Origin: Paracoccus stylophorae
GTDB lineage: Bacteria > Pseudomonadota > Alphaproteobacteria > Rhodobacterales > Rhodobacteraceae
DNA length: 64,000 bases
Assembly (NCBI RefSeq): GCF_028553765.1
Contig: NZ_CP067134.1
Span: 2,089,001 to 2,153,000, forward strand
Reading direction: 5' to 3'
Below, one piece after another: positions 1 through 64,000 of this stretch (positions are counted from its first letter, which is position 1; every line of letters begins with the position of its first letter). Position numbers and translations under genes: made by a program. Below the pieces are notes generated by a model that saw only the letters and a program-made list of their open reading frames with translations, did no database searches and was not told the DNA's origin.

Positions 1-126
1 TTCGGCGTCGATGGCGTCGTCGATCTGTTCCAGCAATTCCCGGCGCGGCAGGAAATCGTCCTCGTCCGGGTCGGACGGCCTGTCGATCGTCTGATCCCTG
101 GGGTCGGGGCGTTCCTCGTCGGTCAT
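1..126 (-). CDS. hypothetical acidic protein, N-terminal 42 residues only
   Basis: The start codon is at 126 on the minus strand and the reading frame stays open to the window edge, so only the N-terminus is visible. A good ribosome binding site (GGAGAGG) sits about six bases upstream of the ATG, which supports a real gene. The visible peptide is very acidic and proline-rich (MTDEERPDPRD, then DPDEDDFLPR) and is probably disordered, followed by what may be a helix. It lies 53 bases downstream of the hisN-like gene on the same strand and could be cotranscribed with it. I do not recognise the family. Confidence 0.6.
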   Translation of the reverse strand, partial: MTDEERPDPRDQTIDRPSDPDEDDFLPRRELLEQIDDAIDAE

Positions 127-179
127 GCGGCCTCTCCTGCGTTGCGCGTCCCGTGTCTCGCCCGGTGCTGCCGGGCCGG

Positions 180-965
180 TCAACCGTTCAGATATGCCAG
201 CGCCTCGCGGTGCAGGCTGGCGGTCGCGGCGGCGATGACCTGCCCGCCCTGCGCCGCCGGCCCGCCCTGCCAGTCGGTGACGATGCCGCCGGCCGCCTCG
301 ACCACCGCCAGAGGGCCTGCGATGTCATAGGGCTGCAACCCGGCCTCGATCACCAGATCGACATGACCCAGCGCCAGCAGCGCATAGGCATAGCAGTCCA
401 GCCCGTATCGCGTCAGCCGCACCCGGTCCGCCACCCGGCGAAAGGCGTTCGCCTCGGCCGGGGTGCCGATCTCGGGAAAGGTCGTCATCAGCGTCGCATC
501 GGCCAGCAGGGCATCGCGCCGCACCGCCAGCCGCCTGCGTCCGCCGGGGCCGGTCAGCTGCGCCCGACCCAGCCCGCCTTCGAACCGTTCGCGCGTATAG
601 GGCTGGTCGATCAGGCCATAGCGGATGCCGTGCCCGTCGCCCAGACCGATCAGCACGCCCCAGCTGGGCGCGCCGCACAGAAAGGCGCGCGTGCCGTCGA
701 TCGGGTCCAGAATCCAGGTCAGCCCGCTGTCGCCGTCCGACAGGCCGAATTCCTCGCCCAGGATCGCGTCCTGCGGCCGACGCCGCGCCAGCACCGCGCG
801 CATGGCGGTTTCGCCGGCGCGGTCGGCCTCGGTCACCGGGTCGAAGCCTGCGGCGCGCTTGTTGTCGGCGATCAGATCGGCGTTGCGAAACAGGGGCAGG
901 ATGGCCGCACGCGCCGCGTCCGCCATCTCATGCGCGGTCTCGATGATCTGCTGTGCGTCGCGCAT
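180..965 (-). CDS. hisN: inositol monophosphatase family protein, likely histidinol-phosphatase
   Basis: 261 residues of the Mg-dependent inositol monophosphatase/FIG superfamily. Visible metal and catalytic motifs are DPVTEAD (42-48), GEE (70-72), WILDPIDGT (84-92, the family signature) and the C-terminal PYDIAG (212-217) carrying the last metal-ligand aspartate D214. Alphaproteobacteria use members of this family (HisN) for the histidinol-phosphate phosphatase step of histidine synthesis; the short lid and the WILDPIDGT signature fit that subgroup better than a general inositol phosphatase, but specificity cannot be proven from sequence. The start at 965 is the ATG that removes a low-complexity upstream extension; no strong SD is visible. 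A CTAGAC motif just upstream (about 1002-1007, complement) could be its -10 element. hisB and hisH of the same pathway lie at 23-24 kb. Confidence 0.82.
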   Translation of the reverse strand: MRDAQQIIETAHEMADAARAAILPLFRNADLIADNKRAAGFDPVTEADRAGETAMRAVLARRRPQDAILGEEFGLSDGDSGLTWILDPIDGTRAFLCGAPSWGVLIGLGDGHGIRYGLIDQPYTRERFEGGLGRAQLTGPGGRRRLAVRRDALLADATLMTTFPEIGTPAEANAFRRVADRVRLTRYGLDCYAYALLALGHVDLVIEAGLQPYDIAGPLAVVEAAGGIVTDWQGGPAAQGGQVIAAATASLHREALAYLNG

Positions 966-1003
966 GTCGTCCCCGGCCGTGGCAAGTTTTCCTGCCGACA
1001 GGT

Positions 1004-1174
1004 CTAGCGGTAACGGACCCTGCCCGCCAGTGCGCGCACCGGGTCGCGGCCGGGAAAACCCGCGCGGACCCGAACGCCGTCGGGGCAGGACAGACGCAGC
1101 GCGACGATGTTGCCGGGCGCAAACGATGTGGAAACGGAACACCCGACCGGCAGCGCGGGGCGGATCGCCGCCAA
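1004..1174 (-). CDS. possible small protein, TTG start
   Basis: In the 269-base gap between the XRE regulator and hisN, one minus-strand frame reads without stops from a TTG at 1174 to TAG at 1006-1004 (56 residues). Its composition is protein-like in this frame (alternating hydrophobic and basic residues, for example NIVALRLSCPDGVRVR) and unlike the arginine/proline-rich shadows in other frames. There is no ATG, no convincing SD and no recognised family, and the TAG may double as the -10 region of hisN. It could be a decayed gene tail or chance. Confidence 0.2.
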   Translation of the reverse strand: MAAIRPALPVGCSVSTSFAPGNIVALRLSCPDGVRVRAGFPGRDPVRALAGRVRYR

Positions 1175-1234
1175 GGCTGGCCGGCGGGTGCGGGCGGTCC
1201 GGCCAGACGCCTAGTCGGCCGAACCGCGGTGCTT

Positions 1235-1594
1235 TCAGGCGGCGTCCGACAGGACCCGCGCCAGTTCGAAGATCTGCCGGCGCTGCGGGGCGGGCATCGC
1301 GTAATAGGCGCGCACCAGTTGCAGCGCCTCCTTGTCGGCCAGGATATCGCCCTCGACCGCGTCGACCGCATCGCCCTCTTGCAGCCCGTCGAAGAAAAAG
1401 CTGACCGGCACATCGACCGCCCGCGCGATGTCCCACAGCCGCGAGGCCGACACCCGGTTCATTCCCGTTTCGTATTTCTGAATCTGCTGAAACTTGATTC
1501 CGACCTTGTCGGCCAGTTGTTGTTGGGTCATTCCGATCATCCAGCGACGATGGCGGATACGCTTACCAACATGAACATCTACACTATGCTTCAT
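1235..1594 (-). CDS. XRE-family helix-turn-helix transcriptional regulator
   Basis: 119 residues with an N-terminal HTH_3 domain at about 12-66: the motif GMTQQQLADKVGI (21-33) is the first helix-turn, followed by FQQIQKYETGMNRVSA (35-50), the recognition helix region typical of lambda-cI/SinR-type repressors. The C-terminal half is acidic and ends in a helix. This compact architecture is common in Rhodobacteraceae as a stand-alone regulator. It is divergently arranged with the quinone oxidoreductase gene, with a 179-base, comparatively AT-rich shared intergenic region (1595-1773), so it may regulate that gene or itself; this is inference from position only. A GGATGGGCG stretch precedes the ATG as a weak SD. 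Confidence 0.88.
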   Translation of the reverse strand: MKHSVDVHVGKRIRHRRWMIGMTQQQLADKVGIKFQQIQKYETGMNRVSASRLWDIARAVDVPVSFFFDGLQEGDAVDAVEGDILADKEALQLVRAYYAMPAPQRRQIFELARVLSDAA

Positions 1595-1773
1595 CGCCCA
1601 TCCTCATGCAATCTCAAGAGGCAATAGCCGAATCCGCCTCAATTATCGAGTGTCAACATGGTAAACAGGGCGCTTCCTGACCAAAAAGACAGGTCTGGCA
1701 TTGCGCGTTGTGCAGGTTTCGGGGACAACGCCCAAACGAATGAACTCACTGTCTTATTTTTTCGGAGACTGCG

Positions 1774-2742
1774 ATGTCCGACGCCATCCGAATCGCCCGT
1801 GTCGAGGTTTTGGGACAGGACCCGGTCCTGCGCACCGCGCCCCCGCCCCGGCCTGCCCCCGATCGGGTGCTGGTCCGGATGCGCGCCGCGGCGCTGAATT
1901 TCGCCGATCTGCTGAAGGCCAGGGGACAGTATCAGGAACCGGCCGACCCGCCCTTCGTCCCCGGGCTGGAAGGCGCGGGCGAGGTCGTGGCGGCGCCGCC
2001 GGACAGCCGCCTTGCGCCCGGCGACCGCGTCGCGATCAGCGCCGCCGGCACGATGGCGCAGATGGTGGCGGTGCCCGTGGATGCCTGCCACCCCATCCCC
2101 GACGGGATGAGCTTTGCGCAGGCCGCCGGGTTCCAGATCGCCTATGGCACCAGCCATCTGGCGCTGGATCTGCGCGCCGGGCTGCGCCCGAACGAGACGC
2201 TGGCGGTTCTGGGCGCGGCGGGCGGCGTGGGGCTGACCGCGGTCGAGATCGGGCGCGCGATGGGCGCGCACGTCATCGGCATCGCCCGCGGCGCCGACCG
2301 TCTGGACACCGTGCGCGACGCCGGCGCCCATCGCGTGATCGACAGCGCCGACACCCCCAACCTGAAATCGGCGCTGCGCGATCTGGGCGGGGTGGACGTC
2401 GTCTATGACCCCGTCGGCGACACGGCGGGCGAGGCCGCGTTCGGGGCGCTGAAACGCGGCGGCAGGTTTCTTGTCATCGGCTTTGCCGGCGGCCGCCCCC
2501 CCGCACTGCCGCTGAACCACGCCCTGGTCAAGAACATCGCGATCCACGGCTTTTACTGGGGCGGATACCGGCAGTTGCAGCCGCAGGCCCTGCACGACAG
2601 CATGGAGGCGCTGTTCGACCTGTTCCGCGACGGCAAGCTGCATCCCGTCGCGGGCACGACCCTGCCGCTGGAGCGGCTGGCCGAGGGGTATGAGCTGCTG
2701 CGCAGCCGCAAATCTGTGGGAAAGATCGTGATAACCTTGTGA
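1774..2742 (+). CDS. NADPH:quinone oxidoreductase family protein (MDR superfamily)
   Basis: 322 residues, the usual length of zinc-free medium-chain dehydrogenase/reductases of the quinone oxidoreductase type. The N-terminal GroES-like domain contains ALNFADLLKARGQY (40-53), the family pattern in which the zinc ligands are absent. The Rossmann motif GAAGGVG lies at 147-153 for NAD(P)H binding, and the C-terminal GKIVITL is typical. The predicted role is cytosolic NADPH-dependent reduction of quinones or enoyl/enone substrates; the true substrate is unknown. The ATG is preceded by CGGAGAC, a good SD. It is divergent from the XRE regulator and followed 104 bases later by the BI-1 gene. Confidence 0.87.
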   Translation: MSDAIRIARVEVLGQDPVLRTAPPPRPAPDRVLVRMRAAALNFADLLKARGQYQEPADPPFVPGLEGAGEVVAAPPDSRLAPGDRVAISAAGTMAQMVAVPVDACHPIPDGMSFAQAAGFQIAYGTSHLALDLRAGLRPNETLAVLGAAGGVGLTAVEIGRAMGAHVIGIARGADRLDTVRDAGAHRVIDSADTPNLKSALRDLGGVDVVYDPVGDTAGEAAFGALKRGGRFLVIGFAGGRPPALPLNHALVKNIAIHGFYWGGYRQLQPQALHDSMEALFDLFRDGKLHPVAGTTLPLERLAEGYELLRSRKSVGKIVITL

Positions 2743-2756
2743 TGGCGCGATTTTGA

Positions 2757-2779
2757 CGCGGTTTCAGCATTGAAACGCG
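2757..2779. other. inverted repeat downstream of the quinone oxidoreductase gene
   Basis: CGC-G-GTTTCA / TGAAAC-GCG forms a nine-base-pair stem with one bulged G and a GCAT loop, 15 bases after the oxidoreductase stop. There is no T-run, so it may be a weak terminator, an mRNA-end stem, or an operator for the following gene. Confidence 0.3.
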
Positions 2780-2846
2780 GGGCCGACCTGCCAATATGGG
2801 ACGCATATGCAGGGGACTTCCCCGCACCGCCTGAGAGGGAGAGACT

Positions 2847-3593
2847 ATGGCAGATTACAACACCTACCGCACCGCGCAGGGCGTCGGCACCCGCTCGGCG
2901 GCGGTCGATGAGGGCCTGCGGGCCTATATGAACCGTGTTTATGGGCTGATGTCGGTCGGAATGATTGTGACCGCCGTCTTCGCCTACGGCATCAGCACGA
3001 TGGCCGTCGATGCCAGCGGCCAGCTGACGCAGCTGGGCGCCACGATCTATACCACGCCGCTGAAATGGGTGATCATGTTCGCGCCGCTGCTGATGGTGTT
3101 CGCGTTCGGCGCGGCGCTGAACCGGCTGTCGGTGCAGGCCGCGACGCTGATGTTCTATACCTTCGCGGCGCTGATGGGTCTGTCCATCAGCTGGATCTTC
3201 ATGGCCTATACGGACTTCTCGATCGTGCAGACCTTCCTTGTGACGGCCATCGCCTTTGCGGGCCTGTCGCTGTGGGGATACACGACCAAGAAGGACATTT
3301 CCGGCTGGGGCAGCTTCCTGATCATGGGCGTGATCGGCCTGATCGTCGCCATGATCGTGAACATCTTCCTGCAAAGCTCGGCGATGCAGTTCGCCATCTC
3401 GAGCCTGGGCGTGCTGATCTTTGCCGGCCTGACCGCCTATGACACGCAGAACATCAAGAACACCTATCTGCAGATGCAGAACTCGGACAGCGATTTCATC
3501 GGCAAGGCCGCCATCATGGGTGCGTTGCAGCTGTATCTCGACTTCCTGAACCTGTTCATGTTCCTGTTGCAGTTCATGGGCAACCGCGAGTGA
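2847..3593 (+). CDS. Bax inhibitor-1/YccA family membrane protein
   Basis: 248 residues with seven predicted transmembrane segments beginning near residue 34 (VYGLMSVGMIVTAVFAYG) and covering the rest of the protein, the normal BI-1/YccA (UPF0005) architecture. The conserved C-terminal aspartate motif of the family is visible as AYDTQNIKNTY, followed by the LYLDFLNLFMFLLQ segment that ends almost all members. Bacterial relatives act as inner-membrane pH-sensitive calcium-leak channels (BsYetJ) or FtsH interactors (YccA); which applies here is unknown. The ATG has GAGAGGGAGAG just upstream, an excellent SD. It is monocistronic, bounded by a strong terminator at 3626. Confidence 0.93.
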   Translation: MADYNTYRTAQGVGTRSAAVDEGLRAYMNRVYGLMSVGMIVTAVFAYGISTMAVDASGQLTQLGATIYTTPLKWVIMFAPLLMVFAFGAALNRLSVQAATLMFYTFAALMGLSISWIFMAYTDFSIVQTFLVTAIAFAGLSLWGYTTKKDISGWGSFLIMGVIGLIVAMIVNIFLQSSAMQFAISSLGVLIFAGLTAYDTQNIKNTYLQMQNSDSDFIGKAAIMGALQLYLDFLNLFMFLLQFMGNRE

Positions 3594-3625
3594 TCGCGGC
3601 GCAGATCCAAGGCTGAACGCACTGA

Positions 3626-3651
3626 AAAGGCCGGGCGATTGCCCGGCCTTT
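3626..3651. terminator. bidirectional intrinsic terminator between BI-1 gene and ychF
   Basis: AAAGGCCGGGC / GCCCGGCCTTT forms an 11-base-pair perfect stem with a GATT loop. An A-run on the left and T-run on the right arm allow termination of both convergent transcripts. Confidence 0.85.
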
Positions 3652-3698
3652 GTCGTCTGCGCGATGATGTGACCTGCGCAAGGTCGCGCAACATCACG

Positions 3699-4796
3699 TC
3701 AGGCGTTGAACAGGAAATGCAGCACGTCGCCGTCCTTGACCTCATAGGACTTGCCCTCGACGCGCAGCTTGCCCGCCTCGCGCGCGCCCGCCTCGCCCTG
3801 GCCGGCGATGTAATCGTCATAGGCCACGGTCTCGGCGCGGATGAAGCCCTTTTCGAAATCGCCGTGGATCACACCGGCCGCCTGCGGGGCCAGCGTGCCC
3901 TTGCGGATGGTCCAGGCCCGCGCCTCCTTGGGGCCGACGGTGAAATAGGTCTGCAAGCCCAGAAGCTCGTATCCGGCCCGGATCAGCCGGTCCAGCCCGG
4001 CCTCGTCCAGCCCCATCTCGGTCAGGAACATCCGGGCTTCCTCGGGGTCAAGCTGGCTGATCTCTTCCTCGATCCGGGCGGAGATCACCACATGGCCCAT
4101 GCCCTGCGCCTCGGCCATCTCGGCCACGCGCGCGGACCAGTCATTGCCGGTGGCGGCGTCGTCCTCGGACACGTTGCAGACGAACAGCACCGGCTTGGCG
4201 GTCAGCAATTGCAGCATGTTCCACGCCTTGCGCTCATCCTCGGACACCTCGACCGTGCGCGCCGGGCGCCCGTCCTCCAGCACCGCCAGCGCGCGTTTCA
4301 ACAACGATTCCTGCGATGCGGCATCCTTGTCGCCGCCCTTCAGCTTGCGGGTCAGGTTGGCCAGCCTGCGTTCGATGGATTCCATGTCCGCGATCATCAG
4401 CTCGGTCTCGATCACCTCGGCGTCGGCGATGGGATCGACCCGCCCCTCGACATGGGTGACATCGCCATCCTCGAAGCAGCGCAGCACGTGGGCGATGGCG
4501 TCCACCTCGCGGATATTGGCCAGGAACTGGTTGCCCAAGCCCTCGCCCTTGCTGGCGCCCTTCACCAGACCGGCGATATCCACGAAGGTGATCCGCGTCG
4601 GCACGATCTGCCGGCTGCCGGCGATCTCGGCCAGCCGCTCCAGCCGCGGATCGGGCACCGCGACCTCGCCCACATTCGGCTCGATGGTGCAGAAGGGGAA
4701 ATTCGCGGCCTGGGCGGCGGCGGTCCGGGTCAGCGCGTTGAACAGCGTGGATTTGCCCACGTTCGGCAGCCCGACAATCCCCATCCGAAAGCCCAT
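3699..4796 (-). CDS. ychF: redox-regulated P-loop ATPase/GTPase YchF (Obg-like)
   Basis: 365 residues, matching the roughly 363 of characterised YchF. The P-loop GLPNVGKS is at 9-16, followed by the switch sequences and a coiled-coil insertion; the NVSE motif in LFVCNVSEDD replaces the usual NKxD of GTPases, which is why YchF/OLA1 proteins prefer ATP. The C-terminal TGS domain ends with KDGDVLHFLFN. YchF is a ribosome-associated translation/oxidative stress regulator. I chose MGFRMGIVG at 4796 because the longer open frame upstream is unlike any YchF and because AAAGGG sits at SD distance. It is divergent from trpA and convergent with the BI-1 gene. Confidence 0.96.
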   Translation of the reverse strand: MGFRMGIVGLPNVGKSTLFNALTRTAAAQAANFPFCTIEPNVGEVAVPDPRLERLAEIAGSRQIVPTRITFVDIAGLVKGASKGEGLGNQFLANIREVDAIAHVLRCFEDGDVTHVEGRVDPIADAEVIETELMIADMESIERRLANLTRKLKGGDKDAASQESLLKRALAVLEDGRPARTVEVSEDERKAWNMLQLLTAKPVLFVCNVSEDDAATGNDWSARVAEMAEAQGMGHVVISARIEEEISQLDPEEARMFLTEMGLDEAGLDRLIRAGYELLGLQTYFTVGPKEARAWTIRKGTLAPQAAGVIHGDFEKGFIRAETVAYDDYIAGQGEAGAREAGKLRVEGKSYEVKDGDVLHFLFNA

Positions 4797-4865
4797 GATC
4801 GCACCCTTTCCCTGAATTTCGCCGCTGTTTAGGCCCCCTGCCGGGCCAAGTCCAGCCTGCGCGGA

Positions 4866-4893
4866 TTGCGCAGCGCGGGCATCGCGGCTAGTG
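4866..4893 (+). promoter_or_regulatory. candidate housekeeping promoter for trpA
   Basis: TTGCGC (4866-4871), 16-base spacer, CTAGTG (4888-4893), about 28 bases before the trpA ATG. The same TTGnnn-N16-CTAgnn layout recurs before the atp operon. Assignment by eye only. Confidence 0.4.
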
Positions 4894-4921
4894 CTGGGGC
4901 GCGACCAAGACGGGGACGGAC

Positions 4922-5719
4922 ATGACCAGAATCGACAAGCGTTTTCAGGCGTTGCGGGCCAAGGGCAGGAAGGCCTTCGTGACCTACATGATGGCATCTG
5001 ACCCCGACGATGCGACCGCGTTGCAGATCATGCAGGGCCTGCCGCAGGCCGGGGTGGACATCATCGAACTGGGCATGCCCTTTACCGATCCGATGGCCGA
5101 CGGACCCACCATCCAGGCCGCAGCACAGCGCGCCCTGGCCCAAGGCGGCAGCGTCACCCGCACGCTGGACATGGTGCGCGAATTCCGCCGCCGCGACGAT
5201 GAGACGCCGGTGGTGCTGATGGGCTATTACAACCCGATCTACGCGCGCCCCGGCGGGGTGGATCAGTTCCTGACCGATGCGGTCGCGGCGGGCGTCGATG
5301 GGCTGATCGTGGTCGATCTGCCGCCCGAGGAAGACGACGAGCTGTGCCTGCCCGCCGGCCGCGCGGGTCTGAACTTCATCCGGCTGGCCACGCCCACCAC
5401 CGACGACCGCCGCCTGCCCGCCGTGGTCCGCAATACCAGCGGCTTCGTCTATTACGTCAGCGTGACCGGAATCACCGGCGGCCCCGCCGCCAACGCCGCC
5501 GAAATCGCCCCCGAGGTCGCGCGCATCCAGAAGGCCGCCGATCTGCCGGTGGTGGTGGGTTTCGGCATCTCGACCCCCGAGGCCGCCGGGCAGATCGCCG
5601 CCATCGCCGATGGCTGCGTGGTGGGCAGCGCCATCGTCAAGCGCATCGGCGAAGGCCGCCCCGTCCCCGAGATCCTCGATTTCGTGCGCGATCTGGCTCA
5701 GGGCGCGCATCGCGGATGA
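4922..5719 (+). CDS. trpA: tryptophan synthase alpha subunit
   Basis: 265 residues, full length. Cleaves indole-3-glycerol phosphate to indole and glyceraldehyde-3-phosphate in the cytosolic alpha2beta2 complex. The catalytic residues fall at canonical numbering: E49 in [10 protein letters not shown] and D60 in PMADGPTIQ; the phosphate-binding loops VGFGIST and VVGSAIV are present near the C-terminus. trpB and trpF are not adjacent in this window, so trpA is detached from its partner here. The stop overlaps the start of the following VOC-protein gene (ATGA), which predicts translational coupling. Confidence 0.97.
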
Positions 5720-6297
5720 GCGTCGGCGAATTCGACCATCTGGCCATCGCCGCCCGCACCCTGGCCGAGGGGGCGGCGTGGTTGCAGGACCGGCTGGGCG
5801 TGGCCTTGCAGCCGGGCGGCAAGCACCCGTCGATGGGCACGCACAACATGCTGGTCTCGCTGGGGCCGCGCGAATATCTGGAACTGATCGCCATCGACCC
5901 CGACGCCCCCGCACCCGGTCGCCCGCGCTGGTTCGGGCTGGACGATTTCGACGGCCCGCCGCGCATCGCCGGCTGGGTGATCCGGCAGACCCCGCTGACC
6001 GCGCCCCCGGGCACCCGCATCGCGCAGGCCAGCCGCGGCGATCTGCGCTGGCGCATCACCGTGCCCGACGCGGGCCAGATGGCGGGCGCGGGCGCGGTGC
6101 CGATGCGGATCGACTGGGGCGATGGCGCGCATCCCTGCGACAGCCTGCCCGACCAGGGCCTGCGCCTGACCGGGCTGACGCTGCGCGCCCCGGTGCCGCT
6201 GTCCCTGCCGCTGGACGATGCACGCATTGCGGTCGCGACCGGGCCCGCGCGCCTTGCCGCCCGCATCGCCACGCCCACTGGTGCGGCGGAACTGTAG
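5716..6297 (+). CDS. VOC family (glyoxalase-like) protein
   Basis: 193 residues starting at the ATG that overlaps the trpA stop by four bases. The N-terminus [18 protein letters not shown] and the following [17 protein letters not shown] match the Glyoxalase_3-like (VOC superfamily) fold, in which H8 of DHLAIA and a later glutamate (EYLELIAID) are the expected metal ligands. Function is unassigned; members of this group are often annotated only as VOC proteins. Its conserved-looking overlap with trpA suggests cotranscription, not necessarily a role in tryptophan synthesis. Confidence 0.8.
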
Positions 6298-6402
6298 CCG
6301 CGCGTCCGCCGTTCCGTGGAACCTGCCGCCCCCGCGCGCCAGCCTCCTGCGACAGGTTCGCCCCTATCGCGCGGACACCAAGCCGGATAGAGTGCCGACC
6401 CG

Positions 6403-7131
6403 ATGGATATGACCGCGCCCGGACCGGACTGCCCGAATCTGCCGAAGCCCCGCAGCTTCTGGCAGCGGATCGGCGACCGCATGGCGGCGCTGCTGGGTCG
6501 CCAGCCCTCGACCACGCCGCCCGAACGCTCGGTCGCGTTCACCATCGCGGTGATCGCGCTGGGCGCCAAGCTGGCCAAGGCCGACGGCACCGTGGCGCGG
6601 TCCGAGGTGACGGCGTTCCGGCGCGTCTTCATCATCCCGCGCGCCGAGGAAAAGAACGCCGCCCGCGTCTTCGATCTGGCGCGGCAGGATGTCGCCGGCT
6701 TCGACGCCTGGGCGCGCCGGATCGCGGCGATGTTTCCGCCCGGCGATCCGGTGCTGGAGGACGTGCTGGAAGGGCTGTGCATCATCGCCGTCGCGGATGG
6801 TGACATGCACCAGGCCGAGATCGTGTTTCTGGACGAGGTCGGGCGCATCTTCGGCCTCAGCCCGTCGCGCATCGCCGCCATCCGCGCCCGCCACGACCCC
6901 AAGGCTGGTTGCCCGCCCTGCGAGGTGCTGGGCATCCCCATCGAGACCCCCCTGCCCGAGGCGCGCAAACGCTGGCGCGACCTGATCCGCGAGGCCCATC
7001 CCGACCGCGCCATCGCCCGCGGCCTGCCGCCCGAGGCCGTGCGCCTGGCCGAGGCCCGCACCCGCCGCCTGAACGAGGCGTGGGAAAAGTTCCGCGACAT
7101 GCATGGCGGCCCCGGCCACAGCCCCGCCTGA
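6403..7131 (+). CDS. TerB-like/J-domain (DjlA-like) protein
   Basis: 242 residues. A TerB-like helical domain covers about 43-155 (KLAKADGTVARSEVTAFRR, then the second repeat AVADGDMHQAEIVFLDEV), and a C-terminal J-domain follows with the HPD tripeptide at 199-201 (REAHPDRAIARG). This is the DjlA domain order, but the N-terminal membrane anchor of E. coli DjlA is missing, so a cytosolic DnaK co-chaperone is expected. ATG codons at 6403 and 6409 are both possible starts; no strong SD separates them. It is followed after 56 bases by dnaX on the same strand. Confidence 0.83.
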   Translation: MDMTAPGPDCPNLPKPRSFWQRIGDRMAALLGRQPSTTPPERSVAFTIAVIALGAKLAKADGTVARSEVTAFRRVFIIPRAEEKNAARVFDLARQDVAGFDAWARRIAAMFPPGDPVLEDVLEGLCIIAVADGDMHQAEIVFLDEVGRIFGLSPSRIAAIRARHDPKAGCPPCEVLGIPIETPLPEARKRWRDLIREAHPDRAIARGLPPEAVRLAEARTRRLNEAWEKFRDMHGGPGHSPA

Positions 7132-7187
7132 GGCGGTTGTGACCCCGCCAGCGCCCCGTTACAGTGGCGCAAACACCCGGGTGACGG

Positions 7188-9019
7188 ATGAGCGAGACGC
7201 AGCAGACATATCAGGTCCTGGCGCGGAAATACCGGCCCGAAACCTTCGCCGATCTGGTCGGTCAGGATGCGATGGTGCGCACGCTGAAGAACGCGTTTGC
7301 CGCCGACCGCATCGCGCAGGCCTTCATCATGACCGGCATCCGCGGCACCGGAAAGACCACCACCGCGCGGATCATCGCCAAGGGCATGAACTGCATCGGC
7401 CCCGACGGCCAGGGCGGGCCGACCACCGAACCCTGCGGCGTCTGCGAACATTGCGTCGCCATCAGCGAAGGCCGCCATGTCGATGTGCTGGAAATGGACG
7501 CGGCCAGCCATACCGGCGTCCAGAACATCCGCGACGCCATCATCGAGACGGTCAGCTATCAGCCCGCCTCGGCCCGCTACAAGATCTTCATCATCGACGA
7601 GGTGCACATGCTGTCGACCAGCGCGTTCAACGCGCTGCTGAAGACGCTCGAGGAACCGCCGCCGCATGTGAAATTCATCTTCGCCACCACCGAAATCCGC
7701 AAGGTGCCGGTCACGGTGCTGTCGCGCTGCCAGCGTTTCGATCTGCGCCGGATCGAGCCCGAGGTGATGATCGCGCTGCTCGACCGCATCGCCATGGCGG
7801 AAAACGCGCAGATCAGCGGCGATGCGCTGGCCCTGATCACCCGCGCCGCCGAAGGTTCGGCCCGCGACGCCACCAGCCTGCTGGATCAGGCGATCAGCCA
7901 CGGTGCCGGCCAGACGACCGCCGATCAGGTCCGCGCCATGCTGGGCCTGGCCGACCGCGGCCGCGTGATCGACCTGTTCGACATGATCCTGCGCGGCGAT
8001 GCGGCGGCGGCGCTGACCGAGCTGCAATCGCAATATGCCGACGGCGCCGACCCGATCGCGGTGCTGCGCGACCTGGCCGAGATCACGCACTGGGTCTCGG
8101 TCGTCAAGATCACGCCCGAGGCGATCGAGGACCCGACGATCTCGCCCGACGAACGCACGCGCGGACAGGACCTGGCCGACCGCCTGCCGATGCGCGTGCT
8201 GACGCGCCTGTGGCAGATGCTGCTGAAGGCGCTGGACGAGGTCTCGGCCGCCCCGAACGCGATGATGGCGGCAGAGATGGCGATCATCCGGCTGACCCAT
8301 GTGGCCGACCTGCCCGACCCCGAATCGCTGATCCGCAAGGTCCAGCAGGCGCAGGCGGCCGGCGATTTCACCCGCGCATCCGCGCCCCCGGCCGCACCCC
8401 AAACCGCGCCCGCGCCGCAGCCGGCCCCGCAGCACACGACGCAGCAGGCCCCCGCGCCGCCACCCGCCCCGCGCCAACCCCCACCGCCGGCGTCCCGCGC
8501 AGCGGCGCGGCAACGGCGCTGGCCGTGGCCCCCGACGCCTTCGCGGCTTATCCCGATTTCGACGCCGTGCTGGACCTGATCCGCCGCATGGGCGACATGC
8601 TGCTGCTGGTGCAGGTCGAAAACCACGTCGCGCTGGCCCGTTACAGCCCCGGACGGATCGAATTCGAACCGCGCGGAAACGCCCCCGCCGATCTGGCCTC
8701 GCGGCTGGCCGAACGGCTGCGCGGCTGGTGCGGCGGACAGCGCTGGACGGTCAGCGTGACCGGAACCGGCGGCGCCCCCACCATCGCCGAACAACGCGCG
8801 GCGCAGATGGCGCAGGCACGCGAACGCGCGCTGGACCTGCCCATCGTGCAGCAGGTGATGGCCGCCTTCCCGCAGGCCCGGCTGAAGACCGTGACCCGGA
8901 TCGACCCCGACCCGGACACCACCCCCGACATCGCGGCCGACGGCGCCGCGAACCCCCATGACACCCAGGGACCCCTTGCCGAGATCGAGGAATGGGACCC
9001 GTTCGAGGATGAGGATTGA
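7188..9019 (+). CDS. dnaX: DNA polymerase III gamma/tau subunit, with an apparent frameshift
   Basis: Clamp-loader ATPase. N-terminal AAA+ domain: P-loop GIRGTGKTT (about 50-58), four zinc-ligand cysteines C69, C83, C86, C89, Walker B IIDEVH (135-140) and the SRC sensor motif (179-181). After a proline/alanine-rich linker the original frame runs into a stop at 8577-8579, giving 463 residues. The conserved tau C-terminal region (TALAVAPDAF onward to WDPFEDED and the stop at 9017) is in the -1 frame. The two frames join cleanly at a C5 run (8478-8482): one extra C would give a normal 610-residue tau. Either the assembly lacks one C, the gene is mutated, or a frameshift produces two products. 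It is followed by ybaB and recR, the usual gene order. Confidence 0.9.
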
Positions 9020-9023
9020 GACG

Positions 9024-9368
9024 ATGATGAAAGGTCTGGGCGGCTTTGGCGACATGGCCAAGATGATGAAGGCGGCCAAGGACATGCAGGACCGGATGGG
9101 CCAGATGCAGGCCGATCTGGAAACGATCACCGTGACCGGCGAATCCGGCGCGGGCCTCGTCAAGGCGACCTGCACCGCCAAGGGCGAGCTGACGGCGCTG
9201 GACATCGACCCGTCGATCTTCCAGCCCTCGGAAAAAGAGGTGGTCGAGGATCTGATCCTTGCCGCGATCAAGGATGCGCAGCGCCGCGCGCAGGACCGGA
9301 TGCAATCCGAAATGGGCCGCATCACGCAAGAGCTGGGCCTGCCCGCCGACATGAAATTCCCGTTCTGA
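9024..9368 (+). CDS. ybaB: YbaB/EbfC family nucleoid-associated protein
   Basis: 114 residues, normal size. Begins MMKGLGGFGDMAKMMK, the canonical YbaB opening, followed by the dimer-forming helix (KAAKDMQDRMGQMQADLE) and the small beta-sheet domain. Binds DNA as a homodimer and is thought to act in nucleoid organisation or DNA repair with RecR. An upstream in-frame ATG at 8958 was rejected because it lies inside dnaX and adds an arginine-rich, unconserved extension. The start lies five bases after the dnaX stop, and recR follows 12 bases after its stop, so dnaX-ybaB-recR is one transcription unit. Confidence 0.95.
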   Translation: MMKGLGGFGDMAKMMKAAKDMQDRMGQMQADLETITVTGESGAGLVKATCTAKGELTALDIDPSIFQPSEKEVVEDLILAAIKDAQRRAQDRMQSEMGRITQELGLPADMKFPF

Positions 9369-9380
9369 TGACCGCGGCCC

Positions 9381-9980
9381 ATGGCTGAAGGCAGCGACGA
9401 CATCCAGGCGCTGATCGCGCTGATGGCGCGGCTGCCCGGCCTCGGCCCGCGCTCGGCCCGGCGCATCGTGCTGTCGCTGATCCGCAAACGCGGCGGCCAG
9501 ATGCACCAGCTTGCCCGATTGCTGGACAGCGTCGCCACCGGATCGCGCGAATGCCTGGTCTGCGGCAACATCACCGACCGCGACGAATGCGCGATCTGCA
9601 CCGATCCGGCCCGCGCCAACGGCGAAATCTGCGTGGTCGAGGATGTGGCCGATCTGTGGGCGCTGGAACGCGGCCACGCCTTTCGCGGCCGCTATCACGT
9701 GCTGGGCGGCACGCTGTCGGCGCTGGACGAGATCGGCCCCGACGATCTGGGCATCCCCGCCCTGATCGACCGCATCCGGCGCGAGGGCGTGACCGAGGCG
9801 ATCCTGGCCCTCAACGCCACCGTCGACGGACAGACCACCGCCCATTACATCGCCGACGCGCTGGCCGACAGCGGCGTCACCGTCACCGGGCTTGCGCAGG
9901 GCGTGCCCATCGGCGGCGAACTCGACTATCTCGACGACGGCACGATCACGGCGGCGTTGCGCGCGCGCCGCCGGCTGTAA
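9381..9980 (+). CDS. recR: recombination mediator RecR
   Basis: 199 residues. Helix-hairpin-helix motif [14 protein letters not shown] (18-31), a Cys4 zinc finger with ligands C58, C61, C70 and C73, and a Toprim domain starting at [14 protein letters not shown]. RecR works with RecF/RecO to load RecA at gapped DNA. The lysine/arginine-rich helix at 32-36 (SLIRKRGGQ) also fits the family. It is the last gene of dnaX-ybaB-recR; a strong hairpin terminator lies eight bases after the stop. Confidence 0.97.
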
Positions 9981-9987
9981 CGCGAAA

Positions 9988-10013
9988 ACGGCCGCCTTCG
10001 AAAAAGCGGCCGT
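9988..10013. terminator. intrinsic terminator after recR
   Basis: ACGGCCGC / GCGGCCGT eight-base-pair stem with a CTTCGAAAAA loop, directly after the recR stop. The T-run on the plus strand is weak (CATTGCCTT). Confidence 0.7.
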
Positions 10014-10026
10014 CATTGCCTTGGGT

Positions 10027-10068
10027 CAAATATCCTGCGGGGGGTCCGGGGGGCGCAAAGCCCCCCGG
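10027..10068 (-). repeat. palindromic intergenic repeat element, copy A
   Basis: On the minus strand this reads as a CCGGGGGGC / GCCCCCCGG hairpin (10046-10068) followed by the conserved string GGACCCCCCGCAGGATATTTG. A second copy in opposite window orientation occurs at 43572-43610. Both sit between convergent genes beside a terminator. Confidence 0.7.
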
Positions 10069-10086
10069 CGGTCGCGGGACGCAAGA

Positions 10087-10539
10087 TCAGGCGTCCAGTT
10101 TTTCCACCTTGGGCGCGGATTTGGCGATCTCGATCCGGCGCGGCTTCAGCGCCTCGGGGATCTCGCGGACCAGGTCGATATGCAGCATCCCGTCCAGATG
10201 GCTGGCACCGTCCACGCGGACATGATCGGCCAGCGTGAACTTGCGTTCAAAGGCGCGCGTGGCGATGCCGCGATGCAGATAGGTGCGGCTGTCATCCTCA
10301 TCGGCCTTCTTCGCCGACACGATCACGGCGCCGTCGCGAACCTCGACATTCAGATCGTCGGCGGCGAAACCGGCCACGGCGATCGAGATGCGATAGGTAT
10401 CCTCGCCGGTCTTCTCGATATTGTAGGGGGGATAGGTCGGAGCGGCCAGATCGCCCGACATGGCGCGGTCCACGACATCGGCAAGACGGTCAAAGCCCAC
10501 CGACGCGCGGTAAAGCGGGGTCAGGTCAAAGTTACGCAT
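10087..10539 (-). CDS. Hsp20 family small heat shock protein
   Basis: 150 residues, IbpA-like class A size. The N-terminal segment (FDLTPLYRASVGFDRLADVVD) is the typical short arm; the alpha-crystallin domain spans about 35-130, with the conserved FAADDLNVEV and the A-x-x-x-G-x-L-type motif seen as SHLDGMLHIDLVREIPE. It is an ATP-independent holdase that keeps unfolding proteins soluble for DnaK/ClpB. Regulation is readable: a CTTGAA-N17-TACATT heat-shock promoter and a ROSE-like thermometer hairpin covering the AGGA SD (see separate entries). It converges with recR. Confidence 0.96.
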   Translation of the reverse strand: MRNFDLTPLYRASVGFDRLADVVDRAMSGDLAAPTYPPYNIEKTGEDTYRISIAVAGFAADDLNVEVRDGAVIVSAKKADEDDSRTYLHRGIATRAFERKFTLADHVRVDGASHLDGMLHIDLVREIPEALKPRRIEIAKSAPKVEKLDA

Positions 10540-10545
10540 GTGCTA

Positions 10546-10564
10546 CATCCTCTCATAAGCGATG
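10546..10564 (-). promoter_or_regulatory. ROSE-like RNA thermometer hairpin at the Hsp20 SD
   Basis: The mRNA reads CAUCGCUUAUGAGAGGAUG. CAUC pairs with GAUG and CU with AG, leaving one unpaired G opposite the SD; this reproduces the UYGCU...AGGA signature of ROSE elements that hide the SD of rhizobial and enterobacterial small heat-shock genes at low temperature. The AGGA ends eight bases before the ATG at 10539. Confidence 0.55.
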
Positions 10565-10632
10565 CATGTGTCAGGGCCCCCCGGTCTCCGGGCAGGCGGT
10601 CTCCGGCGCCGTTCCGGCCGCCGGTATCCCGA

Positions 10633-10661
10633 AATGTAATCAGGCCGAAGGGCGGTTCAAG
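10633..10661 (-). promoter_or_regulatory. sigma-32 (RpoH)-type promoter for the Hsp20 gene
   Basis: CTTGAA (complement of 10656-10661), 17-base spacer, TACATT (complement of 10633-10638). This matches the alphaproteobacterial heat-shock promoter form CTTGAA-N17-YnTATn closely in the -35 box. It would give a leader of about 85-90 bases containing the thermometer hairpin. Confidence 0.6.
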
Positions 10662-10681
10662 ACCCTTGCGGCACCGCAATC

Positions 10682-11983
10682 TCAGGCAATCGCGCCCAGC
10701 CCTTCGGGGCGCGGCCCGCCCGTGGCCCAGTCCAGCAACTGCACGGTGTGGACGACCGGCACCCCGGTCGCGCCGCCGATCTGCATCATGCAGCCGATAT
10801 TGCCCGCCGCGATGATCTGGGGCCCGGTCGCCTCCAGCGTCGCGACCTTGCGGCGTTTCAGTTCCGCCGATAGGTCGGGCTGCAACAGGTTATACGTCCC
10901 GGCCGAGCCGCAGCAAAGATGCGCATCCGCCGGTTCCACCACCTGAAACCCGGCCTGCGTCAGCAGCGTCCGCGGCGCGGACTTGATCTGCTGGCCGTGC
11001 TGCAGCGAACACGCCGAATGATAGGCCACGCGCGCCCCCTGCCCCTCGGCGCGGGCGCGGTCGGGCAGACCCAGCCCTTCCAGAAACTCGGTCACGTCGC
11101 GCGCCAGCGACGCCACGCGCGCGGCGTCCTGCGCGATGTCGTCCTGCGCGAACAGATGGCCGTAATCCTTGATCGTCGTCCCGCAGCCCGAGGTGTTGAT
11201 GACGATGGCGTCCAGTTCTCCGCCCTGCTCGGCGGCCAGCAGCCGGGCGATGCTGTCGCGGGCGCGCGCCCGGGCGTCGTCCTGCTGCCCCATATGCAGC
11301 GTCAGCGCGCCGCAGCAGCCGAATTTCTGGGGGATCACCACCTCGCAGCCCGCGCGGCGCAACAGCCGGATCGTGGCGTCGTTGATGTCCGTGTTCAGCG
11401 CCCGCTGCGCGCAACCGATCATCAGCGCGACCCGCGCGCGGCGTGGCCCAATGGGCGCGAAGACCTGCCCGTCATCGTTGCGGCTGACCGGCGGGATCGC
11501 CGCCGGCGCCATGTCCAGCATCGCGCGCAGCCTTGCGTCGGGCATCAGCCGCGCGAATGGCCGCGCCAGCCGCGCCCCCGCCAGCGCCAGCCGGAACCGG
11601 CCCGGATGCGGGATCACCGTCTTCAGCATCCAGCGCAGCGCGCGGTCGCGCCAGGGCCGGCGATAGGTCGCATGGATATGCGCGCGGGCGTGATCGACCA
11701 GATGCATGTAATGCACGCCCGACGGGCAGGTGGTCATGCAGGCCAGGCAGGACAGGCAGCGGTCGATATGCTTGACGGTCTTTTCGTCGGCGGGACGCCC
11801 CGCCTCCAGCATGTCCTTGATCAGATAGATGCGGCCGCGCGGGCTGTCCAGCTCGTCGCCCAGGATCTGATAGGTCGGGCAGGTGGCGGTGCAGAACCCG
11901 CAATGCACGCAGGTCCGCAGGATCCGGTTGGACCGCGCCACGGCCGGATCGCGCAACTGTTCGGGCGTGAAATTCGTCTGCAT
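10682..11983 (-). CDS. glcF: glycolate oxidase iron-sulfur subunit
   Basis: 433 residues. Two ferredoxin-type 4Fe-4S motifs at the N-terminus: CVHCGFC...CP (C25, C28, C31, C35) and CLSCLACMTTCP (C76, C79, C82, C86), followed by two CCG domains (FGCCGALTL and HLCCGSAGTY) that bind further cofactor or quinone-side clusters. With GlcD and GlcE it oxidises glycolate to glyoxylate and passes electrons to the membrane quinone pool. The start at 11983 (MQTNFTPEQ) overlaps the glcE stop by one base (TGATG). It is the distal gene of glcDEF. Confidence 0.96.
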   Translation of the reverse strand: MQTNFTPEQLRDPAVARSNRILRTCVHCGFCTATCPTYQILGDELDSPRGRIYLIKDMLEAGRPADEKTVKHIDRCLSCLACMTTCPSGVHYMHLVDHARAHIHATYRRPWRDRALRWMLKTVIPHPGRFRLALAGARLARPFARLMPDARLRAMLDMAPAAIPPVSRNDDGQVFAPIGPRRARVALMIGCAQRALNTDINDATIRLLRRAGCEVVIPQKFGCCGALTLHMGQQDDARARARDSIARLLAAEQGGELDAIVINTSGCGTTIKDYGHLFAQDDIAQDAARVASLARDVTEFLEGLGLPDRARAEGQGARVAYHSACSLQHGQQIKSAPRTLLTQAGFQVVEPADAHLCCGSAGTYNLLQPDLSAELKRRKVATLEATGPQIIAAGNIGCMMQIGGATGVPVVHTVQLLDWATGGPRPEGLGAIA

Positions 11984-13023
11984 CAGTCGGCCCCCGCAAA
12001 GATCCCGCGCGGATCGAACCTGCGCCGCAGCCCCGCATCCAGCCGCGCCACCACCGGATCGGGCGCGGGCAGAACCGCGGGCGCCGCACCGGTGATGCGC
12101 CGTGCATGGCCGGCAAAACGCGGCAGCACCGGCATCTCGTCCGCAGGCAGGCGCAGATGGATCAGCGCGCCGCCCCAGTCCATCGACACCGGCGCGGGCA
12201 GCGCGGACAGGACCCGTGCCGCCTCGCCCGGCCGGCAGACGATGCGCCAAAGATCGCCGTCGGGATCGCCACCGTCCGGCCGCAGAAGCAGCCACGGATC
12301 GTCCTGCACCTCGACCACCTCGCCATGGGCGGCAAGCCGGTCGCGCAGGGCATCAGCCCGGATCGCGACCGAGCGTTCCAGCCCCTCCAGCCGGATCAGC
12401 GCGCCGCGATCGGGCAGCCAGGCCGCGCCGCTGACCTCGAACGGCGCGGACAGCGCATCGGTCAGCGCGGCGATGGCGGCGGCGGCGTCAAGCCCGGGCA
12501 GGCACAGCGTGCAGCGCAGGGGCGGCAGCGGCGCGGTCTTGAACGCAAGCTCGGTCAGCACCCCCAGCCGCCCGCGGCTGCCCGCCATCAGCTTGACCAG
12601 ATCGTACCCGGTCACGTTCTTCATCACCCGGCCGCCATTGCGGATAAGATCGCCGTTCCCGTCCACGAACCGCACCCCGATCAGCGCGTCCCGCGCCGCG
12701 CCCGCCTGCACCCGGCGCGGACCCGAGGCGTTGGCCGCGACCACCCCGCCGATGGTCGATCCGGGCGCGCCCAAAGGCTCGAACCCCAGCATCTGCCCCT
12801 CCGCCGCCAGCGCCGCCTGCACATCGGCAAGCCGCGTGCCGGCGCGCACCACCACGGTCAGCGCCTCGGGCTCGTACAGCACGATGCCCGACAGGCCGGA
12901 CACGTCCAGCCGCGCGCCCGCGCCCTCGCCCGGGTGCAGCCTTGTGCCGCCGCCGACGATGGACACGGCCTCGCGCGTGTCGCTGATGCAGGCGGCCAGC
13001 GCCTCTTCGCTGTCAGGCCGCAT
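11983..13023 (-). CDS. glcE: glycolate oxidase FAD-binding subunit GlcE
   Basis: 346 residues. An FAD-binding PCMH/FAD_binding_4 domain occupies the N-terminal half: VSIVGGGTRLHPG, then LGAPGSTIGGVVAANASGPR and the NGGRVMKNVTGYDLVKLMAG stretch found in GlcE proteins; the C-terminal cap is shorter than in GlcD. It pairs with GlcD in the glycolate oxidase complex. I start it at 13023 (MRPDSEEALAACI), overlapping glcD by 11 bases; a longer start at 13047 would lie deeper inside glcD. Its stop overlaps the glcF start. Confidence 0.93.
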   Translation of the reverse strand: MRPDSEEALAACISDTREAVSIVGGGTRLHPGEGAGARLDVSGLSGIVLYEPEALTVVVRAGTRLADVQAALAAEGQMLGFEPLGAPGSTIGGVVAANASGPRRVQAGAARDALIGVRFVDGNGDLIRNGGRVMKNVTGYDLVKLMAGSRGRLGVLTELAFKTAPLPPLRCTLCLPGLDAAAAIAALTDALSAPFEVSGAAWLPDRGALIRLEGLERSVAIRADALRDRLAAHGEVVEVQDDPWLLLRPDGGDPDGDLWRIVCRPGEAARVLSALPAPVSMDWGGALIHLRLPADEMPVLPRFAGHARRITGAAPAVLPAPDPVVARLDAGLRRRFDPRGIFAGAD

Positions 13024-14473
13024 CGGGGGGCAGGTTCGGCCGCGCATCCCGACGGCTGGCCGAGACCTCCAGCGGAAAGACCTTGGCCGCGTTCAGCAGC
13101 CAGCGCGGATCGAACACGTCCTTCACCCGCATCTGCGCGTCCAGATCGGCGGGGCGGTATTGCACCGACATCAGGTCGCGCTTTTCGATGCCGACGCCGT
13201 GTTCGCCGGTCAGGCAGCCGCCGACCTCGACGCACAGCCGCAGGATGTCGGCGCCCAGGGCCTCGGCCCGGTCCAGATCGCCCGGCGCGTTGGCGTCGTG
13301 GATGATCAGCGGATGCATGTTGCCGTCGCCGGCGTGAAAGACATTGGCGACCGGCAGGCCGTAATCGCGCGACAATTCCCCGATCCGCGCCAGCACCCGC
13401 GGCAGGGCCGAGACCGGGATGGTGCCGTCAAGACAGATGTAATCGCCCATCTGCCCCATCGCGCCAAAGGCCGATTTGCGGCCCAGCCAGATGCGGCGCG
13501 ATTCGTCCTCGGACCGGCTTTCGCGGAACTCGACCGGCTCGAACCCCTGCGCGATGTCGCGGATCAGGGCCAGTTGTTCGTCGATCTCGGGGGCCGTGCC
13601 CTCGACCTCGACGATCAGCAGCGCCTCGCAATCGGGATAGCCGGCCTGCGCGAAGGCTTCGGTGGCGCGGATGCAGGGGCGGTCCATGAACTCGATGGCC
13701 ACCGGCAAGACGCCCGCGCGGATGATCGCCGCGACGCAGGCCCCGGCCGTCTCGCTGCTGTCGAACGCGATCAGCACCGGCCGCGCGCCTTGCGGCTTGG
13801 GCAGGATGCGCAGCGTGGCTTCGGTAACGATGCCAAGCTGGCCTTCGGACCCGCAGACCACGCCCAGCAGGTCCAGCCCCGCCGCCTCGCCCATCGGGCC
13901 GCCCAGCTCGACCACGGTGCCGTCCATCAGCACCATCGTCACGCCCAGCAGGTTGTTCGTCGTCACCCCGTATTTCAGGCAATGCGCACCGCCCGAATTC
14001 ATGGCGATATTGCCGCCGATGGCACAGGCCAGCTGGCTGGAGGGATCGGGCGCGTAAAAGAACCCCTGACCGTCCACCGCGCCCGACACCGACAGGTTGG
14101 TGCGCCCGGCCTGCACCCGGACCAGCCGGTCGCCGGTCGCGATCTCCAGCACCTCGGTCATGCGCGCCAGGCCGATCACCACCGCATCGGCGGTGGGCAT
14201 CGAGCCGCCGGCCAGGCTGGTCCCGGCCCCGCGCGGCACGACCGGCACGCCAAGCTGGTGACACAGCGCCATCAGCTGCGACACCTGCTGCGTGGTGCGC
14301 GGCAGCACCACCGCCAGCGGCGGACAGCGATAGGCCGACAGCGCATCGCATTCATAGGCCCGCGTCTCGGCCGGGTCGTCGATCACCGCATCGGACACCG
14401 CCTGGCGCAGCGCGGCCACGATCGCGTCGCGGCGCGACAGCACAAGCGCATCGGGTTCCGGCATCTGCATCAT
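13013..14473 (-). CDS. glcD: glycolate oxidase catalytic subunit GlcD (FAD-linked)
   Basis: 486 residues. PCMH FAD-binding domain with PRGAGTSLAGGS and AIGGNIAMNSGGAH, and a C-terminal FAD-linked oxidase domain ending in the family motif GEHGVGIEKR. It oxidises glycolate (and usually D-lactate) to the 2-oxo acid. First gene of glcDEF; all three overlap, indicating translational coupling. The ATG at 14473 has GGGGAGGGG upstream (about ten bases away); ATG 14470 is an alternative. A long open frame on the opposite strand across this operon is a composition artefact. Confidence 0.96.
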   Translation of the reverse strand: MMQMPEPDALVLSRRDAIVAALRQAVSDAVIDDPAETRAYECDALSAYRCPPLAVVLPRTTQQVSQLMALCHQLGVPVVPRGAGTSLAGGSMPTADAVVIGLARMTEVLEIATGDRLVRVQAGRTNLSVSGAVDGQGFFYAPDPSSQLACAIGGNIAMNSGGAHCLKYGVTTNNLLGVTMVLMDGTVVELGGPMGEAAGLDLLGVVCGSEGQLGIVTEATLRILPKPQGARPVLIAFDSSETAGACVAAIIRAGVLPVAIEFMDRPCIRATEAFAQAGYPDCEALLIVEVEGTAPEIDEQLALIRDIAQGFEPVEFRESRSEDESRRIWLGRKSAFGAMGQMGDYICLDGTIPVSALPRVLARIGELSRDYGLPVANVFHAGDGNMHPLIIHDANAPGDLDRAEALGADILRLCVEVGGCLTGEHGVGIEKRDLMSVQYRPADLDAQMRVKDVFDPRWLLNAAKVFPLEVSASRRDARPNLPPDAA

Positions 14474-14623
14474 GGCGCTGACCCCTCCCCGGCCATGGCC
14501 CGTCTTGCGCGGCATGTGGCGCGCGGCGCGGCGGTCCCGTCGGACGGGCGCGCGCCGTCCGGTCACGATAGTCCCCGTCACGGGGGCTTTCAAGCCGGCG
14601 CGCACCGCCCTACAACCTTTGAC

Positions 14624-15385
14624 ATGACCATCGACATCGGCCTGCCCGCGATGCTGTATCTGCCCGACCTTGTCGCGGTCGCGCTGCTGTTTGCGGCGTG
14701 GTTCGCGATGGGCTGGCTGACCGAACGCCCGCCTGCGGGCCGGCCCTCGGTGTCGGTGCTGATGGCGCGGTTCCGGCGCGAATGGATGCTGCATTTCGTG
14801 ACCCGAGAGCCGCGCATCTTCGATGGCAACATCCTGGCCAGCCTGCGCGAGGGCACGGCGTTCTTCGCCTCGGCCTGCATGATCGCGACCGGCGGCATCC
14901 TGGCCCTGATCGGCAATACCGACCAGCTTCGCGGTCTGGCGCGCGAATTCGATCTGGCGCGCGGCGCGGCGATCCTGTGGGAAATCAAGCTGCTGGTGAC
15001 AATGTTCTTCGTCGTCACCGCGTTTCTGAAATTCGTCTGGTCGCACCGGCTGTTCGGCTATTGCGCGATCATGATGGCGGCGGTGCCCAACGATGCCGCC
15101 GATCCGGTCGCGCGCGACCGCGCCCTGCAGGCGGCGGATCTGAACATCACCGCCGCGCGCAGCTTCAACGCCGGGCTGCGCAGCGTCTATTTCGCGCTGG
15201 GCTCGCTGGGCTGGCTGGCGGGGGCATGGGCGCTGATGGCGGCGACGGTGCTGGTGCTGTTCGTGTCGTGGCGGCGCGAATTCGCCTCGGCGTCGCGCCG
15301 GGTCATCCTGCGCAGTCTGCCGCCGCCCCGGCTGCCCGATCCTGCCACACCGCCAGTGTCAGGACCACCGCGCCCCCGGCCGTAA
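14624..15385 (+). CDS. DUF599 family membrane protein
   Basis: 253 residues with about four transmembrane segments (near 10-28, 81-98, 125-145 and 195-225). The pattern FREWM-like RREWMLHFVTREPRI followed by DGNILASLREGTAFFASA and the central EIKLLVTMFFVVTAFLKF is the recognised DUF599 signature; no biochemical function is known to me. Start at 14624 has no SD; ATG 14651 is an alternative. It is divergent from glcD. Its last 83 bases overlap, tail to tail, the 3' end of the MFS gene, and the C-terminal tail there is proline-rich and unlikely to be conserved. Confidence 0.82.
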   Translation: MTIDIGLPAMLYLPDLVAVALLFAAWFAMGWLTERPPAGRPSVSVLMARFRREWMLHFVTREPRIFDGNILASLREGTAFFASACMIATGGILALIGNTDQLRGLAREFDLARGAAILWEIKLLVTMFFVVTAFLKFVWSHRLFGYCAIMMAAVPNDAADPVARDRALQAADLNITAARSFNAGLRSVYFALGSLGWLAGAWALMAATVLVLFVSWRREFASASRRVILRSLPPPRLPDPATPPVSGPPRPRP

Positions 15386-16490
15386 GCACGATCCCCACCA
15401 GCCCCGGCGCCCGCCAGCCCCATCCGGCCGCCAGCGCCATCCCGGCCAGGAACGGCCCCAGCGCATTGGCCGCGTTGAACGCCGCATGATTCATTGCCGC
15501 CGCCATGTTCTGCGCGCGTCCCGCCACATCCATCAGCCGGGTCTGCAACGGCAGGACCAGCCCCGATCCCGCGCCCAGCAGGAACGACGACAGCACCATC
15601 ATCGCCCAGTCGCCCACCGCCAGCGCGGCAAAGCCCTGCGTCGCGGCCATCGCGGCCAGCAGCAGATAGGCGGCGCGGATCTGGCCCACGCGCTCGGTCA
15701 GGCGTCCCGCGCCCCAGATGCCCAGCGTGCCGCCGACCCCGAACAGCGCCAGCGCCAGCGGGATGGCCCAGCCCGGCGCGGCGGTCGTGGCCAGGATCGC
15801 GGCGGTCAGGAAGGAATAGACCGCGAACAGCCCGCCGAACCCGATGGCGCCGACGGCCAGGATCCACAAGACGCGCGGATTGCGCAGCGCCTGCACCTCG
15901 TCCCAGGGGCGGGCATCGGGATTGCCGCCGACGCGCGGCGCGACCTTCAGGATCAGCCACGCCGACAGCAGCGCCAGAACGCCCGGCAGCGCGAAACCCC
16001 AGCGCCATCCGATCCCCTGCCCCAGCGCCCCGGCCAGCGGAACGCCGGCGATATTGGCGACGGTCAGGCCCATCACGATCTGCGCGGCCCCGCGGGCGCG
16101 ATGTTCGTGCGGCAGCGCGTCGGCGGCATACAGCATCGCCACGCCCAGAAACCCGCCATGCGGCAGACCGGCCAGAAACCGCATCCCGGTCAGCGTGGCA
16201 TAGCCCGGCAGCGCCGCCGCCAGCAGGTTCATCACCCCGTAGAAAGCGATCAGCGCCGCCAGATAGCGTCGGCGCGGCAGCCGCGCCCCCATGATCGACG
16301 TCACCGGCGCCCCGACCACCACGCCCAGCGCATAGGCGCTGATGACGTGGCCCGCCTGCGGCTCGGTGATGCCCAGATCGCCCGCGAAATAGGGCAACAG
16401 ACCCATCGCCGCGAATTCCGAGGTGCCGATGGCGAACGCCCCCAGGGCAAGCGCAAGGATGGCGTGACGCAAATCACGGTTCTGGGTCAT
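15303..16490 (-). CDS. MFS transporter, AraJ/sugar-efflux type
   Basis: 395 residues with 12 hydrophobic segments. The opening ALALGAFAIGTSEFAAMGLLP is characteristic of the DHA1 AraJ/SotB/YdhP group of drug or arabinose-efflux permeases, and the loop 2-3 motif appears as MGARLPRRRYLAAL. Likely an inner-membrane proton-driven exporter; substrate unknown. Downstream it converges with the DUF599 gene, with the two coding regions overlapping by 83 bases. The ATG at 16490 has no close neighbour upstream, so the gene is probably transcribed alone. Confidence 0.9.
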   Translation of the reverse strand: MTQNRDLRHAILALALGAFAIGTSEFAAMGLLPYFAGDLGITEPQAGHVISAYALGVVVGAPVTSIMGARLPRRRYLAALIAFYGVMNLLAAALPGYATLTGMRFLAGLPHGGFLGVAMLYAADALPHEHRARGAAQIVMGLTVANIAGVPLAGALGQGIGWRWGFALPGVLALLSAWLILKVAPRVGGNPDARPWDEVQALRNPRVLWILAVGAIGFGGLFAVYSFLTAAILATTAAPGWAIPLALALFGVGGTLGIWGAGRLTERVGQIRAAYLLLAAMAATQGFAALAVGDWAMMVLSSFLLGAGSGLVLPLQTRLMDVAGRAQNMAAAMNHAAFNAANALGPFLAGMALAAGWGWRAPGLVGIVLTAGGAVVLTLAVWQDRAAGAAADCAG

Positions 16491-16629
16491 GTGGCGGTCC
16501 GTTCAGGAAGGTGTCGGGCATGGGACGGGTGTTAGCCCCAACATCACCCCCAGGCCCGACATTGGCAAGGGCCGCCGGCGACATGCAAGGGTTGCGCGCG
16601 CTGCATACAGACCGCCCGCCGCGGCGGCG

Positions 16630-17028
16630 TCACAGATGCCCGCGGCGCACCATGATCCACACGATCAGGGCCGCCAGAACCAGCAGCCCGAAGGCGACCG
16701 AGGCGGCAAAGCCGATCGCGCGACCTTGCCAGCGGCTGAGTTCACCCAAGGGTTGCAGATGGCCGACCAGCGCGGCATGGGCGCGGCTCAGCGCGGCCAG
16801 ATCCTGCTGACGGGCAATGCGGGGCTGGGCGCTGATGCGGTCGGCCTCGGCCAGCCGCCGCGCGTGCTTGCGCAGCTTGCCGGGCAGCGCCGCGCCGCGG
16901 CGTCTGACCATCACGTGCAGCGGCGGCCGCTCGCCCCGCCGCGCGCCGCCGAAGCGCGCCGCCATCAGCCGCGCCACCTCGTCGGCCATCGGGCCGATAT
17001 CCTCGAAACTCTGTGCCGGTCGCGTCAT
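16630..17028 (-). CDS. hypothetical protein with C-terminal membrane anchor
   Basis: 132 residues. The first 100 residues are hydrophilic, basic and probably helical (MADEVARLMAARFGG, then KLRKHARRLAEADR); one strong transmembrane segment lies at about 105-126 (GFAASVAFGLLVLAALIVWI), ending in a short basic tail MVRRGHL. This is a tail-anchored arrangement, with the N-terminus predicted in the cytoplasm. I do not recognise a family. It is divergent from the alpha/beta hydrolase gene with only 55 bases between the starts, so their promoters must overlap. Confidence 0.7.
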   Translation of the reverse strand: MTRPAQSFEDIGPMADEVARLMAARFGGARRGERPPLHVMVRRRGAALPGKLRKHARRLAEADRISAQPRIARQQDLAALSRAHAALVGHLQPLGELSRWQGRAIGFAASVAFGLLVLAALIVWIMVRRGHL

Positions 17029-17083
17029 GGGCCGCAGGATAGTCGGGATGGCGGAGGCGCGCCAGACGCTCTAGGATCGCGGG

Positions 17084-17857
17084 ATGAAGCTGAATCACAC
17101 CACAACCGGCCCCGAATCCGGCGTGCCCATCGTCCTGGTCCACGGGCTGTTCGGACAGGGCCGCAATCTGGGCGTCATCGCCCGCAGGCTGGGCCGGACC
17201 CGCCGCGTCGTCACCGTCGATCTGCGCAATCACGGCGACAGCCCGCACGATCCCGATCACAGCTACGCTGCGATGGCCGGCGATCTGGCGCAGCTGATCG
17301 CGGATCTGGGCGGCCCGGTCGATCTGGCCGGCCATTCGATGGGCGGCAAGGCCGCGATGGTGCTGGCGCTGACGCAGCCCGGATTGCTGCGCAAGCTGGC
17401 GGTGATGGACATCGCCCCCGTCGCCTATGACCACGACCAGACCCACCTGATCGACGCCATGCAGGCGGTCGAGCTTGACGGTCTGGACCGCCGCAGCGAG
17501 GCCGACCGGCGGCTGGCGCAGAACCTGAACGCGCCGGCGCTGCGCGCCTTTCTGCTGCAACAGCTGGACCTGAAATCCGATCCCGCGCACTGGCGGCTGA
17601 ACCTGCCCGTCCTGCGCGACTGGATGGATCGCACGACCGGCTGGCCCGACGACCTGCCCAAGGCAACGTTGAAGGGGCCGGCCCTGTTCATGGCCGGTGC
17701 CGAATCGGATTATGTGGACAGCGCGGGCGAGGATGCGATCCGCGACTATTTCCCGCAGGCCAAGCTGGTGCGCGTCAAGAATGCCGGCCACTGGATGCAC
17801 GCCGACGCGCCCGAAGCGGTGGCCGACACGCTGGCCGTGTTTCTGGGCGACGGCTGA
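17084..17857 (+). CDS. alpha/beta fold hydrolase, YbfF-like esterase
   Basis: 257 residues. Oxyanion-hole motif HGLFGQGRN (20-28), nucleophile elbow GHSMGG with S85, the DLRNHGDSPH segment typical of YbfF-type esterases, and a C-terminal catalytic histidine in AGHWMHADAP. Probably a cytosolic acyl-esterase of broad specificity. It converges with zapA (42 bases between stops). A TCTAGG -10-like motif lies only about ten bases before the ATG, so the mRNA could be leaderless or have a very short leader. Confidence 0.9.
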   Translation: MKLNHTTTGPESGVPIVLVHGLFGQGRNLGVIARRLGRTRRVVTVDLRNHGDSPHDPDHSYAAMAGDLAQLIADLGGPVDLAGHSMGGKAAMVLALTQPGLLRKLAVMDIAPVAYDHDQTHLIDAMQAVELDGLDRRSEADRRLAQNLNAPALRAFLLQQLDLKSDPAHWRLNLPVLRDWMDRTTGWPDDLPKATLKGPALFMAGAESDYVDSAGEDAIRDYFPQAKLVRVKNAGHWMHADAPEAVADTLAVFLGDG

Positions 17858-17899
17858 GCAGCGCGGCGACAGCCGCCAATCCCGCCGACAGACCCGAAT

Positions 17900-18262
17900 T
17901 CAGCCCTTCTGCTGGTCGTCCAGCCGCTCGGCCAGCGATTCGGCCCGCGCGGCCAGTTCCGCCATCGCCTCTTTCAGATCGGCCGGGATCACCGGCACCT
18001 CGACCCGCGCCGGGTTGGATTGCAGCCGGTTCAGATGCCGCTCGGCCTTTTCGGCGCGATCCTCCATCGTGGCGTAACGGTCGGCCAGCATCAGCCCGGC
18101 CAGCAGCAGCAGCCGCGGCTCGGGCATCCGGCCGGCCTGTTCCAGGATCTGCTGCGCCTCGGCGTCCAGCAGCGCGGCGGCACGCTTCAGCAGCTTTTCC
18201 TCGCCGTCCTGGGCGCCCAGACGGTATTCCTTGTGTCCAATCGTGAAATCGACCTCGGCCAT
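17900..18262 (-). CDS. zapA: cell division protein ZapA
   Basis: 120 residues. N-terminal ZapA globular domain with VDFTIGHKEYRLGAQDGEE (ZapA members bind FtsZ with this domain), followed by the LLLLAGLMLADRY-type core helix and a C-terminal coiled coil (RAEKAERHLNRLQ and MAELAARAESLAERLDD). It bundles FtsZ protofilaments at the Z-ring. The ATG follows directly on the TAG stop of the upstream coiled-coil gene with no intervening base, implying translational coupling and a shared division role. Confidence 0.9.
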   Translation of the reverse strand: MAEVDFTIGHKEYRLGAQDGEEKLLKRAAALLDAEAQQILEQAGRMPEPRLLLLAGLMLADRYATMEDRAEKAERHLNRLQSNPARVEVPVIPADLKEAMAELAARAESLAERLDDQQKG

Positions 18263-18856
18263 CTACCTGTCCCTGTCCTGTCCGTCCGCCGCCTCGCCCT
18301 CGGGCACGCCGGCGGAATCGCCTGCCATCTCGGGCAGGATCGTGTCGTCGCCGTCGCGCCCGTCCGGACCCGACGCCTCGTCGCCCTCGGCCAGCAGGCG
18401 TTCCAGTTCCTGCATGATGTCGCCCATCTGCGCGATCTCGGCGGCGCGGGCGGCGCGCAGCGCCTCGATCTCGGCCTCCAGCGCGACCAGCGCGGTTTCC
18501 TCGGGGTCGCCCTTGCCCTCGGCGCTTTCGATCAGGGCGCGATTCGCCGCCGCCAGCTCCTCGTTCGCGGCAGCCAGCCGCGCGGCCTGTTCGCCCGCGC
18601 CCGACAGCCGCGTGCGCGCCTCGGCCAGCGCCGCCTCCAGCGGGCCGCCGCGATCCGCGCGCAGCGCCGCCAGCTCATCGGCCAGCCTTGCGTTCTCGGC
18701 CTGCAGATCCTCGATCCGCGATTGCAGGTCCCGCCGGTCATCGGGTTCGGACGCGGCCGGGGATGCGGCCGGTCGGCCGGTTCCCGCCTCCAGCAGCTGG
18801 TCGATGCGGTCCAGCGCGGCGCTGAGGCGGCGTTCGCTGACGGAAATATCGCTCAT
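18263..18856 (-). CDS. coiled-coil protein encoded upstream of zapA
   Basis: 197 residues, very rich in Ala, Glu, Arg and Leu. Heptad-type segments run through about 45-150 (RIEDLQAENARLADEL, LAEARTRLSGAGEQA, LEAEIEALRAARAAEI), flanked by disordered acidic ends. No catalytic motif or membrane segment. It abuts zapA with zero spacing, and ZapB is also a small coiled-coil protein working with ZapA, so a division-scaffold role is plausible, though length and sequence do not identify it as ZapB. Family not recognised. Confidence 0.78.
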   Translation of the reverse strand: MSDISVSERRLSAALDRIDQLLEAGTGRPAASPAASEPDDRRDLQSRIEDLQAENARLADELAALRADRGGPLEAALAEARTRLSGAGEQAARLAAANEELAAANRALIESAEGKGDPEETALVALEAEIEALRAARAAEIAQMGDIMQELERLLAEGDEASGPDGRDGDDTILPEMAGDSAGVPEGEAADGQDRDR

Positions 18857-18915
18857 CGCGTCGGTCCTTCGGTGGCGTCAAAGACGGTTTTCGCACCGCC
18901 TGCGTCATAAAACAA

Positions 18916-18942
18916 GAACGGGCGGGAAAACCCCGCCCGTTC
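18916..18942 (-). terminator. intrinsic terminator after the BCCT gene
   Basis: GAACGGGCGGG / CCCGCCCGTTC 11-base-pair stem with a five-base loop, followed on the minus strand by TTGTTTTAT. It ends the BCCT transcript before the coiled-coil/zapA operon. Confidence 0.8.
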
Positions 18943-18962
18943 CGATGGCCGTGCCCGGCGGT

Positions 18963-20708
18963 TCAGGCAAGTTCCCGCCGTTCCGCGATCAGCCCTTTGA
19001 CGATGGCATAGCACGCCCCCAGCAGCACCAGCGTAAAGGGCAGACCGGTCGAAACCGCCATCGCCTGCAACGCGGTCAGCCCGCCGCCCAGCAGCAGGGC
19101 GATGGCCACCAGCCCCTCGATGCTGCACCAGAAGATGCGCTGGGGAACCGGCGAATTGACCTTGCCCCCGGCCGAGATCGTGTCGATCACCAGCGACCCC
19201 GAATCCGACGAGGTGATGAAGAACACGATCACCAGCACGATGCCGATAAAGCTGGTGATCGCGGTCAGCGGCAGGTTCGACAGCATCTCGAACAGCTTCA
19301 GCTCCAGCGCCGCATCGGTGATCCCGCTGATACCTTCCAGCGTCATCGTGATGGCCGTGCCGCCCAGCGCCGTCATCCACAGAACCGAGATCAGGAACGG
19401 CACGATCAGCACCGCGATCAGCAACTGGCGCACGGTCCGGCCGCGGCTGACGCGGGCGATGAACATGCCGACAAAGGGCGACCAGCTGATCCACCACGCC
19501 CAGTAGAACGCGGTCCATCCGTGCCGGAAATTGTCGTCGGTGCGCCCGAACGGGTTCGACAGCGGGATCAGCTGTTGCGCATAGGCGCCCAGATTGCCGA
19601 AGAACCCGGTGATGATCGACAGCGTCGGGCCGACCGCGATCACGAAGACCAGCAGCAGAACCGCCAGCACCATGTTGATCTCGGACAGCCGCTTGACGCC
19701 CTTTTCGACGCCCAGGATCACCGACAGGGTCGCCACGCCGGTGATGCACACGATCAGCACGACCTTGGACATGCTGCCCGCCGGAATCCCGAACAGAAAG
19801 TTCAGACCGGCCGTCGCCTGCTCGGCCCCCAGACCCAGCGAGGTCGCCAGACCGAACAGCGTCGCCAGCACCGCCAGAATGTCGATGATGTGGCCCGGCC
19901 AGCCCCAGATGCGGTCCCCGAAGATCGGATAGAAGACCGAGCGCAGCGTCAGCGGCAGACCCTTGTTGAACGAAAACAGCGCCAGCGCCAGCGCCACCAC
20001 GGCATAGATGCCCCAGGGGTGCAGACCCCAGTGGAAGATCGTCGCGGCCATGCCCAGCCGCCGTGCCGCGGCCTCGTCGCCCGCCGCCCCGTTCAGCGGC
20101 GCCCAGTCGGTGCGCACGCCGTCCTCGACCACCGGGCCGGCCAGCGAGGTCTCGAAATGGCTCAGCGGTTCGCTGACGCCGTAAAACATCAGGCCGATCC
20201 CCATCCCCGCCGCGAACAGCATGGCGAACCATCCCGTCAGCGTGAAATCGGGCGTCGCCGCAGGCCCGCCCAGACGGACGCTGCCCAGCGGCGACAGGAT
20301 CAGCCCAAGGCTCAGCAGCACGAAGATGTTGCCGGACAGCAGGAAGAACCAGGCCATGTTGCCGGTCAGATAGTCGCGCATCTGCGTGAAGACAGGCTCG
20401 ACCTGATCGGGAAAGATCAGCGTGACGGCGGTGAACAGCACGATCGCCAGCGCCGAGATCATGAAGACCGGGTTGTGGATGTCGAAGGGGAACGGCTTGA
20501 CGCCGTCGATATTGTCCTGGCCGACATGGTAATCGGTGTCGATGATCTGCGTCGGCCCCTCGGGTTCGGGCAGCGCCTCGACATCGGGCTGATGCGGTTC
20601 GGGATCGGCTTCGAACCGGCCGCTCAGCGCTTCTCTCTGGCGGTGTTCGTCTCCGGGGCGGCCCTTGTGATCCTTGCGGGATCGTTCCGTCTTTTTCTGA
20701 TCCGACAT
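18963..20708 (-). CDS. BCCT family betaine/carnitine/choline transporter
   Basis: 581 residues with 12 predicted transmembrane segments after a long charged N-terminus (1-75, rich in Lys, Arg, Glu, probably disordered). Family motifs seen: GMGIGLMFYGVSEPL (second Gly-rich segment), FHWGLHPWGIYA, and the substrate-binding aromatic segment FYWAWWISWSPFVGMFIAR, which in BetP-type carriers forms the trimethylammonium box; FITSSDSGSLV follows. Likely sodium- or proton-coupled uptake of a quaternary amine such as glycine betaine. Transcribed alone, with a strong terminator after it. No osmosensory C-terminal extension is visible. Confidence 0.95.
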   Translation of the reverse strand: MSDQKKTERSRKDHKGRPGDEHRQREALSGRFEADPEPHQPDVEALPEPEGPTQIIDTDYHVGQDNIDGVKPFPFDIHNPVFMISALAIVLFTAVTLIFPDQVEPVFTQMRDYLTGNMAWFFLLSGNIFVLLSLGLILSPLGSVRLGGPAATPDFTLTGWFAMLFAAGMGIGLMFYGVSEPLSHFETSLAGPVVEDGVRTDWAPLNGAAGDEAAARRLGMAATIFHWGLHPWGIYAVVALALALFSFNKGLPLTLRSVFYPIFGDRIWGWPGHIIDILAVLATLFGLATSLGLGAEQATAGLNFLFGIPAGSMSKVVLIVCITGVATLSVILGVEKGVKRLSEINMVLAVLLLVFVIAVGPTLSIITGFFGNLGAYAQQLIPLSNPFGRTDDNFRHGWTAFYWAWWISWSPFVGMFIARVSRGRTVRQLLIAVLIVPFLISVLWMTALGGTAITMTLEGISGITDAALELKLFEMLSNLPLTAITSFIGIVLVIVFFITSSDSGSLVIDTISAGGKVNSPVPQRIFWCSIEGLVAIALLLGGGLTALQAMAVSTGLPFTLVLLGACYAIVKGLIAERRELA

Positions 20709-20961
20709 GCGGTCCCTTCCGTTTCTTTTTGTTCAGATCGGTCGTGCGTGCGAATGGATCGGCATATCCTTGCCGAACAGACCCCGCCTTTTTTCACACT
20801 CCGCCCCGTTTGGCTACCGCCGCCGGAAAAACTTCGCCCGAACGTCTTGCCCCGCCCCCGCCCGATGCGACGCTGCGGCCCGGATGCCCCGGCTTGACCG
20901 CGTTTCGGCCGCGTGCGCAGTATGGCCGCGATGTGCGCAGATCGCGCGGCAAAGGTCGTTC

Positions 20962-21615
20962 ATGGGCAGACAGAACCGCAGCTTCGTGGTCATCGGGCTT
21001 GGCGCCTTCGGCAGCGTCGTGGCCGCCGAACTGGCGCGGTTCGGCAATCGCGTGCTGGGCATCGACAAGGATCAGCGCCGGGTCGCCGCGCTGGCCGAAC
21101 AACTGTCCAGCGCCGTCATCCTGGACGCCACCGACGAGGGCGCGCTGCGCGAGGCGGGCGCGGACCGTTACGATGTCGGGCTGGTCTCGATCGGCAACGA
21201 TCTGGAGGGCAACGTCATCGCCGCGATGAACCTGCGCCTGATCGGGGTCGAGACGATCTGGGCCAAGGCCGAAAGCCGCACCCATCACCGCATCCTGACC
21301 AAGATCGGCGTCGACCGCGTGATCCTGCCCGGCGTGGAAATGGGCCGCCACGCCGCGCAGATGCTGAACAACCCGGCGGTGCAGGACTACATGGCGCTGG
21401 GCAACGGGTTCTCGGTCGTCAACCTGATGATCCCAAAGCGGCTGGACGACCGCAAACTGTCGCAGCTGAACCTTGGCGCGGGCGTCACCGCGCTGGGGAT
21501 CATGCGCGGCACCGAACATGTCGATCTGCACGGCGATCCGGTCCTGCACACGAATGACCGGGTGCTGCTGCTGGGCAAGCGGGTCGATCTGACGCGGTTC
21601 GGCGACCGGTTGTGA
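20962..21615 (+). CDS. trkA: TrkA/KtrA-type potassium uptake regulatory protein
   Basis: 217 residues, single-RCK length. The RCK_N Rossmann motif VIGLGAFGS (10-18) binds NAD(H)/ATP; GIDKDQRRV carries the acidic ribose-binding residue; a TrkA_C domain follows (about 135-217). Gates the TrkH channel encoded next. Start MGRQNRSF at 20962 has AAAGG upstream; a longer frame beginning near 20707 is rejected because it is arginine-rich and overlaps the divergent BCCT start. Its TGA overlaps the GTG of trkH by four bases. Confidence 0.92.
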   Translation: MGRQNRSFVVIGLGAFGSVVAAELARFGNRVLGIDKDQRRVAALAEQLSSAVILDATDEGALREAGADRYDVGLVSIGNDLEGNVIAAMNLRLIGVETIWAKAESRTHHRILTKIGVDRVILPGVEMGRHAAQMLNNPAVQDYMALGNGFSVVNLMIPKRLDDRKLSQLNLGAGVTALGIMRGTEHVDLHGDPVLHTNDRVLLLGKRVDLTRFGDRL

Positions 21616-22964
21616 TCCGCCGCCCCCGACCGCTGGACGCGCTGCGCCGCTGGGTCGAGCGGACGCCGCCCCCCGCGGTGCTGGCGGTGCTGTATCTGGC
21701 CCTGATCGTCGCCGGCGGTCTGGCGCTGAAGCTGCCGGTGATGACCCGCCAGACGATCAGCCTGTCGGACGCGCTGTTCACCTCGACCTCGGCGGTGACG
21801 GTGACCGGGCTGGCGGTGCTGGACACCCAGCACGCCCTGACCTTCTGGGGACAGCTTGTGCTGGCGGCGCTGATCCAGCTGGGCGGGCTGGGGCTGATGA
21901 CCTTCGCGGTGCTGGTCTGGTCGGCGCTGGGCCTGCCCATGGGGATCACCCATCACAACTATCTGCGCGAGGATCTGAACCAGACCTCGTATCTGCGCCT
22001 GACCCGGCTGGTGCGGACGATCCTGCGCGTCGTCGTCATCGCCGAGATCGCCGGCGCGCTGCTGCTGTGCCTGGCCTTCATGCCGCGCGAGGGGCTGGGC
22101 GCGGGGCTGTGGCACGCCGTCTTCCATTCCGTCTCGGCCTTCAACAACGCCGGCTTCTCGACCTTCTCGGCCGGGCTGACCGGATACGCCACCGATCCCG
22201 TCGTCAACCTGGTCATCCCCGCCCTCTTCATCCTGGGCGGCATCGGCTATGTCGTCGTCTCGGACATCCGCAACCGGCGCGTCTGGCATGGCTGGGGGCT
22301 GCACACGCGGCTGATGCTGGTGGGCACGGCGGCGCTGATCGTCATCGGGGTCGGGCTGACCGCGATCCTCGAATGGCACAACCCGCGCACGCTGGCGCAG
22401 TTCGACGGCGCCGGCGCGCGGCTGATGGTGGCGTGGTTTCAGGGCGTGACCACGCGCACGGCGGGCTTCAACACCACCGATATCGGCGGGCTGCACGATT
22501 CGACCTCGCTGCTGTATATGGCGCTGATGGTGATCGGGGCGGGGCCGACCTCGACCGGGGGCGGGCTGAAGGTGACGACGGTGGTGGTGATGGCGCTGGC
22601 GACGCTGGCCTTCTTCCGCCGCCGGACCGAGATCTGGGCCTTCGGCCGCTCGATCGGGCTGGATGAGGTGCTGAAGGTCATGGCGCTGGTCGCCATCGCC
22701 TCGGTGCTGATCTTCAGCGCGACCTTCCTGCTGATCGCCAGCCACGAAGGGCGCTTCCTCGACATCAGCTTCGAGGTGGCGTCGGCCTTCGGCACCACCG
22801 GCCTGTCGCGCGGCTATACGGCCGAGCTGACCGGCTTCGGCCGGCTGGTCATCATGGCGGTGATGTTTCTGGGCCGGGTCGGGCCGCTGACGCTTGGGTT
22901 CTTCCTGGCCACGCGGATCACGCCGCGCGTGCGCTATCCCCGCGGGCAGGTGCATCTTGGCTGA
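21612..22964 (+). CDS. trkH: TrkH/KtrB-type potassium transporter
   Basis: 450 residues, GTG start. Four repeated M1-P-M2 units are visible through their selectivity-filter glycines: STSAVTVTGL, SAFNNAGFST, TTRTAGFNT and SAFGTTGLSRG. The length and lack of extra N-terminal helices match KtrB more than the longer TrkH. Forms a dimeric K+ channel in the inner membrane regulated by the TrkA/KtrA ring encoded upstream. The four-base overlap (GTGA) with trkA implies coupled translation. Confidence 0.94.
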   Translation: MIRRPRPLDALRRWVERTPPPAVLAVLYLALIVAGGLALKLPVMTRQTISLSDALFTSTSAVTVTGLAVLDTQHALTFWGQLVLAALIQLGGLGLMTFAVLVWSALGLPMGITHHNYLREDLNQTSYLRLTRLVRTILRVVVIAEIAGALLLCLAFMPREGLGAGLWHAVFHSVSAFNNAGFSTFSAGLTGYATDPVVNLVIPALFILGGIGYVVVSDIRNRRVWHGWGLHTRLMLVGTAALIVIGVGLTAILEWHNPRTLAQFDGAGARLMVAWFQGVTTRTAGFNTTDIGGLHDSTSLLYMALMVIGAGPTSTGGGLKVTTVVVMALATLAFFRRRTEIWAFGRSIGLDEVLKVMALVAIASVLIFSATFLLIASHEGRFLDISFEVASAFGTTGLSRGYTAELTGFGRLVIMAVMFLGRVGPLTLGFFLATRITPRVRYPRGQVHLG

Positions 22965-23009
22965 TCGCCCCGCCCGGCCTATAAGGCCCGCGTCGTGAAA
23001 GGAAATCCC

Positions 23010-23597
23010 ATGCGCAAGGCCACCATCACCCGCAACACCGCCGAGACGCAGATCCAGGTCACGCTGGATCTGGACGGCACCGGCCAATACGACAACCAGA
23101 CGGGCGTCGGCTTTTTCGATCACATGCTGGACCAGCTTGCGCGTCATTCGCTGATCGACCTGACGGTGCGGGCCAAGGGCGACACCCATATCGACGACCA
23201 CCATACGGTCGAGGATACCGGCATCGCCATCGGCCAGGCGCTAAGCCGCGCCTTGGGCGACAAGACCGGCATAAGGCGCTATGGCAGCTTTCATCTGGCG
23301 ATGGACGATGCGCTGGTGCGCGCCGCGCTGGACCTGTCGGGCCGGCCCTTTCTGGTGTGGAACGCCGCCTTTCCGACGGGGCAGATCGGCGGCTTCGACA
23401 CCCAGCTTGTGCGCGAATTCTTTCAGGCCCTGTCCACCCATGGCGGCATCAGCCTGAATGTCGCGCGGCTGGACGGGTTCAATTCCCACCACATCGCCGA
23501 GGCCGCGTTCAAGGCCGTCGCCCGCGCCCTGCGCGAGGCGGTGGAACCCGATCCGCGCATGGTGGGCGTCCTGCCCTCGACCAAGGGCGCGCTATGA
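23010..23597 (+). CDS. hisB: imidazoleglycerol-phosphate dehydratase
   Basis: 195 residues, monofunctional HisB length. Mn-binding histidine clusters are visible: [27 protein letters not shown] and [12 protein letters not shown]. Catalyses dehydration of imidazole-glycerol phosphate to imidazole-acetol phosphate in histidine synthesis. The ATG at 23010 is chosen over the GTG at 22995 because AAAGGAAA lies correctly for 23010 and [13 protein letters not shown] is the conserved start. Its TGA overlaps hisH by four bases. Confidence 0.97.
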
Positions 23598-24223
23598 AGG
23601 TCGCGCTGATCGACTATGACAGCGGCAACCTGCATTCGGCGCAAAAGGCATTCCAGAAGATGGGGCGCGATCTGGGGGCGCGGATCGTCGTCACCTCGGA
23701 CCCCGACACCGCGCTGCGCGCCGACCGCATCGTTCTGCCCGGCGACGGCGCCTTTCCCGCCTGCCGCGCGGCATTGGGTCAGGTGGACGGCATGGCCGAG
23801 GCCCTGCGCGAGGCGGTGCTGACCCGCGGCGTGCCCTTCATCGGCATCTGCGTGGGCATGCAGATGCTGGCCACGACCGGCCACGAATACCGCCGGACCG
23901 CCGGTCTGGACTGGATCGGCGGCGAGGTGACGGCGATTGCCGCGCCGGGGCTGAAGGTGCCGCATATGGGCTGGAACGATCTGGTCATCGACCGCCCCCA
24001 CCCCGTGCTTGACGGCATCGCGACCGGCGATCACGCCTATTTCGTCCACAGTTGGCAGTTCCGCGTCACCGATCCCGCGCATCTGCTGGCGCATGTCGAT
24101 TACGGCGGCCCGGTCACGGCGGTGGTGGGCAGCGACAACATCGTGGGCACCCAGTTCCACCCCGAAAAATCCCAGACCGTCGGCCTGCGCCTGATCGCCA
24201 ATTTCCTGCGGTGGAATCCCTGA
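23594..24223 (+). CDS. hisH: imidazole glycerol phosphate synthase subunit HisH
   Basis: 209 residues. Class I glutamine amidotransferase with nucleophile C86 in GICVGMQML and the catalytic pair H189/E191 in FHPEKSQ; the N-terminal [13 protein letters not shown] is diagnostic of HisH. Delivers ammonia to HisF to form IGP and AICAR. The start ATG overlaps the hisB stop (ATGA). hisA, hisF and hisE would normally follow in this group, but here the next gene is convergent, so the his cluster is interrupted after hisH. Confidence 0.97.
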
Positions 24224-24330
24224 AAGGGCGGCCGCCCCGCGCGACGCACAAGCCTGCGACCGGTTCCAGACCGATGGCGCGCGCCCTCTCCCCCGCAAGG
24301 GTTGACCCTTCCTTAACCGCCAGCCCGCAA

Positions 24331-24385
24331 GCGGTGTACACGCTGTGCCCATGCGGTGCCCGCGCGGTGCACGCCCCGTGCCCCC
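24331..24385. repeat. five degenerate 11-bp tandem repeats
   Basis: The intergenic region after hisH reads as gcggtgtacac, gctgtgcccat, gcggtgcccgc, gcggtgcacgc, cccgtgccccc, without gaps. Consensus GCGGTGCCCGC. An 11-base period places each unit on the same DNA face. A TTGACC and TTAACC lie just upstream (24302-24318). Confidence 0.55.
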
Positions 24386-24430
24386 CATTTTCCAGCAATT
24401 GCGGGGCTTTCAGCGCGTGCCTCCTGTTGC

Positions 24431-24466
24431 GCCGCACCGTGCAACGCGCGCCGCATCGCGCAACGC
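24431..24466. repeat. two 17-bp direct repeats, period 19
   Basis: gccgcaccgtgcaacgc (24431-24447) and gccgcatcgcgcaacgc (24450-24466) differ at two positions. They end two bases before the stop codon of the convergent aminotransferase-like gene. GTTGC just before the first copy can pair with GCAAC in it to form a stem. Confidence 0.5.
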
Positions 24467-24467
24467 C

Positions 24468-25382
24468 TCAGCCCTCGGCATAGGCCGCATACAGATCGGC
24501 CACCCGGCCCGTGACCGGACCCGGCAGCCCCGCGGGCAAGGCGCGGCCGTCGATACTGGCGACCGGGGTGATCCCGCCCAGCGTGCCGGTCACGAACGCC
24601 TCGTCGGCGGCATAGGTCTGGGCCAGCGTGAACGCACCCTCGCGCACCGTTCCGCCCGCCTCGCGCCACAGCCGGATCACCGTCGCGCGGGTGATCCCGC
24701 TGAAACAGCACGTCCCGTCCGAGGTCCACAGCGTATCCCCCCGCACGATAAAGAAATTCGTGGAATTGCAGCTTGCCACAAAGCCGCGGTCGTCCAGCAT
24801 CAGCGCCTCGTCCGCGCCCATGCCGACCGCCTGGTTCAGCGCCTGGATAAAGTTCAGCCGGCTGTGCGAATTCAGCCGCAGATCGAACACATCCGGCGTC
24901 GAACAGCGAATGGCCGAGGTCATCAGCCGCAGGCCCCGCGCCTTCAGTTCTGGGTTCGGACGCTTGTATTCCGCCAGGATCACGATGGTCGGACCCGAGG
25001 CGACAAAGCGCGGGTCCTGATTGATCGTGGTCTTGGTCCCGCGCGTCACCATCAGCCTGATATGGGCGCCGTCCTGCATGTCGTTGGCCGCCAGCGTGCG
25101 GAAGATTTCGTCCGCAAGTGCCTGACGATCCATGCCAATATTCAAACTGATCGAGTTCGCGCCCTCATACAGCCGGTCCAGATGCGCCGTCAGCGACAGG
25201 ATGCGCCCCCGCACCAGCCGCAACCCTTCCCACACCCCGTCGCCCAGCCCGAACCCGGCATCGAAGATCGACACGCGGGCCTGATCGCGCGGCACCATCT
25301 CGCCGTTCACATAGACCAGCACATCGTCGTTTCTGGCATCGTGGGCATAGCTTTGGGCGCTGTCCTGGCTGTCGTCGGTCAT
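24468..25382 (-). CDS. class IV aminotransferase-like protein, expected PLP lysine not found
   Basis: 304 residues with the branched-chain/D-amino-acid aminotransferase (fold type IV) layout: the N-terminal domain has YVNGEMVPRDQARVSIFDAG with GDGVWEGLRL, and the C-terminal domain has the class IV signature region ASCNSTNFFIVRG and GITRATVIRL with FVTGTLGGITPV. In active family members the Schiff-base lysine precedes the L-N segment; here that stretch is DLRLNSHSRLNF, and the only lysines in the whole protein are in GTKTT, YKRP and LKAR. It may be inactive, use a different chemistry, or I may misplace the site. It overlaps the HpcH aldolase gene upstream by four bases, so the two probably act on one 2-oxo/amino acid pathway. 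Confidence 0.82.
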   Translation of the reverse strand: MTDDSQDSAQSYAHDARNDDVLVYVNGEMVPRDQARVSIFDAGFGLGDGVWEGLRLVRGRILSLTAHLDRLYEGANSISLNIGMDRQALADEIFRTLAANDMQDGAHIRLMVTRGTKTTINQDPRFVASGPTIVILAEYKRPNPELKARGLRLMTSAIRCSTPDVFDLRLNSHSRLNFIQALNQAVGMGADEALMLDDRGFVASCNSTNFFIVRGDTLWTSDGTCCFSGITRATVIRLWREAGGTVREGAFTLAQTYAADEAFVTGTLGGITPVASIDGRALPAGLPGPVTGRVADLYAAYAEG

Positions 25383-26155
25383 GTCGTCTCCGGTCTTGTG
25401 CGCGCCTCGGCCAGGCTGGCCGCCAAAGCGCGCGTGAACATCCCTGTATCGGTCGACAGCGATGCGAAATCAAAGCCCTGGTGCAGCATGTTCGCGACCA
25501 TCGCGCCGCTGCCGCAATGGATGCCGGCCATCAACCCCGCCTGCCGGGCCGAGGTCAGGATGGCGCCGATCGCCTCCAGCACCTCGGGCGCGTCGGGTTG
25601 CAGCGTCGGTTCGTGACCCAGCGAAAGCCCCAGATCGGCCGGCCCGACATACACGCCCGACAACCCCTCGACCTGCATGATCGCGTCGCGATGGGCCAGC
25701 GCCTGCGCGGTTTCGATCATCGCAAAGACCTGCACCAGCCCGCCCGACCGCGCGACGTAATCGGGATGCAGCGAACCCGCCCGCGTCGGCCCATAGCTGC
25801 GCGTGCCAAGCGGCGCATAACGCGTCGCCGACACCAGCGCGCGCGCCTGATCGGGCGTGTTCACCATCGGGCAGACGATCCCCGTCGCGCCCGCATCCAG
25901 CATCTTCATCGCGATCCCCGGCTCGTTCCACGGGATGCGCACGAATTTCGGCGCCGGGCTGGCCGACATGGCCTGCAACATCGCCAGCGCCACCTGATAG
26001 TCGATCAGCCCGTGCTGCATGTCCACGGTCAGCATGTCGAACCCGGACCGCGCCACGATCTCGGCCGTGACCATCGACGGGATGCAGCACCAGCCGTTCA
26101 CCGCCTTGTTTCCGGCCGCGAAATAGGCCCGGAAATCGTCGCTTGTCAGCCGCAT
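25379..26155 (-). CDS. HpcH/HpaI family class II aldolase
   Basis: 258 residues. Motifs of the metal-dependent pyruvate aldolase family: TVDMQHGLIDY (active-site histidine), VRIPWNEPG, the metal-binding glutamate in FAMIETAQAL and aspartate in GPADLGLSLG. Cleaves 4-hydroxy-2-oxo acids to pyruvate (or glyoxylate) plus an aldehyde; related enzymes are 2-dehydro-3-deoxyglucarate and 4-hydroxy-2-oxoheptanedioate aldolases. Start at 26155 (MRLTSDDF) is the conserved one; upstream frame extension is cysteine-rich and unconserved. Its stop overlaps the start of the class IV aminotransferase-like gene (ATGA). Divergent from the SGNH esterase gene with 141 bases between. Confidence 0.9.
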   Translation of the reverse strand: MRLTSDDFRAYFAAGNKAVNGWCCIPSMVTAEIVARSGFDMLTVDMQHGLIDYQVALAMLQAMSASPAPKFVRIPWNEPGIAMKMLDAGATGIVCPMVNTPDQARALVSATRYAPLGTRSYGPTRAGSLHPDYVARSGGLVQVFAMIETAQALAHRDAIMQVEGLSGVYVGPADLGLSLGHEPTLQPDAPEVLEAIGAILTSARQAGLMAGIHCGSGAMVANMLHQGFDFASLSTDTGMFTRALAASLAEARTRPETT

Positions 26156-26296
26156 CCCAGCCTCGTTGCCTGTTTGCCGCCCGCAAAGGCAAGCATGACC
26201 TGTCCAAAAGAGCAAGCGGGGCGGAAGGTTGTTGCCAGATGCGGGCGCAGGCCGCTAACACCATGCCGATTGTCTTCAGCAGTGCAGGGCGCGCGC

Positions 26297-27499
26297 ATGT
26301 CGGGCGGAAAAATCTGGGTCATGCTGCCGGCGCTGGCCTCGGCCGGTCTGCTGTCGCTTGGGCTGTGGGCGGGCCAGCCGCAGCCGCCGGTAACCGGACC
26401 GACCCCGCCCGTGGCGACCGGCCCGCGCGCGCCCGCGGGGATGACGGTGCAGTTTCAGGCAGGCAGCCGGCCCGATGCCGCGATGTCGCCCCTGCCCGCG
26501 CGCGTGACGGGCCGTGCCGCACGCGATGGCGACGGCTATCTGCATCAATGGCCCGGCTTTCACGCCACCGCCCGGTTCAGCGGCACCGCCGTCGCGCTGG
26601 CCATCGACGACAGCGTCAACCGCTATCGCGTGACGCTGGACGAGACGCAAATCGTGCTGACCCGCGTGGGCGCAGGGATGCTGCGCATCGGCGGGCTTGC
26701 GCCCGGCCGCCACCAGATTAGGCTCGAGAAGCTGAGCGAAAGCGCCCAGATCGCGCGCTTCGACGGGTTTTTCCTGCCGGCGGGCGCGGACCCGCTGCCG
26801 CCGCCGGACCGGGCGCCGCTGATCGAGTTCGTGGGCGATTCCGACACCGTGGGCTATGGCAACACCGCCCCGGGCCGCGACTGCACGCCCGAACAGCAAT
26901 ATCTGGCCACCGACACCTCGATGGCCTACGGGCCGATGGCGGCGCGGGCGCTGGATGCCGATTACCGGATCGTCGCGGCCTCGGGGATCGGGCTTGTGCG
27001 CAATCTGGGCGGCGATCACGGTCCGGCCATGCAGGACCTGTATGACCGGACGATCCCGTCCCGTCCCGGCACCGCGCCGCAGCAGCCCGCCGACGTGATC
27101 GTGATCGCCGTGGGATCGAACGATTTCGCGGAACGGCCCGACCTGAAGGAAGGGCACCAGAACCTGATGCGCCAGCAGCGGATCTTCGCGTCCCGCCTGT
27201 TGCGGTTCATGCGCGCGCGGCGGGCCGAGGCACCCTCTGCCCGGATCGTCCTGCTGGTCTTTGGCGAATACGGCCGCAATCTGGTCGAGGCGCATGAAGA
27301 GGCGCGCGACGCCTTTGCGGCGGATGGCGACCGGGCCGATCTGCTGATCCTGCCGGAACTGGCGCGCACGGCCTGTCACTGGCACCCGTCGCTGAACGAC
27401 CACCAGATCATCGCGGGGATGCTCACCGACCTGCTGCAATCGCCCCGACCGGCGTCGGAACCGGGCGAGGATCGCGACGGCGACTTTCCCCCAAGCTGA
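26297..27499 (+). CDS. SGNH/GDSL hydrolase, CE2-like acetylesterase, membrane-anchored or secreted
   Basis: 400 residues. A hydrophobic stretch at 6-26 forms a signal peptide or anchor, then a proline-rich linker (27-46). Residues about 70-165 look like the N-terminal jelly-roll of family CE2, and the SGNH domain begins at FVGDSDTVGYGN with nucleophile S182. Block III is VGSNDF and the C-terminal catalytic histidine is H363 in CHWHPSLNDH, the CE2 pattern with a second histidine six residues on. CE2 enzymes remove acetyl groups from polysaccharides or transacetylate sugars. It is the first plus-strand gene before GT61, an acetyltransferase and the carrier-protein genes, which suggests trimming of an acetylated envelope glycan. 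Confidence 0.84.
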   Translation: MSGGKIWVMLPALASAGLLSLGLWAGQPQPPVTGPTPPVATGPRAPAGMTVQFQAGSRPDAAMSPLPARVTGRAARDGDGYLHQWPGFHATARFSGTAVALAIDDSVNRYRVTLDETQIVLTRVGAGMLRIGGLAPGRHQIRLEKLSESAQIARFDGFFLPAGADPLPPPDRAPLIEFVGDSDTVGYGNTAPGRDCTPEQQYLATDTSMAYGPMAARALDADYRIVAASGIGLVRNLGGDHGPAMQDLYDRTIPSRPGTAPQQPADVIVIAVGSNDFAERPDLKEGHQNLMRQQRIFASRLLRFMRARRAEAPSARIVLLVFGEYGRNLVEAHEEARDAFAADGDRADLLILPELARTACHWHPSLNDHQIIAGMLTDLLQSPRPASEPGEDRDGDFPPS

Positions 27500-27585
27500 T
27501 TCTGTCCTAACCTGCCGGGCCAGGGTCGGGTGGCGGCACCACGCGCCGCCGACCCTTGCCGATAGCCGACGGAGCCGCGACCGAC

Positions 27586-28632
27586 ATGCCGATGCGATCC
27601 CTGCGCCCGCTGGCCAACAAGATGCGTCGGCTGGCCCGGCTGCGTCAGCCCGGCCTGCTGGATCTTGCCGTGGACAGTTGGGAAATCTCGCCCGCCGAGA
27701 TCGTGGACGTGCCGCCGGTGATCTGCCTGCCCGGACAGGCCGACCGCATCACCCGCACCGAATTTGCCAGCCTCGACACCGTCCTGCGGTCGCTGGACGG
27801 CGATCCGGCCACGCCGATGGCCGCGACGCGGGGCTATCTGCTGCGCGACGTCGATTTCGTCGACGGCGTGCTTTACGCCGGTCGGGCCGAGCTGCATCTG
27901 CGCGCCCGGTCCCGGTCGGCGCTGGCGCATCGGCGGCCCGTCCGCAGCATGTCGGGCGCGCTTTACGAGACATGGGTGGGCAATCGCTGGTTCGGCAACT
28001 GGCTGCTGGACGATTGCCTGACCTATCGTCTGGCCGAGGATGCGGGCCATCCCGTCACCTCGACGCCCGAACGCGGCGGCCATGTCCCGCGATACGAGGA
28101 CTTGCTGGACATGTCGCCGCGCCGGGTCGGGGACGTTCATTTCGACGAATTGATCCTGTTCGACGACCATCCGAACAATTCCGGTCGTCTGGCGCGCGCC
28201 CAGGACATGCGCGCCCGGCTGCTGAAGGGCCGCGATCCGCAGCCCAATCCTGGCGTCTTTCTGTATCGCGGCCGCAGCGGCGATGCGCGGGTTCTGGAAA
28301 ACGAGGATGAGCTGGCCGAAAAGCTGCACGTCCATTACGGCTTTCGGGTGATGTTCCCCGAGGATCACACGGTCGATGAATTGCTGGACGCCTGCGGCGC
28401 CACGCAGATCGTGGCCGGGGTTGAGGGCAGCCAGCTGAATCACGGCATGACGGTGATGCCGCCCGGCGGCACGCTGCTGACCCTGCAACCGGCCGACCGC
28501 GCGACGACGGCGATGAAGCTTCTGACCGACCGCTGGCAACAGCGTTTCGCGATGATCGTGGGTCCGGGGACCGCCGGTTCCTTTCGCATTCCATGGGACG
28601 ATGTCCGGCGCACGCTGGACCTGATCCTGTAG
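27586..28632 (+). CDS. glycosyltransferase family 61 protein
   Basis: 348 residues, DUF563/GT61 type. Recognisable features are the central GALYETWVGNRWFGNWLLDDCL region (a family hallmark around the H/N-W-x-D block), LYRGRSGDARVLENEDEL, and the C-terminal GVEGSQLNHGMTVMPPGGTLL, which corresponds to the conserved E-G-S/G-A-x-x-N sequence of GT61 active sites. In Rhodobacterales, GT61 proteins typically occur in capsule or exopolysaccharide clusters. No membrane segment, so probably cytosolic or peripheral. The ATG at 27586 (MPMRSL) has GGAG 11 bases upstream; ATG 27592 and TTG 27556 are alternatives. 87 bases after the CE2-like gene, same strand. Confidence 0.82.
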   Translation: MPMRSLRPLANKMRRLARLRQPGLLDLAVDSWEISPAEIVDVPPVICLPGQADRITRTEFASLDTVLRSLDGDPATPMAATRGYLLRDVDFVDGVLYAGRAELHLRARSRSALAHRRPVRSMSGALYETWVGNRWFGNWLLDDCLTYRLAEDAGHPVTSTPERGGHVPRYEDLLDMSPRRVGDVHFDELILFDDHPNNSGRLARAQDMRARLLKGRDPQPNPGVFLYRGRSGDARVLENEDELAEKLHVHYGFRVMFPEDHTVDELLDACGATQIVAGVEGSQLNHGMTVMPPGGTLLTLQPADRATTAMKLLTDRWQQRFAMIVGPGTAGSFRIPWDDVRRTLDLIL

Positions 28633-28674
28633 TTTTGGACAATTTGGCTGCATTCAGGTCAATATGAGATTGAA

Positions 28675-29307
28675 ATGACAGGGCCCGCCGGTCATTTTGC
28701 AGCCTCGGAAAGGGTTGAGCCGTTGGCGGCGATACATCCTTTGCATGTTTTGCAAGTTCGGAGTTTTCGGCCAGTGTGGCAACAGATACGCAAAGATTAC
28801 GACCGGCACGGACGCCGGATCACCGATGCGGCGTTCATATCGCTGGCTGTCCATCGCTATGGCCGGTGGGCGATGCAGCGCCGGAACCGCGTGGCGCGCT
28901 GGATCGCCAACAAGGTCTATGGGCTGATGACGATCCTGATCCTGAACGTGACCAAGGTCTGGATTCCGCCGAATGTGCAGCTGGGCGAGGATTTTCATAT
29001 TATCCATGCCGAAGGCTCGCTGTCGATCCATCCCGACGTGGTGATCGGGGACCGCTGCGGCGTCATGCACAACGTCACCATCGGCACCAATATGGGACCG
29101 GGCGCGCCGAAGATCGGCGATGACGTGTTCATCGGCGTCAACGCGACCGTGCTGGGCCGCATCAGGATCGGCAACCGCGTGCGCATCGGCGCAAACACCG
29201 CGGTGACGACCAATGTTCCCGATGACTGCATCGTCGTCGGATCGCCCGGACGGATCTTTCCCAGCCTGCCGATCTTCGCGCAGAAGAAAAAGGCGGAACA
29301 GCCGTGA
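28675..29307 (+). CDS. serine acetyltransferase-like left-handed beta-helix acyltransferase
   Basis: 210 residues. The N-terminal helical half (QIRKDYDRHGRRITDAAFISLAVHRYG) resembles CysE-like enzymes of polysaccharide clusters, and the C-terminal half has hexapeptide repeats: GEDFHIIHAEGSLSIHP, VIGDRCGVMHNVTIG, IGDDVFIGVNATVLGRIRIG, with the acetyl-CoA site near NTAVTTNVPDDCIVVGSPGR. A true cysteine-pathway role is doubtful given the context; O-acetylation of a sugar or of a carrier-bound group is more likely. The 5' 130 bases are clearly less GC-rich than the surroundings, so the exact start is uncertain (ATG 28675 with GAGA upstream, or a TTG near 28723). The stop overlaps the next gene's GTG. 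Confidence 0.84.
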   Translation: MTGPAGHFAASERVEPLAAIHPLHVLQVRSFRPVWQQIRKDYDRHGRRITDAAFISLAVHRYGRWAMQRRNRVARWIANKVYGLMTILILNVTKVWIPPNVQLGEDFHIIHAEGSLSIHPDVVIGDRCGVMHNVTIGTNMGPGAPKIGDDVFIGVNATVLGRIRIGNRVRIGANTAVTTNVPDDCIVVGSPGRIFPSLPIFAQKKKAEQP

Positions 29308-30881
29308 TCGCGGGCGGCGATTCCTCGATGTGGCGGCTGCTGGCCGACAATCTGCCTGCCCGTCCGGACAAGGTGGCGCTGATCGACGCGCGGCGGCAGG
29401 CAAGCTTTGCCGAGGTCGCGGCCGAGGCCGGGCGCGTGGCGGCCTGGCTGGCGGAACGCGGCGTAAATCCGGGCGACCGGGTGATCGTGCATCTGCGCAA
29501 GGGCATCGACGAGGTGACGGCGATGTTCGGCGCCTGGAAGATCGGCGCGGTGGTGGTGAACGTGAACCATCAGTGGACGCCGGCGCAACTGTCCTATGTG
29601 GCGGGCGACTGCCGGGCACGCGCGGCCATTCTGGGCGCGAACGTGCTGAAGGGGCTGGCCGCCGATCCGCTGCCGGGATCGGTCGAACATCTGCTGGTGC
29701 AGGGGCGCGCGACCGCCCTGCCCGACGGCGCGGCGGCATGGGACGATCTGCCCGCCGCCGACGGTCCCGAGGCGCGCGTCGATCCCGGCGATCTGGCGGC
29801 GATCATCTATACCTCGGGGTCGACCGGCAAACCCAAGGGCGTGATGCTGAGCCATCGCAACATCCGCGTGGGCGCGGTGTCGGTCTCGCAATATCTGGGG
29901 CTGGCTGCGGATGACCGGCTGCTGTCGGTCCTGCCCTACAGCTTCGATGCCGGGCTGAACCAGCTGACCGATGCGTTGCTGATGGGGGCGACGGTGATCC
30001 ACCAGCCCGTCGCGATGCCGTCCGAGGTGGTGCGGATGGCCGCCGAACACGGCGCCACGACCATCGCGGGCGTGCCGCCGCTGTGGAATCAGGTGGTGCG
30101 CTATCTGGCCGATGCCGCCATCCCGCTGCCCGCCCTGCGGCGGGTAACCAATACGGGGGGCAAGATTCCCCCCAATATCCTGGAACTGATGCCGCAGGTG
30201 TTTCCCGGCGCCGACATCTTTCTGATGTATGGTTTGACCGAGGCATTCCGGTCCACCTATCTGCCGCCCGCAAAGTTCGCGCGCAAGATGGGCTCGATCG
30301 GGCAGGCGATCCCGAACGCGCAGATCTTCGTGGTCCGCCATGGCGAGGGGATCGCGGGGCCGGGACAGCAGGGCGAACTGGTCCATGCCGGCCCGCTGGT
30401 CAGCATGGGATACTGGGAACGCCCCGATCTGACCGCCGAAAAGATCCGCGTGCTGCCGGAGTTGCGCGACGTGCTGGGCGATGCGCCGGTGGTCTGCTCG
30501 GGCGATCTGGTGCGCGTGGACGAGGACGGCGATCTGTGGTTCGTCAGCCGCATGGACGACATGATCAAGACGCAGGGATTCCGCCTGTCGCCCACCGAGG
30601 TCGAGGATATCGTGTCGCAATCGGGCATCGTGACCGATGTGGTCGCCTTCGGAATCGAGGATGACGATGCCGGCCAGGTCGTTCATGTCGCCGCCAGCCT
30701 GATCGGACAGGCGGATGCGCCCGCGCTGCTGGCCCACTGCCGCCGGGCCATGGCGCATTACATGGTTCCGCGCCATATTCACCCGTGGGCAGGGGCGATG
30801 CCCCGCACCGCCAGCGGCAAGCTGGACCGCCCCGCCATCATCGCCGCCGCCAGGGCGGCCCGCCAGAAGGACATTGCATGA
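29304..30881 (+). CDS. AMP-forming acyl/aminoacyl ligase (ANL superfamily)
   Basis: 525 residues, GTG start overlapping the previous stop (GTGA). P-loop-like motif YTSGSTGKPKG at 169-179, A5 motif MYGLTEAFRSTYLP, A7 GDLVRVDEDGDLWFVSRMDD, A8 hinge IKTQGFRLSPTEVE and the C-terminal catalytic lysine K506 in TASGKLDRP. It resembles the ligases annotated as exosortase-A-associated acyl-CoA ligases and also free-standing adenylation enzymes that load acyl carrier proteins. Because a discrete ACP gene overlaps its stop, I infer that it charges that ACP; the acid substrate (fatty, hydroxy or amino acid) cannot be read from sequence. Confidence 0.9.
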   Translation: MIAGGDSSMWRLLADNLPARPDKVALIDARRQASFAEVAAEAGRVAAWLAERGVNPGDRVIVHLRKGIDEVTAMFGAWKIGAVVVNVNHQWTPAQLSYVAGDCRARAAILGANVLKGLAADPLPGSVEHLLVQGRATALPDGAAAWDDLPAADGPEARVDPGDLAAIIYTSGSTGKPKGVMLSHRNIRVGAVSVSQYLGLAADDRLLSVLPYSFDAGLNQLTDALLMGATVIHQPVAMPSEVVRMAAEHGATTIAGVPPLWNQVVRYLADAAIPLPALRRVTNTGGKIPPNILELMPQVFPGADIFLMYGLTEAFRSTYLPPAKFARKMGSIGQAIPNAQIFVVRHGEGIAGPGQQGELVHAGPLVSMGYWERPDLTAEKIRVLPELRDVLGDAPVVCSGDLVRVDEDGDLWFVSRMDDMIKTQGFRLSPTEVEDIVSQSGIVTDVVAFGIEDDDAGQVVHVAASLIGQADAPALLAHCRRAMAHYMVPRHIHPWAGAMPRTASGKLDRPAIIAAARAARQKDIA

Positions 30882-31114
30882 GCCTGACCGCCGACGACCT
30901 GATCCGCTTTATCCGCGACGAGTTGAACATCGAGGACGAGATCGACCCCGAAACCGAGCTGTTCTCGACCGGGATCCTCGATTCCGTCGCGATGATGAAC
31001 ATCATCGGCTTTGTCGAGGAAAAGACCGGGATCGAGGTGCGCCCCGCCGATGTGACGCTGGAGAATTTCGACACCTGCCAACGGATCGTGGAATACGCGC
31101 GTGAACAGGCCTGA
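30878..31114 (+). CDS. stand-alone acyl/peptidyl carrier protein
   Basis: 78 residues, acidic, four-helix carrier size. The phosphopantetheine attachment serine is S36 in TGILDSVAMMN (the usual D-S-L is D-S-V here), preceded by ETELFSTG. It is clearly not the housekeeping AcpP, whose motif is more conserved and which lies by fab genes. ATG overlaps the ligase stop (ATGA), and the gene's end overlaps the decarboxylase start by 14 bases, so ligase, carrier and decarboxylase should be made together. Confidence 0.92.
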   Translation: MSLTADDLIRFIRDELNIEDEIDPETELFSTGILDSVAMMNIIGFVEEKTGIEVRPADVTLENFDTCQRIVEYAREQA

Positions 31115-32345
31115 ACCCGACACCGACCGCATCCTGACGCAGGCGGCGGAACGGTTCGGCACGCCCGCCTATGTCTATCTGACCGATGTGATCGAGGCGC
31201 GGATCGCGGCGTTGCAGGCGGCGTTCGGCCGCTGGTTCAGGCTGTCCTATGCGATGAAGTGCAACCCGAACCCGGCGCTGCTGGCCTGGCTGAACGGGCG
31301 CGTGCCGTTCATCGACGTGTCCTCGGGCGGGGAATTCCTGCTGGCGACCGGCGCGGGCTGGGATGCAGGCCGGGCCAGCTTTACCGGCCCCGCCAAGCGC
31401 GAGGTCGAGTTGCGCACGGCCATCGGCGCGGGTCTGGGCGAGTTGGTGATCGAATCGCTGCGCGAGGCGCGGCTGGCGGATCGCATCGCGGCCGGGCTGG
31501 GGCGGCGTCAGAACGTGCTGATCCGCATCGCGCCCGACCGCGTGCCCAAGGGTTTCGGCGACCAGATGGCGGGCCGGCCCAGCCCTTTCGGCATCGACGT
31601 GGAAGAGGCCCCCGAGGCGCTGGCCCAGATCATGGCGCTGCCCAATCTGCGCGTCGCGGGGCTGCACATCTATTCCGGCACGCAATGCCTGAAACCCGCC
31701 GCCATCGTGGAAAACTGGGGCATCTTCACCGCCATCTTCCGCGATCTGTGCGCGTCCCACGACCTGCGCCCCGACCGGCTGATCTTTGGCGCGGGTCTGG
31801 GCATCCCCTATCACCCGGGCGATGCGCCGCTGGATCTGGAACAGGTGGCGGCGGGCGCGGCCGACGATCTGGACGCGCTGACATCCGATCCGCGCTTTGC
31901 GGACACCGAACTGGTGCTGGAACTGGGCCGCTATCTGGTCGGCCCGGCGGGGTACTTCGTCACCCGCGTCACCTCGGTCAAAGACTCGCGCGGCACCCGG
32001 ATCGCGATCTGCGACGGGGGCATGAACACGCATCTGGCGGCATCGGGGCATTTCGGCATGGTGCTGCGCCGGAACTATGTCATCCATCGCGTCGGCGGCG
32101 GCGAGGGCGAGGTGAAGACCGACATCTCCGGCCCGCTTTGCACCTCGATCGACAAGCTGGGCACGAATGTCGTCCTGCCGCGTCTGGATGAGGGCGATCT
32201 GATCGCGATCCATGCCAGCGGCGCCTATGGTCCGACCTCAAGCCCGGTGAACTTCATCAGCCACCCCACCCCACGCGAGATCGTCGCCGAGGGCGGGCAA
32301 TTGCGCGACGCCACCCGGATCGAAGGGGCGGGGCTGCGCGACTAA
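31101..32345 (+). CDS. LysA-type (fold III) PLP-dependent decarboxylase
   Basis: 414 residues, GTG start inside the ACP gene. Alanine-racemase-fold barrel with the PLP lysine K53 in SYAMKCNPNP, the glycine-rich phosphate loop FGAGLGIPY, the C-terminal ELGRYLVGPAGYF and the second-subunit catalytic cysteine in GPLCTSID. Length fits diaminopimelate/ornithine decarboxylase relatives annotated as exosortase-A-associated. Adjacent placement to an ACP and ligase recalls BtrK of butirosin synthesis, which decarboxylates glutamate while attached to the carrier BtrI; a similar carrier-bound reaction is my inference. General lysine synthesis is less likely in this context. Confidence 0.88.
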   Translation: MNRPEPDTDRILTQAAERFGTPAYVYLTDVIEARIAALQAAFGRWFRLSYAMKCNPNPALLAWLNGRVPFIDVSSGGEFLLATGAGWDAGRASFTGPAKREVELRTAIGAGLGELVIESLREARLADRIAAGLGRRQNVLIRIAPDRVPKGFGDQMAGRPSPFGIDVEEAPEALAQIMALPNLRVAGLHIYSGTQCLKPAAIVENWGIFTAIFRDLCASHDLRPDRLIFGAGLGIPYHPGDAPLDLEQVAAGAADDLDALTSDPRFADTELVLELGRYLVGPAGYFVTRVTSVKDSRGTRIAICDGGMNTHLAASGHFGMVLRRNYVIHRVGGGEGEVKTDISGPLCTSIDKLGTNVVLPRLDEGDLIAIHASGAYGPTSSPVNFISHPTPREIVAEGGQLRDATRIEGAGLRD

Positions 32346-32410
32346 GGCCCGCTCTGGACGGCGGGGCGGGGATACGGTTCTATGGTGCGCGAGGATAACC
32401 GGAGGCGGCC

Positions 32411-34105
32411 ATGGACGATCTTGAACGGCGCATCGCGCAGGCGCGCGGCGATGAACCGGCCGATCTGGTGCTGCGCGGCGGGCGTGTGTTCGATCTGATC
32501 ACCGGCGAGACGATCGAGGGCGATGTCGCGATCTGCGGCGACCGGATCGCGGGCGTGGGCGATTATCAGGGACGCGAGGTGATCGACGTCACCGGACTGA
32601 CGCTGGTGCCGGGGTTCATCGACACGCATCTGCACGTCGAATCCAGCCTGGTCACGCCCTTCGAATTCGACCGCTGCGTGACCCCGCGCGGCATCACCAC
32701 CGCGATCTGCGACCCGCACGAGATCGCCAATGTCATCGGTCTGGACGGCATCCGGTATTTCCAGCAGGCCTCGCCGCATCTGCTGATGGATCTGCGGGTG
32801 CAACTGCCGTCCTGCGTGCCCTCGACCCAGATGGAGACCGCCGGCGCGCGGATCGAAGCGGACGATCTGCGCGAGGTCATGGACCATCCCTCGGGCATCG
32901 GGCTGGCCGAATTCATGAACTATCCCGGCGTCATCCACCGCGATCCGACCGCAATGGCCAAGCTGCGCCTGTTTGCGGGCAAGCATATCGACGGGCATTG
33001 CCCGCAACTGTCCGGGCGCGACCTGAACGCCTATGTCGCCGCCGGCATCCGCACCGAGCACGAGGCGACGACGGCCGACGAGGCGCGGGAAAAGCTGCGC
33101 AAGGGGATGCGGGTGCTGATCCGCGAGGGTTCGGTCAGCAAGGATCTGCGGGCGCTGCAACCGGTGCTGGACGAACGCACGTCGCCCTATATGTGCCTGT
33201 GCACGGATGATCGCAATCCGCTGGACATCGCGGAACACGGCCATCTGGATCACATGATCCGCACGCTGATCGTGATCGGCACGCCGCCGCTGGCCGCCTA
33301 TCGCGCCGCCTCGCTGTCGGGGGCCGAGGCGTTCGGCCTGAAGGATCGCGGGCTGATCGCGCCGGGGCTGCGCGCCGATATCGTGGCGCTGGACAGTCTG
33401 GAGGGTTGTCACGCGCAGATCGTGCTGTGCGCCGGCAGGGTCGTGGACGCGGCGGCCTTTGCCTCGCGCGGCAGCGTGGCGCCGGTGGGGCGCAACTCCG
33501 TCCGCGCGCCGCGTGTCGGCGCCGCCGATTTCCGCTGCACGGGCAACCGGGTCGAAACCGATGTGATCGGCATCGAGGAAGGCCGGATCATCACCCGCCA
33601 TTTGGTGGAAGACATCGCGCCGCAGGACGGCGACAAGCGGCCGGACACGTCGCGCGACCTGCTGCGGATCGCGGTGATCGAACGGCACGGCAAGAACGGC
33701 AACATCGCGACCGGCTTCGTGCGCGGCTTCGGCATGACGCGCGGCGCGATGGCCGGCACGGTCTGCCACGATCACCACAACATCGCCGTGGTCGGCGCGG
33801 ATTATGACGACATGGCGCTGGCCGCGAACCGGCTGTCGGCCATCGAAGGCGGGTTCGTGGTGGCGGAAAACGGCCGCATCCTGGCCGAGCTTGCCTTGCC
33901 GGTCGCCGGGCTGATGAGCCTTGAGCCGTTCGAGACGGTGCGCGACCGGCTGGCCGATCTGCGCCGCGCGGCCGCAAGCCTGGGCGTGGTGCTGGACGAG
34001 CCGTTCCTGCAACTGGCGTTCCTGGCGCTGCCGGTCATTCCGGCGCTGAAGATCACCGATCGCGGCATGGTCGATGTCGAACGCTTCGAGATCATCGCGC
34101 GCTAG
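32411..34105 (+). CDS. ade: adenine deaminase
   Basis: 564 residues, usual AdeC length. Amidohydrolase metal motif [11 protein letters not shown], then [12 protein letters not shown], the conserved [14 protein letters not shown], and CTDDRNPLD; the C-terminal domain includes [17 protein letters not shown]. Hydrolyses adenine to hypoxanthine in purine salvage, cytosolic, Mn/Fe-dependent. GGAGG lies eight bases before the ATG. It starts 66 bases after the decarboxylase gene on the same strand; read-through from the cluster is possible but a functional link is not evident. Confidence 0.95.
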
Positions 34106-34164
34106 CGTTGCCGCCCAAGGCGCGGCGGCCGGGGTATCCGGTCAAGGAAAACGCCGGCTTCGCG

Positions 34165-35640
34165 TCAGTCGTGGCGGATGACCATCGTGCGGATCGCCGC
34201 AAATTCATACAGCGCGTCGAAGCCCTTTTCGCGGCCATGCCCGGATTTCTTCATGCCGCCGAAGGGCAGTTCGATCCCGCCGCCCGCGCCATAGGCGTTC
34301 ACGAAGACCTGCCCCGCCACGATCCGGCGCGCCACCCGCAGCGCGCGCGATCCGTCCTGCGACCAGACGCCGGCGACCAGACCGTATTCGGTGTCGTTGG
34401 CCAGTGCGATCGCGTCGGCCTCATCGGTAAAGCGCATCAGCGACAGGATCGGGCCGAACACCTCTTGCCGGGCCAGCGCGTGATCGCGCGGCACCGGACC
34501 ATAGGCGCGCGGCGCGATCCAGTTGCCGCCTTCGGCCGCGCCCGCGTCGATCCGCCCCTCGGCGATCAGCGGAATGCCGTCCGCATCGGCCTGCGCGCAG
34601 AACCCCCGGACGCGGTCAAGCTGCCTGCGGCTGATCAGCGGTCCCAGATCGCGGTCGCTTTCGGGCGCGGCGGCGGTCAGGTTCGGGACCATGTCGCGCA
34701 GGCGTTCGGCGATTTCGGGCAGGATGGCATCCTGCACCAGAAGCCGCGCCCCGGCCGAACAGGTCTGGCCGGCATTCTGCGTGATCGCCTTCAGGATCAC
34801 GGGCATGGCGCGATCCAGATCGGCATCCGCGAACAGGATCTGCGGCGACTTGCCGCCCAGTTCCAGCGTGCAGCCGATATGGTTGTGCGCCGCCGCGATC
34901 TGCACCGCAGCGCCGGTTTCGGGACTGCCGGTGAAGCTGAGGAAATCGACGCCGGGATGGGCGGCCAGCGCCGCGCCAGCCACCTCTCCTCGGCCCGGCA
35001 CGCAGTTCAGCGCGCCGTCGGGCAGCCCGGCATCGCGCAGGATCTCGCACAGGCGCAGCGGGGTCAGGCACGCATCCTCGGCCGGTTTCAGCACGCAGGC
35101 ATTGCCCATCGCCAGCGAGGCCGCGATGGTGCGGCCAAACATCTGCGCCGGATAGTTCCACGGGATGATATGCCCGGTGACGCCAAGCGGCACATATTCG
35201 GTCATGGCCATATGACCCGGCAGGAAGGGGATCGTGTCGCCATGCACCTTGTCGGCCGCACCGCCATAGAATTCCAGATAGCGGGCGGTCGCAGCGATAT
35301 CGGCGCGGGCCTGGGCGATGGGCTTGCCGGTATCGTGCGCCTCAAGCCAGGCCAGTTCTTCGGCGGCCCCCTCGACCAGCGCGCCTGCGCAGGCCAGAAT
35401 CCGGCCGCGTTCGGCGGCGGACAGGGCACCCCACGCCCCCTGAAGCGCGCGTCGTGCGGCGGCAACGGCGGCGTCGATATCGGCGGCGTCGCCGTCCGCG
35501 ATGCGGGTGATGACCTTGCCGGTGGCGGGGGCGATCACCTCAAGCGTCGCGCCGCTGCGCGCGGGCTGCCATGTATTGTCGATGAAGACGCCGTCCGAGG
35601 CGGCAATGGCGGATGTGGCGGCACGGGGCTGGACGTTCAT
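34165..35640 (-). CDS. NAD(P)-dependent aldehyde dehydrogenase
   Basis: 491 residues, canonical ALDH. Oxyanion asparagine in PWNYP, K185 in VLKPAEDA for cofactor, FTGSPETG, general base E260 in TLELGGKSP and nucleophile C294 in NAGQTCSAGA. The C-terminal ELPFGGMKKSGHGREKG is typical of betaine- or gamma-aminobutyraldehyde-type enzymes; substrate unproven. It converges with ade (59 bases apart) and is downstream of cmk on the same strand, 59 bases from the cmk stop. Confidence 0.94.
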   Translation of the reverse strand: MNVQPRAATSAIAASDGVFIDNTWQPARSGATLEVIAPATGKVITRIADGDAADIDAAVAAARRALQGAWGALSAAERGRILACAGALVEGAAEELAWLEAHDTGKPIAQARADIAATARYLEFYGGAADKVHGDTIPFLPGHMAMTEYVPLGVTGHIIPWNYPAQMFGRTIAASLAMGNACVLKPAEDACLTPLRLCEILRDAGLPDGALNCVPGRGEVAGAALAAHPGVDFLSFTGSPETGAAVQIAAAHNHIGCTLELGGKSPQILFADADLDRAMPVILKAITQNAGQTCSAGARLLVQDAILPEIAERLRDMVPNLTAAAPESDRDLGPLISRRQLDRVRGFCAQADADGIPLIAEGRIDAGAAEGGNWIAPRAYGPVPRDHALARQEVFGPILSLMRFTDEADAIALANDTEYGLVAGVWSQDGSRALRVARRIVAGQVFVNAYGAGGGIELPFGGMKKSGHGREKGFDALYEFAAIRTMVIRHD

Positions 35641-35699
35641 GGCGACTCCTTCTTGCGGGCGACAGCGTTGCGCATTCCGCAGCCTCGCGCAAGCGCCGC

Positions 35700-36290
35700 T
35701 CAGCGCGCCGGACGGACCCTGTCCACCGCGGCGATGGCGGCGGCAACCGCCTCGTCGATCTGAAGGTCGCTGGTGTCGATCACGACGGCATCGTCGGCCG
35801 GGCGCAGCGGCGCGCTGGCGCGTTCGCTGTCGCGGCGGTCGCGTTCCCGAAGCTGGTCCAGCATCGCCGCGGGATCGGCCCCCAATTCGGCGGCGCGGCG
35901 ATCCGCGCGCACCCGGTCCGAGGCGACCACATACAGCTTGACCTGCGCGTCGGGGCAGATGACCGTGCCGATATCGCGGCCATCCAGCACCGCGCCGGGC
36001 TCACGCGCGGCAAAGCGGCGCTGGAAATCGACCAGCGCCTCGCGCACCTGCGGAATCGCGGCCACGCGGCTGGCGGCCTGACCCGCCTCGGCGCTGCGAA
36101 GCTGGGGCCGGGTCAGATCCTCGGCGGTCAGGTTGCGGGCGGCGGCGACGGGATCGCCGCCCTTCACGCCGGTCGCGCGGTAAAGCAGCCCGGTATCCAG
36201 ATGGTGAAACCCGAAATGGCGGGCCAGGGCGCGGGCGATGGTTCCCTTGCCGGACGCGGCCGGGCCGTCGATGGCGATGATGAAGGACAT
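35700..36290 (-). CDS. cmk: cytidylate kinase
   Basis: 196 residues, slightly shorter than the roughly 225 of E. coli Cmk, as in other alphaproteobacteria. P-loop [10 protein letters not shown] at 8-17, the [14 protein letters not shown]-binding segment and [13 protein letters not shown] with the LID arginines in [25 protein letters not shown] region. Phosphorylates CMP/dCMP. The start at 36290 ([10 protein letters not shown]) is the conserved one; no clear SD. The usual downstream rpsA and upstream aroA are absent here: the neighbours are tsf and an aldehyde dehydrogenase. Confidence 0.95.
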
Positions 36291-36404
36291 GAGGACGTGG
36301 TGATCTTGCCGTTGCGCGGTTCTGGCCACTTCTTGCACGGCGGCGCGGCGAAGGTCCAGCGGTGCGGTGCGTCCGTCGCGGGAACCGCCGGTCGGATCGC
36401 GGAA

Positions 36405-36433
36405 CGAAAAACGCCGGCCATCGCGGCCGGCGT
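36405..36433 (-). terminator. intrinsic terminator after tsf
   Basis: ACGCCGGCC / GGCCGGCGT nine-base-pair stem with a five-base loop, followed on the minus strand by TTTTTCG. It separates rpsB-tsf from cmk, so cmk needs its own promoter in 36291-36404. Confidence 0.88.
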
Positions 36434-36491
36434 CGTATCGCAGTTCCTGTCGCGGGGCCGGGCGGCGTGAACCGCCCCGCCCGCAGGAAGA

Positions 36492-37370
36492 TCAGGCGCC
36501 GCCCAGGGTCTTGGCGACCTCTGCGGCGAAATCCTCTTCGCGTTTGTCGATGCCTTCGCCGACGGCGACGCGGGCAAAGCCCACGATCTTCGCGCCGGCA
36601 TCGCTGGCGGCCTGTTCGACCGTGACATCGGGATTGATGACGAATTTCTGTCCGTTCAGGGTGACTTCCTCAAAGAACTTGTTCATCCGGCCCTCGATCA
36701 TCTTCTCGATGACCGCCTCGGGCTTGCCGGATTCGCGGGCCTGTTCGGTCAGAACCTGCTTCTCGCGCTCGACCAGGGCCGGGTCCAGATCGTCCTGACC
36801 CAGAGAGGCGGGCGAGGTCGCGGCGACATGCATGGCGATCTGGCGGCCGATATCCTCGTTGCCGCCGTCAAGCCCGACCAGCACGCCGATCTTGCCCATC
36901 CCGTCGGCGGCGGCGTTGTGGACATAGGACACGACCAGCGGCGCCTCGACCTTTTCCATCCGTCGCAGGGTCATGTTCTCGCCGATCCGGGCGATGGCGT
37001 CGGTCAGAACCTCGGACACGGGTTTGCCGTCGATCTGCGCGTTTTTCAGCGCCTCGACATCGTCCACGTCCAGCGCGGCCGTGGCGATGCGGCGGACCAT
37101 GTCCTGAAATTCCTCGTTCTTGGCCACGAAGTCGGTTTCCGAGTTCACCTCGACCGCGACGCCCTTGCCGTCGCGCACGGCGACGCCGACCAGACCTTCG
37201 GCGGCGACGCGGCCGGATTTCTTCGCGGCCTTGGCCAGACCCTTGGTGCGCAACCAGTCCTGCGCGGCCTGCATGTCGCCGTCATTCTCGGTCAGTGCCT
37301 TCTTGGCATCCATCATTCCTGCGCCGGTCGTCTCGCGCAGCTCTTTCACCATTGCGGCGGTGATAGCCAT
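36492..37370 (-). CDS. tsf: elongation factor Ts
   Basis: 292 residues. N-terminal UBA-like domain with [25 protein letters not shown], the signature of EF-Ts, and the core motif [10 protein letters not shown] that contacts EF-Tu (the phenylalanine that opens the nucleotide site is F of TDFV). Catalyses GDP release from EF-Tu. Cotranscribed after rpsB with a 95-base gap, the conserved order; the terminator lies 59 bases after its stop. Confidence 0.97.
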
Positions 37371-37465
37371 GATCCGTCTCCTTTGTTCGACGCGTCAGGC
37401 GGGGCATGTCCCCGCCCGGCGGCAATTGCGTAAACCCGTGGCAATATCCGATCCGCGAAAACGGA

Positions 37466-38263
37466 TCAGGCGTCGGCCGTCGCCTGCGGTTCGGCCTTGG
37501 CGTCGGCTTCGCCCGCGTCCAGCAGCTCTTCCGAGGTTTCGGCCAGCGCGCCCAGATCGACGCCCGCGGCACCCATCTGCGCACTCATGCCGTCCAGCGC
37601 GGCGCGGCTGATCAGATCGCAATACAGCGCGATGGCGCGGGCGGCGTCGTCATTGCCGGGAATGATGTGGCTGACGCCGTCGGGCGAACAGTTGGTATCG
37701 ACCACGGCCACGACCGGGATGCCCAGTTTCCGGGCTTCGGCGATGGCCAGGTCTTCCTTGTTCACGTCGATGACGAACAGCAGGTCCGGCAGGCCGCCCA
37801 TGTCGCGGATCCCGCCCAGGGATGCCTGCAGCTTGGCCTGTTCGCGTTCCAGCCCAAGACGTTCCTTCTTGGTCATGCCTTCGGCGCCGCCGGCCATGAT
37901 CTCGTCGATGGCCTTCAGGCGGCCGATCGACTGCGACACGGTCTTCCAGTTCGTCAGCGTGCCGCCCAGCCAGCGGTGGTTCATGTAGAATTGCGCCGAT
38001 CTTTCGGCGGCGTCGGCGATGGCTTTCTGCGCCTGACGCTTGGTGCCCACGAACAGCACGCGCCCGCCCTTGGCGACGGTGTCACGCACGACCTGCAACG
38101 CTGCGTCAAGCATCTCGACGGTCTGCGTCAGATCGACGATGTGGATGCCGTTCCGCTCGCCATAGATATATTCGGCCATGCGGGGGTTCCAGCGCTGCGT
38201 CTGGTGACCGTAATGAACGCCAGCTTCCAGCAGCTGACGCAGGGTAAATTCGGGAAGCGCCAT
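37466..38263 (-). CDS. rpsB: 30S ribosomal protein S2
   Basis: 265 residues, including the C-terminal extension rich in Ala, Glu and Asp ([13 protein letters not shown]) common in alphaproteobacteria. S2 motifs: [17 protein letters not shown] at 9-25, [12 protein letters not shown], and the signature [31 protein letters not shown] in its family position (quoted only in part: [13 protein letters not shown]). Binds 16S rRNA at the head-body junction. Its leader of about 108 bases (38264-38371) may host S2 autoregulation, but I cannot identify the structure. Confidence 0.97.
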
Positions 38264-38378
38264 GTCGATGTCCTTTCCGGTTTGCGCCTGGGCAGGGGTC
38301 TTGAAGGCGTCGCCTCAACCGGTGGACCGTGCGGGATGTCTGTCCGCAAAGCCCTCCCCTGCCTGTGAAGTGCGCTGC

Positions 38379-38406
38379 ACATAGTCCGGGCGGGGCGCGG
38401 ATACAA
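38379..38406 (-). promoter_or_regulatory. candidate promoter of rpsB-tsf
   Basis: On the minus strand TTGTAT (38401-38406), 16-base spacer, CTATGT (38379-38384). The layout matches the other housekeeping promoters seen in the window and leaves a leader of roughly 105 bases. Visual match only. Confidence 0.4.
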
Positions 38407-38428
38407 CCCCAAAGACGCCGGGGGCGGC

Positions 38429-39067
38429 CTATTGCCGGCGGGCGACCAGGTAGGGGCGGATATCGCGGCCGCGCGTGCCGTGCCGGGCGCGTTCGACGAT
38501 CTGAAAGCCCGCGCCGGCGATCTCGCGCTCAAGCTCGGCTGCGGACAGGAACGCGACGAAGGGCGCCTTGCCGATCAGTTGCATGACCGGCACGGCGATG
38601 CGGATCAGCGGCGTCATTTCCGTCAGGCAGGGCGTCTTCGACACGAAGATCCCGCCCGGACGCAGGGTGCGGTGGACGGCGCGCAGCGCCGCGCCCCGAT
38701 CCTCGATCAGATGCAGCACGTTCATCGCCACCGCCACGTCGAAATGGTCGTCAGGCCAGCCGGCGGTTTCCGGTGCGGCCACCTGGAAACGCACATTGCC
38801 GCAACCCTCGGCGCGCGCCTTGTCGCGCGCGATCGCGATCATTGCGGACGAGATGTCGCTTGCGCTGATGTCAGCTGCATGGGGCGCAAGCCGCAGCGCG
38901 GTGGTCCCGGTGCCGCAGCCGAATTCCACCACCCTGTCCTGCGGACGCAGCCGGTCGCGCAGGCTTTGGACCGAGCGTTCATAGCCTTGCGGATCGCCGA
39001 TCCGGCTGGCCGCGTATTTGCGCGCGGCGCGGTCCCAGAAACGGGCATTGCGTGTGACGTCGGCCAT
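38429..39067 (-). CDS. class I SAM-dependent methyltransferase
   Basis: 212 residues. Motif I is VVEFGCGTGTTA (46-57), followed by the acidic motif region and the post-I ALNVLHL-type segment seen as VAMNVLHLIEDRGAALRAVHRTLRPGGIFVSKTP, quoted in part: MNVLHLIEDRG. Methyltransf_11/25 fold; small-molecule rather than nucleic-acid specificity is likely, since there is no RNA-binding extension. Substrate unknown. Downstream (same strand) of the MttB-like gene by 96 bases; rpsB follows but with its own promoter. Confidence 0.88.
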   Translation of the reverse strand: MADVTRNARFWDRAARKYAASRIGDPQGYERSVQSLRDRLRPQDRVVEFGCGTGTTALRLAPHAADISASDISSAMIAIARDKARAEGCGNVRFQVAAPETAGWPDDHFDVAVAMNVLHLIEDRGAALRAVHRTLRPGGIFVSKTPCLTEMTPLIRIAVPVMQLIGKAPFVAFLSAAELEREIAGAGFQIVERARHGTRGRDIRPYLVARRQ

Positions 39068-39163
39068 CGCGATCTCCGGTCGGCAAGACTGTCGGAATAT
39101 ACGGACAGGACCCGGATCGCGGCAAGACGTCCTGTCCGGGCGGGCGCGCGCCCTCGGCCCGCC

Positions 39164-40717
39164 TCAGGTCAGGAAACTGTCGGGGACGGCGGCCTTCTTT
39201 CGGGCGACATAATCGGCCAGCGCCTCGGCGGTGCCGGGGTCGATGGGCGGTGCCTGGTATTCGGCCAGCATCCGTTCGACCCGGATCGCGGCCAGCGTCG
39301 CGGTATCGCGCGCGCCTTCCTCGTCCCAGGTCTCGAACGGCTTGTAATCCAGAATGCCGCTGCGCCAGAACGCGTCCTTGAAATTGGCCTGCGTGTGCGC
39401 GCAGCCCAGGAAATGCCCGCCCGGTCCGACCTCGCGGATGGCGTCCATCGCCTGGCCGTTTTCGGACATGTCGATGCCCTGCGCCAGACGGTGCAGGATG
39501 CCAAGCTGGTCGGCGTCCATCACGTATTTCTCGTAACTGCTGACCAGCCCGCCCTCCAGCCAGCCGCAGGCGTGCAGCATGAAGTTCACGCCCGACAGCA
39601 GGCCGATATTCAGCGTGTTCGCGGTCTCGTACGCCGCCTGCGCATCCGGCAGTTTCGAGCCGCAGAACGCCCCGGCGCTGCGATAGGGCAGGTTCAGACG
39701 CCGCATCAGCTGCCCCGCGCCAAGGGTGATCTGCGCGGCCTCGGGCGTGCCGAATGTGGGCGCGCCGCTGTTCATGTCGATCGAGGTGACGAAGGCCCCC
39801 GCGATCACCGGCGCGCCCGGCCGGACCAGCTGTGCATAGGCGACGCCGGCCATCACCTCGGCCAGCACCTGCGTCAGCGTACCGGCGACCGTCACCGGCG
39901 CCATCGCGCCACCGACGATGAACGGGCTGACGATGCAAGCCTGTCCGGCGCGCGCATAGACCTCCAGCGCGCCCATCATCACCGAATCGAAGGTCAGCGG
40001 GCTGTTGATGTTGATCAGCGAGGTCATGACCGTGTTGCGGTCCACGAAATCGGGGCCGAACAGGATCCGCGACATCTCGACCGAATCGGCGGCGCGTTCG
40101 GGCAGCGTGACCGACCCCATATACGGCTTGTCCGACAGCGTCATATGCGCGTGCAGCATGTCCAGATGGCGCTTGTTCACGGCGATGTCGGTGGGTTCGC
40201 AGACGGTGCCGCCGCTGTGATGCAGCCATTTCGTCATCTGGCCCAGCTTCACGAAGTTACGGAAATCCTCGATCGTGGCATAGCGGCGGCCGCCGGCCAG
40301 ATCGCGCACGAAAGGCGGGCCATAGACCGGCGCCAGCACAAGGTTGCGGCCGCCGATCTCGACATTGCGTTCGCTGTTGCGGGCGTGCTGGACATAGGTG
40401 GCGGGGGCGGTCGCGCACAGGCTGCGCGCCAGACCGCGCGGCAGGCGCACCCGCTCGCCGTCGATATCGGCGCCCGCATCCTTCCACAGTTTCAGCGCGT
40501 CGGGATTGTCGACGAAGTTCACGCCGATCTCGGCCAGCAGGGTTTCGGCATTCGCCTCGATGATCTCCAGCGCCTCGGCGTTCAGGATCTGGAAATCGGG
40601 CACGTTGCGGGTGATGAAACGCGCGAATTCGGTTCGCGTGGCGGTCCGTTCGGCCCGGCGGGCGGCCCCGCCCCCTCCTCTGCGCGTGCGGCGTTCTGCA
40701 CCGGCCTCATCCATCAT
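39164..40717 (-). CDS. trimethylamine methyltransferase (MttB) superfamily protein, non-pyrrolysine
   Basis: 517 residues. The fold is a TIM barrel of the MttB/COG5598 family: MTKWLHHSGGTVCEPTDI, HMTLSDKPYMGSV, MTSLININSPLTFDS and GAGQLMRRLNLPYRSAG are conserved blocks. No in-frame amber codon interrupts it, so it is one of the pyrrolysine-free relatives; characterised members demethylate glycine betaine, proline betaine or carnitine using a corrinoid protein. No corrinoid protein or its reductase is encoded nearby. The N-terminus (1-30) is arginine-rich and probably not conserved. A BCCT-type betaine carrier gene lies elsewhere in the window (18.9-20.7 kb), which fits quaternary-amine use. 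Confidence 0.93.
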   Translation of the reverse strand: MMDEAGAERRTRRGGGGAARRAERTATRTEFARFITRNVPDFQILNAEALEIIEANAETLLAEIGVNFVDNPDALKLWKDAGADIDGERVRLPRGLARSLCATAPATYVQHARNSERNVEIGGRNLVLAPVYGPPFVRDLAGGRRYATIEDFRNFVKLGQMTKWLHHSGGTVCEPTDIAVNKRHLDMLHAHMTLSDKPYMGSVTLPERAADSVEMSRILFGPDFVDRNTVMTSLININSPLTFDSVMMGALEVYARAGQACIVSPFIVGGAMAPVTVAGTLTQVLAEVMAGVAYAQLVRPGAPVIAGAFVTSIDMNSGAPTFGTPEAAQITLGAGQLMRRLNLPYRSAGAFCGSKLPDAQAAYETANTLNIGLLSGVNFMLHACGWLEGGLVSSYEKYVMDADQLGILHRLAQGIDMSENGQAMDAIREVGPGGHFLGCAHTQANFKDAFWRSGILDYKPFETWDEEGARDTATLAAIRVERMLAEYQAPPIDPGTAEALADYVARKKAAVPDSFLT

Positions 40718-40947
40718 CGCCTGGTCTCCCGATCGTGACTGGTCCCCTTGATAGCGTGCCGGCCCCGCCCTTGCCGCTTGTTTGCGCCGCCCGCCTGCCG
40801 CAAAGCGACATCGCGCCGCTTGACGGCGATGGCCGCGACAGCCACATCGGTAAAAACCTGACCAAAAGGACGAATGGCGTCGCGCCGCCCGATCGGCGAT
40901 GATTTGTCCGTATTCAAGTGTCCATGTCAGTCATCAGTGGGGCCGCG

Positions 40948-41610
40948 ATGAGCAGCCAGTTCCGTTTCGGCAGAGATTACGATTTTCACGAGATTCTGGC
41001 AGACGGAATCGTGCATGGCATCGGTGTGGTGCTGGCGCTGATCGGGGTGACGGCGCTGATCTATCACACCACCGTCTGGGGCGATCCGGGCGCGGTGATC
41101 GCCGCCTGGATCTATGGGCTGTGTCTGGTGGGCGGGCTGGCCGTGTCGTTCACCTATAACATGCTGCGCCCCTCGCGGCTGAAATGGATCATGCGGCGGC
41201 TGGACCATTCGGCCATCTTCATCCTGATCGCCGCGACCTACACGCCGTTCCTGCAACCCGGCCTTGAAGATCCGATGATCTTCGGGCTGCTGCTGGCGAT
41301 CTGGATCATGGCGGGGCTTGGGGTGGCGCTGAAATGTGCCCTGCCCGGACGCCATGACCGGCTGGCCGTCGTGCTTTATCTGCTGATGGGGTGGAGCGGC
41401 CTGGTCGCGATCCGCCCCATCGCCGCCACCCTGCCGCCGGATTCGGTGATCCTGATCGTCGTGGGCGGGGTGATCTATTCGGCGGGCGTGATCTTTCATC
41501 TGTGGCAGAAACTGCGCTTTCAGAACGCGATCTGGCACGGTTTCGTGGTGACGGCGGCCGCCGCGCATTACGTCGCCGTGCTCAGCGCGTTCCGGCACAC
41601 GGGGTTCTGA
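40948..41610 (+). CDS. hemolysin III/PAQR family membrane protein
   Basis: 220 residues with seven predicted transmembrane segments. Family residues: EILADGIVHGIGVVLALIG (first segment with conserved E and H), RRLDHSAIFILIAATYTPF (the D-H-S-x-I-F-x-x-I-A signature) and the C-terminal ALQN-like HYVAVLSAFRHTGF region with conserved histidine. Bacterial YqfA-type proteins affect membrane fatty-acid homeostasis; pore-forming activity is not assumed. ATG 40948 (MSSQFRFG) has GTGGGG upstream; ATG 40924 and GTG 40918 are alternatives. Divergent from the MttB-like gene. Confidence 0.91.
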   Translation: MSSQFRFGRDYDFHEILADGIVHGIGVVLALIGVTALIYHTTVWGDPGAVIAAWIYGLCLVGGLAVSFTYNMLRPSRLKWIMRRLDHSAIFILIAATYTPFLQPGLEDPMIFGLLLAIWIMAGLGVALKCALPGRHDRLAVVLYLLMGWSGLVAIRPIAATLPPDSVILIVVGGVIYSAGVIFHLWQKLRFQNAIWHGFVVTAAAAHYVAVLSAFRHTGF

Positions 41611-41719
41611 TCCGGCGCAGGTCGTCGCGGCCGCGCGGCGCGACACCGGACCCGCAATCGTCTTGCATCGGTCGCGGCTTGGGGTCAGGTTGCGCCTGAC
41701 ATTCCGGAGGGGCCGTGAC

Positions 41720-42364
41720 ATGACTCCGCAACAGCAATCGCAGAAGACCCGCGCCCTGTGCAGGCTGGCGCCGGTCATCCCGGTGATCGTGATACGGGAC
41801 GCCGCAAAGGCCGCCGATCTGGCCGGCGCGCTGGTGCGCGGCGGCCTGCCCGTGCTGGAGGTGACGCTGCGATCCGACGCCGCGCTGGACGCGATCCGGC
41901 AGATGGCCGGGGTCGAGGGGGCAGAGGTCGGGGCGGGCACGGTGCTGACCCCGGACGACGCGACGCGCGCCAAACAGGCGGGCGCCACATTCGCCGTCTC
42001 GCCCGGGCTGACCGACCGTCTGGTCGACGCCTGCACCGATCTGGACCTGCCGCTTCTGCCCGGTGCCGCGACCGCGTCCGAGGTGATGCGCGCGGCCGAT
42101 GCCGGTTTCGACATGCTGAAATTCTTTCCGGCCGAGGCGGCGGGCGGGCCGCCGGCGCTGAAATCGCTGGCAGGCCCGTTGCCCGCCATCGGCTTTTGCC
42201 CGACCGGCGGCGTGTCGCCCGACAATGCCCACAGCTATCTGTCGCTGCCCAACGTCGTCTGCGTGGGCGGCAGCTGGATCGTGACCGATGCCGATCTGGC
42301 CGATGGCAACTGGGTGGGCATCGAAGGCCGAGCCCGGGCGGCGGCGGCGCTGCGCCGGGCCTGA
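41720..42364 (+). CDS. eda: 2-dehydro-3-deoxy-6-phosphogluconate aldolase
   Basis: 214 residues. Class I aldolase with catalytic E47 in LEVTLRS and Schiff-base lysine K134 in FDMLKFFPAE; the phosphate-binding GFCPTGGVSPDNAHSYL follows. These positions match E. coli Eda (E45, K133). Splits KDPG to pyruvate and glyceraldehyde-3-phosphate in the Entner-Doudoroff pathway. CCGGAGGGG lies eleven bases before the ATG. edd is not adjacent. An MFS permease gene follows after ten bases, probably in the same operon. Confidence 0.95.
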   Translation: MTPQQQSQKTRALCRLAPVIPVIVIRDAAKAADLAGALVRGGLPVLEVTLRSDAALDAIRQMAGVEGAEVGAGTVLTPDDATRAKQAGATFAVSPGLTDRLVDACTDLDLPLLPGAATASEVMRAADAGFDMLKFFPAEAAGGPPALKSLAGPLPAIGFCPTGGVSPDNAHSYLSLPNVVCVGGSWIVTDADLADGNWVGIEGRARAAAALRRA

Positions 42365-42374
42365 CGGAGAGAGC

Positions 42375-43568
42375 ATGATGGACCGGGCGCATCGGAATGT
42401 GGCGGTGCTGATCGCCGCGCAGGCGATCCTAGGCGCGCAGATGCCGGTGAATTTCATCGTCGGCGGGCTTGCCGGGCAGATCCTTGCCCCCAATCCCTGT
42501 CTTGCCACGCTGCCGATCTCGATGATCGTTCTGGGTTCCGCCGTGACCGCGCGGCCCCTGGCGCGGTTCATGCAGCATCACGGGCGTCGCAGCGGGTTCG
42601 TGCTGTCGGTGCTGGCCGCCGGCGCGGGGGCCGCGATCTCGGCTGCGGGGCTGTGGACGGGATCGTTCCTGCTGTTCATGCTGGGATCGCTGCTGACGGG
42701 CGTCTACATGTCGGCGCAGGGGTTCTATCGTTTTGCGGCGACCGACACGGCCAGCGACGATTTCGCCCCGCGCGCGATTTCCTGGGTGATGGCGGGGGGA
42801 CTGGCCTCGGCCATCGTCGGGCCGGCCATCGTCCGGGCGACGACCGATCTGACCGCGGTGCCGTTTCTGGGCACCTATCTGGCGGTGATCGGGCTGAACC
42901 TGCTGGGGCCGCTGCTGTTCGCGTTTCTGGACATTCCAAAGCCCCCGGTGGCGCAGCCGGGCCAGATGGCGGGCAGGCCGATGTCCGAATTGCTGCGCAC
43001 GCCGCAGATCGGCGTCGCGATGATCTGCGCGATGGTGTCCTATGCGCTGATGAATCTGGTGATGACCTCGACGCCGCTGGCGGTGGTCGGCTGCGGATTC
43101 GCGCCCACCCACGCCGCCGATATCGTCAGCGCCCATGTGCTGGCGATGTTCGCCCCCAGCTTCTTTACCGGCGCGCTGATCGTGCGTTTCGGCGCGCCGC
43201 GCATCGTCGGCCTGGGGTTGGTGATCCTGGCCTGCGCGGGCGCCGTCGCACTGTCCGGGGTCGAGCTGGGCCATTTCTTCGGCGCGCTGATCCTGTTGGG
43301 GATCGGCTGGAATTTCGGCTATATCGGCGCGACCGCGATGCTGGCCCGCGCCCACCGCCCCGAGGAGCGCGGCCGCGTTCAGGGCATGAACGACATGTTC
43401 GTGTTTGGCGGGGTGTTCCTGGCCTCGCTGTCCTCGGGCGGGCTGATGAACTGCACCGGCGGGTCGGTTCAGGCCGGCTGGAACGCGGTCAACCTGGCGA
43501 TGCTGCCGTTTCTGGTTCTGGCCGGCGCCGCGCTGATCTGGCTGGTGATGCGCCCGCAGCCGGCCTGA
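42375..43568 (+). CDS. MFS transporter
   Basis: 397 residues with 12 predicted transmembrane segments. Loop motifs are modified (RFMQHHGRRSGFVLS between segments 2 and 3). Segments such as GIGWNFGYIGATAMLARAH resemble MFS_1 permeases annotated as multidrug or hypothetical carriers in Rhodobacterales (YfkF-like). GGAGAG precedes the ATG. Ten bases after eda, so a sugar-acid or related substrate is conceivable but not shown. It ends at the palindromic element that lies before convergent xseA. Confidence 0.87.
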   Translation: MMDRAHRNVAVLIAAQAILGAQMPVNFIVGGLAGQILAPNPCLATLPISMIVLGSAVTARPLARFMQHHGRRSGFVLSVLAAGAGAAISAAGLWTGSFLLFMLGSLLTGVYMSAQGFYRFAATDTASDDFAPRAISWVMAGGLASAIVGPAIVRATTDLTAVPFLGTYLAVIGLNLLGPLLFAFLDIPKPPVAQPGQMAGRPMSELLRTPQIGVAMICAMVSYALMNLVMTSTPLAVVGCGFAPTHAADIVSAHVLAMFAPSFFTGALIVRFGAPRIVGLGLVILACAGAVALSGVELGHFFGALILLGIGWNFGYIGATAMLARAHRPEERGRVQGMNDMFVFGGVFLASLSSGGLMNCTGGSVQAGWNAVNLAMLPFLVLAGAALIWLVMRPQPA

Positions 43569-43571
43569 GGA

Positions 43572-43610
43572 CCGGGGGTTTCACACCCCCGGACCCCCGT
43601 GGGATATTTG
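43572..43610 (+). repeat. palindromic intergenic repeat element, copy B, likely terminator
   Basis: CCGGGGG / CCCCCGG hairpin (43572-43592) followed by GGACCCCCGTGGGATATTTG. It matches copy A at 10027-10068 read on the opposite strand. Located four bases after the MFS stop and 12 bases before the xseA stop, it probably serves as a terminator for both. Confidence 0.7.
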
Positions 43611-43621
43611 CACGCCAAAGA

Positions 43622-45190
43622 TCAGAACAGGGTCTTCTGTTCGGGCGTCGTTTCGGGCGGCGGCGATCTGCGCCCGGATTTCGGCGGGGCGGAATCGGGC
43701 CGCGCGGGTACGCGGCCATCGCAGAACTCGATCTCGAACCGGGCGGTCTGGCGGGCGGCGGCGGCCGAGGTGATCAGTCCGTCATCGCCGTGGACGACCG
43801 CAAAGCCGCGCCTGAGCGTTTCGGTATAGCCAAGCGTCAGCCGCATCCGGTCAAGCGTCAGCAGCGCATCGCGGCGCGTGGCCGTGGCCCGCCCGGCGGC
43901 GGTGTCGAGGCGGCGGGACAGCTGATCCAGCAGCGCGCCCTGGCTGATCACCGCGCGCCGCGTCACCGCCACGACCCGCGACAGCGAGGCGTCCAGTCTT
44001 TCCTGCAACGCCGTCAGCCGGTCGCTGCGGCGGTCGCGGCGGCGTTCGCGCACCGCGTCCAGACGCAGCCGGGCGCGGTCCAGATGGTGACGCTTGCCTG
44101 CCGTGAACTGGCGCAGCGTGGCTGCCGGTATCGGGCGCGAGGCAAGATGCTGTCGCCGCGTCCGCACCAGCCCGCGCAGCGCCGGTTCCAGCCTGACGCC
44201 CCACAGATCCAGCCGCTGCCTTGCAGCCTCGGTCAGCGCGGCGGGCCGGCCCATGGCGCGGGCCAGATCGCGCAGGCGCTGGCGCGGCCGGTCGATGCGC
44301 TGCGCGCTGGCGCGCGTCATCCGCGCGCCGAATTCGGCCAGGCGCGCGGCCAGATCGGACCTGACCGGCACCGCGATCTCGGCCGCGGCGGTCGGAGTCG
44401 GCGCGCGCCGGTCGGACACGAAGTCGATCAGCGTGGTATCGGTTTCGTGCCCCACGGCCGAGATCAGCGGGATGCGGCTGGCGGCGGCGGCGCGGACGAC
44501 GCTTTCCTCGTTGAAGCCCCACAGATCCTCAAGACTGCCGCCGCCGCGGGCCACGATGATCAGGTCGGGGCGCGGGATCGGGCCGCCATCCGGAAGCGCG
44601 TTGAAGCCGTGGATGGCGGCGGTGACCTGGGGCGCGCATCCCTCGCCCTGCACGGCCACGGGCCAGATCAGCACCCGGGTCGGAAACCGGTCGCGCAAGC
44701 GGTGCAGGATGTCGCGGATCACGGCGCCCGAGGGCGAGGTGACGACGCCGATCACGCGCGGCAGGAACGGCAGGGCGCGCTTGCGGTCCTGGTCGAACAG
44801 ACCCTCGGCGGCCAGCGCCTTGCGGCGCTTTTCCAGCATGATCATCAGCGCGCCCGCGCCGGCCGGTTCGATCTGATCGACGATCAGCTGGTATTTCGAC
44901 TGGCCCGGAAAGGTCGTCATGCGGCCGGTGGCGATCACCTCCATCCCCTCTTCGGGGCGCTGCGCCAGCCGGGCCGCCTGCCCTTTCCACGTCACCGCCG
45001 CCAGCACCGACCGGTCGTCCTTGAGATCGAAATAGAGATGGCCGGACGAGGGGCGGGACACGCGCCCGATCTCGCCCCGCACCCGGACGCGGCCGAAGCG
45101 GTCCTCGATGCTGCGTTTGACCGCGCCCGACAGTTCGGACACCGTGAATTCATGGGCATTGCTGCCGGCTGCGTCTTCCAGAAGGTCCAT
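43622..45190 (-). CDS. xseA: exodeoxyribonuclease VII large subunit
   Basis: 522 residues, a little longer than the E. coli protein (456). N-terminal OB-fold (FTVSELSGAVKRSIEDRFG, VRVRGEIGRVSRPSSGHLYFDLKDD, quoted in parts) and catalytic domain with VTSPSGAVIRDI, VARGGGSLEDLWGFNEE and GHETDTTLIDFVSDRRAPTP-type blocks, the last quoted as GHETDTTLIDF; the C-terminal half is a long coiled coil. Degrades single-stranded DNA together with XseB, which is not in the window. The C-terminus (about 490-522) is proline-rich. Divergent from purD with 62 bases between starts. Confidence 0.95.
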   Translation of the reverse strand: MDLLEDAAGSNAHEFTVSELSGAVKRSIEDRFGRVRVRGEIGRVSRPSSGHLYFDLKDDRSVLAAVTWKGQAARLAQRPEEGMEVIATGRMTTFPGQSKYQLIVDQIEPAGAGALMIMLEKRRKALAAEGLFDQDRKRALPFLPRVIGVVTSPSGAVIRDILHRLRDRFPTRVLIWPVAVQGEGCAPQVTAAIHGFNALPDGGPIPRPDLIIVARGGGSLEDLWGFNEESVVRAAAASRIPLISAVGHETDTTLIDFVSDRRAPTPTAAAEIAVPVRSDLAARLAEFGARMTRASAQRIDRPRQRLRDLARAMGRPAALTEAARQRLDLWGVRLEPALRGLVRTRRQHLASRPIPAATLRQFTAGKRHHLDRARLRLDAVRERRRDRRSDRLTALQERLDASLSRVVAVTRRAVISQGALLDQLSRRLDTAAGRATATRRDALLTLDRMRLTLGYTETLRRGFAVVHGDDGLITSAAAARQTARFEIEFCDGRVPARPDSAPPKSGRRSPPPETTPEQKTLF

Positions 45191-45252
45191 GCCGCTTGTT
45201 CCCTTTCTTCGGCCAGACTAGAACGCCGGCAAGTCAAGCGAAAGGGCGGCAG

Positions 45253-46536
45253 ATGAACATCCTGATCCTGGGCGGCGGCGGGCGCGAACACGCGCTGGCC
45301 TGGGCGATCCGGCAGAATCCGAAATGCGACCGCCTGATCGTCGCGCCCGGCAATGCGGGCATCGCCGACATCGCACGCTGCGCCAGCCTGGACATCGCCT
45401 CGCGCAGCGCGGTGCTGGAATTCGCGCAGGAACACGCCATCGACTTCGTCGTGATCGGCCCCGAGGCGCCGCTGGCGTCGGGCGTGTCGGATGCGCTGCG
45501 CGAGGCGGGGTTTCTGGTCTTCGGCCCCTCGCAGGCGGCCGCCGCGCTTGAGGCATCGAAGACCTTTACCAAGCAGATCTGCGACGCCTGCGGCGCGCCC
45601 ACCGCCGCATGGGCGCGGTTTGCCGATGCAGCCAGCGCCCGCGCCCATGTCGCGCAGACGGGCGCGCCCATCGTCGTCAAGGCCGACGGGCTGGCCGCGG
45701 GAAAGGGCGTCACCGTGGCCGACAGCGTCGATCAGGCCCATGCCGCGATCGACGCGATCTTCGAGGGCGCGTTCGGCGACACCTCGGTCGTGATCGAGGA
45801 GTTCATGGAGGGCGAGGAGGCCAGCTTTTTCGTGCTGTGCGACGGGACGGATTGTCTGCCCATCGGCACGGCGCAGGATCACAAGCGGGTGGGCGAAGGC
45901 GATACCGGCCCGAACACGGGCGGGATGGGGGCCTATAGCCCGGCCTCGATCCTGACGCCCGATCTTCAGGATCGGGTGATGGCGCAGATCGTGCGTCCCA
46001 CCGTGGCCGAGATGGCCCGGCGCGGCACGCCGTTCCAGGGTGTGCTGTATGCCGGGCTGATGATCCGCGACGGGCAGGCGCGGCTGGTGGAATACAATGT
46101 CCGCTTCGGCGATCCCGAATGTCAGGTGCTGATGATCCGGTTGGGGGCGCAGGTGCTGGATCTGTTGCTGGCCTGCGCCGAGAACCGGCTGTCGGACGCC
46201 CGCGTGAACTGGGCCGACGATCACGCGCTGACGGTGGTGATGGCCGCGAAAGGCTATCCGGGCGATTACCGCAAGGGCAGCGTGATCGGGGGGCTGGACG
46301 CCATTCGCGAAAACGGGTTCGAGATGGTGTTTCATGCCGGAACCAGCGAACGAAACGGGCAGATCGTGGCGACCGGCGGGCGCGTTCTGGCCTGCACCGG
46401 CCGCGCCGAAACGCTGGAGGGGGCGCACCGCCGTGCCTATGATCTGGTCGACGCCATCGACTGGCCCGACGGCTTCTGCCGCCGCGATATCGGCTGGCGC
46501 GAGTTGCAGCGCGTGGACCCGCAGGCGACATCGTGA
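45253..46536 (+). CDS. purD: phosphoribosylamine-glycine ligase
   Basis: 427 residues. ATP-grasp enzyme of purine synthesis: N-terminal MNILILGGGGREHALAW, APGNAGIA, the GARS_A ATP-binding region with KADGLAAGKGV, the family signature RFGDPECQ and GMGAYSP. Converts phosphoribosylamine plus glycine to GAR in the cytosol. Start at 45253 is the conserved MNILILG with AAAGGG upstream; a longer frame starting at 45196 adds an unconserved 19 residues. Shares a short divergent promoter region with xseA. Confidence 0.97.
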   Translation: MNILILGGGGREHALAWAIRQNPKCDRLIVAPGNAGIADIARCASLDIASRSAVLEFAQEHAIDFVVIGPEAPLASGVSDALREAGFLVFGPSQAAAALEASKTFTKQICDACGAPTAAWARFADAASARAHVAQTGAPIVVKADGLAAGKGVTVADSVDQAHAAIDAIFEGAFGDTSVVIEEFMEGEEASFFVLCDGTDCLPIGTAQDHKRVGEGDTGPNTGGMGAYSPASILTPDLQDRVMAQIVRPTVAEMARRGTPFQGVLYAGLMIRDGQARLVEYNVRFGDPECQVLMIRLGAQVLDLLLACAENRLSDARVNWADDHALTVVMAAKGYPGDYRKGSVIGGLDAIRENGFEMVFHAGTSERNGQIVATGGRVLACTGRAETLEGAHRRAYDLVDAIDWPDGFCRRDIGWRELQRVDPQATS

Positions 46537-46651
46537 CGGCGTGCCGGTTGCGCGTGGCCCTTGCCCGACACCGGCCGTCCGGCGCGCATGGCGGGCGACC
46601 TGCCCCGCCCCCTCTTTCCACGGTCGCGCAAAAGCCCTTATGGTGATCGGC

Positions 46652-47440
46652 ATGAGCGAACACAGCCCCAGTTGCCTTGTCAGCCGCCTGTCGCGTTTCG
46701 TGACGCTGACCGACCGCGAATGCGACTTCATCGCTGAGATGGAGCGCGACGAACGGCCCCTGACCAAGGGAAGCCTTGTCGTCGGCGCGGGCGATCTGAC
46801 CGAAGGCATCGTGGTGCTGAAATCGGGCTGGGCGGTGGTGACGGCGGATATCGCCGACGGGCGCAGCCAGATCCTGCGGATCTATCTGCCCGGCGAGATC
46901 ATAGGTCTGGCCGAACTTGGCGCCTCCGAGGCGCATCATCGCATCGCGATGCAGACGGACGGGACGATCTGCCCGTTCCCGCGCAAGGGGCTGGCGCCGC
47001 TGATCGTGGACTATCCGCGGCTGGCGGCGCTGCTGATCGGGATCGGCAGCCTGGATCAGATCGCGCTGCGCCATCACGCCAGTTCGCTTGGCTCGATGGA
47101 TGCGGCGCGCAAGCTGAAATTCTTTCTGCTGCAACTGCGGTCGCGTCTGGCGGTCGCCAATGTCGGGCTGGGCAACAGGTTCCACGTGCCCTTCAGCCAG
47201 GTCGAGATCGGTCAGGCCGTCGGGCTGACCTCGATCTATGTCAACAAGATGCTGCGCTCTTTCGTGGCCGCCGGCGAGATCGAGATCGAGCGTCCGTATT
47301 TCCGACTTCTGGCCCGCGAGAAATGGGAGGAAGAGACGGATTTCGTGGATGCGTTCGTGGAACTGGATACCTCATGGTTCCCGCCCCCCGACGCGGTTCC
47401 CGCCACGGATGCCGCCGACGACGCCCGCGTGGGCGCATAG
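46652..47440 (+). CDS. Crp/Fnr family transcriptional regulator
   Basis: 262 residues. N-terminal cyclic-nucleotide-binding fold (GDLTEGIVVLKSGWAVVT, RIYLPGEIIGLAEL), then the dimer helix and a C-terminal HTH_Crp_2 domain with recognition segment VEIGQAVGLTSIYVNKMLRSF (quoted to 20 residues: VEIGQAVGLTSIYVNKMLRS). Fe-S cysteine spacing of FNR/FnrL is not present (only C9 and C111-like cysteines), so it is not an FNR oxygen sensor; effector unknown. The C-terminal 40 residues are acidic and extend beyond typical members. ATG 46640 is an alternative start. The next gene starts 150 bases downstream with its own strong SD. Confidence 0.9.
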   Translation: MSEHSPSCLVSRLSRFVTLTDRECDFIAEMERDERPLTKGSLVVGAGDLTEGIVVLKSGWAVVTADIADGRSQILRIYLPGEIIGLAELGASEAHHRIAMQTDGTICPFPRKGLAPLIVDYPRLAALLIGIGSLDQIALRHHASSLGSMDAARKLKFFLLQLRSRLAVANVGLGNRFHVPFSQVEIGQAVGLTSIYVNKMLRSFVAAGEIEIERPYFRLLAREKWEEETDFVDAFVELDTSWFPPPDAVPATDAADDARVGA

Positions 47441-47590
47441 GTGGCGGGGGTCGCAGGCTGGCAGACGCATCCCGGCCTGCGCGGGCGCCGTTTTCCTGTC
47501 CGGAAGTTGGGGCGAGGGGCGATCCGGCAGCCCCGTTCCGCACATGAAGATCAAGCGGCGGGATAACGCCGCAGTGAAGGAGGTCACGCC

Positions 47591-48559
47591 ATGCTGTTCG
47601 ATATTCTGCGCGCCCTGATCTGGCTGGCCGGACTGGGGGTTCTTGCCACGACCGTCCTGCCGCTGACCAATTCGACAAAATGGTGGATCAGGGTGTGGGA
47701 CTTTCCGCGCCTGCATATTTTCGTCGCGGCGGTGGTCGTGGCCATTGTCGCCATTCTGGTGCTGCGCGCCGATTCGCTGATCATCGTCGCAATCATGGCG
47801 ATCTGTGCGGCGTATCAGGCCCGCAAGATCTTTCCCTACACGACGCTTTCCCCGGTCGAGATCGAGTTCGCCCAGCCATCGGACCGACCGACGATCAAGC
47901 TGCTGGCCTCGAACGTGCTGATGGAAAACGACCAGCATCACCATCTGATCGACCTGATCGACGAGGAAGACCCCGATGTCCTTTTCCTGATGGAAACGGA
48001 TCAGGTCTGGGCCGATGCGCTGGAGGAGAGCCTGTCGCGATATCCGACCGTGCTGCGCCATCCGCTGGACAACCATTACGGGCTGATCTTTGCCACCAGG
48101 CTGGATGCGACATCGGCCGAGGCGGTGTTTCTGGCCGATGACAACACGCCCACCGTGCTGTCGGAACTGCGGGCCCCGGACGGCGCCGCCTTTCACTTCA
48201 TCGGCCTGCATCCCCGCCCCCCGGTCCCCGGTCAGGACACGGAAGAGCGGGACGAACAGATCCGGCGCGCGGCCACGCTGACCGAACATTCCGACCTGCC
48301 GGTGATCTCGATGGGGGATTTCAACGAAACCGCCTGGTCATGGACCGCGCAGCGGTTCAAGCATCACGGCAATTACCGCGACCCGCGCGTCGGGCGCGGT
48401 ATGCTGTCCAGCTTCGATGCCCGCTATCCGGTGCTGCGTTTTCCGATAGACCAGCTTTACGTCACCGAGGGCATCGACCTGATCTCGTTCGAGCGCAAGC
48501 GCACCATCGGATCGGATCACTTTCCGATGGCCGCAGTGGTGGCGATCCGCGGCGCGTGA
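47591..48559 (+). CDS. endonuclease/exonuclease/phosphatase family protein with N-terminal membrane segments
   Basis: 322 residues. Two or three hydrophobic segments (about 4-22, 38-58 and 60-75) precede an EEP catalytic domain (from about 97): LLASNVLMEN (Asn/Glu metal site), DEEDPDVLFLMETD, a GLHPRPPVP substrate loop, MGDFNETAWSW and the terminal GSDHFPMAAVV with catalytic Asp-His. It is likely anchored in the inner membrane with the hydrolase domain facing the periplasm, acting on a phosphodiester or phospholipid; substrate not known. The SD AAGGAGGTCACGCC is nearly perfect, suggesting strong translation. Confidence 0.87.
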   Translation: MLFDILRALIWLAGLGVLATTVLPLTNSTKWWIRVWDFPRLHIFVAAVVVAIVAILVLRADSLIIVAIMAICAAYQARKIFPYTTLSPVEIEFAQPSDRPTIKLLASNVLMENDQHHHLIDLIDEEDPDVLFLMETDQVWADALEESLSRYPTVLRHPLDNHYGLIFATRLDATSAEAVFLADDNTPTVLSELRAPDGAAFHFIGLHPRPPVPGQDTEERDEQIRRAATLTEHSDLPVISMGDFNETAWSWTAQRFKHHGNYRDPRVGRGMLSSFDARYPVLRFPIDQLYVTEGIDLISFERKRTIGSDHFPMAAVVAIRGA

Positions 48560-48604
48560 TCGCGGTTCGCGGCGCGCGGTCGGCCCGGCGCCGATCCGGC
48601 CTTC

Positions 48605-49558
48605 CTATTCGCCCGCCTTCTGCGCCATCGCCTGCCGGCGCGGGCGCGGGACGTCGCCGCGCCCGGCGGGCCAACCCTCGCGCTGCTTGCTGCGATCGCC
48701 GTCCACCTCTTCGGTCTGGTCGTGAAACAGGTGGATCTGAGTCGGATAGGGCATGTCGATCCCTTCCTCGTCCAGCGCCTTGTAGACCGCCTGCAAGACC
48801 TCTCCGAAGACGTGGATCTGCGAGGCGCGGTCGGATTTCGTCCACCACCGCAGGCGCACCACATTGGCGAAATCGCCCAGCTCGACCGGGATCGTTTCGG
48901 GCGGCGGATCGCTGCTGACCCCCTCGACCGAGGCGCAGGTCTTCTCCATCAGCGCGCGCGCCTTGTCCCACGGATCGTTGCAGCCGATGCCGATATCGTA
49001 TTCCGACCGGCGCATCGGAAACGCCGTGTTCACGACGACGCTGTCGGTATAGATCACCGCGTTGGGGATCACGACGCGCCGGCCGTCATAGGTGGTGATC
49101 ATCGTCGCCCGCGTCTCGATCCGTTCGACCGTGCCCTCGTGCCCGCCCGAGATGATCTGGTCGCCCACCTCGAAGGGCTGGCGCAGCAGGATCAGGATGC
49201 CGGCCAGCATGTTCTGAAGGATGTCCTTGAACGCGAACCCGATGGCGACCGAGCTGACGCCAAGCCCGGCGAACAGATCGCCGGGGCTGACCGACGGCGC
49301 GACGATGGTGACCGCCAGCATCATGCCCACGATCGCCATCGCCCACCGCGCCAGCGATCCGCCGACCTCGCCCAGGCTGTGACGACCCCGGCGCGCGGCG
49401 GCCGAATTCACGAACCGGTCCAGCGCCAGCCCCAGCAACCAGAACACCCCCAGCACGATCAGCGCGACGACGATGTTCGGCAGCAACCTGAAGAACCCGT
49501 CCAGCCAGCCGTCCAGCTTGTCGAAGATCAGCCCGACATTGGTGTCTATCTCGTCCAT
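48605..49558 (-). CDS. small-conductance mechanosensitive channel (MscS family)
   Basis: 317 residues, close to MscS size. Three membrane helices at the N-terminus (from about 24), with TM3-like pore segment GLGVSSVAIGFAFKDILQNMLAG, quoted in part as GFAFKDILQNMLAG, then the beta domain VGDQIISGGHEGTVERIETRATMI (VGDQIISGGHEGTVERI) and the mixed C-terminal domain with VPNAVIYTD-like VVIPNAVIYTDSVVVN. The C-terminus (285-317) is basic and disordered. Acts as an osmotic safety valve. It converges with the EEP gene (45 bases between stops). Confidence 0.93.
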   Translation of the reverse strand: MDEIDTNVGLIFDKLDGWLDGFFRLLPNIVVALIVLGVFWLLGLALDRFVNSAAARRGRHSLGEVGGSLARWAMAIVGMMLAVTIVAPSVSPGDLFAGLGVSSVAIGFAFKDILQNMLAGILILLRQPFEVGDQIISGGHEGTVERIETRATMITTYDGRRVVIPNAVIYTDSVVVNTAFPMRRSEYDIGIGCNDPWDKARALMEKTCASVEGVSSDPPPETIPVELGDFANVVRLRWWTKSDRASQIHVFGEVLQAVYKALDEEGIDMPYPTQIHLFHDQTEEVDGDRSKQREGWPAGRGDVPRPRRQAMAQKAGE

Positions 49559-49644
49559 GACGGCGTCCGATCCCGATCACAAAGCCCGTTCACAAGGATT
49601 TACACCCGGGCGCGGGCGGGGATGCAAGCGGGATCGGGACCGTC

Positions 49645-50688
49645 TCAGCCATGATCGTCCAGGCGGTCGCCGATCAGATCGTCGGGCCGGGCCACGTATG
49701 CGCCGCCGCATGCCGCAGCCAGTCCCAGCAACAGCGCCAGCGACACCAGCAACGCGACCGAGGCGATGGCATCGCTGGTGGCCTGCGCCGCCTCGATGGC
49801 CTGTGCCCGCGCGGCTTCCGCCGTCTCGCGCATCTGGGTGATCGCCGATTCGATGCGCGACTGGACGGTGGCGACCATCTGTTCGGCCTCTTGCGGGGTC
49901 ACGCCCAGACGGCGTTCCAGCACCGCAAGCGCCTGTTCCTTGTCTTCCTCGGACAGGATGGCGTTCGGGCCGCCGACCATGTCGTCCATCAGCGCGTCCA
50001 GATCCTGGTCGATATTTCCGGGCGAGGCGATGATGTCGGCCATCGCCTGGCGAATCCGGGCCATCGCCGCCTGCTGTTCGCTTTCGCTGAACACGTTGCG
50101 GAACGCGGTCTGCGCCTCTTGCCGCAGATTGGCCTCGGTGATGCCGTTCTCGCGCAGCGTGGCCTGAACCTCGTCGGGCAGATCATCGATGGACAGCTGG
50201 TCGGCCAGTTCCGACGGGTCGGGCAGCGAGATGTCGTCGGGCAGCACCGCCTGCCCGGTCGAGACGACCGTGTCGGCCGCCCCGCTCAGCAGCGATCCGG
50301 CGGCACCGAACATCGCGCCCGCGCCCGTCACCGACGCCCAGGCCAGAAAGATCGTAGCCACCGACCACACCGCAGCCCCGTGCAGGACCGAGGCGATCAT
50401 GCGCGGCACGCCCGCCATGCGCGCGGCGACGTATCCGCCCGCGCCAAGCGCGATCAGGTTGGTCACGATCAGGTAGATGCCCGATCCGATCCCGATGCCT
50501 TCGGTGGGATTGCGTTCGAATTGCGGGTCGATTGCGGTGGCACCGATGCCGATGCCGAAGGTCGTGAACAGGATCATCAGCGCGACCGCCACGACCGCGC
50601 CCGCAAGGATCGCGCCCCATGACACGCGGTGCACGATGCCGTCCCCGCGCGGCGATGCCGAATAGCCGTAGTTTTCGTTCGTGGGCAT
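49645..50688 (-). CDS. membrane protein with acidic central domain
   Basis: 347 residues. Four hydrophobic segments: about 24-48 (VSWGAILAGAVVAVALMILF), 70-92, 100-125, and a C-terminal one at about 318-338 (SVALLVSLALLLGLAAACGG). Residues 130-315 are acidic and helix-rich (QQAAMARIRQAMADII, LAVLERRLGVTPQEAEQM, then a coiled-coil ETAEAARAQAIEAAQ). The opening YSASPRGDGIVHRVSWGAILAG resembles alphaproteobacterial proteins of unknown function often found beside PRC-barrel stress genes. Start 50688 (MPTNEN) is preferred over 50700 because GGAG sits six bases before it. 123 bases downstream of the PRC-barrel gene, same strand. Confidence 0.8.
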   Translation of the reverse strand: MPTNENYGYSASPRGDGIVHRVSWGAILAGAVVAVALMILFTTFGIGIGATAIDPQFERNPTEGIGIGSGIYLIVTNLIALGAGGYVAARMAGVPRMIASVLHGAAVWSVATIFLAWASVTGAGAMFGAAGSLLSGAADTVVSTGQAVLPDDISLPDPSELADQLSIDDLPDEVQATLRENGITEANLRQEAQTAFRNVFSESEQQAAMARIRQAMADIIASPGNIDQDLDALMDDMVGGPNAILSEEDKEQALAVLERRLGVTPQEAEQMVATVQSRIESAITQMRETAEAARAQAIEAAQATSDAIASVALLVSLALLLGLAAACGGAYVARPDDLIGDRLDDHG

Positions 50689-50754
50689 GGGGTTCTCCAT
50701 TCGTGATTGAAGGCTGGCGGCAAGGACGATCCGCGCCCTGCGGGACAGATCGCC

Positions 50755-50790
50755 GACCGGCCGGCCCAGGCGTCGCCCGCCCGGCCGGTC
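50755..50790. terminator. stem-loop after the PRC-barrel gene
   Basis: GACCGGCCGG / CCGGCCGGTC ten-base-pair perfect stem with a 16-base loop. No T-run follows on the minus strand, so it may attenuate rather than stop transcription into the membrane-protein gene. Confidence 0.5.
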
Positions 50791-50811
50791 GTCATGGATG
50801 CAACAAGAGGA

Positions 50812-51108
50812 TCAAGCCCGATGCTCGGGCAGGTTCTTCAGCTCATCTTTGGTCATGGTGGTCTGGGCGTGAACCTTGCCGTTCTCGTCCCGCATGAAGT
50901 TCAGGCGCGACACGTCCAGCGCGACCTGCTTGGCCCCGATTCCCAGAAAGCCGCCGACATCGACGACCGCCTTGGCGTTCGGGCCGGTGCCGTGGATTTC
51001 GGACACATCGCCGATATTGCTGTCGTCGGGGCCATAGACATTGGCGCCCTGCAGCGTGGCGGAATCCAGTTCCTCGGGGCGAAGCGGGGTGTGTTTGGAA
51101 TGATCCAT
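50812..51108 (-). CDS. PRC-barrel domain protein
   Basis: 98 residues. One PRC-barrel domain from about 12 to 85: GANVYGPDDSNIGDVSEI is the first hairpin, and AVVDVGGFLGIGAKQVALDVSRL the core (AVVDVGGFLGIGAKQVAL). Small soluble PRC proteins of this type are common stress-induced proteins in alphaproteobacteria; no enzymatic role is known. The C-terminus TMTKDELKNLPEH is typical. AGGAGG lies just upstream of the ATG. A possible EcfG-type promoter is about 110 bases upstream. Confidence 0.86.
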   Translation of the reverse strand: MDHSKHTPLRPEELDSATLQGANVYGPDDSNIGDVSEIHGTGPNAKAVVDVGGFLGIGAKQVALDVSRLNFMRDENGKVHAQTTMTKDELKNLPEHRA

Positions 51109-51433
51109 AAGACCTCCTCAGCGTTTCATGGACAGCGGCGCGCGACATTGCCTGCGACCGACCCCGCAGGGTCGCGGCCGCGAGACGGGCGGCACCGCTG
51201 AGGCCCGGATCGGCGCAATCGCCCATCCTTGAAGCTGCGTTCCAGCCTAGGCGGAAAAGCGGCGCGGGATGCTAATATGGGATAAGGAAGCGCGCGGTTT
51301 CCCCGAAAAACGACGCGCACGCCGCCCCGCGTCCGACATTTCGTCACGGCGCGGGTGCGGATAGGCGCGGGCACGATCTGCGGGGGGCGGCAGGACGGCC
51401 AAGCCGATTCGCCGCACAACCGCCGGGGTGGCG
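51109..51433. other. 325-base intergenic region between prs and the PRC-barrel gene
   Basis: No supported gene on either strand. The half next to the PRC-barrel start contains its SD, a leader and a GGAAC-N17-CGATT motif. A less GC-rich stretch (ctaatatgggataagga, about 51272-51288) lies centrally. The half next to prs holds its 3' flank; I see no clear terminator with a T-run. Confidence 0.6.
51217..51243 (-). promoter_or_regulatory. possible EcfG (general stress) promoter for the PRC-barrel gene
   Basis: On the minus strand GGAAC (51239-51243), 17 bases, CGATT (51217-51221). The alphaproteobacterial general-stress consensus is GGAAC-N16/17-CGTT, so the -35 box is perfect and the -10 differs by one base. 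Confidence 0.35.
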
Positions 51434-52453
51434 TCAGGCGGCGGAATACAGCCCTTCGTAGATCGGCAGCAGCGTGTCGGTCTCGAACAGGCTGCTGACC
51501 GAGGTGCCGTTCCAGATGTTCAGGATCGCCTGCGTGAACATCGGCGCAGTCGGCACGATGCGGATATTGGGCGCGTTCTTCACCGCATCGGAGGGCTGGA
51601 TCGAATCGGTGATGACCAGCGATTTCATCACCGATTTGCTGACCCGCTCGACCGCGGGGCCCGACAGCACGCCGTGGCTGATATAGGCATGCACCTCGGT
51701 CGCGCCGTTATCGACCAGCAGTTGCGCGGCCTTGACCAGCGTTCCGGCGGTGTCGCAGATGTCGTCGATGATCACGCAGGCCTTGTCCCTGACCTCGCCG
51801 ATCACCGTCATCTCGGCCACTTCGCCGGCCTTCTCGCGCCGCTTGTCCACGATGGACAGGGGCGCGTTGATCCGCTGCGCCAGTTCGCGCGCCCGCGCGA
51901 CGCCGCCCACATCGGGCGAGACGACCATCAGATCGTCCATCCTGCCCTTGAAATGATGCTGCACATCCAGCGCGAACACCGGCGAGGCATAGAGGTTGTC
52001 CACGGGAATGTCGAAGAACCCCTGGATCTGCGCGGCATGCAGGTCCATCGTCAGGACCCGGTCCACCCCCGCCTCGGTCAGCAGGTTGGCGACCAGCTTG
52101 GCGCTGATCGGGGTGCGCGCCTTGGCGCGGCGATCCTGCCGTGCATAGCCGAAATAGGGAATGACCGCCGTGATCCGCGCGGCCGAGGACCGGCGCAGCG
52201 CGTCGGTCATGATCAGCAGTTCCATCAGGTTGTCATTGGCGGGGTTCGAGGTCGGCTGGATGATATACATATCCTCGCCGCGGACATTCTCGAACACCTC
52301 GACGAAGATTTCCTGATCGGTGAACCGCTCGACCCGGGCATCGCACAGCCCGACATTGACGCCGCGATGCATCGACATGCGCCGCGCGATGGAGGCCGCA
52401 AGCGGCTTGTTGGCATTACCTGCGATCAGCTTGGGTTCGGTCATGACGGGCAT
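51434..52453 (-). CDS. prs: ribose-phosphate pyrophosphokinase
   Basis: 339 residues. Makes PRPP from ribose-5-phosphate and ATP. Motifs: [20 protein letters not shown] (subunit/ATP site), the flexible-loop region [19 protein letters not shown], the PRPP-synthase signature [15 protein letters not shown] ([20 protein letters not shown]) and the PRPP-binding [12 protein letters not shown]. Start at 52453 (MPVMTEPK) with AAAGG upstream; 52444 is an alternative. Divergent from the HCCA isomerase gene. Confidence 0.97.
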
Positions 52454-52539
52454 GGGAAAGGGCCTTTGGCGGTTGCGTCAGATTGCGGACGGCTTAGCAC
52501 CGCGATAGCCTGCGGGCAAACCAAGAAGGACCTCTCTTT

Positions 52540-53139
52540 ATGGCCAGTATCGACTATTATCTGGGGACCATCAGCCCCTTCAGCTATCTGGCCGGCACGC
52601 GGCTGGAAAAGATCGCCGACCGGCATGGCGCGTCGATCACCTACAAGCCCGTCGATCTGTTGCAGCTGTTCGACCGCACCGGCGGCATCCGCCCCGCCGA
52701 CCGTCACCCAAGCCGGATGGAATACCGCGCGCAGGAGCTGGTGCGGTGGGCCGAATATCTGGACATGCCCCTGAACCTGAAGCCCGCGCACTGGCCGGTG
52801 AACATGGCGCCCTCATCCTATGCGATCATCGCCGCGCAGCAGGCGGGCGGAGGCGATCTGGGCGGGCTGGTCCACGGGTTCACCCGCGCCGTCTGGGCCG
52901 AACAGCGCGACATCAGCGACGACGCCGTGATCCGCGACGTGCTGGGCGCGCACGGCTTCGATCCGGCGCTGGCCGACCAAGGGCTGTTCGTCGGTGCCGA
53001 AACCTATGGCCGCAATCTGGAACAGGCGGTCGCGGACGGGGCCTTCGGCGGCCCGTTCTATGTCGTGCGCGACAGCGGCCAGCGGTTCTGGGGACAGGAC
53101 CGGCTGGAGTTTCTGGACCGGCATCTGGCCAGCCTGTGA
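52540..53139 (+). CDS. 2-hydroxychromene-2-carboxylate isomerase family protein (DsbA fold)
   Basis: 199 residues. Thioredoxin/kappa-GST fold: DYYLGTISPFSYLAGTRLEKI at 4-24 has the serine of the S-x-x-S/Y motif that replaces the DsbA CxxC, and GAFGGPFYVV near the end is the cis-proline region. Members isomerise 2-hydroxychromene-2-carboxylate or use glutathione on other substrates in aromatic degradation; no other naphthalene-type gene is near, so the real substrate is open. The stop overlaps the following hydrolase GTG by four bases. Confidence 0.9.
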   Translation: MASIDYYLGTISPFSYLAGTRLEKIADRHGASITYKPVDLLQLFDRTGGIRPADRHPSRMEYRAQELVRWAEYLDMPLNLKPAHWPVNMAPSSYAIIAAQQAGGGDLGGLVHGFTRAVWAEQRDISDDAVIRDVLGAHGFDPALADQGLFVGAETYGRNLEQAVADGAFGGPFYVVRDSGQRFWGQDRLEFLDRHLASL

Positions 53140-53912
53140 CCGGGATCTTCAGGCGACACTGGCCGGGCCAGTCCGACCGCCCGGCGCTTGCGCTGCACTG
53201 CATGCTGGCCAGCGGCAGCTATTGGGGCGGCATTGCGGGTCATCTGGGCGGGCGGGTCGATCTGTCGGGGTTCGACATGCCGGGCCACGGCCGCAGCGAC
53301 GACTGGACGCCCGGCCCCGACGATCCCGATTATCACACCGCCGTCACGCGGATCGCGGCCAGCTTCATCACCCGGCCGCTGGACCTGATCGGGCACAGCA
53401 TGGGTGCCACCGTGGCCCTGCGCCTGGCGGTCGCCGCGCCCGAGGCCGTGCGCAGCCTGACCCTGATCGAACCGGTGCTGTTCGCCGCCGCCCCCGATCC
53501 GGACGAACAGGCGCGCGACCGGCAGATGCAGCGATTGTTGTCCGAGGGACGCCGGGAAGAGGCGGCACGCGGCTTTGTCGCCGTCTGGGGCGCGCAGGAT
53601 TTCGACGATCTGCCGGCGCGGATGCAGCAGCAGATGATCGACCGCATCCATCTGGTCGCCGCCGCCGGACCGACCCTGTCCCAGGATCGCGCCGACATCC
53701 TGCGCAAGGGCGGGCTGGAATCGATCCACGCGCCGGTCATGCTGATCTCGGGCCAGCAATCGCCGCCGGTGATCCACCGCATCGCCGGGGCGCTGGCCGA
53801 AAGATTGCCCGATGTGGGCCGCGCCACGGTGCCCGGCGCGGGCCACATGCTGCCGATCACCCATCCCGAACAGGTGGCGGGCCTGATCGCGGTCAATCTG
53901 GACCGCGCCTGA
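53136..53912 (+). CDS. alpha/beta hydrolase
   Basis: 258 residues, GTG start overlapping the previous stop (GTGA). ALHCMLASGSYWGGIA gives the oxyanion region, DMPGHGRSDDW the strand-4 loop, GHSMGATVALRLA the nucleophile elbow (serine near residue 87), and GAGHMLPITHPEQV the catalytic histidine. Resembles cytosolic esterase or C-C bond hydrolases; translational coupling to the HCCA-isomerase-like gene suggests one shared catabolic or detoxification route. Confidence 0.88.
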   Translation: MTGIFRRHWPGQSDRPALALHCMLASGSYWGGIAGHLGGRVDLSGFDMPGHGRSDDWTPGPDDPDYHTAVTRIAASFITRPLDLIGHSMGATVALRLAVAAPEAVRSLTLIEPVLFAAAPDPDEQARDRQMQRLLSEGRREEAARGFVAVWGAQDFDDLPARMQQQMIDRIHLVAAAGPTLSQDRADILRKGGLESIHAPVMLISGQQSPPVIHRIAGALAERLPDVGRATVPGAGHMLPITHPEQVAGLIAVNLDRA

Positions 53913-53923
53913 GGGAAAGCGCG

Positions 53924-54271
53924 TCAGACGTCGAAATCGTCCTCGTGCCGGACTGCGCCGATGGCCAGCCATTCGGCCCGGATCCGCGCGACCCGCGTAT
54001 CGCCCCAGGTGCGGAACACGATCTCGAACCCGTCTTCGGTGATCCGGTCGAACGAGATGTCGGCGCGCTGATTGCTGTCGCCGCCGATGTCCCACATGCC
54101 GATCGAGACATGCACGACCGGCGCGGCAATGAAGGGCGCGGCGAAATCGACCCGGCGGCGTTCGACCCTGGGGCCTTCGCCGGTCCACATCTCGCCATCG
54201 GTTTCAAACGCCGAAAACATCATCGTGGCCCCGCGCGCCACGCCGACGGCGCTGTGACTGAAACGCTGCAT
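53924..54271 (-). CDS. H-type lectin domain protein
   Basis: 115 residues. Sequence blocks DGEMWTGEGPRVERRRVDFAAPF, IAAPVVHVSIGMWDIGGDSN, ADISFDRITEDGFEIVFRTWGDTRVARIRAEWLAIG match the H_lectin beta-sandwich seen in snail agglutinin and discoidin-like proteins (quoted in parts: VVHVSIGMWDIGG, FEIVFRTWGDTRVARI, EWLAIG). There is no signal peptide, so it would stay cytosolic unless exported otherwise. The ATG at 54271 has CAGGAGGGT upstream, a strong SD; a longer frame to 54424 runs back through the atp terminator and is rejected. Converges with the alpha/beta hydrolase gene. Confidence 0.82.
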   Translation of the reverse strand: MQRFSHSAVGVARGATMMFSAFETDGEMWTGEGPRVERRRVDFAAPFIAAPVVHVSIGMWDIGGDSNQRADISFDRITEDGFEIVFRTWGDTRVARIRAEWLAIGAVRHEDDFDV

Positions 54272-54316
54272 CCGACCCTCCTGCGGGGCGACCTTACTAT
54301 GCGGAATCCGCAACGC

Positions 54317-54340
54317 AAAAGCCCCGGCATCGCTGCCGGG
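54317..54340 (-). terminator. intrinsic terminator of the atp operon
   Basis: CCCGGCA / TGCCGGG stem with TCGC loop, followed on the minus strand by GGCTTTTGCG. It lies 35 bases after the atpC stop and before the H-type lectin gene. Confidence 0.78.
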
Positions 54341-54374
54341 ACCTGCACTTTCAGTCACATCCGGACCGTCCGGT

Positions 54375-54830
54375 TCACTCGGGCACGGTGGCCTGATTGG
54401 GGTCCAGCCCGATATGGGTGCCAAGCGCCTCCATATCGGCCAGCAGCTTGACGGCGGCGGTCACGAATTCCTCGCCCGCCGATTGCTGACCGGCCTTTTC
54501 CTGCGCGGCCTTCTTCTTGCGATGCGCCTCGGTCATCATTTCGTTGAAGATCTCTTGCGTGATCTCTTCGCGGGGATGGCCGCGTTCGGCCAGAAGGCTG
54601 ACGGAGTCGCCGTTGATCTCGGCAAAACCGCCGGTCACGGCGAAATCGGACTGCGCGCCGCCCTCGGCCACGACCGAGACAAGCCCCGGACGCAGCGTGA
54701 CGATGGTCGGCGCGTGACCCGGCATCGCGGTCATGTCGCCGTCGGTGCCCGGCAGGCGCACCTCGCGCACCGGAACCGACACGAGGCTGCGTTCCGGCGA
54801 GACAAGGTCGAACTGCATGGTATCGGCCAT
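54375..54830 (-). CDS. atpC: F0F1 ATP synthase subunit epsilon
   Basis: 151 residues, slightly long. N-terminal beta-sandwich with FDLVSPERSLVSVPVREVRLPG, MTAMPGHAPTIVTLRPG and FAVTGGFAEINGDSVSLLAE, followed by a helical tail (TEAHRKKKAAQEKAG) and a roughly 30-residue extension ending LDPNQATVPE. The central-stalk subunit that couples rotation and restrains ATP hydrolysis. Last gene of atpHAGDC, nine bases after atpD. Confidence 0.95.
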   Translation of the reverse strand: MADTMQFDLVSPERSLVSVPVREVRLPGTDGDMTAMPGHAPTIVTLRPGLVSVVAEGGAQSDFAVTGGFAEINGDSVSLLAERGHPREEITQEIFNEMMTEAHRKKKAAQEKAGQQSAGEEFVTAAVKLLADMEALGTHIGLDPNQATVPE

Positions 54831-54839
54831 TTCGCCCCC

Positions 54840-56279
<1,440 letters not shown>

Positions 56280-56285
56280 TTACGG

Positions 56286-57164
56286 TCAAAGCGCCTCGGC
56301 GCCCGAAATGATTTCGATGAGTTCCTTGGTGATCGCCGCCTGACGGGACCGGTTGTATTCGGTTGTCAGCCTGTCGATCATGTCGCCGGCGTTGCGCGTG
56401 GCGTTGTCCATGGCCGTCATCCGCGCCCCCTGTTCGGAGGCCGCGTTTTCCAGAAGCGCCGCGAAGATCTGCGTCGCGACCGAGCGTGGCAGCAATTCGG
56501 CCAGAATCGCGTCCTCGCCCGGCTCGTATTCGTGGATCGACGAGACGCCGGCGGCGTCTTCGCCTTCGGGAATCTCGGCCGGAATGACCTGACGCGCGGT
56601 CGGGATCTGGCTGATCACCGATTCGAACCGGTTGTAGAAGATCGTGGCGACGTCGAAATTGCCCGCTTCGAACCGGTCAAGCACGTCGTCGGCGATCTCG
56701 CGCGCGTTCTCGTATCCGACACGCTTGACGTTCGACAGATCGACATGGTTCACGAACAGCTTGCCGTATTCGCGTTTCAGCTGTTCGCGCCCCTTCTTGC
56801 CGACGGTCAGGATGGTCGCCTCCTTGCCGTTCGCGCGCAGCCGATCGGCATGCTGGCGCGCCAGCTTGACGATCGAGCTGTTGAAGCCGCCGGCCAGACC
56901 GCGTTCCGAGGTCATCACCACCAGCAGATGTTTCTGGTCCGAACCGGTCCCGGCCAGCAGCCGCGGCGCGGTGTCCGAGCCGGCCGAATTGGCCGTCAGC
57001 CCGGCCATCACCGCAGCCATGCGGTCGGCATAGGGGCGCGCGGCCTCTGCGGCCTCCTGCGCACGGCGCAGTTTTGCCGCGGCGACCATCTGCATCGCCT
57101 TGGTGATCTTGCGCGTGTTCTTGACGCTTTCGATCCGGTTCTTGAGATCCTTGAGGCTGGGCAT
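56286..57164 (-). CDS. atpG: F0F1 ATP synthase subunit gamma
   Basis: 292 residues. Central rotor: N-terminal helix [20 protein letters not shown] with [30 protein letters not shown] and the C-terminal helix [18 protein letters not shown]. The middle region contains an alphaproteobacterial-type insertion ([18 protein letters not shown]). 21 bases separate its stop from the atpD start. Confidence 0.98.
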
Positions 57165-57176
57165 CTATTCCACCTC

Positions 57177-58711
<1,535 letters not shown>

Positions 58712-58712
<1 letters not shown>

Positions 58713-59278
58713 TATCCGACCTCTTTCATAGTATTCTGGAGGGAGGCGAGCTTCGAGCGGACCGAAGAGTCGATCATCTGCGAGCCCATCTTTACAATCA
58801 TGCCGCCGATGAGACCTTCATCGACGCGGGTGTTCAATTTGATCTTCTTGCCTGATTTCTCGGCCAGAGTCTCGCGCAGGCGGGCCTGCTGTTCGTCCGA
58901 CAGGGCGATGGCGCTGGTCACATCGGCGGTCATCTCGCCGCGTTCCACCGCGATCAGCGCCCGCAACTGACGCACCAGCTGCGGCAGCACGAACAGGCGG
59001 CGGTTCTGCGCCATCAGTTTCAGCGTGTTCGCCAGCGTCTGCGACAGTCCCATCTTCCCGGCCAGCGCGGAAATGGCGCGCAATTGCTGATCGCGGGTAT
59101 AGATCGGGGACGAGATCAGGTCGCGCAGATCCTCGCTGTCGTCCAGCGCCGCGTTCAGGTCGTCGGTCTGCCGGGACAGGTCGTCCAGCCCCCCATCTTC
59201 CTTGACGATGTCGAAGACAGCCTGCGCATAGCGTCCGGCGATGCTCTGGGACATGGAAACAGAGTTGGCCACGGTCAT
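58712..59278 (-). CDS. atpH: F0F1 ATP synthase subunit delta
   Basis: 188 residues. N-terminal helical domain with [20 protein letters not shown] binds the alpha subunits; C-terminal [20 protein letters not shown] contacts the peripheral stalk. Start at 59278 (MTVANSVS) is uncertain because AAAGG lies too close to it; ATG 59254 (MSQSIAGRY) is possible. First gene of the F1 operon; F0 genes (atpIBEF) are absent and expected elsewhere, as usual in this family. Confidence 0.95.
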
Positions 59279-59587
59279 CCTTTACGTTTGCGCAAGCCCC
59301 GTCGGCGGGCCGGGCATCCGTCCGGTCTGTCGCGGGGTGCGGGTCGCGGTCGCACGGCGTCTGGAGGGCCGTCCGGAAATCTGCGGCGTCTCTAGCAGGT
59401 GATTTCGCGGGCGGCAACAGGCAAGCACACGGAAATGAGAGGATTTGCCCCGACCGACTCTTTCGTGATCGCAGCCGCGTACAAGGGCGTCTGCGCGGTC
59501 GCGTTGCGTCATCGCCGGGCGTTCAGGGCGATGCCGCCGCCCCCGGTCGGACCGGACGCGGCGGCAGGTCGGCGCGGGTATCGGGTG
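59279..59587. other. 309-base intergenic region upstream of the atp operon
   Basis: No supported gene. It contains the atp promoter (59390-59417) and a leader of about 105 bases. The part next to the GT25 gene end has GC-rich short inverted segments but no T-rich terminator I can identify. Confidence 0.6.
59390..59417 (-). promoter_or_regulatory. candidate promoter of atpHAGDC
   Basis: On the minus strand TTGCCG (59412-59417), 16-base spacer, CTAGAG (59390-59395) followed by ACGCCG. The CTAGAnACG -10 form is characteristic of strong housekeeping promoters in Rhodobacteraceae as I recall them. Confidence 0.45.
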
Positions 59588-60316
59588 TCAGAACCCGTGC
59601 GACAACTCGGCGCGGGACAATTCGCGACTCAGCGGCCCGCGGGCAAGACCGCGCAGCCTGTCCGCCGCCGATTGCGGACGTTCCACGGCTGCGGCATCGC
59701 GTTCCCCGTGCAGCATCGCCGGCGCGACCTCGCGATCGGCGTCGGCCAGCCAGTCGGGCGGCGCCACCAGACGCGGCCGGCTGACCAGCGTGTCAAGCCG
59801 GGCCACATCGCGCGGCCAGACCGCCTGCCGCGAACGCTCGGGGTCCTGCGCGGCCCCTGCCCCGTCAAGAAGCTGCCGCGCCCCGCGTTGCGACAGCGCA
59901 TAGCCCGACGACAGGCCCGCGCCCGCCGCCAGCGGACGCAGCCTGACCCCCGGCGAGGCATCGCAGCCGCCCCACCGCCAGACCCGCGCCCGGTCATAGC
60001 AGAACTGCGTCAGATCCGCGTGCAGATAGCCGCCGGATTGCAGAAAACGCACGAAGCCCGGCATCAGCCGGGCTCCGTCCTCGATGATGATCGCGCCGGG
60101 CAGGTCGTCGTCCAGAACCCGCCGCCAGGCACGCCGGTGCAGTTCCGACCGCCAGCCGACCGGCGACGCGCCCCGAACCGTTTCCAGAACCTCGAACCGC
60201 AACCGCCGGAATCGCAGCGTTTCGGTCAACCCGCCTTCGCGACGCTGAAGCCCCGCACCACAAAGAACCAGGATCGGCCAGCCTTCCAACGCCGGGGATA
60301 CGCAAACAGCACACAT
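59588..60316 (-). CDS. glycosyltransferase family 25-like protein
   Basis: 242 residues from the ATG at 60316. GT25 (LPS-type galactosyltransferase) features: RREGGLTETLRFRRLRFEVLETV (the family begins with a similar R-R-x-x-x-x-L segment), the core IIIEDGARLMPGFVRFL with the acidic pair used for sugar-nucleotide/metal binding, and GLSSGYALSQRGARQLL near the middle. No signal or membrane anchor. Likely modifies LPS or another surface glycan. A GTG at 60379 would add 21 residues. The same-strand methyltransferase gene starts upstream and its stop is 64 bases before this start. Confidence 0.75.
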   Translation of the reverse strand: MCAVCVSPALEGWPILVLCGAGLQRREGGLTETLRFRRLRFEVLETVRGASPVGWRSELHRRAWRRVLDDDLPGAIIIEDGARLMPGFVRFLQSGGYLHADLTQFCYDRARVWRWGGCDASPGVRLRPLAAGAGLSSGYALSQRGARQLLDGAGAAQDPERSRQAVWPRDVARLDTLVSRPRLVAPPDWLADADREVAPAMLHGERDAAAVERPQSAADRLRGLARGPLSRELSRAELSHGF

Positions 60317-60380
60317 GACATCACACCATTCAAAACTTGCCACAGTCACAGCATAGGCGAATTCCTGCCCATGCGACACC

Positions 60381-61175
60381 TCACCTTATGGACAGGTCTT
60401 TCGCGGCCTCGCGGCGCGCGGTCGGCGCCCGTCCGGGGCGCGGCAGGCCCACACCCTCAAGGATCTCCAGCGGGCTGGGCACCTGCACCTTGATCCCGCG
60501 CCCTGCCGGGGTGCGCGTCTGCTTGCTCAACTCGACCAGCACCACACCCGCGATCAGCATCCGGCTGATCCGCGCGCCGGTGCGTTCCCACATCTGCGCG
60601 CTGCCCAGCCAGAAGCGCCGGTCCGAGGGCGGAATATAGACCGCCGATCCGTGCCACTCGGTCGCGAATCCGGCCTCGCGCATCTGATGTTCCAGTTGCC
60701 CGGCCGTATAGCTGCGCCCCAGCCCGAACGGCGTGCGGTCGGACGCGGCCCACAACCCGGCGCGGTTCGGCACCATCGCGATCATCCGACCCCCCGGCCC
60801 CAGCACCCGCCACGCCTCGGCCAGCAGCGCGGCCGGGTGGTCGCTGGTCTCAAGCCCGTGCAGCATCACCAGCCGGTCGAGACTGCCCGTGTCCAGCGGC
60901 CAGGCAGTTTCGTCGCACAGCACGCTGCGGTTGGGCTGGCCGATGGGCCACGGCATCACCCCCTGCGGCCCCGGCATCAGCGCAAAGATGCGCCGCGCGC
61001 TGGACAGATACGGGCGCAGCATCGGCGCGGCAAAGCCGTAGCCGGCGACATTCATCCCCTGCATCCGTTCGGCCGGCCAGCGCGTCACCAGCCGGTCGCG
61101 CAGGATCCGCTGCACGACGCGGCCCAGGGAACGCTGATAATAGAACCGTCGCAGATCGTCGATGTCGTGATGCAT
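60381..61175 (-). CDS. SAM-dependent methyltransferase-like protein
   Basis: 264 residues. Methyltransf_11-like: the motif I position reads NVAGYGFAAPMLRPYL, a degenerate glycine loop, but the downstream post-I/II blocks DRLVMLHGLETSDHPAALL and EAWRVLGPGGRMIAMVPN are typical. The C-terminus is basic (GVGLPRPGRAPTARREAAKD). Substrate unknown; ubiquinone/lipid-type methyltransferases share this layout. Divergent from gloB (57 bases between starts) and upstream of the GT25 gene. Confidence 0.84.
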   Translation of the reverse strand: MHHDIDDLRRFYYQRSLGRVVQRILRDRLVTRWPAERMQGMNVAGYGFAAPMLRPYLSSARRIFALMPGPQGVMPWPIGQPNRSVLCDETAWPLDTGSLDRLVMLHGLETSDHPAALLAEAWRVLGPGGRMIAMVPNRAGLWAASDRTPFGLGRSYTAGQLEHQMREAGFATEWHGSAVYIPPSDRRFWLGSAQMWERTGARISRMLIAGVVLVELSKQTRTPAGRGIKVQVPSPLEILEGVGLPRPGRAPTARREAAKDLSIR

Positions 61176-61232
61176 TGCGCCCCGGCCCGGCTTTTGTCAC
61201 CCTGACCACACCACAGAGGGAAGGATTTGCCA

Positions 61233-61979
61233 ATGCCGCTGGAACTGGTGACGCTGCGCTGTCTGAAGGACAACTATGCCTATCTGCTGCATGGCGAGGG
61301 CGGCACCGCGCTGATCGACGCCCCCGAGGCGATGCCGATCCTGACCGAGCTTGAGGCGCGCGGATGGACCCTGGACGCGATCCTGCTGACCCATCATCAC
61401 GGCGACCATATCGACGGCGTGGCGGAAATCGTCAAGGCCACCGGCGCGCAGGTGATCGGCAACGGAAACGATGCCGAACGCCTGCCGCCGCTGGACGTGG
61501 CCGCGACGCCCGGCCAGCGGCTGACGGTGCTGGGCGAGCCGGTGGACGTGATCGACGTGTCGGGTCACACGGTAGGCCATGTCGCCTTCCATTTTCCGCA
61601 ATCGGGCTGCGCCTTTACCGCCGACAGCCTGATGGCGATCGGCTGCGGACGCCTGTTCGAGGGCGATGCCCCGATGATGTGGGACAGCCTGACCCGGCTG
61701 AACGCCCTGCCCGGCGAGACGCAGATCTGTTCCGGCCACGATTATTGCGCGGCAAACGGCGCCTTTGCCCTGTCGGTCGATCCCGACAACGCGGCTCTGC
61801 GCGACCGTCTTGAGGCGGTGGCCGATTCCCATCGCCCCTGCTCGCCCGCCACGCTGGAGGAAGAGCGTGCGACGAACCCCTTCCTGCGGGTCAACGAGTT
61901 GCGCGACGCCCTGGGGATGCAGGGCGCGCCGGATGTCGAGGTGTTCGCAAGGCTGCGCAAGATGAAGGATGAATTCTGA
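61233..61979 (+). CDS. gloB: hydroxyacylglutathione hydrolase (glyoxalase II)
   Basis: 248 residues. Metallo-beta-lactamase fold with THHHGDHIDG (metal ligands H54, H56, D58, H59), then SGHTVGHVAF, the bridging aspartate in AFTADSLMAIGCGRLFEG and GHDYCAANGAF; the C-terminal NPFLRVNELRD is the glyoxalase II substrate domain signature. Hydrolyses S-D-lactoylglutathione in methylglyoxal detoxification. ATG 61233 has GAGGGAAGGA upstream; a TTG at 61227 is rejected. Followed by clpA after 221 bases. Confidence 0.96.
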   Translation: MPLELVTLRCLKDNYAYLLHGEGGTALIDAPEAMPILTELEARGWTLDAILLTHHHGDHIDGVAEIVKATGAQVIGNGNDAERLPPLDVAATPGQRLTVLGEPVDVIDVSGHTVGHVAFHFPQSGCAFTADSLMAIGCGRLFEGDAPMMWDSLTRLNALPGETQICSGHDYCAANGAFALSVDPDNAALRDRLEAVADSHRPCSPATLEEERATNPFLRVNELRDALGMQGAPDVEVFARLRKMKDEF

Positions 61980-62095
61980 TGGAACGCGCGCGACACCGGC
62001 ACCGGTTTGCATCGCCCGGCCGCTTGAAATCCGCCTCGCGCGACATCACATCTGCCTCAATCGTGGGAAAAACGTGCCGGATTGGCGAAATAGCA

Positions 62096-62122
62096 CTTGA
62101 TGCGGGACGCAATCCACCAAAT
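62096..62122 (+). promoter_or_regulatory. possible heat-shock promoter for clpA
   Basis: CTTGAT (62096-62101), about 15-base spacer, CCAAAT (62117-62122), roughly 80 bases before the clpA GTG. Resembles the sigma-32 form but with a short spacer. A second CTTGAA at 62023-62028 has no clear -10. Confidence 0.3.
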
Positions 62123-62200
62123 CTTAACTGCATCGTGACAGTCTGGGCAGGTGGGCCGCTAGATATGCCCATACCGCCAGCCGACTGACAGGAGACGACC

Positions 62201-64000
62201 GTGCCAAGTTTCTCGACCTCTCTGGAACAGGCCATTCACCAGGCGCTTGCGCTGGCGAACGAACATCGACACGAGCTTGCGACGCTGGAACATCTGTTGC
62301 TGGCGCTGACCGAGGAACCGGATGCGGTTCGCGTGATGCGCGCCTGCAATGTCGATCTGGACGAATTGCGCAAGCTGCTGGTCGAATTCATCGAAGACGA
62401 TCTTTCGACGCTGATCACCGATGTCGAAGGGTCCGAGGCGGTGCCGACCGCCGCCTTTCAGCGCGTGATCCAGCGCGCCGCGATCCATGTCCAAAGCTCG
62501 GGCCGGCAAGAGGTCACGGGCGCGAACGTGCTGGTCGCGATCTTTGCCGAACGGGAATCGAACGCCGCGTTCTTCCTGCAGGAACTGGACATGACCCGTT
62601 ACGACGCGGTCAACTTCATCGCGCATGGCGTGGCCAAGAACCCCTCCTTCAGCGAAAGCCGCAAGGTCGTGGGATCGGACGAACCCGCCGAGGCCCGGCA
62701 GGCCGAGACCGCGCAGGAACCGAAAGAGGAAACGGCGCTGTCGAAATTCTGCGTCGATCTGAACGCCAAGTCGAAAAAGGGCGAGGTCGATCCGCTGATC
62801 GGCCGCGAGGGCGAGGTCGAGCGCTGCATCCAGGTGCTGTGCCGCCGGCGCAAGAACAACCCGCTGCTGGTGGGCGATCCGGGCGTCGGCAAGACCGCCA
62901 TCGCCGAAGGTCTGGCCAAGAAGATCGTCGAGGGCCAGACCCCCGACGTGCTGTCGGGCGCCACGATCTTTTCGCTGGACATGGGCGCGCTGCTGGCCGG
63001 CACCCGCTATCGCGGCGATTTCGAAGAGCGGCTGAAAGCCGTCGTCAAGGAACTGGAAAACCACGACGACGCGATCCTGTTCATCGACGAGATCCATACC
63101 GTCATCGGCGCCGGCGCGACCTCGGGCGGGGCGATGGATGCCAGCAACCTGCTGAAACCGGCCCTGGCCGGCGGCAAGCTGCGTTGCATGGGGTCCACGA
63201 CCTACAAGGAATACCGCCAGCATTTCGAAAAGGACCGCGCGCTGAGCCGGCGGTTCCAGAAGATCGACGTGAACGAGCCGACCGTCTCGGACGCGGTGAA
63301 GATCCTGATGGGGCTGAAGCCGCATTTCGAAAAGCACCACGAATTGCGCTATACCAATGACGCGATCAAGTCGGCGGTCGAACTGGCCAGCCGCTATATC
63401 AACGACCGCAAGCTGCCCGACAGCGCCATCGACGTCATCGACGAGGCCGGCGCGGCCCAGCATCTGGTCGCGGAAAGCAAGCGGCGCAAGACGATCAGCC
63501 CGAAAGAGATCGAGAATGTCGTGGCCAAGATCGCCCGGATTCCGCCCAAGAACGTCAGCAAGGACGATGCCGAGGTTCTGCGCGATCTGGAAGTCTCGCT
63601 GAAGCGCGTGGTCTTTGGTCAGGATGCCGCCATCTCGGCGCTGTCCTCGGCCATCAAGCTGGCGCGGGCGGGTCTGCGCGAGCCGGAAAAGCCCATCGGC
63701 AACTATCTGTTCGCCGGCCCCACCGGCGTCGGCAAGACCGAGGTCGCCAAGCAGCTGGCCACCACCCTTGGGGTCGAGCTGCTGCGTTTCGACATGTCGG
63801 AATACATGGAGAAACATGCCGTCAGCCGCCTGATCGGCGCGCCGCCGGGCTATGTCGGCTTCGATCAGGGCGGGCTTCTGACCGACGGGGTGGACCAGCA
63901 TCCGCATTGCGTGCTGCTGCTGGACGAGATCGAGAAGGCGCATCCCGATGTCTTCAACATCCTGTTGCAGGTGATGGATCACGGCAAGCTGACCGACCAT
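62201..64000 (+). CDS. clpA: ATP-dependent Clp protease ATP-binding subunit ClpA, 5' 600 codons
   Basis: GTG start at 62201 with ACAGGAGACGACC upstream; the frame is open to the window edge, so the gene is truncated at 600 of roughly 770-780 residues. N-domain ([19 protein letters not shown]) that binds ClpS, AAA-1 with Walker [15 protein letters not shown] and [22 protein letters not shown]-2 with Walker [16 protein letters not shown] and [19 protein letters not shown]. It unfolds substrates for ClpP. The start lies 221 bases after gloB; ClpS, which often precedes clpA, is not encoded in that gap. The DNA in the gap is somewhat less GC-rich. Confidence 0.97.

What the first reader, a model, noticed from the sequence alone, without database searches (positions are those of the whole stretch)
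26297..32345. Carrier-protein-linked decoration cluster: CE2-like esterase, GT61, beta-helix acyltransferase, AMP ligase, ACP, fold-III decarboxylase
Four genes (28675-32345) overlap by 4, 4 and 14 bases, and two glycan-active genes precede them on the same strand. A free-standing ACP (S36 in TGILDSVAMMN) flanked by an ANL ligase and a LysA-like decarboxylase recalls BtrI/BtrJ/BtrK in butirosin synthesis, where a dicarboxylic amino acid is decarboxylated on the carrier. Hypothesis: the ligase loads an amino acid on the ACP, the decarboxylase makes an amine or omega-amino acid, and the acetyltransferase/GT61/esterase place or trim it on an envelope glycan. The ligase and decarboxylase also resemble genes annotated as exosortase-A-associated, yet no exosortase, EpsH or PEP-CTERM protein is visible here, so this could be an exosortase-independent use of the module.
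Basis: partly seen in the sequence, partly recalled or inferred. Interest (0 to 1): 0.75.

Follow-up and report, generated by a model that had tools for sequence, protein, structure and literature searches.

The report
Carrier-bound amino-acid decarboxylation cassette for glycans
A six-gene cassette in a Paracoccus-type bacterium probably turns aspartate (or glutamate) into a small amine-bearing building block while it is tied to a carrier protein, and attaches it to a surface sugar polymer, a chemistry so far described mainly for antibiotics and lipopeptides.

Summary
CE2-type esterase, GT61, left-handed beta-helix acyltransferase, ANL ligase, free-standing ACP and BtrK-like decarboxylase lie on one strand at 26297-32345; the last four overlap by 4, 4 and 14 bases. 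It is not a chance neighbourhood: of 63 named loci whose decarboxylase is at least 45% identical, 60 keep ligase-ACP-decarboxylase in order, 58 add the acyltransferase and 52 also GT61. The ligase carries the VinN signature Asp/Ser-Thr/Arg (62 of 62) and the decarboxylase groups with BtrK, not LysA, so a carrier-tethered beta-alanyl (from Asp) or GABA-type (from Glu) group is the best prediction. The genome has no detectable exosortase; 24 of 38 related genomes searched have none. New here: 37 of these 38 also carry an NRPS marked by TIGR04020, against 10 of 384 others in the class; where read, it sits beside a type I PKS in polysaccharide-type loci, and in Seohaeicola and Rhizobium the cassette lies inside such a locus. 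Most likely it makes an optional aminoacyl decoration of that polymer. Product and acceptor are inferred. New variant of a known kind.

The parts
26297..27499 (+). CE2-type (CE2_N + SGNH/GDSL) carbohydrate esterase, 400 aa, hydrophobic N-terminal stretch (probable signal anchor, judged by eye)
   Evidence: PF17996 57 bits, PF13472 37 bits; upstream of GT61 in 28 of 63 related loci, 27 of them in named Rhodobacterales genera and one an unplaced alphaproteobacterial MAG
27556..28632 (+). GT61 glycosyltransferase (start TTG 27556 or ATG 27592)
   Evidence: PF04577 56 bits; upstream of the acyltransferase in 52 of 63 related loci
28774..29307 (+). Left-handed beta-helix (hexapeptide) acyltransferase, 177 aa; the longer ORF starts at 28675
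   Evidence: PF00132; below the cut-offs of EpsC (92 of 150 bits) and CysE (79 of 210 bits); H75, H86, H99, N106 in 61 of 61
29304..30881 (+). VinN-type ANL (AMP-forming) ligase, 525 aa
   Evidence: PF00501; TIGR03098 510 bits, below its cut-off of 592; D215, T/S284 and R316 in 62 of 62
30878..31114 (+). Free-standing carrier protein, 78 aa, phosphopantetheine serine S36
   Evidence: PF00550; D35 and S36 in 63 of 63; closest solved chain CcbZ, DltC-type carriers further down the list of 8
31101..32345 (+). Fold-III (alanine racemase fold) PLP decarboxylase of the BtrK side, 414 aa
   Evidence: BtrK 209 bits versus best LysA 151 bits; C347-T348 in 64 of 64 where the seven LysA rows have Cys-Glu; tree

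Best explanation
The cassette is an acyl-donor and transfer device. Proposed steps: (1) a phosphopantetheinyl transferase, possibly the Sfp-type one in the unlinked PKS/NRPS locus, arms the ACP at S36; (2) the ligase activates the side-chain carboxyl of an acidic alpha-amino acid, most likely the beta-carboxyl of L-Asp, and loads it on the ACP; (3) the decarboxylase removes the free alpha-carboxyl on the carrier, giving beta-alanyl-S-ACP (or gamma-aminobutyryl-S-ACP if Glu); (4) the beta-helix acyltransferase moves that group, which keeps a free amine, to a sugar hydroxyl or amine; (5) GT61 supplies or follows the acceptor sugar; (6) the CE2-type enzyme, where present, trims ester groups outside the cytoplasm. 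The polymer is probably the product of the PKS/NRPS-containing polysaccharide-type locus that nearly every searched bearer of the cassette also has; the cassette is an optional decoration. Shown by sequence: gene set, order, conservation, VinN and BtrK signatures, co-occurrence. Inferred: amino acid, transfer by the beta-helix enzyme, acceptor, nature of the polymer, roles of GT61 and CE2.
For: Ligase: Asp, Ser/Thr and Arg at the places of VinN D230/S299/R331, with identical spacings (69 and 101), in 62 of 62 ligases; three own-genome CoA-ligase-type ORFs (of five tried; two were not picked up by the script) have none of the three (VinN residues from passages of PMC11253843 and PMC7756342). 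Decarboxylase: BtrK best by sequence, BtrK side of the tree at 100/100, Cys-Thr in 64 of 64; a separate LysA-type gene exists in the genome (Cys-Glu motif). In vitro precedent with the same three parts: AfcQ activates L-Asp, and AfcP acts on carrier-bound Asp to give beta-Ala (PMC12186527 passages). Unit inheritance: acyltransferase, ligase and decarboxylase occur in the same 11 of 49 genus genomes; one further genome (G040, 620 contigs) has the acyltransferase alone, 317 bases from a contig start. Polymer link: TIGR04020 over cut-off in 37 of 38 searched genomes, and in 35 of 35 if the three loci failing the acyltransferase-ligase-ACP-decarboxylase pattern are left out, versus 10 of 384 others in the class and 17 of 198 others in the family of the Rhizobium bearer (18 of 199 with it). 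Within the genus 11 of 11 bearers versus 11 of 38 non-bearers have it. The cassette lies inside such a locus in Seohaeicola and Rhizobium.
Confidence: 0.6

Rival explanations
1. The triad feeds a beta-amino acid unit to the PKS or NRPS itself, as in vicenistatin, and GT61, acyltransferase and CE2 tailor the resulting glycolipid or glycopeptide.
For: VinN/VinL/VinO deliver a beta-amino starter to a PKS (PMC11284099 passages); near-strict co-occurrence with the NRPS, which stands beside a PKS in the genomes read; cassette directly behind PKS-GT2-NRPS-PPTase in Seohaeicola.
Against: 11 of 22 genus genomes with TIGR04020 over cut-off have no decarboxylase ortholog of 57% or more, so the assembly line does not seem to need it. 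No second adenylation enzyme (VinM) or VinK-like acyltransferase is encoded between 26297 and 32345; instead a beta-helix acyltransferase and GT61 are conserved.
Confidence: 0.22
2. The genes are ordinary metabolism: a CoA ligase, a second diaminopimelate decarboxylase and a serine acetyltransferase that happen to be adjacent, as the automatic names suggest.
For: Public names such as 'diaminopimelate decarboxylase', 'AMP-dependent synthetase' and 'serine acetyltransferase'; CysE-like fold.
Against: Conserved compact block in 58 of 63 loci; separate LysA-type gene at C1:675376; below the NCBIfam cut-offs of those enzymes in the rows shown (25 of 108 families for the ligase); VinN and BtrK signatures.
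Confidence: 0.05
3. It is a member of the exosortase-A (XrtA) associated set of EPS genes whose exosortase was lost or escaped detection.
For: TIGR03098 and TIGR03099 are the best NCBIfam matches; TIGR03007 (XrtA chain length determinant) is matched in the Rhizobium locus, 128 bits of a cut-off of 279; 14 of 38 searched genomes have an exosortase match, in five of them 7-21 kb, and in a sixth 25 kb, from the TIGR04020 stretch.
Against: Both scores are under the families' cut-offs (510 of 592; 357 of 478); no PF09721 match in the own genome or in 24 of 38 (23 of the 35 with the four-gene block); the S. meliloti version annotated as XrtA-associated has another order (ligase-decarboxylase-ACP) and no tblastn match to the window's GT61 or acyltransferase in the 29 kb read.
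Confidence: 0.08
4. The ACP-bound product serves something else, and the beta-helix enzyme O-acetylates the glycan from acetyl-CoA, with CE2 removing the acetyl groups.
For: CysE-like sequence and fold (the model is weak); CE2 families remove acetyl groups from sugars (family knowledge).
Against: The beta-helix gene is closely joined to the triad (58 of 63 loci; overlapping the ligase in 37 of 59 measured pairs with starts chosen by script), while CE2 is found in only 28 of 63.
Confidence: 0.2

Closest known systems
VinN/VinL/VinO of vicenistatin biosynthesis (PMC11284099, passages seen)
   Same: ANL enzyme loads an acidic amino acid through its side-chain carboxyl on a free-standing ACP; a PLP decarboxylase then acts on the carrier-bound substrate. 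The ligase here has the VinN Asp/Ser-Thr/Arg signature and 31% identity to VinN over 381 structurally aligned residues.
   Different: There the product goes to a PKS by way of VinM and VinK; here a GT61, a beta-helix acyltransferase and often a CE2 esterase accompany the triad, in Gram-negative genomes with a polysaccharide-type locus.
AfcQ/AfcK/AfcP (AFC-BC11) and BolO/BolC/BolN (bolagladins) of Burkholderia (PMC12186527, PMC7756342; passages)
   Same: Same three parts; L-Asp to beta-Ala on the carrier (AfcQ/K/P shown in vitro; BolO/C/N proposed).
   Different: They build lipopeptides; no GT61, CE2 or beta-helix acyltransferase is named in the passages seen (a UDP-glycosyltransferase-type gene is, for AFC-BC11).
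BtrI/BtrJ/BtrK of butirosin biosynthesis (BtrK: PMC7857480 passages)
   Same: Its decarboxylase is the closest with a solved structure; it acts on glutamyl-S-BtrI to give GABA-S-BtrI.
   Different: BtrJ is, as I recall, an ATP-grasp ligase, not an ANL enzyme; the product ends on an aminoglycoside.
Exosortase-A associated ligase and decarboxylase, TIGR03098 and TIGR03099
   Same: Best NCBIfam matches; the same Asp/Thr-Ser/Arg signature is present in the three XrtA-type ligases examined (L156 by its annotation; L053 and L054 by my label).
   Different: Scores below cut-off, no exosortase found in the genome, other gene order in S. meliloti.
Dlt system (DltA ligase, DltC carrier)
   Same: Works alike in outline: an ANL ligase and a small carrier put an amino-bearing acyl group on an envelope polymer; the ACP matches DltC models weakly.
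   Different: Dlt uses D-Ala without decarboxylation and a membrane O-acyltransferase (family knowledge); here a BtrK-like decarboxylase and a beta-helix enzyme.

Membership tests
VinN-type carrier-bound decarboxylation triad (chemistry core) | ANL ligase with Asp230, Ser299 and Arg331 equivalents | tested here: met
   D215, T/S284 (38 Thr, 24 Ser), R316 in 62 of 62, same spacings as in VinN (69 and 101); mapped by motif and spacing, not by direct alignment to VinN
VinN-type carrier-bound decarboxylation triad (chemistry core) | beta13-beta14 loop one residue shorter than in alpha-amino-acid A domains | tested here: inconclusive
   The Arg stands 3 residues after the Glu of YGxTE here; GrsA C331 stands 4 after it (GrsA motif recalled). 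Consistent, but resting on a recalled motif
VinN-type carrier-bound decarboxylation triad (chemistry core) | Free-standing ACP with phosphopantetheine serine next to the ligase | tested here: met
   PF00550; D35-S36 in 63 of 63
VinN-type carrier-bound decarboxylation triad (chemistry core) | PLP decarboxylase on the BtrK side rather than LysA | tested here: met
   BtrK 209 versus LysA 151 bits; split at 100/100; Cys-Thr motif in 64 of 64. VinO itself was not in the tree, and BtrK is a long branch
VinN-type carrier-bound decarboxylation triad (chemistry core) | Decarboxylation of the ACP-bound amino acid | not testable with these tools
   needs purified proteins
Beta-amino-acid macrolactam starter cassette | Further VinM-like adenylation enzyme and VinK-like acyltransferase with the triad | tested here: not met
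   none encoded between 26297 and 32345; not sought elsewhere in the genome
XrtA (exosortase A) associated EPS genes | Scores over the TIGR03098 and TIGR03099 cut-offs | tested here: not met
   509.9 of 592.35 and 357.4 of 478.45 bits
XrtA (exosortase A) associated EPS genes | Exosortase in the genome | tested here: not met
   0 PF09721 matches at E 0.001 in the own genome, 100% complete; a very divergent one could be missed
Butirosin BtrI/BtrJ/BtrK | ATP-grasp ligase (BtrJ, recalled) as partner | tested here: not met
   the ligase is ANL (PF00501)
CysE/EpsC serine O-acetyltransferase | Scores over the family cut-offs | tested here: not met
   EpsC 92.2 of 150; CysE 79.3 of 210.65 bits
CysE/EpsC serine O-acetyltransferase | Asp-His of the LDHATG motif (catalytic or substrate-binding role recalled) | tested here: not met
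   Asp replaced by Ile or Val in 61 of 61; His is Asn in 6 of 61
Dlt D-alanylation system | DltB-type membrane O-acyltransferase | not tested
   no search for it was made

The most novel reading that the evidence does not exclude
Many Alphaproteobacteria make a surface polysaccharide with the help of a type I PKS and a formyltransferase-adenylation-luciferase-like NRPS, and an optional cassette adds carrier-made beta-alanine (or GABA) to it, giving the polymer free amines: a Gram-negative, decarboxylating counterpart of Dlt. The exosortase-A associated 'acyl-CoA ligase' and 'decarboxylase' families (TIGR03098/TIGR03099) would do the same chemistry and be misnamed.
Probability: 0.4. Interest if true: 0.8.

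Novelty: new variant of a known kind. Interest (0 to 1): 0.62.

Why it matters
Carrier-bound decarboxylation is described, in the papers seen, for antibiotics and lipopeptides. A widely inherited version beside GT61 and a beta-helix acyltransferase would be a new way to put positive charge on an envelope glycan, and would suggest a function for two hypothetical families of the exosortase setting. It also ties an unassigned class of PKS/NRPS-bearing polysaccharide-type loci to a concrete, testable decoration.

Tried and rejected
Whole-genome scripting was not possible. The structure model of the acyltransferase is weak (mean pLDDT 66); the 50 chains listed by Foldseek are serine acetyltransferases, so no acyl-ACP user was identified and I draw nothing from absences there. 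The fold comparison of the ligase does not set VinN apart from CoA ligases, so specificity rests on residues only. In the profile search VinN (229 bits) is nearly tied with a threonine A domain (226) and FadD5 (224), behind gramicidin synthase and 8xjz. HMMER alignments of the ligase to VinN could not be displayed because gramicidin synthase entries filled the list. The idea that the neighbouring gmd/Fcl-like/RfbH-like genes make an amino-sugar acceptor was dropped: the third enzyme is nearest RfbH, a dehydrase (recalled), below cut-off, so a 3,6-dideoxyhexose is as likely. A first tree with the distant row L121 had a long-branch warning and was rebuilt without it; L054, L123 and L125 did not enter the tree because the script found no usable ORF or reference for them. 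Literature: ten full-text searches listed no paper that, by title, start of abstract or the passages opened, describes this cassette or the TIGR04020 polysaccharide-type locus; this covers only the open-licence PMC library. PMC1569441 (PEP-CTERM/EpsH) holds none of the terms ligase, decarboxylase, acyl carrier, AMP-binding or GT61.

Selections and rows left out: searches were given 39 of the 71 fetched loci, chosen by me to spread over genera; L099 was not held and not searched. Lists are cut for genomes without a match, so their tallies are used. L079, L085 and L088 are short contigs and were kept in the counts. In one search partner genes were counted only above fixed bit scores and within fixed distances upstream of the decarboxylase. 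In the genus test G026, G039 (46-48% homologues) and G041 (pieces) were counted as non-bearers; the count with G026 and G039 as bearers is given above.
Full report
What is there. The window is G000:C1:2089001-2153000 of a 3.64 Mb, 100% complete genome; the nearest named relatives of the genes are Paracoccus. Upstream lie an aminotransferase-IV gene (24468-25382, minus strand) and a minus-strand ORF that I did not scan (25470-26264); downstream an adenine-deaminase-type gene starts at 32411. Between them are six plus-strand genes: CE2-type esterase, GT61, beta-helix acyltransferase, ANL ligase, ACP and fold-III decarboxylase. The overlaps of 4, 4 and 14 bases are exact. The acyltransferase probably starts at 28774.

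Conservation. The search for related loci with the decarboxylase gave 71 loci. With fixed bit-score and distance limits, 63 have a decarboxylase of at least 45% identity; 60 of the 63 keep ligase-ACP-decarboxylase in order, 58 add the acyltransferase, 52 add GT61 and 28 have all six. The 8 remaining loci (30% or less) have none. The 58 include Paracoccus, Gemmobacter, Fertoeibacter, Seohaeicola, Rubellimicrobium, Rhizobium, Neorhizobium, Hyphomicrobium, Novosphingobium and Sphingobium. The six-gene set also sits on Paracoccus plasmids pFER4 and pAMI5. With starts chosen by script, neighbouring genes overlap in 37 of 59 (acyltransferase-ligase), 24 of 60 (ligase-ACP) and 52 of 62 (ACP-decarboxylase) measured pairs.

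Chemistry of the triad. The ligase has Asp, Thr or Ser, and Arg at 215, 284 and 316 in 62 of 62 sequences. In VinN, D230 and S299/R331 are proposed to hold the amino group and the alpha-carboxyl of 3-methylaspartate, so that the side-chain carboxyl is activated (PMC7756342 and PMC11253843, passages). The spacings 69 and 101 agree exactly. AfcQ, another enzyme with this Arg, activates L-Asp, and AfcP acts on the carrier-bound Asp to give beta-Ala (PMC12186527, passages). Three CoA-ligase-type ORFs of the own genome, used as controls (five were tried), have none of the three residues; the own NRPS adenylation domain has the Asp but not the other two. The decarboxylase matches BtrK at 209 bits and the best LysA at 151; BtrK and the cassette enzymes form one side of the tree and seven LysA-type rows the other, at 100/100 (also separated with the distant row included). 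BtrK itself is a long branch. The motif GPLCT, shared with BtrK, stands where the LysA rows have GPxCE; the Thr is present in 64 of 64. A LysA-type gene lies elsewhere in the genome (32% identity). So the triad very probably makes an omega-aminoacyl-ACP; Asp to beta-alanyl is preferred because VinN, BolO and AfcQ act, or are proposed to act, on Asp-type substrates, but Glu to GABA, as with BtrK (PMC7857480 passages), is not excluded.

The acyltransferase has a CysE-type sequence and fold but falls below the cut-offs of CysE and EpsC, and the Asp of CysE's LDHATG motif is Ile or Val in 61 of 61. H75, H86, H99 and N106 are invariant in the 61. That it takes the group from the ACP is an inference from gene order.

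Not an exosortase system. PF09721 has no match in the own genome, and 24 of 38 searched genomes have none; 14 have one. Counting only the 35 with the four-gene block, 23 have none and 12 have one. The scores to TIGR03098 and TIGR03099 are below cut-off. The ligases of three XrtA-type loci (S. meliloti L156 by annotation, L053 and L054 by my label from their neighbours) nevertheless carry the same Asp/Thr-Ser/Arg signature, which suggests that the name 'acyl-CoA ligase' of TIGR03098 is wrong.

Polysaccharide partner. In Seohaeicola and Rhizobium the cassette lies within a locus with Wza, Wzz, WecG-type, GT4 and GT2 genes, a type I PKS, an NRPS with an adenylation domain split by a luciferase-like monooxygenase and a PCP, and an Sfp-type PPTase. 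The own genome has PKS, GT2, NRPS (with an N-terminal formyltransferase domain) and PPTase in a row at C1:1704650-1717305, about 398 kb from the cassette, with GT, Wzz-like, PHPT and weakly Wzy-like genes beside them. Of ten other genomes read, the PKS stands next to the NRPS in nine by BLAST and in the tenth (G043) by the TIGR04020 position; a GT2 lies beside them in eight and a PPTase match in five. In G043 the TIGR04020 stretch is 18 kb from the decarboxylase. The NRPS is marked by TIGR04020. I gave 39 of the 71 loci; of 38 genomes searched, 37 have it over cut-off, the miss being a Verrucomicrobia MAG without the acyltransferase gene; of the 35 with the four-gene block all 35 have it. Background: 10 of 384 other genomes of the class and 17 of 198 others in the family of the Rhizobium bearer. 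Within the genus, 22 of 49 genomes have it; the 11 with a decarboxylase ortholog of at least 57% identity all do (Fisher p 2.4e-5), and so does G040, which has the acyltransferase only. With the two 46-48% homologues counted as bearers it is 11 of 13 versus 11 of 36, p 0.001. None of these tests is corrected for descent; 15 of the 38 genomes are Paracoccus. Eleven genus genomes have the NRPS but no such ortholog. So the cassette goes with the locus but not the reverse: it behaves as an optional decoration. Ligase and acyltransferase follow the decarboxylase genome by genome. Distant decarboxylase homologues (37-46%) do not follow the NRPS: 2 of 11 in the class sample, so the tie is a property of this cassette and not of the wider family.

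Alternatives are weighed in Rival explanations. The strongest is that the triad feeds the PKS/NRPS; the 11 genomes with the NRPS and no decarboxylase ortholog, and the conserved beta-helix enzyme and GT61, speak against it.

Verdict. Its core chemistry is of a known kind; its partners and setting were not found described in the papers searched. I rate it a new variant of a known kind.

Noticed in passing
G000:C1:1701453-1724112 (L128, L129, L130), outside the window: Own genome carries PKS-GT2-NRPS(formyltransferase-A-luciferase-like-A-PCP)-PPTase beside polysaccharide-type genes. Of ten other genomes read, PKS next to NRPS in nine by BLAST (tenth by TIGR04020 position), GT2 beside them in eight, PPTase match in five. 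No paper found that describes it.
   Followed up: partly
L156:12316-13908 (Sinorhizobium meliloti), L053:7328-8917, L054:10209-11828: Ligases of the exosortase-A associated type carry the VinN-like Asp/Thr-Ser/Arg signature, so 'acyl-CoA ligase' (TIGR03098) looks misnamed.
   Followed up: partly
G089:C8, G094:C3, G096:C35, G110:C12, G112:C46, G102:C16: In six searched genomes an exosortase match (48-65 bits in four, 217 in G094, 210 in G102) lies 7-25 kb from the TIGR04020 stretch.
   Followed up: no
G041:C34:158904-159898: A same-genus genome with TIGR04020 over cut-off has a decarboxylase match only in pieces beside a CE2 match, and no acyltransferase or ligase match: perhaps a decayed cassette.
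   Followed up: no
L155:991-4202 and L116:1955-5217: In Paracoccus ferrooxidans and P. denitrificans the cassette is preceded by gmd, an Fcl-like and an RfbH-like gene (the Fcl-like gene was scanned in L155 only), pointing to a GDP-6-deoxy or 3,6-dideoxy sugar.
   Followed up: partly
L117:8199-16748: A Rhodobacterales genome has a distant ligase-ACP-decarboxylase set next to an NRPS-like gene, perhaps a lipopeptide-type cluster.
   Followed up: no
L154:10340-14307: A Burkholderia cenocepacia replicon has a ligase (42% identity) and a decarboxylase (40%) followed by an ORF of 372 aa; in Tritonibacter and Gemmobacter plasmid hits the feature under the match is named an acyl-CoA dehydrogenase family protein. 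It recalls the bolagladin or AFC type.
   Followed up: no
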